Shown here: positions 1-64,000 of the stretch, one piece after another | Position numbering within the stretch: the stretch's first letter is position 1 | How the letters are laid out: the number at the start of each line of letters is the position of its first letter | NCBI GenBank assembly: GCA_030435675.1 | Contig: CM059624.1 | Coordinates: 2,256,769-2,320,768 of the forward strand | Direction of reading: 5' to 3' | Length of the DNA stretch: 64,000 bases | DNA from: Steinernema hermaphroditum | Lineage: Eukaryota > Nematoda > Chromadorea > Rhabditida > Steinernematidae | The notes under the pieces: generated by a model | Told to the model about the DNA's origin: nothing | What the model saw: the letters and a program-made list of their open reading frames with translations, nothing else | Database searches by the model: none | Made by a program: the position numbers and the translations under genes

Positions 1-7
1 TCCTTAC

Positions 8-563
8 CTTCTACTACTAGCGTGATACTCGTAAAGTTCTCGTTGTGGAATGCATAGTAAGTGCCTTGATCGCTCAACTGCGTATCTGAGATCACCATAC
101 GATACCATCCGTCATCGTATGTCTCCATCAGGATTCGATCGTTCTCCTTTATTGCCGTTCTATCGCGGTACCAGGCCAGCTTGAGATGAGGCTTATCCAT
201 TTGGCAGGAAAGGATGGACGTTCGGCCTTCCATGACAAAGAGGGTCTGCTGCGGACTGAGAAACTTCTCCGTCTGCGGCGACTCTTCCGCATTTCCGTCT
301 TCGACGATTAGATAAGCTACTGGATATAGTTCGTTGTCCACTTTGAGGCTGTACACGTCGCTGTCGACGAGGTCGGCTTTTGTGATGACCAGCACTTCGA
401 GGAGGTCATGGCTGATCCGATCGATCTTTCCCTGTTCAATTTTGATCGGCTCTTCTCCTTTGTACCAAACGATGGCAGTGTCTTCTGGCAAATAGGAGTT
501 CAGTTCACAGGTGATCGAGGCCGTCGAGCCCATCTTGATAACATACGATGGAACGGCAAGCGA
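8..563 (-). other. Ig domains 10 and 11 of the titin-like protein
   Basis: The last exon in the window encodes two adjacent Ig I-set domains. The first has ITCEL, WYKGEE and DSDVYSL. The second has ILSCQM, WYRDRT and DQGTYYAF. The preceding 84-nt intron (647-564) needs the acceptor CAGTCAG rather than the neighbouring TTTCCAG to keep the frame. Confidence 0.85.
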
Positions 564-3500
564 CTGACTGGAAAGTGTCTTCTCCGAGTAGGCCAGAGAC
601 TTTTGGGAACTTCGATGTGAATTCGGTTCTCCCAGGGATTCACTTACGATGACGTTGAACAACGGGTTGCTTTTAGCCGAGCTGGCTTCCGAGTGATCCT
701 CGGTTGTTTGGACGGTAATGTGGGCTTCGTTCCAGGGCACTTCCTCCAAGAAGGCGGCGGTCACGTCGTGGACACTTCTGGCTATGATCGAGACAGATAG
801 TTTCGCCGATTTTATTGGTTTCTCTCTTTCAGTCGTGCTTCTGACGAGGACTTCTTGGGTGAGCGAATCACAGGAGCGATCGAAAGACGTTGAAACCAGG
901 GCATTTTCTACCGTAGGATCGGTGGAGAAGTATCCACAGACTTTAGCATAGCTAAAAGCAGTCATGACTGTGCTATCTCCAGAGACTTCCGGTTCTTGCT
1001 GGATGACTACGGTCAAATCATTCCACGAAAATGCCGCTTCCACTTGCTCTCTTTCTTCAGGGGAAACATGAGCGTTAACCTTCAGTTTCGAGTGCTTCCT
1101 TTTGAGAGCGAAGTCCTCGGTTACGGTAGCCTCTGGCTCTTTGATCGGTTCGATTTCTTCCTTCTTCAGCTGCTCTACGATCGTCTTCACAGGACTATCC
1201 CTGTCGAGGGCCAACTGATTCTTGGGGATGTAGATGAACGACGATCGTTCGTCGTTTTCGAAGAAGATCGGTGGTTCCGGGGTGAATGTCTCTACGGAGC
1301 AATGGCACAAGGCGAAGGTGTTGTCGGATTCGTTGCCGGCATCCGATTCCTCGCACACCATCTGCATCGAGATCGATTCGTCGAAAATGTACTGCGACAG
1401 CGACATGTTCACCATGCACAAGCTGAAGGTTACGGTAGCTTCATTGGATTCCACAGGTTTTTCGAAAACAAAACTGGAAGACACTCTGTTTCGTGGTTCC
1501 CCTCTGACGGAAAGTTGCTTTTGGAGCTTAATGACACTGGCAGAAAGGTCAACGGGAGCGTCGGTGTCACTGAGGAACATCACGATTGTCTTGGTGATGG
1601 CTTCTTCTTCGGGTTTCAGGAGATCAGGTTCTACAAGGGCGTTCACGACCTGAGGCTTCTTGGGGACTGGAGGTGGAGTTTTCTGAGAAATCGAACTTTT
1701 CCGTGAAGATTGGGAATCTTGCCGGTGCAGAGGAGGAAGATCTGCCTCTCGAGTGTTAGAAGCAGAAGATCTTCGGGAGTCTGACGCCATGAAAGTGCCG
1801 GACGTCTTCATGGAAATTGACGATTTTCGGGTGGTAGGAGCTTCGCAGTTCCCATTGGCAGCGCAGTCTTTCTTTTCTTCGAAGCTCCCGTTTAAAGAAG
1901 AAAGATCAAATCGGGGCTTCTGAGCATCGGTCTTTCTAATCCCTTCTGGTGACTTCTCCTCGGGAATTGTGGTGATGTTTGGAGCAGGAGTGGTAGAAAC
2001 CGGCGTAGAACTCAACTTGCCTGGGGCGCTGTGGACACTGGCCGAGAGAGTTGGCGTCGGAGCCGGGGTTACCGTAGCCTCGATCACGGTAGCCATGATA
2101 GCATTCATGTGTTGAGACACCTTTGTGAGGACATCGATAACGATTTGAGTGGAATCTTCCGACTTGCTCTCGGCACAGAGGCGTTGAATCGTCTCAATTT
2201 CATCGGTGATCCTCTTGAAAAGGTTTCTGATGGCGGATCTATTCGCTTCTCCCGACGACTTCTTCCCATTTCGATCGGCTTTATCCGACACGATGCCTTC
2301 TAGATTGCTGAGTTGGTCTCTGACCCCCACTATGACGGGAGTCATTCTGGCTATGTCGGCGCTGAGCCTTCCCAAAGCCTTCTTCTTCTCGTCGAAGTCA
2401 TCGATTTCTGCTCGGTTCTTTGTCAGTTCCTCCAGTTCGGCTTCGATTCGTTGCTCTTCTTCGGTGATCAGAGTGGTTTCCAGATTCTCTAGCTTCTTTT
2501 TCAGGACGTCAATGGGCGTTCTGAGCAGTTCGTAATTGTCAGATTCCATTTCAGGGTCCGAATCCAGATTGATGATCATCTCGGCCAGTCGTGTCCTTAG
2601 CAGTTCTTCACTCGCCTCAGCTTGCGCCTTGGACACAGGCTCCTGGAGGGCGATATGCTCGGAGATGTCGAAGATGGCCTTTTCGATTCGCTGCGCCTCT
2701 GAATCGAGCTCTTCACTTTGGAATCTTTCCAGATCGTGCTGGACATCAATGCACGTCTTCAACAGCTTCTCGATTTCGTCTTTGCTCACGGCTCCTTGGT
2801 GAGGGGGCACTGGAGGCGCCGGAGCTTCTTCGTTCATGAACTCCGGGTGTATATGTGGTCGTTCTTGCACCGGCTCAGGTACCGTAATCTCCGGCTTATG
2901 GCTCATGATATTCTCGATCTCCAGCGACGCTCCGCTTAGCTTCTTAGTGATCCCGGCACTTTCTTGGGGTTTCAGGAAAGATGTCTGAATCTCGAAGGAA
3001 GTGGTGCTCTCCTGGAGGCTGGAGTCCTGGCTGGGTATGCTGGTGAACACCGGCTTACTGTAGCTCTGACGTGCTTCCATTGTTTTCAGGGACTGCACAG
3101 ATTTCTGGATGGGCGATTCGTTCAAAGGTGGCGGAGTGGGAATGATCGGCTTGAAAATGTCGAAATTATGCTCGGCTACAGTAATCTTCTGTTCCTTTGG
3201 AGGACTGAAACCCTTCTGGAAGGGCCCAAATTCGTCATTGGCTGGCCTACTAGCAGCATGGTCGGATACGGTAGTTGTCGTGGTCCTGACGGACTCGTAG
3301 AATTCTCTCCGAAATTCTTCTTGAGGGTCTTGAAGGGATCGAGGAAGCGACGAGTAGTACTGATTGGATTCGGTGTGGCTGTCCTGGAGCGATTTTTCTT
3401 CGCCGTTTACGGTACTTCTTGAGGTCTTGAATGACTGTGACAGGTCCGTCAACGATTCCAGGATTTCTTCCAAGTCGATGTCGACCGGCTGTCCTTTGTA

Positions 3501-6500
3501 GAGCACCTTCTTAGGCAGGAGCGCCACACGAGGCTCATAGAAACGGTCTTCAACGGGAAGCGATACAGTTTCCGCTCCGTGGAAGGGGTCATCGAAGTTA
3601 GTAGAGCCCCATAGGCTGTCAGCCTCCTCTGCAATGGTGCAGGTGACCTTCTCGAGAGTGCTCTGCTTCTTGAAGCTCCGACTGACACTGCCAGCGTCGA
3701 AGTACTTGTGAATGATGAATGATTCGGTGACATCGATCACTTCGCTGACTCCGCTCTTGTTTATTTGGAAGAAGCTCATGCCAGCGGTGGGCGAGGGCAC
3801 GTAGGAATATGAGTAAGAAGGCAAGCTCTCGTCGATGCTCGTGCTTGTGGCCTCTTGCTCGTGAAGCTTCAGATCTAAAAGAATGCATCCGTTAGGATAT
3901 CGCAAGTCCACGATGGGCCTAAAGCTCCGTGATTGAATTTTGAGTCCCAAGGGTAAGTCGTAAGGATAAGAGCCCTAGTGGAAAGGGTGATGATGCCAGG
4001 GGTCTTTCACATAGAGTATGCCCCTCCCCCGGAAGGTAGCACCCAGGGCCACCCTCAAAACTCAAACAATACCCCGTCCCGTTCCCCTAATAAGTCCATG
4101 AGTTGTTAAAAGAGTCCAAAAATTAATACCTTTCTTAAGTTTCAAAAACCGAAAGCAGCTGAAACTCGCCATGCAGTCGCCACCAGAAAACAAATAGTAA
4201 AATAGGAGAGCGGAGAAGTCGTGATTGTCGTTCGCAAAAATGAAAACAATTGGTTGGACCAGCCAGCAGCAAGAACCGGCAGCAAGCGGCGAGAGGCGGA
4301 TAGCGAAAAGCGGAGCGGTCGGCGCCAAGCGAAAAGAAGCGACTTGCCTGTGACTTTGAGGAAGCAGCTGGTGGCCGCCTGACCGATGGTGTTGCTCGCC
4401 ACGCACACATACTCGCCTTCGTCCTCGGCGATCACGCTCTTGAAGCGTAGCAGACACACGCCGTCCTCGTAGACGAGTTCGTAGTCGCTGAAACGAAAAG
4501 GATCACATTTCTTGTTTGTATCAAATTCGTTCTTTAGGAACTAAGATCGGCTAAAGGGCAGGTGATAAATTTTGTGTGTCACTTAACCTCCACAAGTGCG
4601 GAAAAGTAGAAAAACTATTGATAATTTATGGGCTTTTAAGATGACCGATGGGAATCGCAGCCAGACAGTCAAAAAGGTCGAAGATCTATGAAGATCGGTG
4701 CGCTCCTGCAGCAATTTAAAGAACTTTTCGACCCACATTTCAAGCGAAAACCATTAAGGCACAGTATATCGACCCGTTCTCTAACATATAGCACATTATT
4801 TTTCAGTCAGAAACCTATAGAGTGATAGTAAATTTGACAAAAAAAAACGGGGCAGTGCTATGAAAGGACCAGCAGCTACTAATGTAGCTCGTAAAGTGTT
4901 GCCGATGTACGTTTGGTTGCCTGATTGCCAGTGTGTTTGCCTACCATGTTTGGGGTGCAGGGTTCAATCCCACTTGTGTCTATCTCTTCTAAATTCGAAT
5001 CGAATATTGGATAATCGAAAGATCACTCGATTCCACAACCCTAGTGCGCTCAGCGGTTAGAAACATAGATCGCATGCGCTCTTTACTTGAATCATAGATA
5101 CAAACTGGTCTACGTTTTCAATGTGAGTACTGTGATGTACAAAAGATTTCTGATTTCTATGTTCTAGTTGTGTTTCAGACTTATATTTGTGAATGCCTAT
5201 TGAATATCACTCTCAAACTACAATTTAAGTAATCACATTCTGTAGAATTTCTTATTTCTACCAGTTGCACTATCTTCTTTTCATTGGGCAGCAAGAAGAA
5301 CAGCTTATCGGGGCTTACCACAGCAGACATCTGTTAGGTTTCTGTCATTCAATAGCGTTTATTTTGTGACATTAATATCCCCGTTTTGTATCCCGTCTTT
5401 AATTAGCGATTCGTTATCTGCTTTCCTGTACATTGCAACCTCTGATCTGATTTACCAATCTATCAATCGTCCTTGTTTCCATGTTTTTGTTATCAAAAAA
5501 ACCGTTTGTTAAATTTAGTCCTCGAAAATGTACTGATGACAGCCGACTAAAAAAGACGATCAATCAATAGGTCGCCAAGCACAAAAAGTGGATGGCGGAC
5601 AGCCGTGATCGCCGACTGGACTTTGCGTCGGTGTAATCTGGGCTGAGGGGTGTTGCGTGCCCGCGACTTGCAATTCGGAGAGGTGGCAACAACATGACGT
5701 CCGCGGCCGACGCCCTCCTTGATGTGATTTATTGGATGGCTGCAGAGGAGAGGACTACTACCTGCCAATCAGTTTTTGTTGATTGGCGGCCGCTCTTCGG
5801 CGAAATGCTGTTTTTGCAATTTTAAGGGGGTAATTGATTGTTGGCCGGAGAAATGAATGGGAACGAATACTTAGCGTTATTTTTAGAAATGATACAAAGT
5901 CAGCTTTCAAAGGAGCTGTTAGCAGTCACGATTGGTCTAAATCACCTAGTTAGTATCGAAACCGGAAACCATTGCCACATGTTTTACACCATTCACTATT
6001 AATCTTTAGGTTTTTGGTCGATTCCTTGTCATCCCCGGCTAAATCGCAATCTCAAATCCATATTGAAGGTTTACAACAATTCACATTTGATGAGCTCTGG
6101 CCCAAGTGCAGTCAATAAGGGCTGTGTTTGTTAGCACATTATTTATGAGCATCTAGGATTCGATCTTGCTTTCTCATTCATTGAGTCCATTGAGTGAATA
6201 CTGTTATGATATGCACTTACTTATTTCCAGTGATTTCATCTCCATCGACGAACCACTTCACGCTCGGCACGGGAATGCCGCCAACGATGCTTTTCAGCGT
6301 CAGTGACTTCCCTATAGTAGTCGTCACATTCTCCAATCTCTTGTGGAATGTAGGTGCCTGTGCGTGAGCGGAACTGCTCAGCGACGTCTCTTCTGACGGC
6401 GACGGTTGTCTCTGGATCTAAACAAGTTCATTCATCTTGGTTACTCGCTTTGGATCCTGTTATATAGCATCGATAGTCAATAATGTTACATACCTGGATG

Positions 6501-9500
6501 TGTTGTGATGTCGACACCTGTTCGCCAATGACGACGCTGGTGGATTCGGTTTGAGGGTGCAAAGTGGTGAGGTTAATGTTGGTTCGGGTCTGCTGTTCCA
6601 GGTTCAGGGTTTCCTGGGTGGTCTGAAAAGGGATGGATTTAAAGTTAGAGATCCACTTCGCTGGTTTACATGTCGAAGTTGAAAGATATAAGAGTGTACG
6701 TGGGGCTTCAGATAATCTTGGAGCACGGTAAATTCGGTTTGAACGCGATGAAATTTATGAAAATTGCGTCGTCAGGCCAAAATCGGATCAAAAAATCGAC
6801 AATTTGACATGCAAGTTATGGCCTATTTAGCGCTAAAAAGTGTTCACTTTGGCAGAAATCAAAAAAAAAGTTGCTACGGCAGGAATGGAACTCGAATAGA
6901 CCGTCTAGAAATCAGCACTGCTATCCACTGTACCAATTGACCATCATTTTCAAATTTACTGTGTCTGTGTGGTCAAGTGGATAGCATTTCAGCTCAGTAA
7001 ATGTTCGATTCGGGTTCGACTCCGATAGGAACGCTTTCGATTTCTTAGCAATTCCGACCTTTTTTATTTCAGCACACATCAAAGGACCTAAATTTTCAAA
7101 CCTTCTCGGCCTAGTGTTTTGGCTGATTTTTCTCAAAATGGAAGATTCACCTACCTTCTTCATCGTCCAAGTGTCCTTTGCACTCATTTTGGCCTCCAAA
7201 TGACTCAAAATCCACTTGTACGCGACCTGCTCCTTTTCGAATCCAGGTGTCATCACCTTCAGCACAGCCTCCAATACCTCCGGCTGCTTCTTCAACTCAG
7301 CGAATACCGTAACCAGTTCCTCATTTGTCACTTCAGTAGCCAAAAGATTGGCCAATAAAGAGAACATGTGAGGTTCGATGATGGTCAGTTCGTAATCGAA
7401 TTCTAGAGGAGGTCTAACGATCTCTACATTGACGATTCCTTCGGCTTCATGCTGGCTACGGTAGATCATCTGGCTCGACTCGGTCAAGTCGGCCGTCTGT
7501 CCAACGAGCTTCGCTTCACCTACAGCCTTCAGATTCTGGACTGTCGCCGCCTCGAGGGGTCGATGCTGGAGCTGGACGCCGGTGTTTGCCCTCTCCGGCG
7601 CCCTCTCCAACGCATACAGCGCAGTGGTGTTGTTGAACATGCTGCTCATCGACTCCTTTTGGCCATCACGTCTGTCCAGAAGCCAAATGTCCTTGGTCTG
7701 CATGACTTCGCCCGTCCGCAGGAAGTACTCTCGATCGCTCAAGTAGGTGATGAAGTCCTTCTCCGAGTGGACGATGGTGAGTTCTTGACTGAAGTTGCGC
7801 GTCGGCTGTTCTGTGTGCACGATGAGGCCGACGGTCTCCTCGGCAAAGCCCTCTTCTGCCTGGGAGACCTGCGCTTCAATGTGCTCGACGGTGATCGATG
7901 GCGATCGGGAGCTGGCGGCGCAAGCGTCAAGACGAACTTCTAGAAGCATTTTCTGCGGCTCGACGATCTTCAGCTCGTGCTCGAATGTTGGACTTTGACG
8001 GCGCACTTCGATGTTGGTGGCCTCGTCGGCTTTGTGCATATCTCGGTACACCATTACGGTACTTTTCTGCTCGTCGGTGATGATTTCCTGGATGGATACG
8101 GTGCCTACCGCGTGCAGCTTCTTAAGGGCTATTTCCTCAAGGAGCTCGTGGGGTTGGACGTGATAGGCGTGCTCGTGTTCTTCTGGGCATTCGATGACAA
8201 CCAGAAGGGTGGTGGTGTTGTAGATTCCAGAAGTAGAAGCTTCTTCTGGAGCTCTCTGAACCAGTTTAATGGTTGTCGGCTCTTGCGGTCCCTCCATAGC
8301 ATCGTGGAAGACTTCATGGGTGGTCTCCGTGGTGCCCTCGACGATCTGAGTTATCGAAGTTTGCATTCGTTCGGCTTGAGTACGGCTCTCGTCGGTTGAT
8401 TGCACTTCGATTCGGATCTCCCGTTTGTGGACAGGAGCCGCCTCTTTCTGGATGAGCTCTTCCTTCTGGAGGTACTCTTGGGTTTCTTCGACCTTCTTGG
8501 AAGGTCCGGGGACAGCTTCTTCGATCTTCGTGATCTCTTCTGTCACGGTTTTCTCTTTTATTTTCTTAATCTGCTCCTCTTTCTGGAGATATTCCTGAGT
8601 TTCCTCAACTCTCTTCATCGGCTCTTCGACCTTCTTTACCAGTTCATCCTTCTGAAGGTACTCTTCTTCAGTCTCTTTGACCTTCTTGGAAGGCCCCGGA
8701 GCAGGTTCTTCGAATCGTCTGGTTGGCGTCGGAGGTCGAATGATGACCTCACGACGTTGTTGCTCAAATTCTTGCGTGGTGGTCGTCTGCTTCAAGCTTT
8801 CAATCTCGATAGTTTGGTAGAATGGGGCCAGGAGAGCGCGTTCCAGATGAGCAGCGCATTCATGGAGCACGGTAGCGAAGCATTTCTGGTTATCGGCCTT
8901 CCTATTGATGGCAATGGTGGAATGCACGGATTGGTCGGTCAGGATGCGCTCAAGTTCCACTGGCTTCGGCTCTTCGCGCTTTTCTTCTGAAATGGTTTCT
9001 GTTAGAAAGGGTTGGCCCTGTAACGCGCCATCTTATGTTCGTTTTCGACCTTTTACTTTCAATCACGAAAAAGTTCCGCTATCCTCATCTTCTACACCCA
9101 TCTATATCTCGTCATTTTGGCTATTCCCAACTTACTCGGCTCTTGGACAATCAGAGTGCAGGTGAACAAAGCGCATCCATGTTCATTCTCGGCGCGGCAC
9201 TCATATCTTCCCGACTGGATCAGCTGGACGTTCTTGATGATCAGCTGCGAATGTCCCTCCGTCGTGATGATCTTGTAGTAGTTGGAGTCGTGAATTTTCT
9301 GGTTATCACGATACCAAGCGATGGTCGGCATGGGACTACCGTACACCTTAGTATGAATGGTGACATTCTGCCCCTCCACAGCGCTGAACGTTTCGCGTTG
9401 AATTTGGAACGAAGGCGGTGCTGGAAGTGTCTCGGCAGCGGATTCGTAGTGCACCGACTGTTCCTCTTCGTCGCTCGAATGCACTTCGTTCATGAGATAG

Positions 9501-12500
9501 TCGACGGATTCTTGAAGCGCCTCGACGAACACCTTTGCCACAAGAGTTTGGGCTATTCCTTCGGCTACTTTAACCAGCAGGGAGTAGGATTCTTAAAATA
9601 GTCCATAATTATGGCATCCTTCTGATCTGACCTACCTTCACGTTTCTGAATATTTGTCGTTTCGGTGAAGTCCTCTTCAGTGTTCTTCAAAGTGACGGTT
9701 TTGTCTACTTGGTCACGGATTCCAGGGTAGGTTTCCTTCTGAACACTGATCGAGGTCTTTTCTTCCGTGGTTAAGGTGTCTTCGAAGCGTTGGACAGGCT
9801 TCGGCTGGGGAACTTTTCTCTTTTCCTCCGTGATCGCTTCCGCGTATTCTTCTTCTTCCGTTCGCCGAGAGATGGTCTGCTCGACTTGTGGTTGCTGCGG
9901 CTCCTTCTGGAGACGAACAGAGGTCTTCTCTTCGAGAATCATGGTGTCCTCGAAGTGTTTGACGGTTCGGGGTGGTGGGGCTAAACAAAGGTCGATGATT
10001 CTTTTGAAATTAAAAGTTTTTTGATGGGAAAGGTAACGCGATCGGTCGATCGTCGAATGTGTATAAGATTTCACAGGTGCGTCTCTATTTCGGTGGTTAC
10101 TTCAGTATCTAGGAGCTGTGTGATGTGTGCGCAACATCAGTTGTGTTCCTAAAGGATAAACGAGCATTCCTGACTCAAGCTTGCCCAAAACAGAACTTCC
10201 TAGACAACTCCCAATCCCTTGCAAGCGGACGGATTTTGCGCCTGCACAGAAAGCACGGAAGGCACAACTTAGGGTAAATTTGATTTAAGATACTCATCTG
10301 ATCAAGGACAAATCGTTCTTATGTACTCTTACTATATGTTTCTCACTAAAAATAAGATCCGTAGTTTTCGTTTAAGTAAGTCATTTTACGTACAGGGTGT
10401 TCCATAAGTTCTGTAACGCCTCAAAATGAGCATATCTCGCCGAAAATTCAATGGATTCGCGCGGAAATTGGTATACCTATAAAAGAGAACCAGGAGAACC
10501 ATAATCTAGAGCGATTGTTCGAAATCACCACTTTCACAGGAAAAAAAGGCTTCGAGAAGTTTCTTAAAATTCTTCGCCGTGGCCACGAGCGGAGGAATCC
10601 GCCTACCGTTTTTCACGAATGAGCAGATTTTTCCGATCAAACCATTCTCAAATTAGCATAACGAGCGAGTTATCCGTGAAACAGGTTCTCCTCGATCTGT
10701 TGAGTTCAAAAAAAGCCGCTTCCCACAGAAGTCCGTCAAGATATGGGCCAAAATAGAAGGGATGGCCCGAACGAAACCCGTTTTTATTGAAAAAGGTGTC
10801 AGGATTAACTCGGAAATCTATCGAGAACGGAATCTGAAGGCATAAGTGGCAAGATTCACTCAGGAGCATTTCATAAACAAGAACTAGATGCTCCAGCAGG
10901 ACCGGGCCCAGGCGCATAGATCGAAATTATCCATGGAGGTCTCGAAACAGATCTGCCCAAGTTATTGGAGCAAGGATATGTGGCCCCCCAATATCCCCGA
11001 CCTGAACCCTCAAGACTATCCCATCTATGGATTCTTGGAGAATGAAGACTCGCGAATCCGGCACACTCGCTTGGGCAGTCTGAAGCGATCTCTGGAGCGA
11101 GCATGGGCAACGGACTACTCGTGGCCACGACGAAAATTTTTAAGAAACTTCTTCAAGCCTTTTTTTCACTTAAAGTGGTGATTTCGAAGAATCGTTCTAG
11201 ATGATTGTTCATCTGGTCCTCTTTTATAGGTACACCAATTTTCGCGCGAATCCGTTGAATTTTCGGCGAGATATGCTCATTTTGAGGCGTTACAGAACTT
11301 ATGGAACACCCTGTATAAAGTCTCACTTACGTTGCTCAACGGCGAAGAACATGGACGACTCGGCCACGCCAAACCTATTCTCAGCCACAACCAGCAGCAT
11401 TCCGCTCATCTCTTTCGTAACCAGTGGAATTGCCAAAGTGGACTCGTAGCCATTAGAACGAACGAAGTTGTCCGGAATGGCCGAGCCATTGAGGTACCAC
11501 TTGAAGGAACACTTCTCCGTATCCTTCGCGATCGACACATGAGCGTTGAGTTGCTCGCCTTCGAGTAGATTGGCGGCCGAAAGGAGCTCTACGAAGCGTG
11601 GCGCCTTCGAGCGGATTTCGAACATCGACTCCTCCACCAGATCCTCCTCAACTTTCCTTGTTTCCCTCGTTTCCGTCCTTGAGATTACGGTCGTCTTCGA
11701 GTGGATGGTACCGTAGCTGTTCGTGTATTCCACGGCATATTCGACTGCCTTCTCGATTTTCTTCTTGATGATCAATGTGGACTTGTTGAACTCGTTGATA
11801 ATCTGGTGTTCAGACGAGTTTTCGAGGATTTGTCCATCGGCGAACCATTTGAAAGTGCCCGGAGTGTCCGTCTTGACCACCACAACCAGTTCGTTTTCGT
11901 ACTGCTTTTCGGTGATGACGGTCCTTACTGGAAGGGCCTGAACGAAGACTGGTCCCTTCTGGAGAGGACCTGGTTGGTCGAGGTACTGAATAGCTACCCT
12001 GGATGAACATGAATCTTGTCCCTTCCAGTTGGAGGCGATGACTTCGTAGCGTCCTTCTACCGGTCGCAAGAAGGTCGCTCTGGACTTGTTCCTCTCCGAA
12101 CTATCGATCTTGACGTACTGATTCTGCTTCACTTCAAAGTTGTTCACTCTCCAGGCGAACTCCGCCTCTGGAATGGCGTCGGCTTCAACCTCCAAAGTCA
12201 TGGGCTGATTCTCCACCGCTCTGAGGTTGGTCTCGAAGCGCTTAGTCAAAATAGGCGCTTTGGGAAGGCCTTCTTTGACGACGAATCGAGTTTTCTTGAC
12301 CGGCTTGTAGACAGGCCCCGCTTCCTTTTGGAGCTGCTTCCTTCCGAAGAGGGTGTGCTCCTCGATGACCTCTTCAGTGTACTCAGTGGTCACTCTGGTG
12401 GTCGTGGTGACAGAACCATGTTCATTAGTGGCCACACTACGGTAGTATCCTTCGGTTGGAGTCAAGAAGGTGCATCGGGAGTGATTAGTCTCGATGTCTT

Positions 12501-15466
12501 CGATGATCACGTTGCTGGAGTTCTTCACTTCGAAGTTGTTTTGATACCACTTGATGGTAGATGGGGGATTCGAGTCCACCTGCGTTTCGAGGACAAGCGG
12601 TTGGCCAGCCTTGAGATGAACTTCCTCGTCTGGCTGCACGGTGACCATCGGACGGTGGGGGAAGCCATCACTGGCGCGCGGAATACGGTAGACAATGTTT
12701 CGCGTCGTGGTGATGGTTTCGGAGTGCTGAGAGATGGTGCTCATTCCGCGATGCTCCCGATCGGATTCCTGGGCGCTGTCGTTGTATTTAACAGTTTCCA
12801 CGGAATCCTTTGAGTCTGAAAAGATGTAATAAGGAAATTTTGAGTATTTCAGATAGTGAACCTACCGGAATCAAAGTCGTCATAGTGTGATGTGACCACG
12901 GTTGTGACATTCTCAGTGAACTCCGGAAGGGATCGAGAAGAAGGCAGTATCTCCTCGAAGACGTGCTTCACCACAGTCATCGTTTGACATACTCCAGCAT
13001 CGTTCTCAGCCGTCACATTGTATCGTCCTTGTCGCACGGGAGGTTGAATCACCAACGTCGATCGATTCTGCTCGTTCAACACCGTACACTGCTTCGAAGG
13101 CTTCAGCTCGAATCCGTTGACATTCCAACGGATATCGGCTTGCGGCTTCGCGGCGACGTCTACGGTGAGAACAAGGCGTTCGTTGGGGTTCAGAACGATC
13201 TCCGCTGGGAGCTGATTGACGAACTCCGGGGCGGACGGGTGAAACTTCTTGAGTGGAGGCGGTGCGGAGGATGGCGAGAACGCACGCTTGAAGGTGGTGA
13301 AGGTTTGCGTGGTCTCCGTCATCGAAGCGTAGACGGGTTGATCGTCTTCGTAGCTTCGAACAGGAGATTCGTATTCTCGCTTGTGGTGGGCATGATCGGT
13401 TCGTGGAAGACTGGAGGAACGGGTGGTGTAGTGGGTGGTCCTAGTCGTTGTCTTCGTAATCGATTTGGCACGTTGAGATGATCCGGGTGGGGCGGGGATC
13501 GCCGCGCGACCTTGGTGGGATGAGAGAAGGTGGAGCTGCGCGAAGCTCGAGTCTGAAATAAGCGAAGGTCAGGGTGAATCGAGAATCAATTGTGAGTAAT
13601 TTCGTGCCAGGCGAAAAGTCAGTCCACCCCAGCCGGCACCGAACCCGTGACCTCTCTGATGACATTCCCAAAGCACTACCCCTCAACCACACAGTCACAC
13701 CAGAACAATGGAACATTAAAACACTGTATACCGTCTGTTTTAATAGTTTTGATTGCTTTTTTTCGCTATAAGGTGGGAAATATGAGTCAGCTGAGTGCCC
13801 TACCTTTCTCGATCTCGATGTAGCCGGTACTTTTCGCCGCTCCAAAGTCATTCTGCGCGACCACCGTGTACTTGCCCGATTTCGGTAGCTTAAACAGGGC
13901 AATGCAACGGTTCAGGTCCGGATAGAACATCTCCACGTCGGTAGACTGTTCCTCGACAATCATCTTTCCGTCCACATACCAGGTGAACCTGAACATTATG
14001 ATGTGGACAGTCTACGTTTCTTCTCCTACCTGACACCAGGTGATGATTCAACTTCTACATCGATCACCGCGTCAGTTCCCGGCTTCAAAGTGAGATTTGG
14101 CACTTGATTACGGAATTTCGGAGGTTGTCCGATTTTCTCCTTCATTTCTTGCGTCATAAACTCTTCGCTCACCAGCTGTCGTTGAGAAGCTGGGATGCTT
14201 TTGAGCGTTTTGCTTTCTAAAGAATTCGATGGTACTAAACGCTGACAAGAGGCGAATCAAACCGTTGACAATGACGTAGCCATAGGTTTTGGAAGTTCCA
14301 GCAGGATTGCTGGCCGAACAACTGTACACTCCCTGTTCTGGGCCCTCTACAGTGAGTGTCGAGATGTTTAGGCCATGCCGAACGCGGAAACGTTTTCGAT
14401 CCTGGTTCGCGGGTCGGTCGTTGACGAACCAGTCGAACATCGCCGGTGGCGAGCTGGAGACTTCGCATACTAGCGTCAAGGTGTCGGTTGAGAGCACGCG
14501 GTACGCTTTGATGACCTGGAAGCAAGCATTGACGCCATGTAATCCAGAGACTTTTTCAGTACAGCAGTAAGCCATTCATGACAAGTCAATACAGTAAACC
14601 GACCAATACTAGGCCACAACAGTTAGATATCGGTACACTAGAATACAACACGGCCAATCAGGACAGCTTCATAAGTACAAAAGCTGCCCACTTTATTAGA
14701 CCATCGACGACTTAATCGCAGGGAGGAAACCATCGATTCAGAAAAAAAACTGTTTACGTTCATGGTCACATTGACACATACATTTGGACACATCGTCACA
14801 TTTGGAAATTGCAAAACATACCTGCACAAACTTCGGAGGTTGATGAGTAACGTAGGACTTGATTTCGGAAGACCAGTGCTCCTCAGTGAAGTGCAGATTC
14901 TGCGAACCGGTGTTCGTGATCAGATGGGTTTCCTCGATTGTGCTCGAGTTTACATTGTGCAACACTGTTTCGCGATCTGAAAATGGGAATATTTATATAA
15001 ATAATCATCACACATCTTTGTTCTATTCAAAGGGTGTTTTCCCAAAGGATCTCGATCTTTTTTATGTTTTCTTTTCGATGTCGATGTTTTCCCAAAGGAT
15101 GTCATCCTCTTATATTGTTCACTAGCGACTGCGAAATCGCGCGATCTTATAAGATGTTCGCATGATACAAAAGAAAAAAGCTTGTATCGGCCGGGAATCG
15201 AACCCGGGCCGCCCGCGTGGCAGGCGAGCATTCTACCACTGAACCACCGATGCCCTCTGATGCGTTGTTTTCGCATTGTATATACCACTGTTATTCCCAT
15301 TTTTCGCCCAAAACCAGAACTTACTTGAAGCATACGACGAGTGTGCAAGTTCGCCATCCCCTCCGGCGGGATACGGTCGATTCGCGTCGCCACTGGGGCC
15401 GACCCGAATCCGCACCGGGCGGACGGCTCGCTCGCCGGTTTGATTCGCTCGTTCTTCAGAACTCAT
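8..15466 (-). CDS. Giant Ig-repeat sarcomeric protein, titin-like, N-terminal part (partial at left edge)
   Basis: Fifteen exons in transcript order: 15466-15325, 14976-14822, 14515-14263, 14216-14030, 13988-13804, 13552-12866, 12815-11331, 9980-9636, 9591-9136, 8986-7155, 6622-6494, 6417-6221, 4487-4348, 3874-648, 563-8. Every junction is phase-consistent, giving 3,325 codons, and a GTAAGG donor at positions 7-2 shows the gene continues outside. The start ATG at 15466 has an in-frame TGA immediately before it. I count eleven Ig I-set domains (conserved Trp in W-Y/W-F; D-x-G-x-Y motif or a degenerate form), separated by Glu/Lys-rich and Ser/Thr/Pro-rich spacers. Proteins of this plan (titin, kettin, UNC-89 families) scaffold the sarcomere. 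No kinase, SH3, DH or Fn3 domain is visible in this portion. The spacing and spacers suit a TTN-1-like titin better than kettin, but orthology is not proven. Confidence 0.85.
648..3874 (-). other. 1,076-codon Ig-free exon of the titin-like protein
   Basis: A single open exon, entered through an acceptor at 3875 and left through GTAAGT at 647. It begins with a Ser/Tyr-rich stretch (YSYSYVPSP). The middle (about 2160-2800) has heptad-like Glu/Lys/Leu-rich sequence suggesting a coiled coil, and the later half is rich in Ser/Thr/Pro, with two 'RKSSIS' phosphosite-like motifs. No Ig, Fn3 or enzymatic domain was recognised. Its upstream intron begins with GC rather than GT (see the GC-AG finding). 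Confidence 0.8.
4488..6220. other. Large intron 12 of the titin-like gene, no coding signal
   Basis: This 1.7-kb intron lies inside Ig9. I see no convincing exon in it. It holds a stretch with a B-box-like GGGTTCAATCCC at about 4959-4970, possibly a decayed tRNA-derived element, and a GC-rich patch at about 5560-5790 of unknown nature. Confidence 0.5.
6221..9980 (-). other. Glu/Lys-rich spacer, Ig8 and first half of Ig9 of the titin-like protein
   Basis: Exon 8 (9980-9636) is Glu/Lys/Thr-rich, with repeated 'FEDT-(M/L)-x-x-EEKTS' phrases. Exon 9 opens with an amphipathic helical segment (VAEGIAQTLVAKVF) followed by Ig8, which keeps WYRDN and SGRYEC. Exon 10 (8986-7155, 611 codons) has no Ig fold. 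It carries repeated 'PGPSKKVxETxEYLQKE' phrases and then longer diverged repeats. Exons 11-12 lead into Ig9 (WFVDGDEI). The charged repeats resemble the elastic spacer regions of titins by composition only. Confidence 0.75.
6883..7033. repeat. Head-to-head pair of tRNA-like (SINE-like) remnants
   Basis: On the plus strand at about 6964-7030, TGGTCAAGTGGATAGC is followed by GGGTTCGACTCC, resembling A and B boxes of a tRNA-type RNA polymerase III promoter. On the minus strand at about 6945-6885 a similar arrangement reads TGGTACAGTGGATAGC then TATTCGAGTTCC. Neither folds into a full cloverleaf by eye. Both are inside intron 10 of the titin-like gene. Confidence 0.4.
10393..11313 (+). mobile_element. 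Dead Tc1/mariner-superfamily element with ~205-bp inverted repeats
   Basis: The 921-bp element is flanked by TA on both sides (10391-10392 and 11314-11315). It starts with CAGGGTGTTCCATAAG, whose inverse closes it. The terminal inverted repeats run about 205 bp (10393-10598 and 11109-11313) with few mismatches. Between them on the plus strand lies a transposase remnant: VKIWAKIEG and PVFIEKGV, then after stops QQDRAQAH and PDLNPQDYPIYGFLE. The spacing between the second and third catalytic Asp is 37 residues, i.e. DD37D, the signature associated with maT-type elements. The N-terminal part is missing and in-frame stops interrupt it, so it cannot make transposase. It sits in the intron between exons 7 and 8 of the titin-like gene, opposite to transcription. 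Confidence 0.9.
11331..14515 (-). other. Ig domains 1-7 of the titin-like protein
   Basis: Exons 3-7 encode seven Ig I-set folds, roughly residues 94-1030. Ig1 is in exon 3, Ig2 is split over exons 4-5, Ig3 is in exon 6, and Ig4-Ig7 share the 1,485-nt exon 7. Each shows the core Trp (as WFVND, WYVDG, WNVNG, WYQNN, WRVNN, WFADG, WYLNG). The C-strand phrase W-x-x-N-x-F-E-(V/L)-K recurs in Ig3-Ig5, indicating recent relatedness among these domains. Most of these domains lack the usual second Cys, as is common in muscle I-set domains. Confidence 0.85.
15183..15253 (-). tRNA. tRNA-Gly(GCC)
   Basis: The 71-nt cloverleaf reads GCATCGG TG GTTC on the 5' side and carries anticodon GCC in the loop CTGCCAC, with T-arm GGGTTCGATTCCC. 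The discriminator base is A. The acceptor stem pairs except C2 opposite A71 (CCGATAC instead of CCGATGC). It lies within intron 1 of the titin-like gene on the same strand. Confidence 0.9.
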
Positions 15467-18400
15467 TCACGCAACTCTCGTCTTCTTCGCCACCTGCCAC
15501 TCCCATAAGCGGGGATGATGTTCTGCGTTTGTGGCGTTCGGGGGAGCGGGGGTGAGGAGACTCGAATGGTGCGTTTCTGCAAAATGCAAAAACTTAATCG
15601 ATCAGGGTGGATTGGACGAGCGATCGAGTGGCCACGGGATAACAAATGCGCGGCCGCGGGGCACTTGGAGGAGAGGAAGTGCCGTGTCAGGTGGTAAGTT
15701 GTGGGCCGAGGCTCGTTGAGCCGACGTGTGGTGGAGGATGGGGGAGTGTAAACAGATTTTATTGAGACATCCCCGAAAAATATACAGACTAATCACAGCG
15801 ATTTGTTTTTTGAAGATTCGATTTCAGTTTTTAAGTGCTCTAAATGTACGGGAGCGATAGCTAGGCGATTTAATGTGTCTTGGGAGAGCAAACATGATTA
15901 TGACAGTTTCTAAGCTTTGTACAGGATGGTCGGTGGAACGAAATGGATCGAACGCAATTCAAAGCCCTTTTTTCACTACTGGGATTTACCTATCAGAATT
16001 CGCCGAAACCCGAAACGAGACAATTCTTTCTTGAAAAAGAAAATAGGGAAAATTTGTGGTAGTTCAAGTGTTACACTGCGCTAGAGTTATCGGAGTCGCA
16101 TTAGAAAAACCGCATTTTTCCAGTACGCACCAATTTAGAGGTTCTATTGAGAAACTTTCAAATGAAGTGGCTTAGCCCCAATGTTGCGTGCCAGCACAAT
16201 CAATAAAAATTAAACCGATCAAAAAACCAGGTCCGATTGGACATCAAACTCGAAAACCCGAAACCGAAAATTTTTGAATGGACTTTGTCGTTGCTCTGTC
16301 AATTGTTTTGCTCGTGTTGGACACTGACGTTGGGGCAAATCTAGATGAACTGGCAATATTTGAATCGAACGTCAAAATTGGTCCGTACTGCAAAAATAAA
16401 GGCGGATTTTCGGGTTCAATCCGATAACAACTCTACACTCCGCTTTAAGTCATAACCAGAGGTGGCGATTCGATGTAATTTCACAGTCGGTTGGCTCCGA
16501 GCCAAGCTGAGCCGTCTTCCGGCCGCCGCAACCTATACTTTTTGTAATTTGCACATTTTTGAATATTCTCCCAAGATATGCGCAACTTGCCACCTGCTCA
16601 TTCGAGATTAGAGATCGTAAGCGACCTTTGTCGCCCAACCCCGCAGCCAACCCGTCTATCCCTCTGTTTGTTAATTGTTACATTAACAATTGTTTAACAC
16701 GGAACACGACCTCGAGAAGCTTACAGTGATCACGCAACATAAATGGTAAAATGAGAAATAAACGATAGTGACAAAAAAGTGCATGAACCTTTCCATTCAA
16801 TGATTATATAGGACTCACACAGCTCTACTCACATAGCTCTGTACGTACGCGTAATAAGTTTATCGCTTAAAATATGCATCGCAAAACTTAAAACTGGTCT
16901 TCAAAAATTAAATAAAGACATTTCCGGTTCCAACGCTCTCATATTCGATTTTTTAATACGTGCCATTTGTGTTGAGTGAGCCTGTGGTCTGTGTTCAAAA
17001 AATATCTTTTTTAGGCAATTGAGGTTTCAATAAAAATTTGTCTTTTCAAAATGGATCACGACAGTAACAGAGTAGTAAACGATAATGTTAAAGAGAAGAA
17101 TATGGGACGCAGAAGAATGCATTACGGACAATAAAAAACAAATGAGAGGCCAAAGAACGCAGGAATCGCTCTCAGCAGATCGCTCTCAGCACAGTGCTGT
17201 GCATTCTGCATGCATCTCTGATTGTGAAAACATATGTAAATATCGCCGAAAATATCACGATCAAAAGCAATCCGAGCCTGTACGGCCAACTCTAGGTGGA
17301 ATGCCTAAAATACATCTCATTTACTATAGTTTGCCTTTTGCCCAGAGTCACAGGTGACTATCGTATTATTTATGATTGGTGATAAGTGCCACTCGCACGA
17401 GAGCGAAGATCAGATTGCAAAGAACGCTGCATTGGACGAGGCACAGCTGTAAAATAGGAGAGAATTCTAAGGACAATAATTATGCACGTCAATATAATTA
17501 TTCATTATGCGCTCTGTAAGCTTTGGGTAAGGTTCAGTAAGGAATCCAAGGACAGCAGTCGTACATAGCGATGGAACAGAGCCTTTCTGTGCTCATAAGT
17601 CCACTAACAAGTTTATCTCATAGGGCCATTACAATATGTATAGCTCACCAATATTGATACAAAAGAATTCTGCTCAAAAAATGAGCGCTTGAAAACAGGA
17701 CAGGGCTGCGAAATAAGGTAGAGCTCTTGCGAAAAGAAGTCGATTTTAAATGAACATGATTATTCGCTATGTGCTCTGAAAGCTGGAGGTAAAGTTCAAT
17801 GAAAAATCCTAGAAAAACGATAAAAAAATGACCAGAAAGTATGAGCTGTCGGTCTTTTTAGTGTTTGGCATTGAACTCAAAAAAATATATAGTAGCAAAA
17901 ACTTCCTTTTTTTGTGTACTTGCTAGTGTATTACCTGTATACATAGTTTTATCCTTTGATATGTGAAAAGCCTGCAGATTGTATCACTTTCAACACCGCA
18001 CGCTGCTAATATCACACGTAATGTCTCCGAACGCACTTTGACAAACCAGTCGCACATCTGTTCACGCAAAAACACGAAGACGGGAAACACATCTGTGAGG
18101 CACTCGAAGTTTATGAGTCATAAAAGTTGCGGCGTGTCGGAGCATTGCTATATCGAGAACTACAAATTACTAGGACCGTCAAGGATAGGTATTGGGTTGG
18201 TGACTTTAATTATTTGTACTTTGGTAGGTTCGCGTGGAAGCTTTTCACTAAACATTTCGTTAATGTTTCTCATCGTTCAGCGTATAAAGGGTGGGCCACC
18301 AAATCGACTCCTGTTCGAGTTTTTCGAGGATTCTTTTCAATGGCTCAAAAAATCGGATTTCAAAAAGAGGTTCCCTACATAGAGTCATCCCAGAGGAATT

Positions 18401-20047
18401 CATCGATTGTCACATTGTTCGATTGCTTAGGTACCGTGATAAAAAAATAGTCAACTAATAAAAGCCACACGATTTGTAGAGATGCAGTATATTACGCCGA
18501 AAACAAAAAGAAAGTGAGAAATACAAATAACTGTATGGGTAAATGTAAAATTGTGATAATGTATAAAATTTGGACCAATTTATAAAATATGAGGATTTTA
18601 TGAGGGCGTTAAGGCGTTAGGGTATGAAGGCTCCTGAGATTCCGAGAACTTACATGGGAACCGTTCTAGAACAAGGTAGGTGTCACAATTAAGAAATCCT
18701 ATGAAAATTTGGCTACGAAGGAAGTAGATATGCCGGCCAGATTTGTTTTGTATTTGAGGACAATTACAATTTAGTTTCTGTCCAGAGCCATAGTTTATAG
18801 AGTATTTCTTTTTTCTAGTATTTATTTCTAGTATTTCTTATGCTTCCTAATTCTGTTGAGGACAAGCTAACATGGGACAGCAAAACATCATATGATTTAT
18901 GCGAATTTTCAAAGAAATAAACTTGCCTTGTATATTTATAAGATCTCATTGGCAACAACGAAACAAGGTAACGGGAGTCAAGTTCAAGAAAATCACGTAA
19001 TCACACGAAAACACGCCCACGATATCATCAGATCACGCCAGGCAATACCGCATATCACAAGACAAATCTTGTCCCCGTTGCCTTAGAGAAGACCCTATCG
19101 CGATTAAATCTTCTGCGATGGCGACTCGAGTGGCTCGCGAAGAGAACGTCTGCCAAACGTTCCTCTCCGCTCACGTCTCGGCCCGGTCTACTGTTTCCTG
19201 CTGCTGACGACAGTGGCGAACTTCGCAGTCGGCTGGATTGGCTCGAAATCTGCTGCTGGCAGCGTTGGCCCTGTGGCCAGCAGCCTCTCGACGGACGGTT
19301 TTTTGCCGCTCTCTCGGCGCTCCCCCTGGCTCGTGGATCTCTCCAGTGACGGGCGGCGATCGCCTCCTGTTTCAACAGATTTTCCGCAGCCGGCGATGCT
19401 GTAAAACCCCACGCAGGCGGCCCGCTTCCGTCCCTCCTCCTAGGCGACGATCGGCGTCGCCGCCGACTCGGCTGCCGGGTGATGAGTAATGAGACGACGG
19501 TATGGTGTTGTAAACAAGCACAGCGGTCATTTGTGTTCGTGACCTCAGCGCCAAGTGGTTGGTGTTGTTTTCTATTTCCGATGAACCGAAATAGATCTGA
19601 AACCCGGAGAAATCAATCACGGAAAATGGTGATATTCCATTTTGACGGCGGTGCAACATCGTTGACTTCTACAGTTCATAAATGCGGTAAACACACGGGA
19701 GCCTTGATGAAGATTTAGGATTGATGATTATGGAATCGTTTCTATTCAAGTCTAACCCGGTAGACAATTGATAGTCTTGTGGCCTCTGGTAGCAGGAACC
19801 AGTCTACCTCTAACTGTGTGAGTCGATCATTGCGAACGCGTTTGATTAGTAATCGATCGGGGTAGGTTCGGCACCGACCTCAACCCTCAATTTTCTCTGC
19901 TGTCTGAAACCGACACGAATAATGATTTTATCATCTCCGCAATCCCTTGTGAACAGAAAAATACACATCCGGAGGAATAGAACAAAACCTATGAAAGGTA
20001 AACACATGAAAAATCTAGCAGCATTTCATATGCTAGTTTAAAAATTT
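15467..20047. other. Gene-poor intergenic stretch upstream of the titin-like gene
   Basis: No ORF here looks like protein. The first 300 bases, GC-rich with G-runs, probably contain the promoter and 5' leader of the titin-like gene. A weak direct repeat pairs about 17500-17550 with 17755-17810 (shared core TTATTC..TATG.GCTCTG). A GC-rich island at about 19100-19490 is open in several frames but has no recognisable product or clear splice sites; it could be an alternative first exon or promoter. A B-box-like AGGTTCGGCACC lies near 19865. Confidence 0.5.
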
Positions 20048-20119
20048 GGGCTGAGCCGGGGATTGATCCCGGGACCTCTCGCACCCTAAGCGAGAATCAT
20101 ACCACTAGACCACTCAGCC
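20048..20119 (-). tRNA. tRNA-Pro(AGG)
   Basis: A 72-nt cloverleaf with acceptor GGCTGAG/CTCAGCC fully paired, D-arm GGTCTAGTGGTATGA, anticodon loop TTAGGGT (anticodon AGG) on stem CTCGC/GCGAG, and T-arm CCCGGGATCAATCCCCGG. No intron. It is divergent from a second copy 104 bp away. Confidence 0.95.
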
Positions 20120-20223
20120 ATGAGTCTCTTCCTTTCTCGATGATCTCCTCCTCCAGGGGTATCGATGACCTAATTGATTGAAACTCTCAGCGGACTTTCC
20201 CGTTAGGGATGCGCAGATCTTAC

Positions 20224-20295
20224 GACTGAGTGGTCTAGTGGTATGATTTTCGCTTAGGGTGCGAGAGGTCCCGGGATCAATCCCCGGCTCAGTCC
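20224..20295 (+). tRNA. tRNA-Pro(AGG), second copy
   Basis: Nearly identical to the minus-strand copy at 20048-20119. The acceptor pair is compensated (GACTGAG/CTCAGTC). The first anticodon-stem pair is U-G (TTCGC/GCGAG) instead of C-G. Anticodon AGG. Confidence 0.95.
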
Positions 20296-21128
20296 GAGTC
20301 TTTTACTTCTCAAAAATCACCTTATCAAACTGCTTTTCACTATTCACTGTTCACTGATTTCATAAACGGTTTCTCTATAAGCCGTCTGAAACATCTCTTC
20401 AACCCAATCTCCAAGCATCCATGCGCTTTCGACGGAGCCTCCGGGTCCCGAATTTCCTGCAAGTCACAAAACGTTCAAAATACATATCGAGAGTCTACGA
20501 TTCCTAGTGTTGCGGTGTAGTGGTTTATAACTTTTTTTTTCATCTGTTTTACGGTGATGGGATGGCCGTGCGATAATTTTCACAAATCGTAATTTATGTT
20601 ATTGGTTTTCCTGGTTAACTTTTCCATTTAAATTTAGAACACCACAAAATTGTCATCCTAGTCATCACCTGCATATCGCTGCAAAGCGCCTAGAAAACTC
20701 CGCAACGCCGAATGCCACATCTGTTCCGTCTTCTGTCTGTGTAGGAGTTCAAAAAACGTCGCTAATGGTTGCGGCGATGAATGGCAGAAGGAGACGAACG
20801 CGACAGGTCAATCGCCATTTGCCAGATAGATGAACGACATGCACGAGGAATTAGCTAATTCATTGAAAGGGGATGAAAGGAATTTGTCTTATGCTTCGTT
20901 CATACAGTCGGACGATTGAACATCAGAAATATTTGTCTATTGTTACAAAAGACCAAACAGATCTGAACTCAAAAAATACCAGAACCGCTTCGGATACTAC
21001 GTCGTAGGTCTGAGCAGGCCTGATACCGTAGCAAAAGACAATGTGGTCTTGAAACTCCTATGATCTATGAGAACTGGGAAAAAACTGAAAATGGGATGTC
21101 TGGCGTGTATATCACTTAAAAAGGTTCC

Positions 21129-21200
21129 TGGAGGTACGGGGGTTTGAACCCCGGACTTCTCGCATGCAAAGCGAGCGCTCTACCACTGAGCTACACCCCC
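21129..21200 (-). tRNA. tRNA-Ala(TGC)
   Basis: A 72-nt cloverleaf with TGTAGCTCAGTGGTAGAGC as 5' half, stem CTCGC/GCGAG around loop TTTGCAT (anticodon TGC), and T-arm CGGGGTTCAAACCCCCG. The acceptor GGGGGTG/TACCTCC cont­ains two G-U pairs, and the G3-U70 wobble is the alanine identity element. Confidence 0.95.
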
Positions 21201-22421
21201 ATATTCAACTAGTACTTCGAATACACATAACAAATAAACCATGATTACGGCTTTACTGCATGAACAATACTAATGGCACCGAGCGTCTCAGAATCAATTT
21301 TTCATTGTCCTCCTTTCATTTATTGCTGTCATTGGTAGCTTAGCCACTGTCGCTGAGAAGCCCATCCCCGTCCCCTATGCAATGTTCTCATCTATTTAAA
21401 CCACGTAAATGTTATATAAAGTAATTCCACTGAAACCACTGACTTCATAGTGTATCGGCCAATAAAATGGCATTCTCTTTGAATAAATCTCTGAATAAAT
21501 GACACCTTTCTCTCGCGTTATTCTATCCCAAGTATGAATCGGACCAACAACTGGACTCATACGACTACAGTGACTCAAGGCGCTTTTGGGTTCTACACCG
21601 AATATTCGCATTGTATGCCAAAAACATGTCTCAGATCATCCACCGCTTGTCTTCACTCCCGCCATGGACACAGTGCCGTTCATCTTCTGCGATGCTGTTA
21701 TCTCTACGCTCACGAATCTGCCCAAAGCTCACGATCTTGGAAGCACATGGGGTGCCGTTTTGCAAACTCATCAAGAAATGCGCAAAGAATTTACCCTCTC
21801 TATCCTCTATTGTGATGAGAAATGAAACTATAGGATTTCACAACTGCCTGAGCCAACGCAACTTCTAAGCTTTGAAGAATTACGGAATCTCCCCGCGAAA
21901 TGCACACGTATTTATTCTATTATGATCGCAGGCTCTGGAAGTTTGGAACACACTTCTTCTGAAGGAGACATTTCGCAACTCTTAAAATAGGACTACGGCT
22001 TCCGGGTGTCCCAATTCCCTCTGGAAGCCAGGAGACTCACAACTGCCACAGAGTTTGCCGTCAAACCAAACGAGAGCGACTGAGTGACCGACCGCTCGTC
22101 ACCGCAACACGAGTGCCCGTGTCGAAAAGAAGCGCCGTCACTTTCTTTATAATCACTCCACCTTAACCCGCAACTTTTTAAGGTGATTCCATCTGTTAAC
22201 CACTCACCTCGTTTGATGAATCAACACATCAGGAACTGTCCACCAAATCCAGTTTGCGTCCTCCATTACGTAAGTGGCGCTCAACAGTGAAAAGATGTTA
22301 TGCAATATCTCCTGACCGCTCGTTCGACAAACACACCAAATCGTGAAACCAGTTCTTGACCATCTTATGTGTTATTTGTTGCAAACCACAATCGCTCGCA
22401 TTTCGTCCGAACACCTTCTCC
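21201..22421. other. Intergenic region with one copy of a dispersed repeat
   Basis: No gene supported. Positions about 21993-22120 match 57507-57640 (shared start ACTACGGCTTCCGGGTGTCC), a dispersed repeat described under findings. Confidence 0.6.
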
Positions 22422-23466
22422 ATGTTTTCCTCCTCTTCTCTTGTCCTCCTGCTATTCATAACCTCTTTGAATGTGTACCTACTGGAAGGATGTCTTTCCT
22501 CGGGCGTTTGCGTAACCTGCTCCCAACCACAACCCGTTTGTCGAGGCGGATGTGGAGGAGGCTACAGCTGTGGTCAGTATGGATGTTACAAGTAAATGAC
22601 CTCTTAAGATGAGGAGATATATATCGCTTTAGGGCCAGAGCGGCTTCTTCAAAAACGCTGCATATGTCAAAAAGGAAAGAGGAGTCTTCAGAGGAAGAGA
22701 TCTCGAAAGGGAGCGATGAGTTCGATGACATCATAGCGGATGACTTGGCTGTTTCTGAGGAATCGGTGGAGCGAGAGCCTGAGGAGCCGCAACCCAAGAC
22801 TGCCGACGAGAAATTTTTGGATTGTTGTCGAGAGCGCCATTTGCCAGATGAGTGCTTGAACAAGTGCTCGTTCAGAACGTATACGAGGGATGCTTTACAA
22901 GTAGGTGTCTCAAAAAGGGGCGCATTGCTCAAGGAACTTGAGGTGCTTGCAAAGATACGGCAGAGACTGCTTTTCCTTGGCGGCATATCACTCAAACATT
23001 GCTTATCAAAATGGTTTTAACTGTTTCAAGAGTTTCTCTGATGGACAGACAGTGAAATGTAAAAGCGCCCCTCGCATACATCCTCCTTTAGGCCATGTAC
23101 TTCCGCGTGGACCGATGTCCGATGCAGGCGGCCGCCGAAATCCAGTTCTGCGCCGCCCAAGGAAAGAATCACGTGGACTGCTGTGCTCGAAATGGAGTGG
23201 CAAGCACGTTGATCGGCGCGAAGTGTTTGACATTCTGCGATCAGACCCCTGGACAGGTCACTCAACTGGACTTCTCCTACTTGGCCTGCTTCGACAAATT
23301 CGAAAGCATGAAGAGCTGCTTCTGGTACGACATTAACAGAGATCAGAAAGTGCATTTGAGACGATCTGAGGGCCGATTTGGGAAGAGCAGAGATGAGCGG
23401 CCTGAGAGATTTGATGTGATTCGAAATGAGAAGCCTTTCGCCAGAAGGTTTGATATTATGGGATGA
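22422..23466 (+). CDS. Secreted DB-module protein with Cys/Gly-rich head and acidic linker
   Basis: Three exons: 22422-22591, 22633-22900, 23092-23466, phase-consistent, 270 aa. It begins with a signal peptide (MFSSSSLVLLLFITSLNVYL) and then a short Cys/Gly-rich segment (GGCGGGYSCGQYGCYK). A highly acidic Ser/Glu linker follows, and then a nematode DB module (Pfam DB), from KFLDCCRERHLP through C-x(n)-C patterns to YDINRD. DB modules are extracellular, many in nematode secreted proteins of unknown biochemical role. An Arg-rich tail follows the module. The start was chosen at the ATG opening the signal peptide rather than the longer upstream frame. AATAAA lies about 40 nt after the stop. Confidence 0.85.
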
Positions 23467-23844
23467 GACCTTTTATTGTATTTTGCATTCATCAGCTTAT
23501 GTGTGTACAATAAATAATATTCAGCCGGGTTCGTACTACAGAAGAAACCAAAGGAAAACGAACTACACCAATGATTTTCGTAGCAGGTATGTCGATTTTG
23601 AACTGACCTTCTCCTCGAAACTCATGTTTCTAATCAGCTTCCTTATCTAACCAGTTAATCTCATATGTAATCGCTGCAAAATTCACCGTGAACACTTAGC
23701 CGTGAATGACAATTATCTTAAAATCAAACAAAAATACGTTAAAACGCTAGAATTACCCTGGTCTAGGAATATAGTAACCGGTACGAGAATGGTCCCGACG
23801 CGATCACCCTAAGTAGCGCGCGAGCTAATACGTTATTTTTATTG

Positions 23845-24075
23845 TTGGGGTTTGTCTGTCTCCGCAGGTTGTTGTAGGCCGTTTTGCTGCTTTCAGGGTG
23901 TCCGTGGCGGGACCACCTGACCGATCTGCTTCTGACAACCCTGAATCTCATTTGGGATGCAGGTGGTGTCAGAGGAGCGTGTGGGTGGCGGTGACTGCAT
24001 AGACTGCAGACTAGACCAGCTATGTGCTTCTTTGCGCTTCATTTTTTAATCCCCAGCTGGATTCCAGCCAATTCC
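23845..24075. repeat. Repeat copy A flanking the ELM2/SANT gene
   Basis: Runs from GGGGTTTGTCTGTCT through GGGATGCAGGTG and AGACTGCAGACT.GACC to ATCCCCAGC. It matches 24950-25160 in the same order and orientation at perhaps 65-70 percent by eye. Function unknown; probably a dispersed element. Confidence 0.6.
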
Positions 24076-24194
24076 AAAGCTCATTCCACTTTAGACAAAA
24101 CTGAGATGGAGAAAACACTTTTTCCAATCGTTGACGACGTGAAAAATTATATTAATACTCAATATGGATATCAATTACAGCTAAAATGCATTGT

Positions 24195-24819
24195 CTACTT
24201 CCTCGACGACTTCTTGCGCAGTTGCACCTCTTTCAGGACGTAGTAGAGCTCGACCAACTCGCCGACAGTGAATCGAGGCAGAAGGCGTCGTCTGATTTCG
24301 GAGAAGTTTTTACGGAAGCGCTTCACTCCCCGACTGAAGACGACGAGCTCCTGATCGCCGATGCGCTTTCTCGGCAAAGTGATCGTCCTGTCGGGTGGAT
24401 TTGCGTCCTCGATCGACTCGATCAACCAGGCGGCGCGTTCCACGTTGTAGTTGGCGATGTAGAGTGCGAGAAGAAGACGTTCGTCTTGGTTAAAGTTCAG
24501 TTTTTCGTCCAGTCCCAGCTGTTCGCTCAATTGCCGAGCCTTCGAGTCGTCCTCCTCCGGAATCCACAGAGTTTCTTCGCGTGACTCATCCAGAGGGAAG
24601 TTCTTGGGGCGGAGCTCGGGGATGTCTGCCTGGAAAGCCGTTCCAACCCGGACCGATGGGCGCATCTTCTGAAATTCATATCAATGGAAAACGAATAATC
24701 AAAATGAGACGGACTTGAACGGCGCTTCTAGTTCCATATCTTCGTTGACGAGGGGACGGTTCTTCAACAATAATCGTTTTCCTGGGCACATCGCTGAATC
24801 GGGAACATCGCCGGGACAT
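24195..24819 (-). CDS. Small ELM2-SANT chromatin protein (CoREST/MIER-like)
   Basis: Two exons, 24819-24715 and 24668-24195, 192 aa. The ATG follows GTTTCAG by three bases, typical of a trans-splice acceptor. Residues ~37-110 look like an ELM2 domain: VRVGTAFQADIPEL, then TLWIPEED and a helical region ending NVERAAWLIES. Residues ~130-185 look like a SANT domain (ELVVFSRGVKRFRKNFSEI, then VGELVELYYVLKE). ELM2-SANT pairs recruit HDAC1/2-type deacetylases in CoREST, MIER and MTA proteins; this would be nuclear. At 192 aa it is reduced to the pair alone. The exon-1 donor (GTCCGT) is weak, so the first 35 residues are less certain. Confidence 0.75.
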
Positions 24820-24949
24820 AATCTGAAACACCGATCACATCAATCATGTCACGACTGATGAAACTTACCAGGAACTGCACAAGTGACCGGTCGATACTGT
24901 TACGAGGCGGAAGTGGGACACACGACCGACTCGCAGCCTCAACAAAGGG

Positions 24950-25165
24950 GTTTGTCTGTCTGCGTACGTGCTTGACGCATGTGTCTGAACTGTCTGCATG
25001 CACTATACAAGGGCTTTCAGACAACTCTGGAACTCTTTTGGGATGCAGGTGATGGCAGGGGAGCGGTTGGTAGCGATTGCTGTCTAGACTGTAGACTTGA
25101 CCGATCCGCAGGCAGCTATCCGGCATTTTTGGTTCATTTCTTCGATCCCCAGCAGCTCGGAGGAG
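24950..25165. repeat. Repeat copy B flanking the ELM2/SANT gene
   Basis: Second copy of the repeat at 23845-24075. The remaining sequence to 25932 shows short ORFs without recognisable features; a plus-strand ORF at 25490-25750 is hydrophobic in its centre but unsupported. Confidence 0.6.
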
Positions 25166-25932
25166 CGCACTTTAGATTTTTGGGCAGATATAGTGAAACA
25201 GAGACGATAGTGTACTTTGGGAGCCGTAGCTCAACTGGTACTCGGCTGAATGCGGTTCCTTTCGATTGTGGTGACATTGTATTGTCAAGCGCTGGTGTTA
25301 ACAATGTGGTGCGAAAAGCTAAAGTGCGTTCTAAGGGCCAGCATGAAACGCTTCAGGAGGTTGCAGAGCGAAAGAAGAAAAGAAAGGGCCGTGTTCGATA
25401 AAAATCGCGTCCAATCGATTTCTGACAGGCCGTATGTATGTACAATCTCTCGAACTTGAACGTGCTCGCATTTTCGAAAGAACATCTCTTTGAAAGAACA
25501 GCAAGAAGAGTTCAACAGCCAGAACAGTCATCTTTATTTTCTTCTGCGGAGCATTCAGGGCACTTTGCCTATCCCACCCCTAATATACTTCATCCTTCGG
25601 GCTCTATTAGTTGGTACAGCGACTCGATCGTACAATCTTGAACTGAATCCCTACAGCTTGGCGGGGCAACAGCTTATCGACGAGATTCCAGTTGACTTCC
25701 ACGGGACAGGGATCTTCGCTTTTGCATCGGACTGTCGTGTGGGACAATAGACTTTTGGCATTCGCAGAGCACTGTAAACAATATGAGAACAGCTCTACTC
25801 AGAGGTATTTCCCTGCTCCTTTATGCAATGCATCAAAACCAGTGCTGACTCAGTTCTGACTGCATTGCTTCTGGCACTTACATGCACACATAAGCCATAT
25901 AAACTTCTCGGTAAAATACAAAGCTTACCGAA

Positions 25933-26802
25933 ATGGCATCTCTTCCAAACACTATCATCTTCGATATCCTCCAGAACAGCAACAAGACCGATTTTCCAGA
26001 GATCCGGAAGACCAATGAAACCTGGCATCATCTACTTCAAAATATTTTGGATAGGAGAGAGAAAAACAGTGTCGCGATCAGCCCTCGTCGGCACATTGTC
26101 AAGTACTTCTTCTGGAACGAGGCCACCGATGAGCATTTCAAGGACCTATCCGAGGAACAGCAGAAAAAGCTCGGAGCGCTGCATATTGGAGACTTTACTC
26201 AGAAGAGCCTAAATGACGATGTCTTCACTCTACACTCTATCTGTGAAAAGTCCCCTAAACGAGAACACGATTTTAAAGTTCAATTTCCGAAGTTGGTCAT
26301 CAGCAGCAGCATCTGGGAAATGATCAACCATCTATCGACATTCTTTCCCGTCGATTTCGAGGAAATAGAGGTTGCCAAAAGCCTCCTAACCAACATGTGT
26401 TCACTACGTCCGAGTGTCAAGAAGCTTACAATCTTCGACTCCATGATTTTTCCGGATGTTGTCGCTCAGCTCTCTGACTTCTTGCAGACGATGACTTGGG
26501 AAACCGTCGAACTCTTGCACGTAGAAGCCGACGGAGACCTGCAATTTGAGGAGTTAATCGTCAAAGCATGGATTGGGACTAAACAGCCTCAGTTGAAGAG
26601 TTACACGTCGGATATCGGACAACCGGGCCTTTGGAAGCGGTTTATTACGAAGATGAGCCCACTCGGGAAGATGCCAGAAGAAGGCCGACTTGTTATTAAG
26701 CACAGCACATTAAAGAAAAGCATTTGTCTCACTGTGAAAGAATATCACGATGAAGAGAAGGCACTTGATATGGAACGACTCATTATTCGTGCTTTACCAT
26801 AA
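25933..26802 (+). CDS. Single-exon F-box-like lineage-specific protein
   Basis: Intronless ORF of 289 aa starting MASLPNTIIFDILQ, an F-box-like opening (Leu-Pro then an amphipathic helix). Later helical and strand sequence resembles the C-terminal recognition regions of nematode F-box families. F-box proteins link substrates to Skp1-cullin ubiquitin ligases. The Pfam-level match is weak, so the function is inferred. Related in style to the genes at 32622, 34534, 48616 and 52203. Its last codons (MERLIIRALP, stop, then AAGGAA) are duplicated near 27810. Confidence 0.7.
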   Translation: MASLPNTIIFDILQNSNKTDFPEIRKTNETWHHLLQNILDRREKNSVAISPRRHIVKYFFWNEATDEHFKDLSEEQQKKLGALHIGDFTQKSLNDDVFTLHSICEKSPKREHDFKVQFPKLVISSSIWEMINHLSTFFPVDFEEIEVAKSLLTNMCSLRPSVKKLTIFDSMIFPDVVAQLSDFLQTMTWETVELLHVEADGDLQFEELIVKAWIGTKQPQLKSYTSDIGQPGLWKRFITKMSPLGKMPEEGRLVIKHSTLKKSICLTVKEYHDEEKALDMERLIIRALP

Positions 26803-27479
26803 AGGAAGTGTAGATAATACATGTGAGTTGGTGTCAGCAGTGTAAAGATAGGGACCTTTTGGAGATATGATGAACTTCACATGCAACGATATAGAAAAGA
26901 AACTGCTGAACAAAGTGTCAGCGATGAATTGTTGATGGTCAGATGGGACGGTAGTAGTTGGGAGGTCCTCATTCCCAAAGTGGACTATTTCGATGAGCCC
27001 AAGCCTTGTAACAATCATAGTAGCGCAGTGGGTTCACGGAACCATCACTCATGGCTACTTTACCCATATAACGGATCCACAAGCTCACTTCTATTTTACA
27101 GAAATAAAGGCCGAATATTGAAAAAATGACCTTTCAGGAATAGAGCCTGAAACCTGACATTTTCAAGTTGACCACCACAATCGATCTCCACTTTGAGCTG
27201 AGAGATTCCCGTTTGAATAATTACATAGCACTCCGTTAACTGTAGTGTATGGCCATCTGTACAGTCTACAATGGCAAAGAGGAATGTAGTTAGAACAAGA
27301 CAAAGAGGTCGAAAATGAGACCAAAACATTTTTCGAATCCAAGCCCCCGATTTTCTATGAACAAGGAATCCGGCTTCTGCGCACGGACTGCTGAGGTTAC
27401 TCCGATGTTACTGAATACCTCGAGTGAAATGTCTAAAAATGTCAAATAAACAATCATTACAAAAGTGCCCCAACCCAAT
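26803..27479. other. Accessory intergenic stretch, no supported gene
   Basis: A plus-strand stretch at about 26890-27010 reads VSDELLMVRWDGSSWEVLIPK and looks protein-like, but has no clear start or partner exon. It may be a relic. Confidence 0.35.
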
Positions 27480-27775
27480 AACTTCCTTCCCTTTGTTTTT
27501 AATAGCGGCGTTCCCCATTTGCACTTTTGCGGCGGCACTTCCTGTGAGTCAGCGGCGCGGTCGTTCACCATTCAGCATGAGACAATACGAGCCACGATCG
27601 AGAGGCACGATTAGTTAAAATATGTAAATACTGACAGACTCGCGATTCGATTGATGCAGATTCGCGTGTTAATGTCAAACAACTAACTTTCCATACTTTT
27701 CAGACTCCCCGCGATTCTCGTTAATCGATGTCGACAACTATGAGCACCGTTTAAAAGCAAAAGTAAGTCGTTTTT
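27480..27775. repeat. Duplicated exon-like segment, copy 1
   Basis: Matches 31680-31960 over ~270 bp. Both copies hold an acceptor, then an open stretch encoding PRFSLIDVDNYEH, then GTAAGTCG. Both also hold the opposite-strand start AAATGC(A)AATG..G.ACG. The peptide is retained, but the copies differ by one base after the acceptor, so their phases differ. Confidence 0.6.
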
Positions 27776-27807
27776 TTTAAAAGCAATATGTCTCACTGAT
27801 AAGACGA

Positions 27808-27858
27808 TCAGAAGGCAGTTTATATGGAACGACTCATTATTCGCGCCCTGCCATAAAG
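27808..27858 (+). pseudogene. 3'-end fragment of an F-box-like gene
   Basis: About 50 bases (CAGAAGGCAGTTTATATGG... to CCATAAAGGAA) match the last codons of the gene at 25933-26802, including MERLIIRALP and the stop. It abuts the Arg/Ser-rich ORF directly. Confidence 0.7.
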
Positions 27859-28242
27859 GAACTGGCCGACGGCGAGATCGCCGAAGCAAAAGATAAAAGC
27901 CGAGCGGTCGACGCCAAAGACGCCTTCTCCGCCACCGCAGAGAAGAAGAACGACGAAGAAGCCCCTCCGCAGCGAAGGAACTCCAAGCGCCCTGCAAGGA
28001 AGTCTTCCGACCGCCGCTACATCGACCGCCTCTTCGACCCGACTCTGGCCGCACCTCCCAATCGCCGTCGCCCTCAAGACAAGCCGGAAGGACGTCCATC
28101 GCCCATCCGTCCTCCACCGAAGTCGGATCGACGAAGCCCTGGCTCGACAAGTTCTCGCCGTTCCCCGCGCCACTACGATCTTCACCGTCGAGGACCTCAC
28201 CACGATTCGGATCGCCAGGAGCTTCGTCGTCCTCGTCACTGA
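27859..28242 (+). pseudogene. Arg/Ser/Pro-rich C-terminal exon without a start
   Basis: Open frame of 127 codons beginning ELADGEIAEAKDKSR and ending RQELRRPRH. It has a strong GC-rich third position and RS/RP-rich sequence (PPKSDRRSPGSTSSRRSPRH) like the tails of SR-type or RNA-associated proteins. There is no in-frame ATG, and the upstream side is the F-box fragment. I take it as a detached last exon; a real upstream exon cannot be excluded. Confidence 0.45.
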
Positions 28243-28645
28243 AGTCTGCTCGTCGGTGACCCACATCGACTTCGAGTTTAAGTTCAAGTACACCTAGCCA
28301 AGGAATCCCATCCTCTATTCTCTAACATTCTTTTGAAATAAAATCTGTAACCGCATGGCACTCTGTCCTCAGAGTAAAGGCGAGCACAAGGAGGAGGAGA
28401 TTCTTTACTTTCCCGAAGAGTTCTTGAAAAGCCAAACAAACAGGTGATGCGCCAGATGACGTGGAAGTTGTACAAAATGCGCTGGTAAGTTAAGGCGACA
28501 GTGGTAGTTTCTAGCTTGCAGTCTATAGATATCGAAGGAGACCAACTTCGCCCTATTTATGAGACCATTGATCTGGACGGCCCCCGACGAATCAATAAAT
28601 GAGAGGGCGCGAACAACGTGTTGACAAGAACCGAAAATCGCATAG

Positions 28646-28742
28646 AAACTACGTCCGCATCTGCAGATCATTAGATGACAAACAGGACGAAGACCACTAA
28701 CGACGTCTCCTTCAGTTCAAACCTCTTCACGATGGACGACTC
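28646..28742. repeat. Truncated copy of the 30845-30940 segment
   Basis: Nearly identical to 30845-30940 (GCAGATCATTAgATGACAAA through CACGATGGACGACTC), then diverges; here the reading frame stops after MDDSRRR. Sequence between 28243 and 28645 shows no gene. Confidence 0.75.
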
Positions 28743-28909
28743 TAGGAGACGGTAAGGAGACGAGACAGAAGAACAGTGTAACAGATGATTAGTAGTATAC
28801 TTAAGTTGAATTACATAACGGGCCAGGTGGAGGTTTCGATTACACTTGTGGAGTTTTCGATTACAAAAAAATGCGGTTCGATTACATTGACCTTTTAATG
28901 ATATGCACG

Positions 28910-29330
28910 CGGCTCTCTCTTTCCGGGCTTGGAAAAATTTCATCGTGCGCCGCCGACCCATAGAGTACGTCCGTCTTTCCTCACGTCGCTGTTTCGATTA
29001 GATGGACTTAGAAAAATTTCGACCACATTGGTGGCGGCGCTCTCTTCCCGGACTTAGAAAATATTTCCTCGTGCGCCTCCATTGATGGAGTACGTTCACC
29101 CTTCCTCACGTCGCTGTTTCGATTACAGTCCTTTCTCACGTCGCTGTTTCGATTAGATGGACTTAGAAAAATTTCGACCACATTGGTGGCGGCTCTCTCT
29201 TTCCGGACTTAGAAAAATTTCATCGTGCGCCGCCGACCCATAGAGTACGTCCGTCTTTCCTCACGTCGCTGTTTCGATTAGATGGACTTAGAAAAATTTC
29301 GACCACATTGGTGGCGGCGCTCTCTTCCCA
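28910..29330. repeat. Tandem repeat, ~278-bp period with internal sub-repeats
   Basis: A unit of about 140 bp, from GGCTCTCTCTTTCCGG.CTT to ACCACATTGGTGGCGGC, occurs at about 28911 and again at about 29189, nearly identical. A diverged copy lies between them. The phrase CCTCACGTCGCTGTTTCGATT appears four times. A CCACCGCCAC-type low-complexity run follows at 29337-29375. The rest to 29685 is unassigned. Confidence 0.8.
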
Positions 29331-29685
29331 AAATTGCCACCGCTTGCCACCGCCACCAAATACCACCACCACCCGCCAACGTTCAAATCAGTTCTTTATC
29401 ATCTAGAGAGTGTTAAAGGGATTCCGAAGGCGTGGACTAAGAGATAAGATTAATTACACACGCGACGGCCGCACCGTTAAATTAAATATTCCGCTATCGG
29501 GACGTTGTTTTGCGGACGGTCACCCTTATGAATATGCGATGTGTAGGTGAATTGTTAATCTATTCGCACTGTAAGACTCCCTATCCACTATTGTTTGCGC
29601 CTTCGCGAGTGGTGGTCGTGCTGAAAATATCTTCGGTGGGTGTTTACAGATCTTCGGCTATACTAACGTTGACGACGCTCCGATC

Positions 29686-30466
29686 ATGAGTCTATTCGCA
29701 ACTCGGCCAACCAACAATCTGGTAAGTACATATTCCACATATAAAGATATGTCAAAATTTACCGTTTCAGTCCCAGAAGTATCTCACTTTTTCTCCGCGA
29801 TTGATCGTATTCTGTGTGTGTGAGAGATGTCGAGACCGTAATCAAGCAACCGAAAGGAGCAGCGAAAGGAGCTTCGAATTTGAACTCTGCAGCGACTGCA
29901 TTCAGCGGACCAGCTGGCTTCGTCGCTCGACGTTTCCGAGCAGCCAACACCTCAGAGAGGCGAGTCGAGATCTCCAAAACATGCAAGGTCTAATGGTATG
30001 TCTGTCTTATAAAAGTTTTTTTTTATTTTATGTTATTTTCAGAGCCCCAACGAGGTCATGCAGAAGACGAACTGGGTGATTGTCACAAGTTGTGACACCT
30101 GTAGGGACAAGACCGGAGAGGAACCCGACGAAGACATCAACAACGAGCGCTTCAAGAAGGTTCGTATGTCTTCAAGAAGGTTTCGCCATGTGTCCCGCTT
30201 GCAAGGACCACAACCGACTTCTCCGATTGTGATATCCACACTATTCATGTTATTTGTCTAGTGTTCAATGGACAGATGACGAAGAGGTGGAAATCAAAAA
30301 GCAGACAGTTCCTAGGACTCTTCCTGCGACTCCTTTGGCTCAATCATCTCTGGACATGACAATTACTACCCAGCTGACCAATGCAATCTACGTCCACCCT
30401 GTAGTTCAATCAGTGGTACAGATGTACGAAGAAGCGATAGCTGGATATCAGGTCGAGTTAGTTTAA
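29686..30466 (+). CDS. Uncharacterised Cys-pair protein, model uncertain
   Basis: Possible exons: 29686-29721 (MSLFATRPTNNL), 29771-29999, 30043-30178, 30256-30466. In this frame there are Cys pairs (VCERCRDRN, LCSDC, SCDTCRDKT), hinting at zinc binding. The exon-2 sequence also has a protein-like Ala-rich alternative frame. A ~20-nt duplication (CTTCAAGAAGGTTCGTATGT) sits at 30150-30185, after which a third frame would give CPACKD. So the gene may be decaying or mis-modelled. The last exon could instead continue into a basic helical stretch at 30509-30588. I do not recognise the family. Confidence 0.4.
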
Positions 30467-30927
30467 ATTACCACCTATACAAATCTACAACACCTGTTAT
30501 TTAGGATCAGAAGACTGCGTACACGAATTGAAGCCAAGTCCAGAGAATGTGCCCTCCTCCGACAGCGAAAAGGACATTTCCTGCCGTAATTCCGTCCTGT
30601 TTTTTGTTGTTCCCTGTATGGGAAAACAATAAAATTGTTGAATGCTGACCTTGACATTTATTGTTTTCATAGGCCACACAAAGTAAACATACACACACAT
30701 CTCACACAATAAAACTTATTTACTAACATGTCTCCATACTAGAAACATCACAACGTTCAGAGGAACTTCTTGTTCTTTTTACTATTGTTCTTCGTCTTGA
30801 AAAGAGTCTTGCCGACGACGGAGTATTTCAGTAGGCGCCGACAACTACGTCCGCAACTGCAGATCATTAAATGACAAACAGGACGAAGACCACTAACGAC
30901 GTCTCCTTCAGTTCAAACCTCTTCACG

Positions 30928-31119
30928 ATGGACGACTCCACAAAGGAAGCGCTTCTTCTACTGGCGATAGAAGTCCTAATCAGGAAAGCCAAAACCCAGA
31001 CAAGTCACCTCCGCCGTCGCCTGACAAAAGACTACTTACGGCAGATCTATAGCGAGAAATATCTTCCCAACCCAATAAAAGAATGCCAACAACTAGAAGA
31101 ACACAACTTTGGTCATTGA
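30928..31119 (+). CDS. Small hypothetical protein, 63 aa
   Basis: ATG lies shortly after CTCCTTCAG. The ORF begins MDDSTKEALLLLAIEVLIRK and ends EHNFGH; Leu-rich then basic. Its 5' part is duplicated at 28646-28742. No family recognised. Confidence 0.35.
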   Translation: MDDSTKEALLLLAIEVLIRKAKTQTSHLRRRLTKDYLRQIYSEKYLPNPIKECQQLEEHNFGH

Positions 31120-31136
31120 TAATTAAGCCTCTTATA

Positions 31137-31560
31137 CAGTGCGACGCAAAATGATAGGTCCACCCAATTTTTTTTCTTGTTTTTGTCTTTTCAAAGAATG
31201 TGGAAGAAAGGCGACAGTACCATCAGAAAGAGCACTCAATACTACAGTATCACACAAATTGCCCACTGCTTGTCGAGTATTTTTTATCAGAAAAAAAATA
31301 TAAATAGGAATTTGATCCAGATTTACCGACGCAGAATGATAGGTGCACTTGTAGAAAACCTGAGTTAAGCATTTAAATTGACCTTTGATCTTGACTTAAA
31401 CATTAACCAATGGATAAAAATCTATGCTTAATATGGTCTGTGGTTTTTACTGACTACCGTCAGATCTGCGCCCCCAAAATTTAAAAACTTGCCATAGGGG
31501 ATGCTGTAGTATTGAGTGCTATTCCTGATGGTACTGTCGGCTTTCTTCCACAGCTTTTAA
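31137..31560. mobile_element. Tc1/mariner-like terminal-repeat relic
   Basis: CAGTGCGACGCAAAATGATAG follows TA at 31135-31136, in the style of Tc1-type ends, and GACGCAGAATGATAGGT recurs at 31330. About 60 bp at 31196-31262 (TGTGGAAGAAAGGCGACAGT) is inverted at 31500-31560. No transposase is visible. Confidence 0.45.
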
Positions 31561-31679
31561 TAACAAAGTCATGGACTCCTCGGTGCTGTGTTCATATTCA
31601 CATCCCCGATGGTTCATTTTCATATCTTTCAAGGAGTTTATTTCGTATGTGCCCTTCCATCTGACTTCCTTTCCTCTCT

Positions 31680-31960
31680 CTTCAATGGTGACGTCCCTCA
31701 TTTGCATTTTTGCGGGGGCACCCATCGTCTGGCTGTGATTCAGCGGCGCGGGCGTCTACGCTCCGAGACAGAACGAGGCACGATGGCAACGTTTTCAGTT
31801 GAAATGAACTCTGATAGACTGGCGATTCGATTGATGCAGATGCCAGGATGCGCGTGTTCGTATAAACAACTAACTTTCTAAACTTTTTAGACCCCCGCGA
31901 TTCTCGCTGATCGATGTCGACAACTATGAGCACAGTAGAAACACAAAAGTAAGTCGTCTT
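31680..31960. repeat. Duplicated exon-like segment, copy 2
   Basis: Partner of 27480-27775, see there. On the minus strand a 61-codon ORF starts within it (MQMRDVTIEERGKEVRWKG) and ends at 31519; this may be a short gene or a relic. From 31961 to 32621 I see no gene. There is a 30-base copy (AAGAATCGCCATTGATTTC) of the 3' end of the next gene at 32533-32562. Confidence 0.55.
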
Positions 31961-32621
31961 TTTGAAAGCAACAATTTAAAGAGCTTAGCTCTTTCGACGT
32001 TTCTTTCGAGATTTCCACTCAGCATGAGTAGCAGGGATGTGCGGAATTCCGTTTCTTGTTTTTTTGTCTAAATTTTTTTGCCTCACAAAAGAAAAATCCC
32101 TAAAGACACTAACCATAGTCTACAATCGACTTAACCGTTGCTTTCAGATTTCTGTTACTCCTCATCGTCGTCGTCTTGCTGCAAGTGTCACCTTTATGAG
32201 CACTAATCAGCTCGTGGTTCAACGATGCTCGATCCCTTAGGCGATGTGCCATCGCGATCCTACCATGTGACAATTTGTAATTAAAGGCAACACTTCCCGA
32301 TGTTTCGATGCTTTCATATCCCTCGTTTCATTTAGGTTTAATTACCCATGACTGAAGTTTTGTTTACTGCGATAGAAGGCTGTAAGCTGATTAATTTCAT
32401 GGTTTCTTGTCATGAACATGCATGGACAGTGTTTATTACAGAATTTGCAGACCTTTGTCTCCCCAAATACAACGATGAACATACATGTGACCGATTCTAG
32501 TAAGCTACGATGTGCTCTTATTGAAATTGTCGCTCAAGAATCGCCATTGATTTCTGCGTTTCGGTTTAGACATACATAGTAAGATTTATCCGATATCAAT
32601 TGAAAAGAAAATCACAGGTTG

Positions 32622-33683
32622 TTAGAACATTTTCTTATGAACACATTTGTAGTGCCTTTTAAGCGCACAGGAATGCAATGTCCCACACGTGCATTTCGTA
32701 ATTGTCAGCAGAGTGGTCGTTTCAACTCGCTGAAGAATCGCCATTGATTTCTGCGTTTCGTGTTGTAAATAGTATTGGACCTCAGAGTCATCGTCTTCTT
32801 CGGAATCACTATCGATATATTGATCTTCGAAGTATTGAGTATCATGATCGTCATCTCCGGAGTCATCACTGTCGAAACGAAAGTAATTGCCAACATATCT
32901 CTTAATTTTCGTCATCGTATCCAGAGTTTTCCGTTCATCCTCTCCATGTTTATACGAAAGATAGCACTCGAAATCTCTATTCGCTTTCCAGAAATCGAAA
33001 AATCTCTTGACATAGTCATTGTCCACCAATACACGATCGGTTAATAGCGAAACTTCTTTCTTCATTTCAGTTTGAAGACAAAATCTTTGAATATCATCGA
33101 GGATAGATTGAGGCCAGTCTCCATTTAGAACAATGCTGCTCAAACCAGGATGATTGTCTATGTGGTCTTTCAGAAACGCCGCAGCCTCAGCATCAACGTG
33201 AAACAGATTCAACTTTGTGAAATACACTGACTGGAAAAGACTGCGCATGATTAGCTTTTTGAACTCAGGTGAACTTCCGGTGTTGTTGAGCAATAGACCT
33301 AAATAGTGTTCTCGGGCATACCGAAGCGAAATTTCCTTGAAAAGCATCCTGGCGTCCTTTGCCTTGCATTTCAGCAGCCTATTTTCGGAATGTTCCAGCT
33401 GATCTCCAGTATCGTCCGAAATCCCTGTGAATCTAATATACTGCGGGGCGAGTTTCGCTACTTCCGACAGCTGCAAGGTTTGTTTGCGATCGTAATTGTA
33501 GAACGTGTAACTAAATCCGTCTTCAGTAGATATGAGATGAATCCTGACATAGTGACGGTTTGTAATGTGCAGCTGAGCGATGTCCTGCCAGTGTCCATTG
33601 GCTGCATTCCTCAGGAACCACAACGAATTGTTCTCCAGCAGCTCTACGACTGACTCCACGAACTTATAAGGAATCGTATCCAT
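32622..33683 (-). CDS. Single-exon F-box-like paralogue 1
   Basis: Intronless, 353 aa, starting MDTIPYKFVESVVELLENN, an F-box-like first helix, then WQDIAQLHITNRHYVRI. The C-terminal quarter holds an acidic Asp/Glu/Ser run (DSDDSGDDDHD) and a CTCGTLHSC motif near the end. It is clearly paralogous along its length to 34534-35529. Such lineage-expanded families probably act as adaptors of Skp1-cullin ligases; here that is inference from the N-terminus. Confidence 0.75.
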   Translation of the reverse strand: MDTIPYKFVESVVELLENNSLWFLRNAANGHWQDIAQLHITNRHYVRIHLISTEDGFSYTFYNYDRKQTLQLSEVAKLAPQYIRFTGISDDTGDQLEHSENRLLKCKAKDARMLFKEISLRYAREHYLGLLLNNTGSSPEFKKLIMRSLFQSVYFTKLNLFHVDAEAAAFLKDHIDNHPGLSSIVLNGDWPQSILDDIQRFCLQTEMKKEVSLLTDRVLVDNDYVKRFFDFWKANRDFECYLSYKHGEDERKTLDTMTKIKRYVGNYFRFDSDDSGDDDHDTQYFEDQYIDSDSEEDDDSEVQYYLQHETQKSMAILQRVETTTLLTITKCTCGTLHSCALKRHYKCVHKKMF

Positions 33684-34533
33684 GATGTAGATTACGTAGT
33701 ATTATTGAAAATGCGCTGTTATATGTAAACACTGCAATGCATCAAACACAAATGCGTGAAGATGGGAAAGTGCAATGCATTGCGGACGTTTTCTCACAAG
33801 GAAACTTTCCCAATTGATACACACCCATAAAGTTAAGGTGTTATGGTGTAGATAGAGGGTGGACTGCTGATTCAAACGCACATTGATTCGTCTCCTCTAA
33901 ACCAAACTATGCATTTTAAAACGATGTCGAAATTAACCCTGTTCGAGAATAGTAAATAAGTCGTACGAAATTGTTTTGATGGAATTTTCCAGTAGTTGAA
34001 GGGCGACGGTTTTGTATTCCATTTGAATGCCCTGTAAGACGTTACGATCGCTACAAAGATAGCATTGCTACAAGAAAAAATAATAGCGCAAGATTGTAGA
34101 GCAGACACGATACTTTCAAATCGCTTATTACGATTTATTATTAAAGAAAAGGATAATCATTATGACAATTGTGTTATATCATCAATCATAGTAACGGGCC
34201 AAGAGCAAAAATTGCTCCAACGATGAAAACTGAACGGTCGTTCTTTCGTATTTGAACTTGACTCCCCCAAATACATACAACGATGTACACAAGAATGCAT
34301 CTGACCGATTCAGGCCTACTATGTCCTCTTACTGAAAAGGTATTTGGTTTAGATTGACATTTATATTTTTTAGCATCTGCTAGCAGTGAAGCGCAAATGG
34401 AAAGGAGTGAAAACGTATGAATGCAATTGTAGCTGATTCGTAGTAAACACAACTTCAGTCATGGGTAATTAAGCCTCTTGTATAAGTAGGCGTTTTATTC
34501 GTAAATCTGTTATAAATAGATGGTGACCAGGAA

Positions 34534-35529
34534 TCAGAAGTTATGCAGATGCAGATAGGCGTTCTCAAGCTGGCAGTTATTCAATATCCCACATGTGCAT
34601 TTTACAAATGTCAGATGATGTCGAGAAAAAATCGCTACCGATTTCACTGTTTCGTGTTGTAAGTAGTAATCGCCATCATCGATATCATCACCTTCAGATT
34701 CTTCGAAATCGCCATCGTGATCTTCGTAACAATCACAGACGTCGTAATTCATTTCAACTTTCTTCATCATATCCTGAGTTTTCTGCACATTCTCTCCATG
34801 TTCATAATAAAAAGTGCACTCGAAATCTCCATTCGCTTTCCAGAAATCGAAAAAAGTCTTCACATAATCATGGTTTACGGAGACACGATCGGTCCCCAGA
34901 TGAACGTTTTTTGCCACTTCAGACTGAAGAAAAAATCTTTGAATATCAACCAGGATAGAGTGAGGCCAGTCTCCGCCTAGAGCAATGCTGGTCAAGCCAG
35001 GATAATTGTCTATATGGTCTCTCAGAAACGTCTGTGTTTCAGCACCGACGTACGTCAAATGCAATGTTGCAAAATACACAGACTGGAAGAGACTGCTCAT
35101 TATTAGCCTTTTGAACTCGGGCGAACTTGCTCCATTGTCGAGTCGCAAAAATGTGCGGTATTCTGGCATAAATTGTGTGGCAAATTTCTTGAAAAACATC
35201 CTGGCGTCCTTTGACTTGCATTTCAGCAGCCTGTCTTCAGAATAATCCAGCCGCTCTCCAGTACAGTCCAAGACCTCTAGCAATCGAATATATTGCGTGT
35301 CGACTTTCTCTAGTTCCGAGAGATTAAAGTATTCTCCGTTTTGAAGGAAATTGCAATGGAATCCGTCAGCAGTAGATGTGAGAAGAATGATGAGATATTG
35401 ACGGTTTGCAATGTGCAGCTGAGCGATATCCTCCCATTGTCGATTGGCAACACCTTTCAGGGGGTATAGTGACCTTTCCTGCAGCAGCTCTATAACTGAC
35501 TCCACGAACTTATAAGGAATCGTGTCCAT
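34534..35529 (-). CDS. Single-exon F-box-like paralogue 2
   Basis: Intronless, 331 aa, MDTIPYKFVESVIELLQE start. It shares with paralogue 1 the phrases WQDIAQLHI/WEDIAQLHI, LLKCK-x-KDARM, LFQSVYF and FFDFWKAN. The same acidic run and a CTCGILNNC ending are present. A downstream flank (34258-34345) also matches the flank of paralogue 1 (32452-32545), so gene and flank were duplicated together. Confidence 0.75.
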   Translation of the reverse strand: MDTIPYKFVESVIELLQERSLYPLKGVANRQWEDIAQLHIANRQYLIILLTSTADGFHCNFLQNGEYFNLSELEKVDTQYIRLLEVLDCTGERLDYSEDRLLKCKSKDARMFFKKFATQFMPEYRTFLRLDNGASSPEFKRLIMSSLFQSVYFATLHLTYVGAETQTFLRDHIDNYPGLTSIALGGDWPHSILVDIQRFFLQSEVAKNVHLGTDRVSVNHDYVKTFFDFWKANGDFECTFYYEHGENVQKTQDMMKKVEMNYDVCDCYEDHDGDFEESEGDDIDDGDYYLQHETVKSVAIFSRHHLTFVKCTCGILNNCQLENAYLHLHNF

Positions 35530-35639
35530 AATGTAGACTATGAATTATTATTCATAATACAGCTTTATATAAGAGTGATGCAATGCATCTGCAATGCAAT
35601 AGGAAGCTGCATCCCGAGTACCAGACAAAGGGGATGGAG

Positions 35640-35765
35640 CGGCGCGGCATGTATCCTGAGATAGTGACGATTTGTAATTTGCAGCTGAGCGATATCCTTG
35701 CAGTGTTGATTGCACAGACACTCCAGGGGGTGTAGTGACTCTTGCATTGAATTCTAGTAGACAGA
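35640..35765 (-). pseudogene. N-terminal fragment of the F-box-like family
   Basis: About 120 bp match codons ~15-40 of the neighbouring paralogues (CKDIAQLQITNRHYLRI). No start and no continuing frame; it lies just upstream of paralogue 2 and is a truncated duplicate. Confidence 0.7.
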
Positions 35766-35779
35766 CAGAGGATGTAGCT

Positions 35780-36065
35780 TGCAGCTTCATCCCTGGTCTC
35801 GCGTTGGTGTCGAACCGGTCGGTAGCGGGGGCGCTTCACAGCGCTTGTGGGTGTTGTGCAATCTGAAGAAACGGCGACGAAGCTTTTATTTAGGGGACAG
35901 GGGTCGTTTAGGAGAGATGGGAACTTGGTCCGAGAGTTGCGTCTTCATCGTGATGGGGAGAGCGTCGGCGACCGTCAGGATGACTTCTCGCGCAGCCGGA
36001 TTCCTGGCGTCGGACATCTTGTTGTCAGAGGTGGTGGGACGGCTTTTGGGGCTACTTCGGAGATG
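35780..36065. repeat. Dispersed repeat copy (matches 57180-57510)
   Basis: Shares GCTTCAT.CCTGG, TGTCGAACCGGT, GAGTTGCGTCTTC and TTCTGGCGTCGGACATCTTG-type blocks with 57180-57510. Nature unknown. Confidence 0.65.
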
Positions 36066-36276
36066 ATGGCGTCCTCAAAGCGTTAGCGACCTTCAGAAGG
36101 CAGTGGGCCAATTAACTTTCATGTATTTTCATGTAATTCTGACCATGACCATGCATGAAACGTTGATCTATTTAGCGCTCATTTATGATAGTATTTATTA
36201 CAAAATTTACAGACGTCAACAACCTAACAGCAAAAGAAATTTACAGAAACGAGTATCTTCTTATCATCAAGCTCGA

Positions 36277-39200
36277 TCACCACTTCACAAGTCGAACAAA
36301 CTTGTTCTGTGGACTCTTCCTGATCCAGTACTTGCGAGTCTCGTTGAAGACCCACATGCACAGTCCAACGCCGAGCGAGAAGAACCACACCTGGTAGGGC
36401 GGCGGACTGGAGCCCATGACGAAACGGACTCCAGGCACGTAGATGAAAATGACGACCAGCAGGATCTCGATGATGACGGCGTAGACTAAACAATGGTGAA
36501 TGTTTTGGTGAATGTGATGCTGGAAACCAACCGGTGACGATGTTGTTAATGCCATGCTTGAATATCGACGTTCGGCGCGTCATGCACATCCACACATGAT
36601 AGGCCTGGCTCATGACCATGGTCAAGTAGTAGGAAGAGGCGGCCTGATCGCGAATGTCGATCTGTTCAGCCTCGGAGAAGACTTGACCGCTCGCCGTTGT
36701 GAAATTGCCCACGGCGTGGTAGCGGAAGTAGTCCTGCGCAGAGAAGAACAGATCGAAGAGGCCGATGCCGTTCCACCAGTAGACGAAGAGGTAAGCGAGT
36801 GTTGCGCCTGTGATGACCATGCCGCCGGCGATGAAGTAGGAGTAGAAGAGGAGCGAGAAGGAGACGAGGCGTGTGGTGCGCTTGCGCGGTGGCTTCTTCA
36901 TGATATCGCGTTCGGCGTTCTCATAAGCCAGAGACACGGCCGGAGCGATTTCGGTGCCCAAGTCGATACTTAGGATCTGCAGGGCGGTGAGCGCCATGGG
37001 CAAGCCGAAGAGGAAGTTGAGGCAGATGGGTACCACCTCGGGCATCGAGTGCGTCAGCGTGTAGGCGATCGTCTTGCGGAGGTTGTCGAAGAGAAGGCGT
37101 CCCTCTTCGATGCCCTTCACGATGGAGGCGAAGTTGTCGTCCATGAGGATGATATCGGCTGCCTGCTTGGCGACGTCCGAGCCTGTGATGCCCATGGCCA
37201 CACCGATGTTTGCCCTCTTCAAGGCTGGAGCGTCGTTGACGCCGTCACCCGTCACCGCCACCACTTCTTTTCTCTTCTGGCATTGCTCTACAATGAGCAG
37301 TTTCTGCTCGGGGGTTGTTCGGGCGAAGACGATGTAGTTGTGCGCCAGAAGCTCGTCCCAGTCCTGAAATAGAAGATGTGTATGTCTCTTAGTAAATGAC
37401 GCTACAAAAAGAGGCATAAATCCGCTTCACGCTTCCCCTTGCGTTTTGCGGGAGGCGCTCCCTCTGGGATTTCAGGCGTCCCCTGCTCGATTCAGACGTG
37501 GCCCCTCGTTCTCAAAGTGGTTCCAATCACAGAAGGGACGCCTCAAATCCCAGAATTGAGTAGAGAAAGCTTTTGACCATTTGACCTTTTGACCGAGCCA
37601 GCTCCGACTGCGAAATCAACCCGAGTCGGCATGCTTTTGGCTAATCAAAAATCTATCGCCTCACCTGTTCGCTCATGTCGGGGAGCATCTTTCCATGAAC
37701 GGTGGCCCAGTCACGATTCTCCTCCGGCTCCTCGACGACGTTCACTTTAACGCTTTTTCCAAGACGCTGTGGAACGACCTTCTCCGCCTCGCCGATCAGC
37801 CCAATATCACGAGCGATGGCAGTGGCGGTGGTGGGATGGTCGCCAGTTACCATAAACACTTTGATGCCGGCCTGCTTGCACTGCTGGATGGCGCGGGCTG
37901 TGTCGGGGCGCGGAGGATCCATGATGGCGGCGATGCCGAGGAAGGAGAGGTCCTCAAGCGGCACGTTGCCGGACTCAAAGTTGAATTTGGTGTCATGTGG
38001 TGCTGTGAAAACGCGCTGAGCGAAGCCGATGACGCGGCGTCCGTTGCTGCCGAAGTGGTCGTACGCGTCCTGGAAGTCCATCGTCGCCTCCTCGTCCAGC
38101 TCGACGGGACCGTCGTCGGTGGCCAGCGTCGAGCACTTCTGGATGACCACCTCGGGAGCGCCCTTGATCATGAGCAGGAACTCCGCTTGGCCGTCGTCGT
38201 CGCGTTGGGCGCCGTTCTCTTGCAGCACCATAAGGTGCCATTTGCGAAGAGAGTTGAAAGGAACCTCGTAGACGACCTAAGAACTTCGATAAGTGAGGCT
38301 TCGACGAGATGTGCTTACATGATACTTCTGACGAATATGGGGAACGCTGCACACCTTGTCGACATAACGAAGGAGCGCCACCTCAGAGGGCGATCCGCTG
38401 AACTGCTTCTCTTTCATCGAGATCTGGCGACGCGCCAGGGCCGGTCTCAGTCCCTGCTGGGTGATGGTGTTGCCGGTCTCCAAGTCACCTGCACCCATCG
38501 GGGCCACCTTCGCTCCAGAAGGCTTCCAGAGGAGATCTTCGATGCGGCGGAGACGAGTGGCGATGGAGAGCTGCTCGTTGCCCTGGATCGTGTTGCCACC
38601 GTAGTCGATTGTGGCCTTGTTGCAGACGGCCATGCTGGTAAGCAGCTCAGGGAGAGGCTTGTCGAAGACGTCCAGATCGGTCGCCAGCAGGCGGCTTCGC
38701 ACGGTGCTCTGCTGCATGCTCTTCATGGTGTGCATCGTCTTGCACCGCACTTCAGGAACGCCACTGACGTAGCGCCGGTTGAGCCATAGGTCCGTGACAG
38801 TCATGTTGTTCATCTAAGGCGCGCGGAATTAGATCTGGAGAGCCGGGCTATGAGCCTACGGTAAGAGTTCCCGTCTTGTCGGATGCGATGACAGTAGCGG
38901 CGCCAAAGGCTTCCACCACATCAAGCTTCTTCATGTACACGTTCTTCTTGGCCATGCGACGGGCGATGATGGTGAGCTGCGAGGAAACGGTGGCTGGAAG
39001 ACCCTGCGGGACGTTGGCGATGATGATGACGAGAAAGCCGTTGATGAACATTCCGGTGACGTCCTGGAACTTGGTCATCACACAGCCGAGGATGAAGACG
39101 ACGAACGCCATGGTGATGGCGGAGACGGTGACGAACTTTACGAATCGGTTTATCTCGTATTCGAGCGACGACTGGTTCTCCGTCTGATCAGTAGTCAAGG

Positions 39201-40370
39201 CAGCGATTTGACCAATGATCTACATGGCTTTGGGTTAGGGGCAATCGGAAAGTGGAAGGCTTACAGTGCGCTGGCCAGTGCGGATGGCGACTCCGACTCC
39301 CTCACCATCGATGCAGAAGGAGCCGTTGAAGGCGACGTTGTTGGCTTCGAAGACGTCGACATGCACGGCGGCCGGCTCCGCGCTGAAGTCAATCGGCTCG
39401 GACTCGCCGGTGATCGATGAAGACTCAAGCTTCAGGTCGGCTGTGTGCTGAAAAAAGGGCGTTTCTTCGAAAGGGGTGCCGGACGCTCACCAGCATGCGG
39501 ATATCGGCTGGGACACGGCTGCCGCTCTTGACCAGGACGATGTCACCGACGACGATCTTCTCCGTCTCGATGGTCAACGACCGTCCTTCGCGAACAACGG
39601 TGCACTTGGTGGGCAAGAGGTTGGTGAAGCCGCGGACCACGTTGATCGCCTTCTTCTCCTGGTAGAACGTAACGATGCACATCACGATGACGATGACGAA
39701 GAGGACGATCGAGGCATAGAGGTTGATGATTACCCTAAAGTTGATCAGCTGATAGTCGGACGGGCTACATTTTGATCTTTTCGGGTTCGAAGAAGACCGA
39801 TCGAGGCGCTTTTCGCACCCGCGGCGATCAGTCTCCCCGCCGGAGCAACCGGTTCCCCGGGTGGTGGCAATTGGGACGGTCACTTACGAGGGGTCGATGA
39901 TGAAAGTGCTGAGACTGAGGACGCCGGCGCCCATCAGAAGAATCCAGAACATGTTGAGGAACTGGCGCAGGAAGAGCGTCAGGTTGCTGATCTCCGCGGG
40001 GGGCGCAAGGGCATTGGGGCCGTCTTTCTATAACCCAAAGCATGGAGGGCCACTGGCTTCGGCACTCACCTGAAGGCGTTTCTCGGCGTCGTCCTTGCTC
40101 ATTCCCTTACTCAATTTGGGATTACGCGTGTCGATATTGGAGTTGGGGTGGATACGACTCAGCTGAACAACATCCAGATGGTGCTCCGTGAAGGAACTTA
40201 AAGGGGATGATTAGGTCATAGGCCATGGAACTCACTTGCTGAGACTGCGACTCGATTCCTCGCATCTTCGGAGCGCATCGCTGCGACCTTTCCCGAAACG
40301 ACGGCTGAGCCATCGGATGATGCCTAAAGGGACGCAGAGGGTTAAGCAACAAGCTACCACACTCACCCAT
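36277..40370 (-). CDS. Divergent Na+/K+-ATPase alpha-like P-type ATPase (catp group)
   Basis: Exons: 40370-40367, 40323-40236, 40196-40070, 40027-39888, 39734-39491, 39447-39265, 39219-38860, 38813-38319, 38276-37665, 37363-36532, 36485-36277; 1,097 aa. Catalytic features are intact: TGES, SDKTGTLT with the phosphorylated Asp, KGAPE, TGD and TGDGVNDAPAL. Ten membrane segments are expected. Ion-site residues differ from Na/K pumps: PEGL in TM4 is PQGL, S-N-I-P-E in TM5 is H-S-M-P-E, D-L-G-T-D in TM6 is D-L-G-T-E, Q-W-A-D in TM8 is Q-A-Y-H. The C-terminal Tyr pair is absent. This suits the nematode CATP-1 to -4 group rather than the housekeeping pump. The start MGIIRWL aligns with family N-termini; an in-frame open stretch extends upstream to an acceptor at 40692 with no ATG. 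Confidence 0.85.
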
Positions 40371-40692
40371 GCTGGTTGGAAGAGACGGGAGATCCGCGGA
40401 CGACCGACGACGACTTCTTCGACGGCGGAGCGCCTCGCCTTTATAGCCGAAGGCAGATTCTATTACGGTCGTCGGCAAACCGCCTTCGAGAGGCCCCGCC
40501 CTCGTCGGTTCCCCGCAGGACGCCAAAGGCCCGAAGAAGTCCCTTCTTTGATCTTCTGACGTTTTGCTCTCGCCACTCGGATTCGGAAGCGCATCGACCC
40601 CATCGATGGCGTCGGTGACCCCACCGTCAGATCCCTTAATCCTCGCCGTTGCCACTAGCCGAACCAGTTCGTCGAGAGGCGTATCGATTGGG

Positions 40693-43327
40693 CTATTTAA
40701 CTATAACAAGGAGTTGCGATCAATCACACTCCGATCGATTCCTGTGGCACGTCGCTTCCAGCCGAAGATTCGCGATTCTTGGTCTCCGGGAGACGGAAGG
40801 CCTCGAAGGTTGTTGTGCGGCGGTCAGATGATTTCGGGCATCACGTCACTGGCGAACCGCTTCGCGCAAGCAGCGCCGTGGTTCGGGTTTTGGAACAACC
40901 GACGGACGATGAACCTTGAGCGATGAAGTTGCGCCTAATCCGGTTAGGTTCGAAATATTCAGAACCGAAACTTTTCGATTGCAATCTTGAGTGCTCGCTG
41001 TGAGAAGAGTCATATCATAGCAACCTATCTGGAGTGGGTCTATGTGGAAGCCCTATGTGCTAAGAAGGATAAGCTTTGATGTTTCAAGGGAAGTGAAAAT
41101 GATCTTGAGAGTTTCTTTTATGTTGGACTATAGGAAACTTCGAGGTTTCCTAACGATTATTAGCAAAGAAAATGTTCCAAAAAGGACTGTAATCATACAT
41201 TTTTCGAGGTCCAAAGGTGACACTTCAGAGGTTTACCATAATCGGCATAAATCCATTTCAACCGCCCACCTTGAACTCAACCATCCCCCATCGCTTTCAA
41301 CCCTCCTTCTTGAGATTTAAGCCTCTGGAATGAGCTGGGAATGCGATCGTCTCCCTGAGATCTGGACCACCCCCTAGGATTTCAACCGTCCCACAAATTT
41401 TGAGCTGGATCTGGATCTTCTCTTGCAAAGTTTCTAAAGGAAACCTTTATGGGTTTCCAAAAGCTGTGATGTTGTTGGATGGGGATCTATTTACGTTCGG
41501 ATGATAAGGCCATGTTCCAGCTTTAAAGGGGGGTCACCTTTCATTACTAAAGATTATCGTTTTAATTCTTCTCTCCCGCATGCTGCTGGGTACGGTAGAA
41601 GCCGTCTTCACACCCTCCGTTCTTTCTCTTTCAACGACAAAAGAAGTCATCTACACGCTACGCACCCTAAATTCAAGACATTCGAGATTCTTTCTCAAAC
41701 TGCACATTAAAAAGCATTTCACATGACTATATGTTACTATAATCGACCACATTGTTCTTGACCTGTTCCAAGCTGAAGCCTTTAAAGCTACCTTCAGTCT
41801 TTGCTCTTTCAGCTTTGCACAGCGCTCCTCTCGAACTGTCACGTCGATGTCCTCACTGATTGATCGAATTCGGATTCGTCTATACCACCGGACGTACCAA
41901 AACAGATCCAAAAGATCAGAAAACCATCGGCGGTCCGCCGCATCAGTGTCAACCTCGGCTCGTCTAAATTTAGCACGGAAAGCTAAGGTTGCCCGATCCG
42001 ATCTCCGGAACTATTCGCACCCGTCCCCGCCCGGTCCACGTGCACGCCTGACAACCGGTCTTTCGCCTTGACTCCGCGCGCTCTTGTGACGTCGTCGCAT
42101 GACATCATTCGGTCGGATACCCCACAGCCACAAGAACCGTATACCACAGCGCTTGTTGATCCTAGTTGAGTGCCTGTCTACATAAGGACTCCTCAGAAAA
42201 AGAGACTTGAATCAAAAATCAAAAGCGAATAGGAGTGACAAATCGGAAACGCTCAAAACAAACAAGACGTTATGGATAATAATAACTATAAGGTTCACAA
42301 ATTAATGTGACGTCACGGGGAGACAGGCCGCCCATGCACTGGATACGGTAGCCCGCTGACTATAAAACGAAGCGAATTAGATTGGCGCTCCTCTTCTTTG
42401 TTTTTGCGCTCTCAAATTGATCTGCTTTCAGCACCGTATTCTGATGTTCATATTTAATAATGATATAATAATAATACGGTCTTCTCTATCCTCTTCTTAC
42501 TTGATCTTCATCGATTTAGTTGATCGGTTTTATCCATGAAAAGCGTGCTGTCTCCTCAATCCTCCACTATGGCCCCGAGGCGAGAGTCCTTAAGAGAGAA
42601 CGTCTTATCTGTTTGTACGATCTATAGGTAGGATCGCTTTCACTCCCTTTATATTGAAGACCTTTACATTGATTAACGACCTCTTGAGCTTTAATCCTCT
42701 ATATTGTAATAACTCACACTTCTTTTATGGCCGGCGATCCATCTCCAACGTGTTGTTTCCCAATTCTGTGGCGCAATTTCTATAGGGGACGTGTAGTTCT
42801 ATGTGTATAAACCTGAAGGCACTTTTCGATGTTCTGAAGGGAGACACTAGAGAATATGGGTGTGATTCTTGACGGATCTGTGCGCGTCAACAGAAAGGCA
42901 ACATTCTGTGAAATTGCATATAGAGTACTGTATTGAGCTCGTATGGAATAGAGCAATTCAGATTGCTTTTGAGCGAATGTGTTTGTCAAGCATAGGAAAT
43001 GGTAGGCCCATTGATGCCGACTAGGTGAAATTTCGCAGTCCGAGCGGCTTAGCCTCGGCTCAGTGGGCATCTCTGGCTGGGCCATTGAACCGAATCAAAC
43101 TTATTCGCCTTTGTCAGTTTGCGGTTCGACGTTTACAAAAAAATGGGTTCGAAATCCCACCCTAGTCGAAAGCTACGACAGCCACCAATTTACCAGTCTC
43201 ACCTTTTAGATCAATATCATGATGCTATGGGAATCACCTTATAATGGAACAAAGACAGCACACCCTAGTTACTAATTTTTCTCTTTTTTTAACGTAGGAT
43301 GCGATGGTGGTGCTGAGTGCAGCGATC
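40693..43327. other. Intergenic region upstream of the ATPase gene
   Basis: No gene firmly supported. A minus-strand stretch at 41911-41786 (DIDVTVREERCAKLKEQR) followed by GTAGC looks exon-like and might be a far 5' exon of the ATPase. At 43030-43160 TCCGAGCGGCTTAG and a B-box-like GGGTTCGAAATCCC suggest a tRNA-Ser-derived element. AT-rich near 42440-42480. Confidence 0.4.
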
Positions 43328-43567
43328 TCATGGTTGCGCGGGCGGCGGTGAAGATGCCAAATCCAGTGGAGAGATGTCGAAGCATTGAGGAGCGAAGTAA
43401 CGGAGCAATTTCGGTGTCGGTGTGGACATAGGCGTTGTAGGCGGAACTTCCAGATTCTTTGGCGGCGTGGAGAACTCGGCAGCGGCGATGGCCTCCTTGG
43501 TCAAGTGGACACACCCACTGGGACAACGATAACCACTAGAACTGCACTCATTTTCGATATCACATCT
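43328..43567 (-). CDS. Candidate small exon, Cys-rich then Pro-rich
   Basis: Open from an AATAG acceptor to TGA: CDIENECSSSGYRCPSGC, then Thr/Pro-rich, ending LDLASSPPPAQP. TATAAAA lies at 43586-43592 upstream. Another frame from ATG 43553 gives a hydrophobic start (MSAVLVVIVVPVG) that soon stops, and a third frame is open to 43272. I cannot decide between them. Confidence 0.25.
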   Translation of the reverse strand, partial: RCDIENECSSSGYRCPSGCVHLTKEAIAAAEFSTPPKNLEVPPTTPMSTPTPKLLRYFAPQCFDISPLDLASSPPPAQP

Positions 43568-44697
43568 CTATTTAACACCAGTTCTTTTATATGCATGACT
43601 TCTAAGGTACTTTTTTACTTTTTAGCTTTACTATACTTTACTATGTGACGAAAAGAAACGAGGGTTTTCTGAGGGGTCGCATGAGATAAAAGCCAGTATG
43701 ACGAAAAGGCTTTCTGCTACTGCTGACAGACTCACTTAGAAGTTAGAGTTTCGTTAACGGTTGACAGAAGATGGGTGACAACTGTACATCTCCCGAGATG
43801 ACACGTCTACTCAGACCCAACCCATCGTCGTCTCGCTGCCATAAACGAAACCACCGTAACCAGCGCTGATCTCATCGCACAGAGTCCAACTCGTCATCAG
43901 CGCGTCATTTCGCACCCGACGATCTCTTCGCCTACGCGACGGTTTCGTTTTTGGTCTTTCACTTTGCAGCGGATGACCCTAAAGCGGCTCGGGTGCGCGG
44001 ACGATTCGATTTTTGAACGACCGAAGGCGATCGAAAACAGCACCCGCGACGTCATCGTGCGTGCGTCGATCGCGCCATTAATCAAGGCACTACGATCGAC
44101 TGGGATGCTGCTGTCAAAGACTGCTTGCTTAGGAAGTGCGAAGCGGGCGAAAACAACGCCAGAAGTGTACATGTTATGGGACGTCCCTGGAGCGCCACAA
44201 GACGGGGGAATTCCTATGCGAAGACCTTTTCAAACTGGTAAGGAATAACGTGAATACTTAATGACGGAAATCAGCTCGATATTCAAACGCATTGCCAAAA
44301 TATCGACACATTCAAAGGCACCGCTTACAATGGAACCTTGTTAAGTGTCCACCTCAGATCAAGCTGAAACTTCGCATGTATTACAACTCGGCGCCCTTTT
44401 GGGGGATCACGTACATGAATACTTTCCAACCTGTGTGTCAATTTTCAGCTCGATCCGATGGCTCACCTTCTCCGAGAATTCGATCCGAGGGCACACTTCG
44501 GAAGGCTCTCTTGTTAGATCTTTAGTGCACCTCAGATTTCCCCGTCTCAGCAATGTTTGAAGCCTGAATTCCCCGAAAAATACGAAGACAACATTTCTGT
44601 GCTCTTTCACCAACATTGTGATTGTCTACTCTGCATAAACTACCATATTTTATTGTATATATAAAGTTACCCGGAACAGACAAGAGACCTAAACAAT
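43568..44697. other. Region without a supported gene
   Basis: ORFs on both strands at about 43900-44250 overlap each other and none is convincing. AATAAA on the minus strand near 44655 probably serves the Skp1-like gene. Confidence 0.4.
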
Positions 44698-45201
44698 TCA
44701 ATTGGTCGTAGGAGGCTCGAAACGCATCTTGATCTCCTCGTTCGGCTTGTTCTTGATGAACAGGAGGAAGAGCTTCTTGCAAAGATAGCGGTAGAGCCAG
44801 GTGACCTCGAGGTAGTTGGCGCCCATAAGGAGGTAGTACATCTCGGTCTCGTCGACGGTCAAAAAGTCGTCGTCCCATTTGGGAAGGTCGAAGAGGGGTG
44901 GCGGAGGGCGGACACCGTTCGGCCACTCTTTCTCTTTTTCCTTCTCTGGAACGGCGTCATCGCGGTGCTTCTCACACCAATGCACGATCTGGAAAGTGTG
45001 ATGATTAGAGGGGCACTAAACGAGGCTGTCTACCTTTTGAAGAGTTTCTGTGGAGACGCTCGGCACTGGAATGGTTATCGCGTCTTCGCAGCCGGTGTCG
45101 GCAAGCATCGTCGCGAGGGTGACCGACTGATGGAGCGCCTTGTCGGAGATCGTAACGGTGACGTTCTCCTTCGAGATCAGCTGGTGGATGATTTCGGACA
45201 T
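44698..45201 (-). CDS. Skp1-related protein (SKR), C-terminally shortened
   Basis: Two exons, 45201-45034 and 44988-44698, 152 aa. The N-terminal BTB/POZ-like fold is recognisable (VTVTISDKALHQS, TIPVPSVSTETLQKIVHWCEKH), followed by an acidic/Pro linker and the helical region WDDDFLTVDETEMYYLLMGANYLEV. Skp1 links F-box proteins to cullin in SCF ubiquitin ligases. It ends NEEIKMRFEPPTTN, where typical Skp1 proteins continue for about 20 more residues through the last F-box-binding helices. A longer upstream frame exists (ATG 45258), but 45201 fits the family better. Confidence 0.85.
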
Positions 45202-46254
45202 TGCGATGAGAGAGTTCGTTGAGAGAGAAAACTGAGGTGTCTGGATGTCGTCGACCAAGGAATATATGACAATTCTCGCTTACGATGTATCGCAAATCTT
45301 CACACAGGGCGATGCGAGGGTTGCATCGCCTAGAAATAGCGGCGCACTGTGTATCGGCGGCTCCGAGTAGTTTAAAACCCAGAGAAACACATTCAGCAAA
45401 CTTCAGAGATGTGTCATAAAACACAAGAAGGACAGATATCACATAACAGTCGCATCTTCACTTCAATAACCATCTGAACCTAACTCTGGCGAGAGGCCCA
45501 ACTACAGCGCCCCCAAAACATTGAATTCCAAACAAACCCATACAGCGAACATCAGAGATGTTTCATAGAGCACAAGAAAGACAGATATCACACAACAGTC
45601 GCTGTTTTTGTCGGATGTCGGTGGGAAAGTCGGTATCATAAGACGGCGATTCCGTCGGCTTCAAAAACGAGAGAAGCCTGGGTTCTGCTTGTAGACCGTT
45701 ATAAGAAGGTGGGAGAACGAACAAGTTTTGACCAGACTAATGTACGACTTCTCTTAGCGTAAAATATAAAAACCATGTAAGGAAAACCATTCACTTTTTT
45801 GTTGATAGACATAGATAGATACAATGACGAGTCGTTACTTGGGTATTGTTTACGTTTGGGGCTGTTGGAAGGAAAGGTACCGGAAAATGCCTCGACTTCA
45901 ATACTTGCGCTCGGTAATGGGGTCGCTGTGATAAGATTCTAGAGCTTAAATAGAAAATGAACAGCACTTTCTATGCTCTTTTGTAATGGCTCGTGGTCCG
46001 CTGCACTTCTTACACCCATCCCTAGACTGCCTGGCACGAAATACAGAATAGGTCGTCAAATTCATTTTAAACTCCCCACGCAATGTGGGAAAGCTGCTTT
46101 GAACGTCGTGCGAAGAAAACGTTGATGAACTTCTTCAAGCTCAAGGGAACTAAACTAAGGACAGTTCCGTCGGCGGGTTTTTCACACCTAATCTGTGGGA
46201 ACATGTGTTTCGGTATGTTAACCTTCAGGGGGGGAAGTGGTCATATGGTTTCTA
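45202..46254. other. Intergenic region with a short direct repeat
   Basis: About 62 bp at 45389-45450 (AGAGATGTGTCATAAAACAC to TCACATAACAGTCGC) recur at 45541-45603. No gene seen. GTTAACCTTCAG at 46216-46227 upstream of the receptor start may be its trans-splice acceptor. Confidence 0.5.
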
Positions 46255-47608
46255 ATGGACTTGGAGAGCTGGCGAATGTTTTGTAGCTGCATTGTTTTCC
46301 TACTCTGTGCAGTTTCCATCGCTTGGTATGTCATGCTGATGTTCGCCCTTTGGAAATGTGCCCGAAAGAGCACAACATTCATTTTGTTGACAAGTCAAGG
46401 ATTCTGCGACATCTACGCCCTCAGTCAAGAGGCGTGGTTCAGTGTTCTCTCGATATGCGGTGTCAAGGTACAGAAAATGGATCACAATGAGTGACTGTGC
46501 TGACTTAAGGAAGAGACGTTTCTTCCCGATCGCTGGCTCAGCCTCATCCACGGATCCTTTGAGCTTATCTGCCTGCCTCACTACGTCATAATTGCACTGA
46601 ATAGATCGATGTTGCTGATTGATCCACATACGCTAAGCATCATCTTCAGCAAAAGGTGAGTTAGAAGTTTGGATTTTTTACTTCACATGTTACACATGTC
46701 ACATACTTCACTTTTTTACTTTCCCTTTGTGGGGGTAGCGTTCATTAATTAAGCTATGACTATGTGCCATTTTGAGCTCGATCTGAGGTGGGCACTTCGA
46801 CAGGATCCCATGTCAGAGCAAAATGTTTCAATAACTATACGCCATTTCAGAATAACGACTACGATTTGTGTATTTATGTGGATAATACCCATCGCCATAA
46901 ACGTGTACCTACACATTCAAGCCGACGATAACGATGATGGCTTCTTTGTATGTGCATTTTTTGTCGAAAATCGAAAACTCCTTTTAGCTCTATGACAGCG
47001 AAGAATACACGGTCAGTGGTGGCGCTGAAGATAGGCTCCAAACGACTCTCCAAAAGGTGTTCGACCTGTCATACTACGTCGTCGTCGGACTCCTCTTCAT
47101 CATGTACGGAATTGCCATCGCTGTCTATACATGTAGAGTTCAAAGTAAGCCACTGGCCTCTGTCACCAGCACATATCGTTGTAGAACTGTTCAAAATAGC
47201 CGCTTCGAGTGGATCCTCGCCGGTTGCCACCCAAAATGTCAGATCCACTTCGATCCCTTTGGAGCTGAGGCTGACCATAGTTTGTCTCTTCAATCTGGTC
47301 CCGGCTATAGTAAGGCTTGTTCCTCGTTCCGTGGCCAATTTGTGGATTTTCAGGTGAACACCGTGTACGATTTCGCACGACCCAACAGAACGCAGCCTGA
47401 AATCTTGTTTTACGCTATAATGAACGTCCTGGACAACAACATCAATTCGATTCTGCTACCCCTTTTCAGTCAGTTATTGAGGGAGACCCTCAAGAGGCAG
47501 ATGTCGATAGTGGTCTGTGGGAACAAGGTTAACATCATAGCAGTGGCGCCGACGCATGCATCCACACCAAGGTCCAGACAGACGGTTCTCACACGATCTG
47601 TGGCTTGA
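46255..47608 (+). CDS. Seven-transmembrane serpentine receptor
   Basis: Six phase-consistent exons: 46255-46467, 46510-46655, 46851-46947, 46988-47144, 47200-47353, 47389-47608; 328 aa, the normal length of nematode chemoreceptors. Helices: IVFLLCAVSIAWYVMLMF; ILLTSQGFCDIYAL; FELICLPHYVIIALNRS; ICVFMWIIPIAINVYL; YYVVVGLLFIMYGIAIAVY; LTIVCLFNLVPAIVRLV; FYAIMNVLDNNINSILLPLF. NRS after helix 3 stands where DRY-like motifs sit. Such receptors signal at the surface of sensory neurons; the ligand cannot be told. The subfamily was not assigned. The last intron would be only 35 nt. AATAAA follows the stop. Confidence 0.8.
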
Positions 47609-48149
47609 ACAATAGATAAAGCATAGCAAATAAAGCAGTATTGGCTGATGCACAAATAGCCTTTGAAAGGTTTACGCTTCTGTAATAAAAGCAAACAAAT
47701 AATGATGAAATGGAAACCGACACAGCAATGACAAGAAGTAACTAACTAACTAAGAGAAGCACTAGTTATCCCTTTCAGACGCAAAACGGTTACGTAGCAA
47801 GAGTCAGCTTATTTCTGCTCAAAGTCATTAAACGCTGGAATGCAAGCGAAATGCTTACACAAGTCAAAAAACTGCTCATTCCTTCTCAAAATTGCCAGCG
47901 TCAAGGTCAGTAAATGCACGCAGTAAGCAGCGCCTGCCGGTCCTACCGCTGATTACGTGAGAAAAAGACCCTGGGGGAAAAAGACCCGGGAGACTCGGAT
48001 GAAAACGATAAGTCAAATGATGCAGACTCTGCATGTCTGCATTGCAGACAGAATCGGCGTTTCGAGACCGACAAGAGACGAGACCGGAGTCAGCTGGTTT
48101 GGTTCAGTAAATAAGACAGTTCAACCAGCACCTGATTACATTTGCACAA

Positions 48150-48570
48150 AGTTATTTCCGAAACATCGAAAACGCTAGATCGGTCGACTCTCCACAAACC
48201 ATCCCGAAAAGGTCTAAAGGTACAAAGATCTTAGGGATCGCAATACGGCAACAAAAACGATAACAACAATTTTTCACGAAGCGCGCGAGAAGAAGAGCGA
48301 AGTGAAGAACATAAAACAGAGAGCTCCAGAGAGACCGTTCGCGGAGGGGACAAACAAACAAACAAACCAGCAAACTAACTAAGTAATCAAAAATGTTTCG
48401 CGTTTCGCGACCGATAGAAGACGAGACTGTCACCTGATTATATTTGCACAAAGTTGTTTCCGAAACATCGAAAACGCTAGATCGGTCGACTCTCCACAAA
48501 CCATCCCGAAAAGGTCTAAAGGTACAAAGATATCCCAAGATCTTAGGGATCGCAATACGGCAACAAAAAG
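48150..48570. repeat. Direct duplication, two ~110-bp copies ~295 bp apart
   Basis: 48149-48262 and 48448-48570 share CCGAAACATCGAAAACGCTA, GGTCGACTCTCCACAAACCA and onward to GCAATACGGCAACAAAAA almost without change; the second has an 8-10 bp insertion. A CAAACAAACAAAC run lies between. From 47609 to here I see no gene. Confidence 0.85.
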
Positions 48571-48615
48571 ACAAAACCAGCGATAACAACAATTTATTGT
48601 GGGTTGTTGGACACA

Positions 48616-50212
48616 CTAATTAGTATATTTACAAAAGGACACAAAAGAGCGGGCAAGACGCCACCACCTCGACTTCTCTTTGAACAACAAGTTGAGATTC
48701 CAATCGGTAACAGCCTGAAATAAACTATCAGTTTGCAAACGTGGCGGATGAAGCTTGCCTCTGTATCAATTCCAAGAACTGAGAAACGAACGGCCACGCC
48801 CCAGGAATAATTCATCTCCACTTCGAGCAGCAAACGACGATTCATCGTGGGATGATGGACGACAACACGTCCAGATTTCGAGCCTCGAAGGCGATTCCAA
48901 GCGGACTCTTCCACCAGCAGTACGACCTTCTGGCGTCCATTTAAGATATAGTCGCCGTTTCCTTCCACTTTCCACCGGAAAAGCAGAGACTTAAGCATAG
49001 GGTTGTCCATAATACTCCTCTAAAATTTGTGCCTTATTTGAAGCAAACTCAAGTAGATACCCTACCTTCGTCGTGAAAGCCACATGTGAGCCACGATTTT
49101 CGATTTCCAATGAAATGAGGTCCGGATGAACATCAAGTTGCAGAACTTGATAGCCGGACTTGGTCTTCACCTCCACGGGACCATACCACTCAACCATCTC
49201 CATCCAGTCTTTTTCCGAATCCAGAACCACTTCATCTAGGCAATGTGCAACGTCCATTCCATTCTGCAGCTTCCAAATCTTCGAATCGATCCAGTCGAAA
49301 TCCACAGAGGCATGCTGAAAATGCAGATAAGACAAGAAGTATGCAAAGCGGACATACCGAACGTCTGAAGCGGACAATACGCATCGATCCAGCGGCGAGA
49401 CCATTGAATGAAATAGAAGATCTCTTCGATGGATGCGCCAGATAGCCGCGGCTGGGCCTGTTCTTGCTTCTTAGTTTCTCCAGATCGCTGCTGGCGCCCC
49501 AGCTGACTTCCCTCTTTTCGTAGAATCCGTCAGAGCTCATCCAGGCTTCAATGAAAGCTTCAACTTCATCGCATCCGAAAGAGAGGCAAGGAACTTCGAT
49601 CTTCAGCGAAGTCTTCGTCTTCTTCTTGAACAGCGACAGCAGAGGTTCCAAGACACATCCCTTCTTGATATCGGCGCAGTCAAGACCCAGATAAATCAGC
49701 GATTCTTCCTGCTCGATGTACTGCTTGACGAAATCTTCCACCACGAATTGCTCTCCGCTGGCGCAGTCCCACAACCGAAGATCAGTGAAGGTCTTTTGCG
49801 TGACGTAGAGCAGCAGCACGGTAACATCCATTGCTGCAGGTCCCAGGCCTTCGACGACGAGCGAGCTGCGACTTCTTGGGACGACAGGAAGGCTGATGAT
49901 GTGCGCTACTTCCACTAAATCCGAAGGACGATGATCGTAGCCAATTGTCGAAATGTCGGAATGAATTCTGACAGCCGAAATCTGAGCGCGCTGCCAGTCC
50001 TGGAAGTCCCACGGCCCAGCAGATTGCTCATTGGAGAGACGCTTCTTGACGGACAGTTGGATCTGCTTGTCTTCAGAGATGTAAACGTCGATGTCAAGAA
50101 GGTAGAGTTCCACTGGGTGGCCTTCTTTGGCGGCGGCGTTCCATTCGACTGCCTTCGCGATGGCATCCATCTCCTTTAGAAGTAAGCGATGAATCATCGT
50201 CAGATGAGACAT
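48616..50212 (-). CDS. Uncharacterised F-box-associated-type family protein A
   Basis: Exons 50212-49358, 49314-49066, 49019-48759, 48714-48616, all phase 0, 487 aa. The last intron begins GC (AGAG|GCAAGC). The ATG follows TTTTCAG directly, so either trans-splicing or an upstream F-box-bearing exon precedes it. Shared with the paralogue at 52203-53518: WDFQDWQRA/WDFKNWRHA, HIISLPV/VISLPV, the phrase GYLAHPSKRSS/GYFVHRSKRSS, and DWIDSK/EWIDSK after an intron at the same place. Function unknown; the layout is that of nematode F-box-associated proteins. AATAAA just beyond the stop. Confidence 0.75.
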
Positions 50213-50837
50213 CTGAAAATGAGCGAATTGAATAATCACCGGAAACACGATACACGAACGGACTTACGACACACAGATGCGGAAGGAATAAGGGAGCAGC
50301 GATCTGATTGATTCAGCCAAACCACGCAAACAAACAAACGAACAAACAACGGAAGTTATGCGAGGGTGAAGTATGCTGTAGCTGCTCAGGATGAGTTCTG
50401 TTCTTCGTTCATCTCAAGGCGTGGTGCCGATGTGAAAACACGACCAATCAGAGCAGCCATCGCCTCGCAAAATGAAATGAGTAGACAGAAAACTGCAAAT
50501 CATGCAGACGGCGTTTTGAGACCAAGAGCGATCTCGAATTCTCGGGTCTCGAAACGCCGATTCTACCTTCGCCATTTGATTTCTCGTTTTCATCCGAGTC
50601 GGTCGCAGCGGTTAGATCTGCAGGTGCTGCATACTAGGCGCTACATTTATTGACTGACGCTGACAATGTGGACTGATCTAGCCGTAATTGTGACCGTTTC
50701 CGCCTGCTATCAATTGTCTACGTGTTGTAGAAGGTCAGTGGTTCATTCCTATATTTTCTATTGTGTGTGTCGATGTATTTGGGGTACATTGATCGAGTGG
50801 GGATGGAATCTTTATACATTCACACTTTACGATTTCG

Positions 50838-51413
50838 TTATTGTCCAGGCTGGCCGGGTTGCCCTGGCTGTCCTCCTTGTCCGCCCTGACCGCCTTGTCC
50901 ACCCGATCCTCCTTGTCCTGGTTGACCAGGACTCCCACCATCTCCACCTCGGCCACCATAACCGTAATAATATCCATTGTTACCGCTTTGAGGTTGGTAG
51001 CCATAGCCAGGTTGACCTGGCTGACCGGGCTGCCCTCCTTGACCACCCTGTCCTCCTTGTCCTGGTTGACCAGGGCTCCCACCATCTCCGCCTCGGCCTC
51101 CTTGTCCTTAATCAACGAATTAGACAAGGTCGGCTTGGTGTCAGCTTACCATAACCGTAATAATATCCATTGTATTCTTGATATCCGGGGTGGCCAGGTT
51201 GTCCGGGTTGGCCCGGCTGTCCGGGGCTGTATTGATAACGGGCGGACACTCCTAAAATGGTCATTTTGTCGACATTCTTGAGAAGGTACTCTGCCAAAGC
51301 TTCTAGCTTACATCAACGATGATTCAAGGCTCGGCTTACTGTCTTTTGAGAGCCTGGTATAGAACGAACTTACCCAAAGAGAGGAGGACGAGAAGGGCGA
51401 CGGTAAAACGCAT
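50838..51413 (-). CDS. Secreted Gly/Gln/Pro-repeat (collagen-like) protein
   Basis: Exons 51413-51374, 51251-51150, 51106-50838, 136 aa. Signal peptide MRFTVALLVLLSLG, then GQPGQPGQPGHPG repeats, a NGYYYGYG box occurring twice, and GGQGGQGGQ/GQPGQPG arrays to the end. The G-Q-P triplets are collagen-like, but tracts are short and the N-terminal Cys pattern of cuticle collagens is lacking. It probably forms part of an extracellular matrix, cuticle or secretion; inferred from composition only. Between 50213 and 50837 no gene is seen. Confidence 0.8.
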
Positions 51414-52202
51414 TTGGACGACAATGACAAAGGTGCCGCGAGTAGGGGCTTTTAAATAGTCGAGAAGGGCGGAATTCCGGAGTATCCGAAGTGCAATCCA
51501 AAAACGTGTTTGTTCGGCCCTTCTGCACTCTGTGGGTCGAATAGAGAGCAAAAAATGCGCATTGGAGTGCACTGTTGCCAAACATCACTGTTTGTTTGGG
51601 TGAATCATTTCCTTGGACGAATAAAGGTGAAAAACTTTGGAAGGTAACGGCTGAGGCCTCTCGGTTTCCTCCCAGACACTTCCTCTGTTTCTAGATTCAC
51701 CTGCAGTGCCATTATTTCTGATACAGCTAGGCCGGTCGATCTTTCGGAGCTGCTCCATCCTAGTCGATCCATGAAGGCGAAGGCTTCGGCGCGTAGAAGC
51801 GGAGAAGGAATGGTGAGCCAGCCTACGTGTGTGGAGGGGACTCAAACTCAACTAACAGTATTATTCCATTGTCAATCATTTTTGATCATGCAGTCGGTTC
51901 TTTCACGTGCTCCGAGTGTACCCGAATGTTCACAAGCTCGGAGGCCGACCAGTCCAAAAACGATAGGGTAGATAAATAAAAAGCCAGAAAAGGCCACCCC
52001 CCAAAGTCTCCATTGATAAAGGGGGCCTTTAAGCAACGGCTGTAGGCCCAACTGCTGCGCCGACTTGAATGACAAGGAGAAGTCAAATGATGCAGACAGA
52101 AATACTAAAATACACTTTGCGGGAAAATCCCACATTTCAGCACTGCTCAACTTCTTTGGCTTAAAAAGAAATAGACTCAAAACCAAAACGTCAATTTCCT
52201 AC
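51414..52202. other. Spacer with a hydrophobic minus-strand ORF
   Basis: A minus-strand ORF at 52169-51872 follows TTTTTAAG and reads PKKLSSAEMWDFPAK, then a hydrophobic stretch (LWGVAFSGFLFIYPIVFGLV). In phase it could be the last exon of family protein B, but the sequence does not resemble paralogue A's last exons. Confidence 0.3.
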
Positions 52203-53518
52203 CTTCGCTTCACAGATAACAAGTGTTTCTGGCCCTCTGCTGATCTCAAGAGTCGCAAAATTTGAAGGATGATCAATTGAAGGACCGTTCTTCAATTCTT
52301 CTACAGTACCGTACTTTTCAATGAACTTCCTCCATTCTTCGTCATTCATAAGCAGCTTCATCTTTCGCTTTCCTCGGTGGACGTACAATCCTTCGCCCTT
52401 TCTCCACTTTGAGTCTATCCATTCAAGGCTGACCGGTTCGTGCTGAAAGTGGAAAGCTGAACGACGAACATGACGAACACAGCAACACTTACCCAAGGCT
52501 CGAACTTGACGATCATCAAATATAGTTCACTGTCCGTAATGTGCAAGGATGACCGTTTGGAACGATGAACAAAATAGCCGTGGGCGCTCATTTCGCAACT
52601 TGCAGTCGAGTATTCACCTAAGCAAATCTCTTTGTAACCTCGATACACGCCACTGGACTCCTTCCAATGCGTGATGATGCCATCTCGTTCAGAAGGGGAA
52701 ATCGTGTCCAGATTGACGTCAAGTTTGAATGAATTCTTCCTTTTGAACAGCGCGATGATTCGTTCAGGTCCGTCTTCTAACTCCCAGACGTCTTTTATGT
52801 AAATCCGTAACTCTTCCAAGAAGACTTCTCCATCCAAGTAAGAGTACAAAAAATCGCCGACTTTCCCGCCCGAGCCATTCCAGCAGGTATTCCATTCAAG
52901 TGCAGAGAACGTCTTCTGGACGGAATTGGCCATATTCAGCGCAGAATCCAATTGGTAAGGACAGAGATAACTGAAACTGAGCGAACTGGGCTGCCTGGCT
53001 TCATCTTTTGAAGCGACTGGAAGGCTGATAACGCGGACGACCTCTTCGGAGTCAACTTGTGGATACGCCGTGGGTATAGCGCTGTCGTCTGCCCTCGGCC
53101 AACACGCATAAAACTTAACTTTGCCAAGCCTCGCATGCCGCCAATTCTTGAAGTCCCATTCAGCAATGGGTCTTGTCCCACCGAAGAGGCGCTTCTCGAT
53201 GTACATTTGAACCAGGATAGCGTTCTTCCGCTCATTTTCCAATCTGGGTCGTTTCGGCAATGCGCCATCCATCTCATCGTACTTGTTCTCGTACTCGTAC
53301 TCGTACTGGTACTCGTCATCGTCATCGTCATCGTACCCGTCGCAATCTCCCTGTTCTTGAAAGAGCACCTTCACGTCGAGCAGATAACGCTCTCGCAGAT
53401 GTACTCGTCAGCAGAAAAGATCCCGGTTTCCAACAGTGGCCTTGATGATAGTTTTGACGTCGCTCAGCGGCAGGAAATCGACGATATGATCGACGAGAGC
53501 ATGTGGCAAGAAGTCCAT
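52203..53518 (-). CDS. F-box-like family protein B with an in-frame TGA
   Basis: Exons 53518-52493 and 52442-52203, possibly continuing beyond. It starts MDFLPHALVDHIVDFLPLSD, a good F-box-like motif, five bases after TTATTTCAG. The frame then meets TGA at 53410-53408 and continues unbroken (LRERYLLDVKVLFQEQGD), through an Asp run and YEYEYE repeats into the part shared with family protein A. Either this is a nonsense mutation in a recently lost gene, or a weak 45-nt intron removes the stop. Everything after the stop is well preserved. If read through, about 420 residues. Confidence 0.55.
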
Positions 53519-53642
53519 TTCTTCTGAAATAAAGAACAAAATAAAAGCAGTGAGGCACTCATAAAGTACGCGAGAATTAGAGCGAAGTGAAGGACATAAT
53601 ATAAGAGCTAGCTCATTTCTTCTCATCTCAGTCAAGACGCAG

Positions 53643-54018
53643 ATAAGTCAGCGATTCCTCCTCCTCGATGTAGTACTTGACGAAGTCTTCCACCACGAAC
53701 TGCTCTCCGTTGGCGCAGTCCCACAGCCGGACGCTAATGAAGGTTTTCTGTGTGACGTCTACCATCAGCACGGCGACATCCATTTTTGCTGGCGACAGGA
53801 AGGCTGATGATGTGCGCCACTTCCATCAAATCCGAAGGACGGTGACTGGAGCAAATGAGAGGTGGATCTGCTTGTCTTCAGAGATGTAAACGTCGATGTC
53901 AAGAAGGTAGAGTTCCACTGGGTGGCCTTCTTTGGCGGCGGCGTTCCATTCGACTGCCTTCGCGATGGCATCCATCTCCTTTAGAAGTAAGTGATGAATC
54001 ATCGTCAGATGAGACATC
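53643..54018 (-). pseudogene. Collapsed copy of family protein A, exon 1
   Basis: The right part (53870-54018) is almost identical to the first codons of protein A (MSHLTMIH..LLLKEMDAIAK). The left part (53643-53760) matches codons near 49690-49800. The sequence between is deleted or scrambled. Upstream homology continues to about 54190, including the CAAACAAACGAACAAACAAC run. Not functional. Confidence 0.85.
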
Positions 54019-54390
54019 TGAAAATGAGCGAATTGAATAATAACCAGAAACACGATACGCGATCGGAATTACAACACACAAATGCGGAAAAAAGAGAGAA
54101 GCAGCGATCTGATTGGTTGACACAAACAAACGAACAAACAACGGAACTTATGCGAGAGTTAAGTATACTATAGTTGCTCAAGATAAAGCTGGTTCTGTTC
54201 TTTGTTCACTCTTTGTTTGCCACCTCCAAGATCGCTGTCACTGGAGATCATCCCTTTAATATTCTACATTACTTCGATTCTACATTACTTCGGATCGAGT
54301 TGTGCACGTTTCATATATTTCGGGTTTAATAGACAAAATTTATTGGATAAGATTCACCGGCTAGGGTCAAGACATAATGTCAGTACAATA

Positions 54391-56678
54391 TTAAATTTCG
54401 AAATTTGGATTGACGATGTTTCCCTTTGCAAGCTTCACTTCGTCCTTAAAAAGTCCATATTTCTGGAAATGGATTTTGAAGTCGGCGACGTGATTCATGG
54501 CCTTCTCCGATCGAAGAAAGGCGCACACAATGAAGATAATGACAAGAACTGACGCAATGAGATAAAGACGGAAATATGTTTCAGCCGTGGAGGGCGACAG
54601 GTACTTCCGGTCGATAAGTCCCAGATTGAATATTTCCTTATACATATCGATCAGATGGGCGTGGGCGCCCGATTCATTCAAGAAGCCCAGATGCTCTCGG
54701 GAGATGCCGAGCGTATGATTCTTGATGTAGTCGACGTAATAGTCAACGACACGTTCTTTCAGCTCGGGGAATCGGTTACCGTTCCACTGCCGGTCCTTCA
54801 GTGTGTCGAAAAGGGCGTCAACATCGTACCTGTCACCAAGGGTCGTCACCATTGCCCGATAGCGACCCTCGCTCAGTTCGTCAGGGACCGTGTCATTTGT
54901 TAGGAATAAATCGAGGGCGATTCCGAAGAGCTCATTGGAACGCTGCATGCCGATCCACTTGATCTGCTCCTTCGCTTTAGAAAACGATCGCTCGCGAGAG
55001 GGGTAATCGTTTGTATAACTCAAATGCTAAAGACCTTAATGTAGTCATATAATATACAGAGAATGCTTACGTTAGGGCCAACAGTTCCCATTTCTAGCAT
55101 TCCATTAAGATTGTGAACGTTTCGGATCGTTTCCCTTGCAGATTCAAAAACCTTCTGTAGTTGCTTAGTATATATATTCTCCATTTCAGTGTCGTTGTTC
55201 ATCTTCGCATCGACCACTTTCTCAACGACCACGAAAAAGCGCTCCAACATGGCGATTTGACTTTCGTGCTGGTAGGTCTCCTTGAGTTTCATGAACTTCT
55301 CGTCGGCTTCGAAGAGAGTGTCGTTCTTGGGATTGTCGCAAACGAAGACCATCTCGAGGTACTCGTTCTTTTCACCGCATTTCGCTCCCAGATCGTATTT
55401 CGACGGCTCTTTTCTACATTCGCTTTTGGCTCGAGCAAGCCATGTCGTCGCATTTTCGCATTTGGATTCGTAGTCTTGGGCGACAGCAATGCGATCGGAC
55501 CACGAGCCTTTAGGAACATCGAGTTCTTTGGCGCGTACGTAATCTTAAACAGATCGGTTATTGTGATTCAAAATGCAACTCAATGGTCAGTTATAAAGTC
55601 ACTGCATTAAAAATGATCACACTGTTCAAAGTTATATCAAAATAGCTTAGTTCATTGTCTTCGGCACTTAAATTTCTCCACAGACTACCATCCGAGAAAA
55701 AAAAATCATATAAACACCATTTGAAAGTTGCGGGCAATACAGGCAATATCGGAAACCGTACGATGCTGGCTTTTGTGGTCGAACTGGGGAACGTGTTCAT
55801 TTCTGGCCAAAAGGAGAACCTTCCGAAGCGATTACGCTTCAGTTTAGATTAAAATCCAAAACTCTGATGCTGATATGAACATCTTATCATTTAAACGCCC
55901 TTCGAAAGTTCTGCTCAAACCAATATAGCTTGTAAGAAGCTCATGTTCTTGGCCTATGGAGCAGGCTTTTGTGCTCGAACTGAGGATAGTGTTCGCTGTC
56001 ATTTTTCGTGTCTGGGTTCGAGTTCCCTCTCAGCCATTCTGTTTTAATTTTCTTTGTTTTGCATCTTGACTCGATACATAGACGAAGTCAACAAAGATTT
56101 ACTAGTTCGAGCACAAAAACCTCGGCTTAAATGGACTCATTTGAACGTGAATGTTCCAATGGCCAGGACGTGTAAACAGATAAAATTTTTGGAATATCTT
56201 ACCCCCTCTCCAGTAAATGTCGGCCCGATCTTAGGCGGAATATTTCGGGTTTATTCAAATGTGGTAACGACATATCGTCTGCAAAGTTAGCTAACAAAAA
56301 AGTGAAAAAACGCTCACCTTGGCACTTGAACAGCGTAGCTTTAACTTTGTCCTGTTCCGGCTTGCTCTCGTCCACCCAGTAATACCAAGGCACGTCCACA
56401 AGCAGTTCACGGGTTTTGTTCATGTTGACAGCGTAGGAGACGTTTGCGTAGCCGATGCGACACAGAGCACCGACTGCATCTAAACCGCAGTCGCCTAGCC
56501 CAGCGGGTCTTTCGACGAATTTCCGTGAGCTATTCGACCATACAAAGGCGACGGGTGCCCGCGTAGACGCCGCCCGTTTGCGGTGCATTGCGCAGGCGAT
56601 GACATTCTCGTAGGCATTCTCGTAGGTGGCTACTAGGCAACATGGTAAGAGTAGAAGAAGGCCGATGACCGATCGCAT
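54391..56678 (-). CDS. Type I membrane protein, family unknown
   Basis: Exons 56678-56318, 55543-55071, 55026-54391, phase-consistent, 489 aa. Signal peptide MRSVIGLLLLLPCCLVA, an ectodomain with scattered Cys and sequons (NVS, NKT, NAT), one C-terminal membrane helix (YLIASVLVIIFIVCAF) and a ~40-residue cytoplasmic tail. No known domain recognised. The 774-nt first intron contains a B-box-like GGGTTCGAGTTCCC (about 56013-56026). AATAAA on the minus strand near 54340. Confidence 0.8.
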
Positions 56679-58945
56679 CGCGGATCGAATGGCTATTAAT
56701 GTGTGGATGTCAAGTATTTATGTCGCTGTATAAATGCGTCAACGATTGTGAGAGTTCTGAAAAACAAGAAACGCGCGATCATACACACATGTGCGGGATC
56801 TCTGTTAAATGTCATACGGTTAGTTTTACAATACAAATTTCTTTTCGTATACAATACGGTCCCCGTATACAATTGTATACGGAAAGAAACAGAAGAAACA
56901 AATGATAGTTGAAACTTTGTGAACTCAAGCCTTGCTTTGTGCAGACTTCACTTCCCCCTCAGCGTCTGGTATGTGCTTTCTGCATAAAGAATCAATTTTT
57001 TGTTTCCCATCGTCTGCTCCCCCGTCGCCGCTTCTTCCCCTTTACGAAACAGTGCTTGATTATGCAGTATTCGGCGCGACTGATGGCGTCGGAATGCACG
57101 ATTTCACGATTTTCACGATTTTACTTCATGAATCAAAGGCGTTACGCCTTGCATGACACCGATTAATAGACAACAGAGGATATCACTTGTAGACGGCTTC
57201 ATTCCTGGCGCGGCGTTGATGTCGAACCGGTGGGAGACGGCGCGCTTCACGGGGCATCTGGGAATCGGCGAAACTCCGGAAATGGCGCTCGAACTTCTTC
57301 TTCTCGGGGCGTTTGAGGAGGCTTCTGCGTCAGAGGAGGCTTCTGAGCTCGCATCTGCTACGGAGAGATGAGTCCGTGGTTCGGGGGTTGCGTCTTCCTC
57401 AGTATTGGTGTCCTCAGAGCGTCGGTGACCTTCGGGATGACATCTCACGCAGCGTCGGGCGTCGGATTTCTGGCGTCGGACATCTTGTTGTCTGCGGTGG
57501 TGGGACTACGGCTTCCGGGTGTCCCAATTCCCTCTGGAAGCCGGAACACTCACAACTGCCACAGGGTTTGCTGTCTGACCAACCCGACGCTCAGAGAGCG
57601 GCCGGAGGGACCGACCGCTCGCCACCGCGACACGAGTGAGACCCCCGGAATGCACTATTAGATGAAAATGATAACACAGAAACATCGACGCGGCTGCTAC
57701 GTCGACGCTAAGAGGCTAACCAGAGACAAACGAAAGAAACTTGCAAAACCATGCTGTTAAATCAGCCATAAATCACTATGAGAAAGCTGAAACTCTAAGC
57801 TGTCACGTCACACTGTTGATGAAAAGCAGACAAGGTGCTTGCTCTACATGCGATATCGTTGTAACGACTTGTCAACGACAGTCGTTTCTCTAGCATGGAA
57901 ATGCACTCTGTATGTGTAAATGGCTGCACGTTTGCAAAGGAATGTGTCGTCCGTTTTTATGTTTAAACATGTGTATAGCATACTCGTTGTTTGTAATAAA
58001 TAAGTTAGCACGGATGGCTCAGCGGCGGGTGGCAAGGCAAGGCAAGACTTCCTGGTGGATTGGCACTGTTACGTTATAGAAAAGGAGGAAGACTCTTATG
58101 GAATATGGATGCTAAGTGGTTTAAGGAAGCGCTGCAGTAATCTGTATTCCTTGGGACACTTTATTAGCATATTTTCATTGACATAGTAACACAGATCTTG
58201 CAAATTCACCATCGTATGTGTCTAAAGGTCCCCGATTTCATGACCGTGTTCTTTTTGTTGTGTAGGGCCAGCGTCGATCGGCGAGGAAGCTCTTCGGTTG
58301 GTATCAATCTGCCCTTTGAGGGCATCTCCAACGCCACACTGTCCCTCGTGTTGCGCCGCACCGTGTGTCGCCCGGCCCCTCTTCCTCGTGCTGTTGCGAG
58401 TAACCCCAGAAGAAGAAGATGGCACTTTCTTTGTTGTCGATCGGCTATGAACCCTTATGCGCATCGGGGGCTGTCTGTGAATCGATTGTCAGTTTGTCCC
58501 ACCTCATCCTTTGAGGAATGAACACCTCGACCTTGTACAACTTGTCGATATTGTTAGCGTTGATCGGTCACAAATCCTTCTGTGCATCGGATGATATCAT
58601 TCCGACCCTCTGATAACAAAACAAGCCCCGAGTTATATAGTCCCTCGCAACGTCCCCTATTTCACGACAGTGTTCCTCTTTGTTGTGAAGGGCCGTCGAT
58701 CGGCGAGGAAGCCTTTCGGCTGGTATCAGTTTGCCCTTTGAGGGCATCTCCGACGCAACACTATCCCTCCTGTTGCGCCGCGCCGTGCGTCGCCCGGCCC
58801 CTCTTCCTCGTACTGTCTGAAGGAGGCGCGAAGAAGGACGGTCTTTATTGGCAGTCGCGTCGCACTAGATGTTTACACATTTCTCCTTCATACGTCGTGT
58901 CGTGGCCGCTTTAAGCTTCCGATCCCAGACCTTTTCTCTTTCAGA
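56679..58945. repeat. Repeat-rich intergenic region
   Basis: 57180-57650 is a dispersed repeat matching 35780-36065 in its left part and 21993-22120 in its right part. 58255-58400 recurs at 58665-58815 as a direct repeat (shared GTCGATCGGCGAGGAAGC, CCCTTTGAGGGCATCTCC, GTCGCCCGGCCCCTCTTCC). GC content is high in both. No credible gene. Confidence 0.6.
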
Positions 58946-59850
58946 ATGAATCCTATAGTGAAACCGACGATTCACCTCATCTGGCTCTTCGGCTTGTTCA
59001 CTCTCGTTTCCTTCATCAGCGTAAGACATTATTTCCCAAATCACACCATGACCTCACCTTCAGATGCATATTCTGACAACCATGCAATGCAAAGATCAAC
59101 TCAATCATGACGTTACACCCGGGCCTGTCGTTCAAGCGAGGGTTAACGCGGTAAGAAGCTGAAATGTTGGATTCTTTCCTTTAAAAATCATGTGCGATTC
59201 TGTGTCAAGAGAGCATTTAGGAGTTCACCTGGTTTATCGCCGTTCTCACTGGCGTCTGCTTCGTTCCCCTTCTGCCCTGGATGTGTATTAGGAACGGAAA
59301 ATTCCATAGAGATATTGATCAAAATATTCGTGTCAAGTCAACTGTTATTTCAGGAGTATTTATCGTTCTGTGCGCTGTTCAGGTAAGCATAAAAATTCGT
59401 TCCTTTTTTTATTCCATTTCTTTATAGATCTTGATTCTGGGCTTGTTGTGCTATCCTGGATATACTAATCTCTTCTGGGGATACTACTACACCAAATCGT
59501 TCTTCTGCGATGTGGCCAAAGAGAACGTTCCCAAGATGCTCCCTGGCCGCTACACTTACGATTCCTATAACTGTCACATCCCCGCCCACGAATTCCACAA
59601 TTTCGTCTTCCTCATCGTCTACTGGTACCTTGTCGCCTCCATTTTCCACCAGTTGTTCAAGATGGCCGTCACCCTCCTTGCTATCTTCAATGTCTCAATC
59701 GGTTTCAGTTATCGCTCTCTTAACTTCTCCTTCGGCAACCCCAACCACGTCACCACTGAGCTTCCCACTATCTCAGCACATGTTGCTCATTCTGGAGAAG
59801 AAGAGACTTCTCCACAGAGCAACGAGCCTCATCTTCTGAAGGGCTTCTGA
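58946..59850 (+). CDS. Four-transmembrane protein, uncharacterised
   Basis: Exons 58946-59020, 59064-59150, 59221-59382, 59428-59850, all phase 0, 248 aa. ATG is one base after CTCTTTCAG, a likely trans-splice site. Helices: IHLIWLFGLFTLVSFIS; FTWFIAVLTGVCFVPLLPW; VISGVFIVLCAVQILILGLL; FLIVYWYLVASIFHQLF and a following hydrophobic run. A Cys-containing loop between helices 3 and 4 and a Ser/Glu-rich polar tail give a tetraspan layout; no CCG tetraspanin motif is present, so it is not a classical tetraspanin. Convergent with the next gene. Confidence 0.8.
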
Positions 59851-60074
59851 GGCAAATTTTTTTGGTTTCATTACCGGTTTTGTCGTTTTGTTATCCTAAT
59901 ATTTGTGTAAGGTTTGGCTATGGGAAGTAGATAAAAACCGGTGGGAACGGTGCTCACGGCGAAGCCAAAGCCACTTCGCACCTGTATTTCAGTGACCTAC
60001 GTATCACACTCCCTGAATGATAAGCACGAAAAAAATAAACCTTTTTTTCCGTAACTTTCAGCGACAATGTCCAC

Positions 60075-61597
60075 TTATTTTCGAATTGAGCTGTAGGCGA
60101 AGGAAGACGACGGTTTCTTCGGGATACCGCTACATGGCGCGATAGACTGCTGTGCCTTGGCAACCGTGGGCGCATCCTGCTGCGCCTTGGCAACCATCGG
60201 CGTATCCTGCTGCGCCTTGGCAACCATGGGTACATTCCTGGTAGAAGGTGAAGTAGCGTCCTTCGTACTTATCGTCAATCGGCTTTCGCTCTCACTTCTG
60301 TTCGATCTGCGGGAACGAGCGTTTCTGCGATTTCGGGAGCGTCGACGACGGCTTAGCTCCCTGTGATACCTCCTTCGCCACTTCTTCTCCTCCTCCGCGC
60401 GCTTCATATCATTCTTCCTCTGTACATCTGCAATTGATTTTGTTGCAAAATGAAACGAGAAAGAAACATACATTCGAGAAGGAAAACAACACTACAAGTA
60501 AAAACAACAAGTAGAACTCCGAAGATTAGGGCCACACCGGTAATCAAACAAACAATTTTGGAATAATCCACATTGATGAACTCTTTAGGGAGCATCAGCG
60601 ACGTGTCGGCCGGACTTTTTCCTCTGACGTCATCGGAAAGCAGAGATCCGGAAGGCTGACGAGTTGAATTGGATTTGGAAAACTGGTGAGTTACATTGAT
60701 GCCAGGTGTGTGAGAAGCGAGTGGATACAGTTCGGCATCGATGTGGTTTTTCGAGTTTTTGTACATTTTCCGTGCAGCCTGATCGGCCAAACAGAAGATA
60801 TGCATCATCTTCTGCCTAACTTCAGCTGCTTTACCGAACGCTTGTGCTGAAATAACTCTATCCTGGTAAAAACGACAGAAGAGTCTATCAACAAACCGAT
60901 ATCTTCACGCCTTTCTCGGTAGAAATTACATCGAACATCGCTGGATTGGAACACTTCTCTTTCCAGGAAATCAAGATAACCACGATCATTGAATGGTCCA
61001 ACGAGGTAATAGAGCGGGTACTCCTTTGGCCAACGGAACGAGTCCAGTTCGTCAACCCTATTACGGACACATTCCCTGATTCTTCGTTTATATTGCTGCT
61101 GCTGAAGAGTCGTGTGGTGGTCTGAAATATCAAACAAAACACACCTACAGAAAAAAACAGTGTCACCTACTATAACTTATGTAAGGGCGTGCGAAGAAAT
61201 AGAAGGCGCACTGAATTTGAAGAGGCGCGCCCGAAACTGCCTTAAATCCCTCGTTGAAGCCGTCGTATGTCTTCAAATCTTGCTCGATCAGCTGTCTCGG
61301 TATATATGAGAACCTGTGCATCTCTGAAACGAAATTTACGATGAATCGAACGATGTACTGCCACTAACCATGCTCTCGAGACTCGAAATTGTGCAAAACC
61401 CATTCTTTCCATCCGCCAATCTGTTTATTCGCGTCGAGTACCGAACTTTCGAGAGCGGTAACAAGATTCAGCAGTTGTAAACTTCCCGCTTTGTCAATCT
61501 GGAACAGAAAAAGCAGTGATCAAAAGAAAACAGGTCAACTCACAGCACACACTTGTGCGAACAGCAAAACCACCAGAAAAGCTGCTGTGTGGATCAT
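60075..61597 (-). CDS. Single-pass membrane protein with Arg/Ser-rich repeat tail
   Basis: Exons 61597-61544, 61498-61369, 61323-61171, 61121-60897, 60846-60472, 60427-60075, phase-consistent, 429 aa. Signal peptide MIHTAAFLVVLLFAQVCA, ectodomain with helical charged sequence, membrane helix VCLITGVALIFGVLLVVF, then a cytoplasmic tail rich in Arg/Ser (RRRRSRNRRNARSRRSNRS) and three near-identical ten-residue repeats (MVAKAQQDTP type). Family unknown. The short intron before the tail (GTATG...TTGCAG) decides the frame: read through, the protein ends earlier as QMYRGRMI. Confidence 0.8.
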
Positions 61598-61887
61598 AGC
61601 CAACCGTCCGCCACTTTTCGAGCTTCAAATGAACCGCCTTCGGGTCCAAGCACCATTTGCAAAAAATAGACGTCTAGACACATCTTGTCTGCATTTCACG
61701 TTTCCAGCTCATCCGCAAGCCTAGACACGAAATTTGAATCACAAAATCGATCAAGATATAACATGTCCTGACCGAACAGTCACTAATGCTGACTCCGAAC
61801 GAATACCAGGTTTATTGGTGACAAAATGGATAGCATGAAAGACGACGATGGCATATATTTGCACGAATGGGAGAGGATAAGAGATAA

Positions 61888-62490
61888 TCAATCTGTACCA
61901 GCGTCTTGAACCTTCGCCGTAGCACATTGGCCAGCAGTGTTGGTCGCTTTGTCTTCATCTGGATAAATATTTTCGTCAGTCGTACTGGATTCTTGGATTT
62001 TCGTATTGTCGCTTTGAACCTTCATAGCGTTGGCGTGCCTGTTCACTCTCCGCTTTCGGTGGAACCAGTTCAAGACTTGGGTCTGCGCCAGTCCAGTTTC
62101 AGATGCAAGGTAATCTTTCGTCTCTTGTGTCAGGTAAGCTGACTGTTCAAAGTGTTCTTCCAGGATCTTCCTCTGCTCGTCCGTGAAAATGATCTTCGGC
62201 TTCTTCTCGCCTTCGCCGTCCGATGTTCTGTCGGAGCTCTTCGACTGCTTCGCGCCCTTCGCATACTCGACCTCTTCTTGGAGACGGCGTTTGGCGACAC
62301 GTTGCGCTTCTTCGGGTAATCCCAGTGCCAGCAAAAGGCGCTCTTCCAGGAGACCGTAGACGTTGATGACGAGCGGCTTGCCGCAGGGTTTCCACGTGTG
62401 TGCGGATTCGGCGATCAAACGATCCAGTAGCGAAGGCGTCTCCGGACCTGTGTCGTCGGTGCATCCCGACGAGCTGGATGGAGAAGTCAT
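61888..62490 (-). CDS. Divergent homeobox protein with Arg at position 51
   Basis: Intronless 200-aa ORF from an ATG 26 bases inside an exon whose acceptor (CATTTCAG) is at 62517. The homeodomain is residues ~95-154, with Leu16, Phe20, Trp48, Phe49 and Arg53 in place. Helix 3 reads QTQVLNWFHRKRR: position 50 is His, as in Cut-class proteins, but position 51, almost always Asn, is Arg. A Leu-rich helical segment (residues 38-70) and basic/acidic linker precede it; no Cut, POU or LIM domain is seen. Presumably nuclear; DNA-binding mode uncertain. AATAAA on the minus strand near 61810. Confidence 0.85.
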   Translation of the reverse strand: MTSPSSSSGCTDDTGPETPSLLDRLIAESAHTWKPCGKPLVINVYGLLEERLLLALGLPEEAQRVAKRRLQEEVEYAKGAKQSKSSDRTSDGEGEKKPKIIFTDEQRKILEEHFEQSAYLTQETKDYLASETGLAQTQVLNWFHRKRRVNRHANAMKVQSDNTKIQESSTTDENIYPDEDKATNTAGQCATAKVQDAGTD

Positions 62491-62971
62491 CTGGCGACGC
62501 TTCTTTGGGGTGATCTCTGAAATGGCGTCAAATTTAATGAAGAATAAAGCGGGGGTAGAGCACTTAACAGCGAGCACGAGAATCCGCTGTTCGTGTCCCG
62601 CGTTGCGTTTGTTGGAATGTTATGGATTGGGTCCCACAGAGAAGGCCTTGGACTTGTCGTTCGACATCACTCGCTCGTCATTTGGGGATGGGGGTGGACC
62701 TGACCGGTGCTGCTTGATTTGCCGGGTGCACCTTCTCGATGCGGGCTTTTGGGTATGTTCATTTCGTAAAAAGGGGCTCATATTTTTGGAACGGCGGTTC
62801 TGTGTCCGTGCAATGACGACTAATGGTCCATGTTGAAGAAATTTCTGCAAAGCACCTTTTGTGTTTTCTCTCTACGTCGCTTTTGATCGCGTTTGTTGTA
62901 CGTTTCGTGGACACTGCCGTGTAGAACTCTTCGAACTATCCTATCTGTTTAGCTCTCTGCACAAGAGGAAG

Positions 62972-64000
62972 ATGAGTGCCCAAGGCACTTTGATTAAGGA
63001 AGAGCCGGTTGGCGTGGTGAAGTTGGAAGCGATTGACATGGAATTCGAGGAAAATGCCCGAGGTTCGCCTTTGCTGGGTGAAGGAAGTCAGTTCGTTGGC
63101 AATACACTGCAAACGCAGGATGACCTTCCTACCCAACGGCTGATCGACACCCAGGTTGCTGATGCTAACGTAAGTATTGGCTTGTCCAGGTATTGGCAGT
63201 TTTGTCTGGCTGTTGATTCCATGCAATTCTTTAGTCCTGTAGATTCTAACAACAGAATGACCGAAAGTACTTTGGTAAAAGAAGAGCCAGTCGAAATGGA
63301 AGTGGGGCGACCAGATCCTCCCTGTCCGCCTCAAGAGACTCAGTTGGTTTCTGCAGCGGTTCATATGACTGTGAACCGTGTGAAGGAAGAGCCAGTTGAC
63401 GCGGAATCCGAGGAACGACGAACTCCTTCTTCATCTAACGAACGCCGAGAAGATACTGAAGAAGTGCGCAATTATGTGGAAAACGACACATTGGCAGAAA
63501 GCATATTGGTGAAGTTAGAAGCGGTTGACATGGAACTCGAGGACCATAGTCAAAGATCGTCTTTTCTGAATGAAGAAAATCTGTTCCTTGACAATCTGCT
63601 GCAAATGGAAGATAGCTTTCTTACTCAACAGCTGATGAACACCCAGGTTGCTGATGCTAACATAAGTATTGGCTTGTCCAGGTATTGCTAGTTTTATCGT
63701 GGTCTTGATTGTATGTACTTGACTCTTCAGTCCTACGCATTCGAACAACAGAATGACCGAAAGTACTTTGGTGAAGGACGAACCAGTTGAAACGGAAGCA
63801 GAAGAAGTTGCTGGGTTGTCCGAAGAGTATCACGGAGCCATCGAAGACTCTGGTTCTACAACGGAACAAGTACTCGATCTGGTGAAGGACGAGCCGGTCG
63901 AAATGGAACTTGGACAGCCTGATGACCCTTTGCCATCAGAAGAACTCACCCAACAGATCGACAAACAGCTCACTGTTGGCTTCTCGCCAAGTCTTTCTCC
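62972..64000 (+). CDS. Tandem-exon protein with an array of SUMO-acceptor (psi-K-x-E) motifs, partial
   Basis: Exons 62972-63189, 63235-63681 and 63731 to beyond the window, joined in phase 2 through identical donors (TTGTCCAG|GTATTG). Within 310 codons there are seven short blocks of the type (I/V)-K-(E/D/L)-E-(P/A)-(V/I): LIKEEPVG, VVKLEAIDME, LVKEEPVEME, RVKEEPVDAE, LVKLEAVDME, LVKDEPVETE, LVKDEPVEME. Each fits the SUMO consensus. Between them are acidic, Gln/Leu-rich stretches; QVADAN(V/I)SIGLS closes exons 1 and 2. No folded domain recognised. ATG 62972 was chosen because a CTGTTTAG acceptor lies 20 bases upstream. Nuclear transcription-related role is a guess. Confidence 0.75.

What the first reader, a model, noticed from the sequence alone, without database searches (positions are those of the whole stretch)
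62972..64000. Array of at least seven SUMO-consensus motifs built from repeated exons
Seen: seven psi-K-x-E blocks in one reading frame, five of them followed by Pro-Val, in exon modules that are clearly duplicates, with the lysine conserved through divergence of the sequence around it. Known: psi-K-x-E is the SUMO attachment consensus, and K-x-E-P forms occur in transcription regulators. Inferred: the gene may encode a multi-SUMO scaffold. I know no nematode protein described this way.
Basis: partly seen in the sequence, partly recalled or inferred. Interest (0 to 1): 0.85.

Follow-up and report, generated by a model that had tools for sequence, protein, structure and literature searches.

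The report
Worm gene with seven SUMO sites
An insect-parasitic nematode carries a duplicated gene whose protein has a long acidic tail with almost no lysines except seven placed in the sequence that the SUMO tagging enzyme recognises, so it may be a ready-made landing strip for several SUMO tags, which remains to be tested.

Summary
Exons 1-3 of a seven-exon gene (window 62972 onward) encode seven psi-K-x-E blocks in one spliced frame, five followed by Pro-Val. The gene runs 917 bases past the window and encodes 554 aa; database protein P0001 matches it residue for residue, with 11 extra residues in front. The genome is taken as Steinernema hermaphroditum. Against: the motifs descend from one another by duplication, psi/K/E sites change as often as the rest between copies, and N-region omega 0.79 is not different from neutral. 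Best reading: a nuclear multi-SUMO acceptor platform resembling ETV4's. Sumoylation is untested. The C-terminal part matched no known family.

The parts
62739..62752 (+). possible upstream coding exon (MRAFG), used only in database protein P0001; doubtful, because the paralogue has one base fewer just before the ATG and would be out of frame
   Evidence: P0001 begins MRAFGSLHKRK before the model's first Met; joining 62739-62752 to 62953 onward gives that sequence
62972..63189 (+). exon 1 (coding part), psi-K-x-E sites 1 and 2, first module
   Evidence: gene model equal to P0001 residues 12-565; upstream acceptor TTTAG ends at 62952
62993..63004 (+). site 1 IKEE(PV), K9
63017..63028 (+). site 2 VKLE(AI), K17
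63190..63234 (+). intron 1, 45 nt, GT..AG
63235..63681 (+). exon 2, sites 3, 4 and 5
63275..63286 (+). site 3 VKEE(PV), K88
63380..63391 (+). site 4 VKEE(PV), K123; VKEQ in the paralogue
63509..63520 (+). site 5 VKLE(AV), K166
63682..63730 (+). intron 2, 49 nt, GT..AG
63731..64000 (+). exon 3, sites 6 and 7; continues to C4:2320942 (L004:2174) outside the window; exons 4-7 follow to C4:2321685
63771..63782 (+). site 6 VKDE(PV), K237
63882..63893 (+). site 7 VKDE(PV), K274
63015..63302 (+). first copy of the internal tandem duplication, spanning exon 1, intron 1 and exon 2
   Evidence: 79% identical to 63507-63798
63507..63798 (+). second copy of the internal tandem duplication, spanning exon 2, intron 2 and exon 3
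61888..62619 (-). open frame with the homeodomain (62047-62205) of the divergently transcribed homeobox gene that was duplicated together with the SUMO-site gene
   Evidence: Pfam PF00046, 1.2e-12; co-duplicated segment starts at 61787; paralogue P0002

Best explanation
This is, by its structure, an intact protein-coding nematode gene with two paralogues in one genome, taken as Steinernema hermaphroditum. Its product has an acidic, lysine-poor N-terminal tail of about 370 aa that was lengthened by duplication of exon-intron-exon units, a C-terminal part of about 184 aa of unknown family, and a basic QRKRKW end that looks like a nuclear localisation signal. Most likely mechanism: in the nucleus Ubc9 recognises the seven psi-K-x-E blocks and attaches several SUMO molecules along one flexible tail. 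This makes a multivalent SUMO platform that recruits multi-SIM partners (corepressors, chromatin factors or a SUMO-targeted ubiquitin ligase), while the C-terminal part places it on a target. With almost no other lysines, the tail offers few sites to ubiquitin or acetyl. Shown: gene structure, motif array, lysine distribution, paralogue, presence of SUMO genes. Inferred: expression, nuclear location, disorder, sumoylation, multivalent recruitment, repression.
For: Seven motifs in one spliced frame, model identical to P0001 residues 12-565. 7 of 8 lysines of the N region lie in psi-K-x-E; 0 of 20,000 shuffles reach this. Outside the seven site positions K 1 against R 16 (copy A) and 1 against 18 (copy B), so the lack is of lysine and not of positive charge as such. 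Between paralogues 0 of 48 N-region differences involve lysine, 4.28 expected, P = 0.011; in the C region 1 of 14, 1.27 expected. Motif columns over 14 copies: K 14, E 13, psi always V, I or M, while the x position is free (E 8, L 4, D 2). Same-strand clusters of [VIM]KxEPV within 1 kb: only these two genes. Exonic indels between copies are 3 and 27 nt, whereas the three unequal intron pairs differ by 4, 2 and 7 nt; C-region omega 0.33, P = 0.005. Two SUMO genes and four SP-RING (zf-MIZ) matches in the genome.
Against: No sumoylation, expression or localisation data. The motifs are duplicates, so their number is not seven independent origins. Psi/K/E codons changed as often as the rest between paralogues (3 of 21 against 48 of 370), and N-region omega 0.79 is not distinguishable from neutral (P = 0.38). 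Copy B has lost one motif (VKEQ). No orthologue was found to test long-term retention. If P0001's 11 extra N-terminal residues are real, they add two non-motif lysines. The structure model is too poor to say whether the tail is disordered (mean pLDDT 33).
Confidence: 0.55

Rival explanations
1. The repeat is an acidic short linear motif (V-K-x-E-P-V-E) amplified by tandem duplication. The match to the SUMO consensus is inherited from one ancestral peptide, and the array is evolving almost neutrally or serves another binding partner.
For: Motifs are embedded in duplicated DNA. N-region omega 0.79 (P = 0.38), spacers 0.92; psi/K/E no more constrained than the rest between copies. The +4 V (12 of 14) and +7 E (12 of 14) are kept nearly as well as the Glu of psi-K-x-E (13 of 14), so the kept unit is longer than the SUMO consensus.
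Against: K is invariant in 14 of 14 copies while x varies E/L/D; the +3 residue varies (P 9, A 4, L 1). Lysine avoidance outside the motifs is not explained by drift of duplicated peptides.
Confidence: 0.3
2. The tail is a transcriptional regulator's negative domain working through individual synergy-control-type SUMO sites (as in Nurr1), with no multivalent platform function.
For: Five of seven sites have a Pro or Gly within K+3 to K+6. Synergy control motifs are SUMO consensus flanked by Pro or Gly (passages of PMC3554661). In C. elegans NHR-25 the sumoylation-defective mutant activates a reporter more strongly (passages of PMC3861103).
Against: Sites 2 and 5 lack a downstream Pro/Gly, and only site 1 has a Pro or Gly on both sides. 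No DNA-binding domain was recognised in the C region.
Confidence: 0.1
3. The open frames are pseudogenic or a wrong gene prediction.
For: No transcript data were available. Paralogue B did not appear as a predicted protein in the protein search.
Against: Both copies keep seven exons, GT..AG introns of 45-52 nt and a full frame of 554 and 564 aa. P0001 is an independent prediction with the same 554 residues. C-region omega 0.33.
Confidence: 0.05

Closest known systems
ETV4 (PEA3) multi-sumoylated N-terminal region, read by RNF4 (PMC5445624; abstract and 12 of 23 found passages seen)
   Same: Five psi-K-x-E sites; sumoylation sites spread over 330 aa of the N-terminal region; a multi-SUMO platform for a multi-SIM protein
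   Different: No known domain found here (an ETS domain in ETV4 is recalled); seven sites made by duplication of exon units; almost all other lysines missing; no sumoylation data
C. elegans NHR-25 (PMC3861103, passages seen)
   Same: Nematode nuclear protein with three psi-K-x-E sites, sumoylated on three lysines in vitro; [quoted passage not shown]
   Different: A nuclear receptor with three hinge sites, not a seven-site array; its lysine content was not looked at here
Synergy control motif of transcription factors such as Nurr1 (PMC3554661, abstract and passages seen)
   Same: SUMO consensus with Pro or Gly nearby; 5 of 7 sites here have it downstream
   Different: Usually one or a few sites per factor (recalled); two-sided Pro/Gly only at site 1 here
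Lysine deserts of ubiquitin-system proteins (PMC10169902, abstract and 12 of 23 found passages seen)
   Same: Long stretch poor in lysine but not in arginine
   Different: Those deserts are devoid of lysine and guard against ubiquitin; here seven of the eight lysines left are SUMO-type

Membership tests
multi-SUMO platform (ETV4-like) | several psi-K-x-E sites in one protein region | tested here: met
   7 in copy A, 6 in copy B
multi-SUMO platform (ETV4-like) | region without ordered domains | tested here: inconclusive
   No Pfam match for residues 1-311, no NCBIfam match for residues 1-370, net charge -54 over 370 aa; the fold model was made without an alignment and has mean pLDDT 33
multi-SUMO platform (ETV4-like) | lysines are conjugated to SUMO | not testable with these tools
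   needs an in vitro or in vivo sumoylation assay
multi-SUMO platform (ETV4-like) | multi-SIM partner binds the multi-SUMO form | not testable with these tools
   binding assay needed
multi-SUMO platform (ETV4-like) | SUMO and SP-RING ligase genes exist in the organism | tested here: met
   two SUMO genes (Rad60-SLD; L022 also against PDB), four zf-MIZ matches over the cut-off; Ubc9 and E1 were not searched
synergy control motif | psi-K-x-E flanked by Pro or Gly | tested here: inconclusive
   downstream Pro/Gly in 5 of 7; on both sides only at site 1 of copy A
negatively charged SUMO motif (NDSM; name from passages of PMC3395311) | acidic cluster after psi-K-x-E | tested here: inconclusive
   4 acidic residues at K+3 to K+10 in 4 of 7 sites, 1-2 in the other 3; region mean 1.7 per 8 residues
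lysine desert | lysine depleted while arginine is kept | tested here: met
   outside the seven site positions K 1 against R 16 (A) and 1 against 18 (B); 0 of 48 differences involve K; the tail is not wholly lysine-free
known DNA-binding or chromatin family (C region) | sequence match of the 184-aa C region | tested here: not met
   copy A 0 Pfam families up to E = 10; copy B only DUF365 at E = 0.071, below its cut-off; NCBIfam none (copy A); PDB best E = 1.4 (copy A). Fold comparison was not possible

The most novel reading that the evidence does not exclude
A dedicated multi-SUMO scaffold: selection expanded SUMO acceptor sites by duplication of exon units and purged nearly all other lysines from the tail, so that multivalent SUMO signals can be built on one protein in a nematode whose two SUMO proteins found here carry no lysine in their N-terminal tails and no psi-K-x-[DE], and so may form chains poorly, as reported for C. 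elegans SMO-1 (PMC3861103).
Probability: 0.2. Interest if true: 0.7.

Novelty: new variant of a known kind. Interest (0 to 1): 0.5.

Why it matters
The multi-SUMO platforms that I could compare with sit in well-known transcription factors. A protein tail whose lysines are almost all SUMO-type, extended by module duplication and largely kept in a paralogue, would be a natural tool to ask whether animals build multivalent SUMO signals on an array instead of by chains, in a hermaphroditic nematode for which genetic tools are reported (abstract of PMC10858997, search listing). It would also define an orphan protein family that was duplicated together with a homeobox gene.

Tried and rejected
Protein searches of the N part (3085 candidates, none at E <= 10) and of the C part (only the gene itself, P0001, among 497 candidates) found no relatives. 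The query was 311 aa, so by that tool's length rule proteins over about 544 aa, P0001 itself among them, could not appear; one search has no such gap for full-length relatives. As a check on that database, the neighbouring homeobox protein returned only its S. hermaphroditum paralogue among 809 candidates, so coverage of nematodes or the shared-word filter may be limiting; absence of orthologues is not shown. PDB, Pfam and NCBIfam gave nothing above cut-off for either part. Two weak leads for the C region (DUF365 at E = 0.071, ribosomal protein uS3 at E = 1.4) were set aside as chance.

Structure prediction of P0001 without an alignment gave mean pLDDT 33. No fold search was made on it, because a low-confidence model gives meaningless matches.

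Two further exact VKDEPVE DNA matches on C3 were considered as a third locus. The one that I could read, L013, lies in an Arg-Ser-rich frame (ATRVKDEPVEVKEEPL) with no resemblance to this gene outside the motif by eye; the script failed to find the match in L014 and I did not pursue it.

The idea that the motifs are under stronger purifying selection than spacers was tested between the paralogues and not supported. A bias from acidic composition was tested by shuffles and by the K/R comparison and does not explain the lysine pattern. The binomial and shuffle figures ignore that the motifs are duplicates and overstate significance.

The upstream exon in P0001 was tested against copy B: the stretch before the ATG is one base shorter there, so the extension would not be in frame, and I keep the ATG at 62972.

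Paper searches. None of the titles and abstract beginnings listed describes this gene or a Steinernema SUMO scaffold; the eight papers holding 'Steinernema' and 'SUMO' were seen as listing only. The library lacks most subscription journals and preprints.

Full report
Observation. Window 62972-64000 encodes the first three exons of a gene (the third runs on). With introns 63190-63234 (45 nt) and 63682-63730 (49 nt) removed, one frame of 311 aa holds seven [VI]-K-x-E blocks, at residues K9, K17, K88, K123, K166, K237 and K274. Five are followed by Pro-Val and two (K17, K166) by Ala-Ile or Ala-Val. The tandem duplication is also real: 63015-63302 and 63507-63798 are 79% identical over an exon-intron-exon unit.

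Extension. The window lies at C4:2256769-2320768 of a 90.6-Mb genome in 60 contigs. The neighbouring homeobox gene's paralogue is a database protein named from Steinernema hermaphroditum, on a contig of the same length as C4 (16,891,469 bases), so I take that as the species. Reading on gives seven exons and 554 aa, all six introns GT..AG and 45-49 nt. A predicted protein in the database, P0001 of 565 aa, equals this model residue for residue after 11 extra N-terminal residues from a possible upstream exon. That extension holds two lysines and would be out of frame in the paralogue, so I keep the later start. Past 64000 there are no more motifs: the whole protein has seven psi-K-x-E and the C-terminal 184 aa have 8 lysines, none in psi-K-x-[ED]. 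The protein ends QRKRKWPPSSNH, which looks like a nuclear localisation signal (motif recalled).

Paralogue. A second copy lies 4.5 Mb away on C4 with seven exons and 564 aa and 88.8% amino-acid identity. The duplicated block is 3.2 kb at 84% DNA identity, from window 61787 to 984 bases beyond the window's end, and contains the divergent homeobox gene as well. Only these two loci were found with the N part and the C part; that search scores only its best candidates.

Lysine pattern. The first 370 aa of copy A hold 8 lysines, 7 in psi-K-x-E; the matching 380 aa of copy B hold 8, 6 in psi-K-x-E, one in a broken site (VKEQ) and one elsewhere. No composition-preserving shuffle of 20,000 reached the observed count in either copy (maximum 4). 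Duplicated motifs are not independent, so I rest more on the second point: outside the seven site positions there is 1 lysine against 16 arginines in A and 1 against 18 in B (P = 1.4e-4 and 3.8e-5 if K and R were equally likely; the two copies are not independent). Between the copies, 0 of 48 amino-acid differences in the N region gain or lose a lysine where 4.28 are expected from the codons and the transition rate (P = 0.011); in the C region it is 1 of 14 with 1.27 expected. This resembles a lysine desert in the sense of PMC10169902 (passages), which argues that deserts not depleted in arginine are unlikely to be explained by net charge.

Genome control. The DNA pattern for [VIM]-K-x-E-P-V occurs 97 times in the genome, against 101 for the reversed pattern, so single matches are at chance level. 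Same-strand matches within 1 kb of each other occur only in this gene (5 in 906 bases) and its paralogue (2). A narrower pattern (VK[ED]EPV[ED]) gave 8 matches, 6 of them in the two genes and 2 on C3, with 2 for its reversed control; one of the C3 pair, in L013, lies in an unrelated Arg-Ser-rich frame, and the other was not read.

Selection. Omega is 0.60 over the whole protein (P = 0.025), 0.33 in the C region (P = 0.005) and 0.79 in the N region (P = 0.38) (counts rounded for the Fisher tests). The psi, K and E codons changed amino acid at 3 of 21 places (I to V, V to M, E to Q), so they are not measurably more constrained than the rest between these two close copies. Over all 14 motif copies the K column is invariant and E is kept in 13, while the x column is free (E 8, L 4, D 2); V at +4 and E at +7 are each kept in 12 of 14. 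Between the two internal modules of copy A, psi/K/E agree at 6 of 6 places counted and other residues at 45 of 75. Indels speak for coding: exonic differences between the copies are 3 and 27 nt, whereas three intron pairs differ by 4, 2 and 7 nt.

Machinery. The genome holds two SUMO genes, C5:4119626 and C1:8997407, that match Pfam Rad60-SLD and end in GG plus one or two residues; the second was also compared with solved structures and matches SUMO chains. It also has four zf-MIZ matches over the cut-off. Neither SUMO has a lysine in its N-terminal tail or a psi-K-x-[DE] site. C. elegans SMO-1 is reported not to form chains readily (PMC3861103, passages). An acceptor array would be another way to make a multivalent SUMO signal; this link is inference.

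Comparison. The nearest described case that I found is ETV4: five psi-K-x-E sites, sumoylation sites spread over 330 aa of its N-terminal region, and a multi-sumoylated form that binds RNF4 through several SIMs (PMC5445624, abstract and passages; one passage, cut at its start, I read as saying that the region lacks recognisable ordered domains). The present protein would work like it, but no domain of any known family was found in it. Five of seven sites also carry a downstream Pro or Gly as in synergy control motifs (PMC3554661, passages), but only site 1 has one on both sides.

Verdict. The array is real, unusual in its genome and sits on a tail from which other lysines are nearly absent. 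That it is a multi-SUMO platform is the most likely reading (0.55), not a shown one. The chief rival is an acidic peptide multiplied by duplication under weak selection (0.3). Sumoylation assays and orthologues from other Steinernema would decide.

Noticed in passing
G000 C5:4119626-4119835 (L021) and C1:8997407-8997616 (L022): Two SUMO genes in this nematode, with tails free of lysine and no psi-K-x-[DE] site.
   Followed up: partly
61787-64000 and C4:6787053-6790324: A 3.2-kb block with a divergent pair, homeobox gene and SUMO-site gene, was duplicated as a unit 4.5 Mb away at 84% identity.
   Followed up: partly
62047-62205 (-): Divergent homeodomain, nearest solved structures engrailed and CDX; its protein matched no other Pfam family except an overlapping Homeobox_KN hit.
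   Followed up: partly
60147-60236: Three 30-bp tandem repeats coding VAKAQQD-type decapeptides in a minus-strand frame.
   Followed up: no
56932-57975, 58225-58816 and 59399-59680: Stretches upstream of the gene recur within 10 kb downstream of it (L004) at 86-95% identity, partly inverted, so the locus sits among local duplications.
   Followed up: no
L013, around 1501 (C3:3309541): An Arg-Ser-rich frame ends in ATRVKDEPVEVKEEPLSSE and a short tail, two close SUMO-type sites in an unrelated protein; an identical 20-mer lies 69 kb away on the other strand.
   Followed up: no
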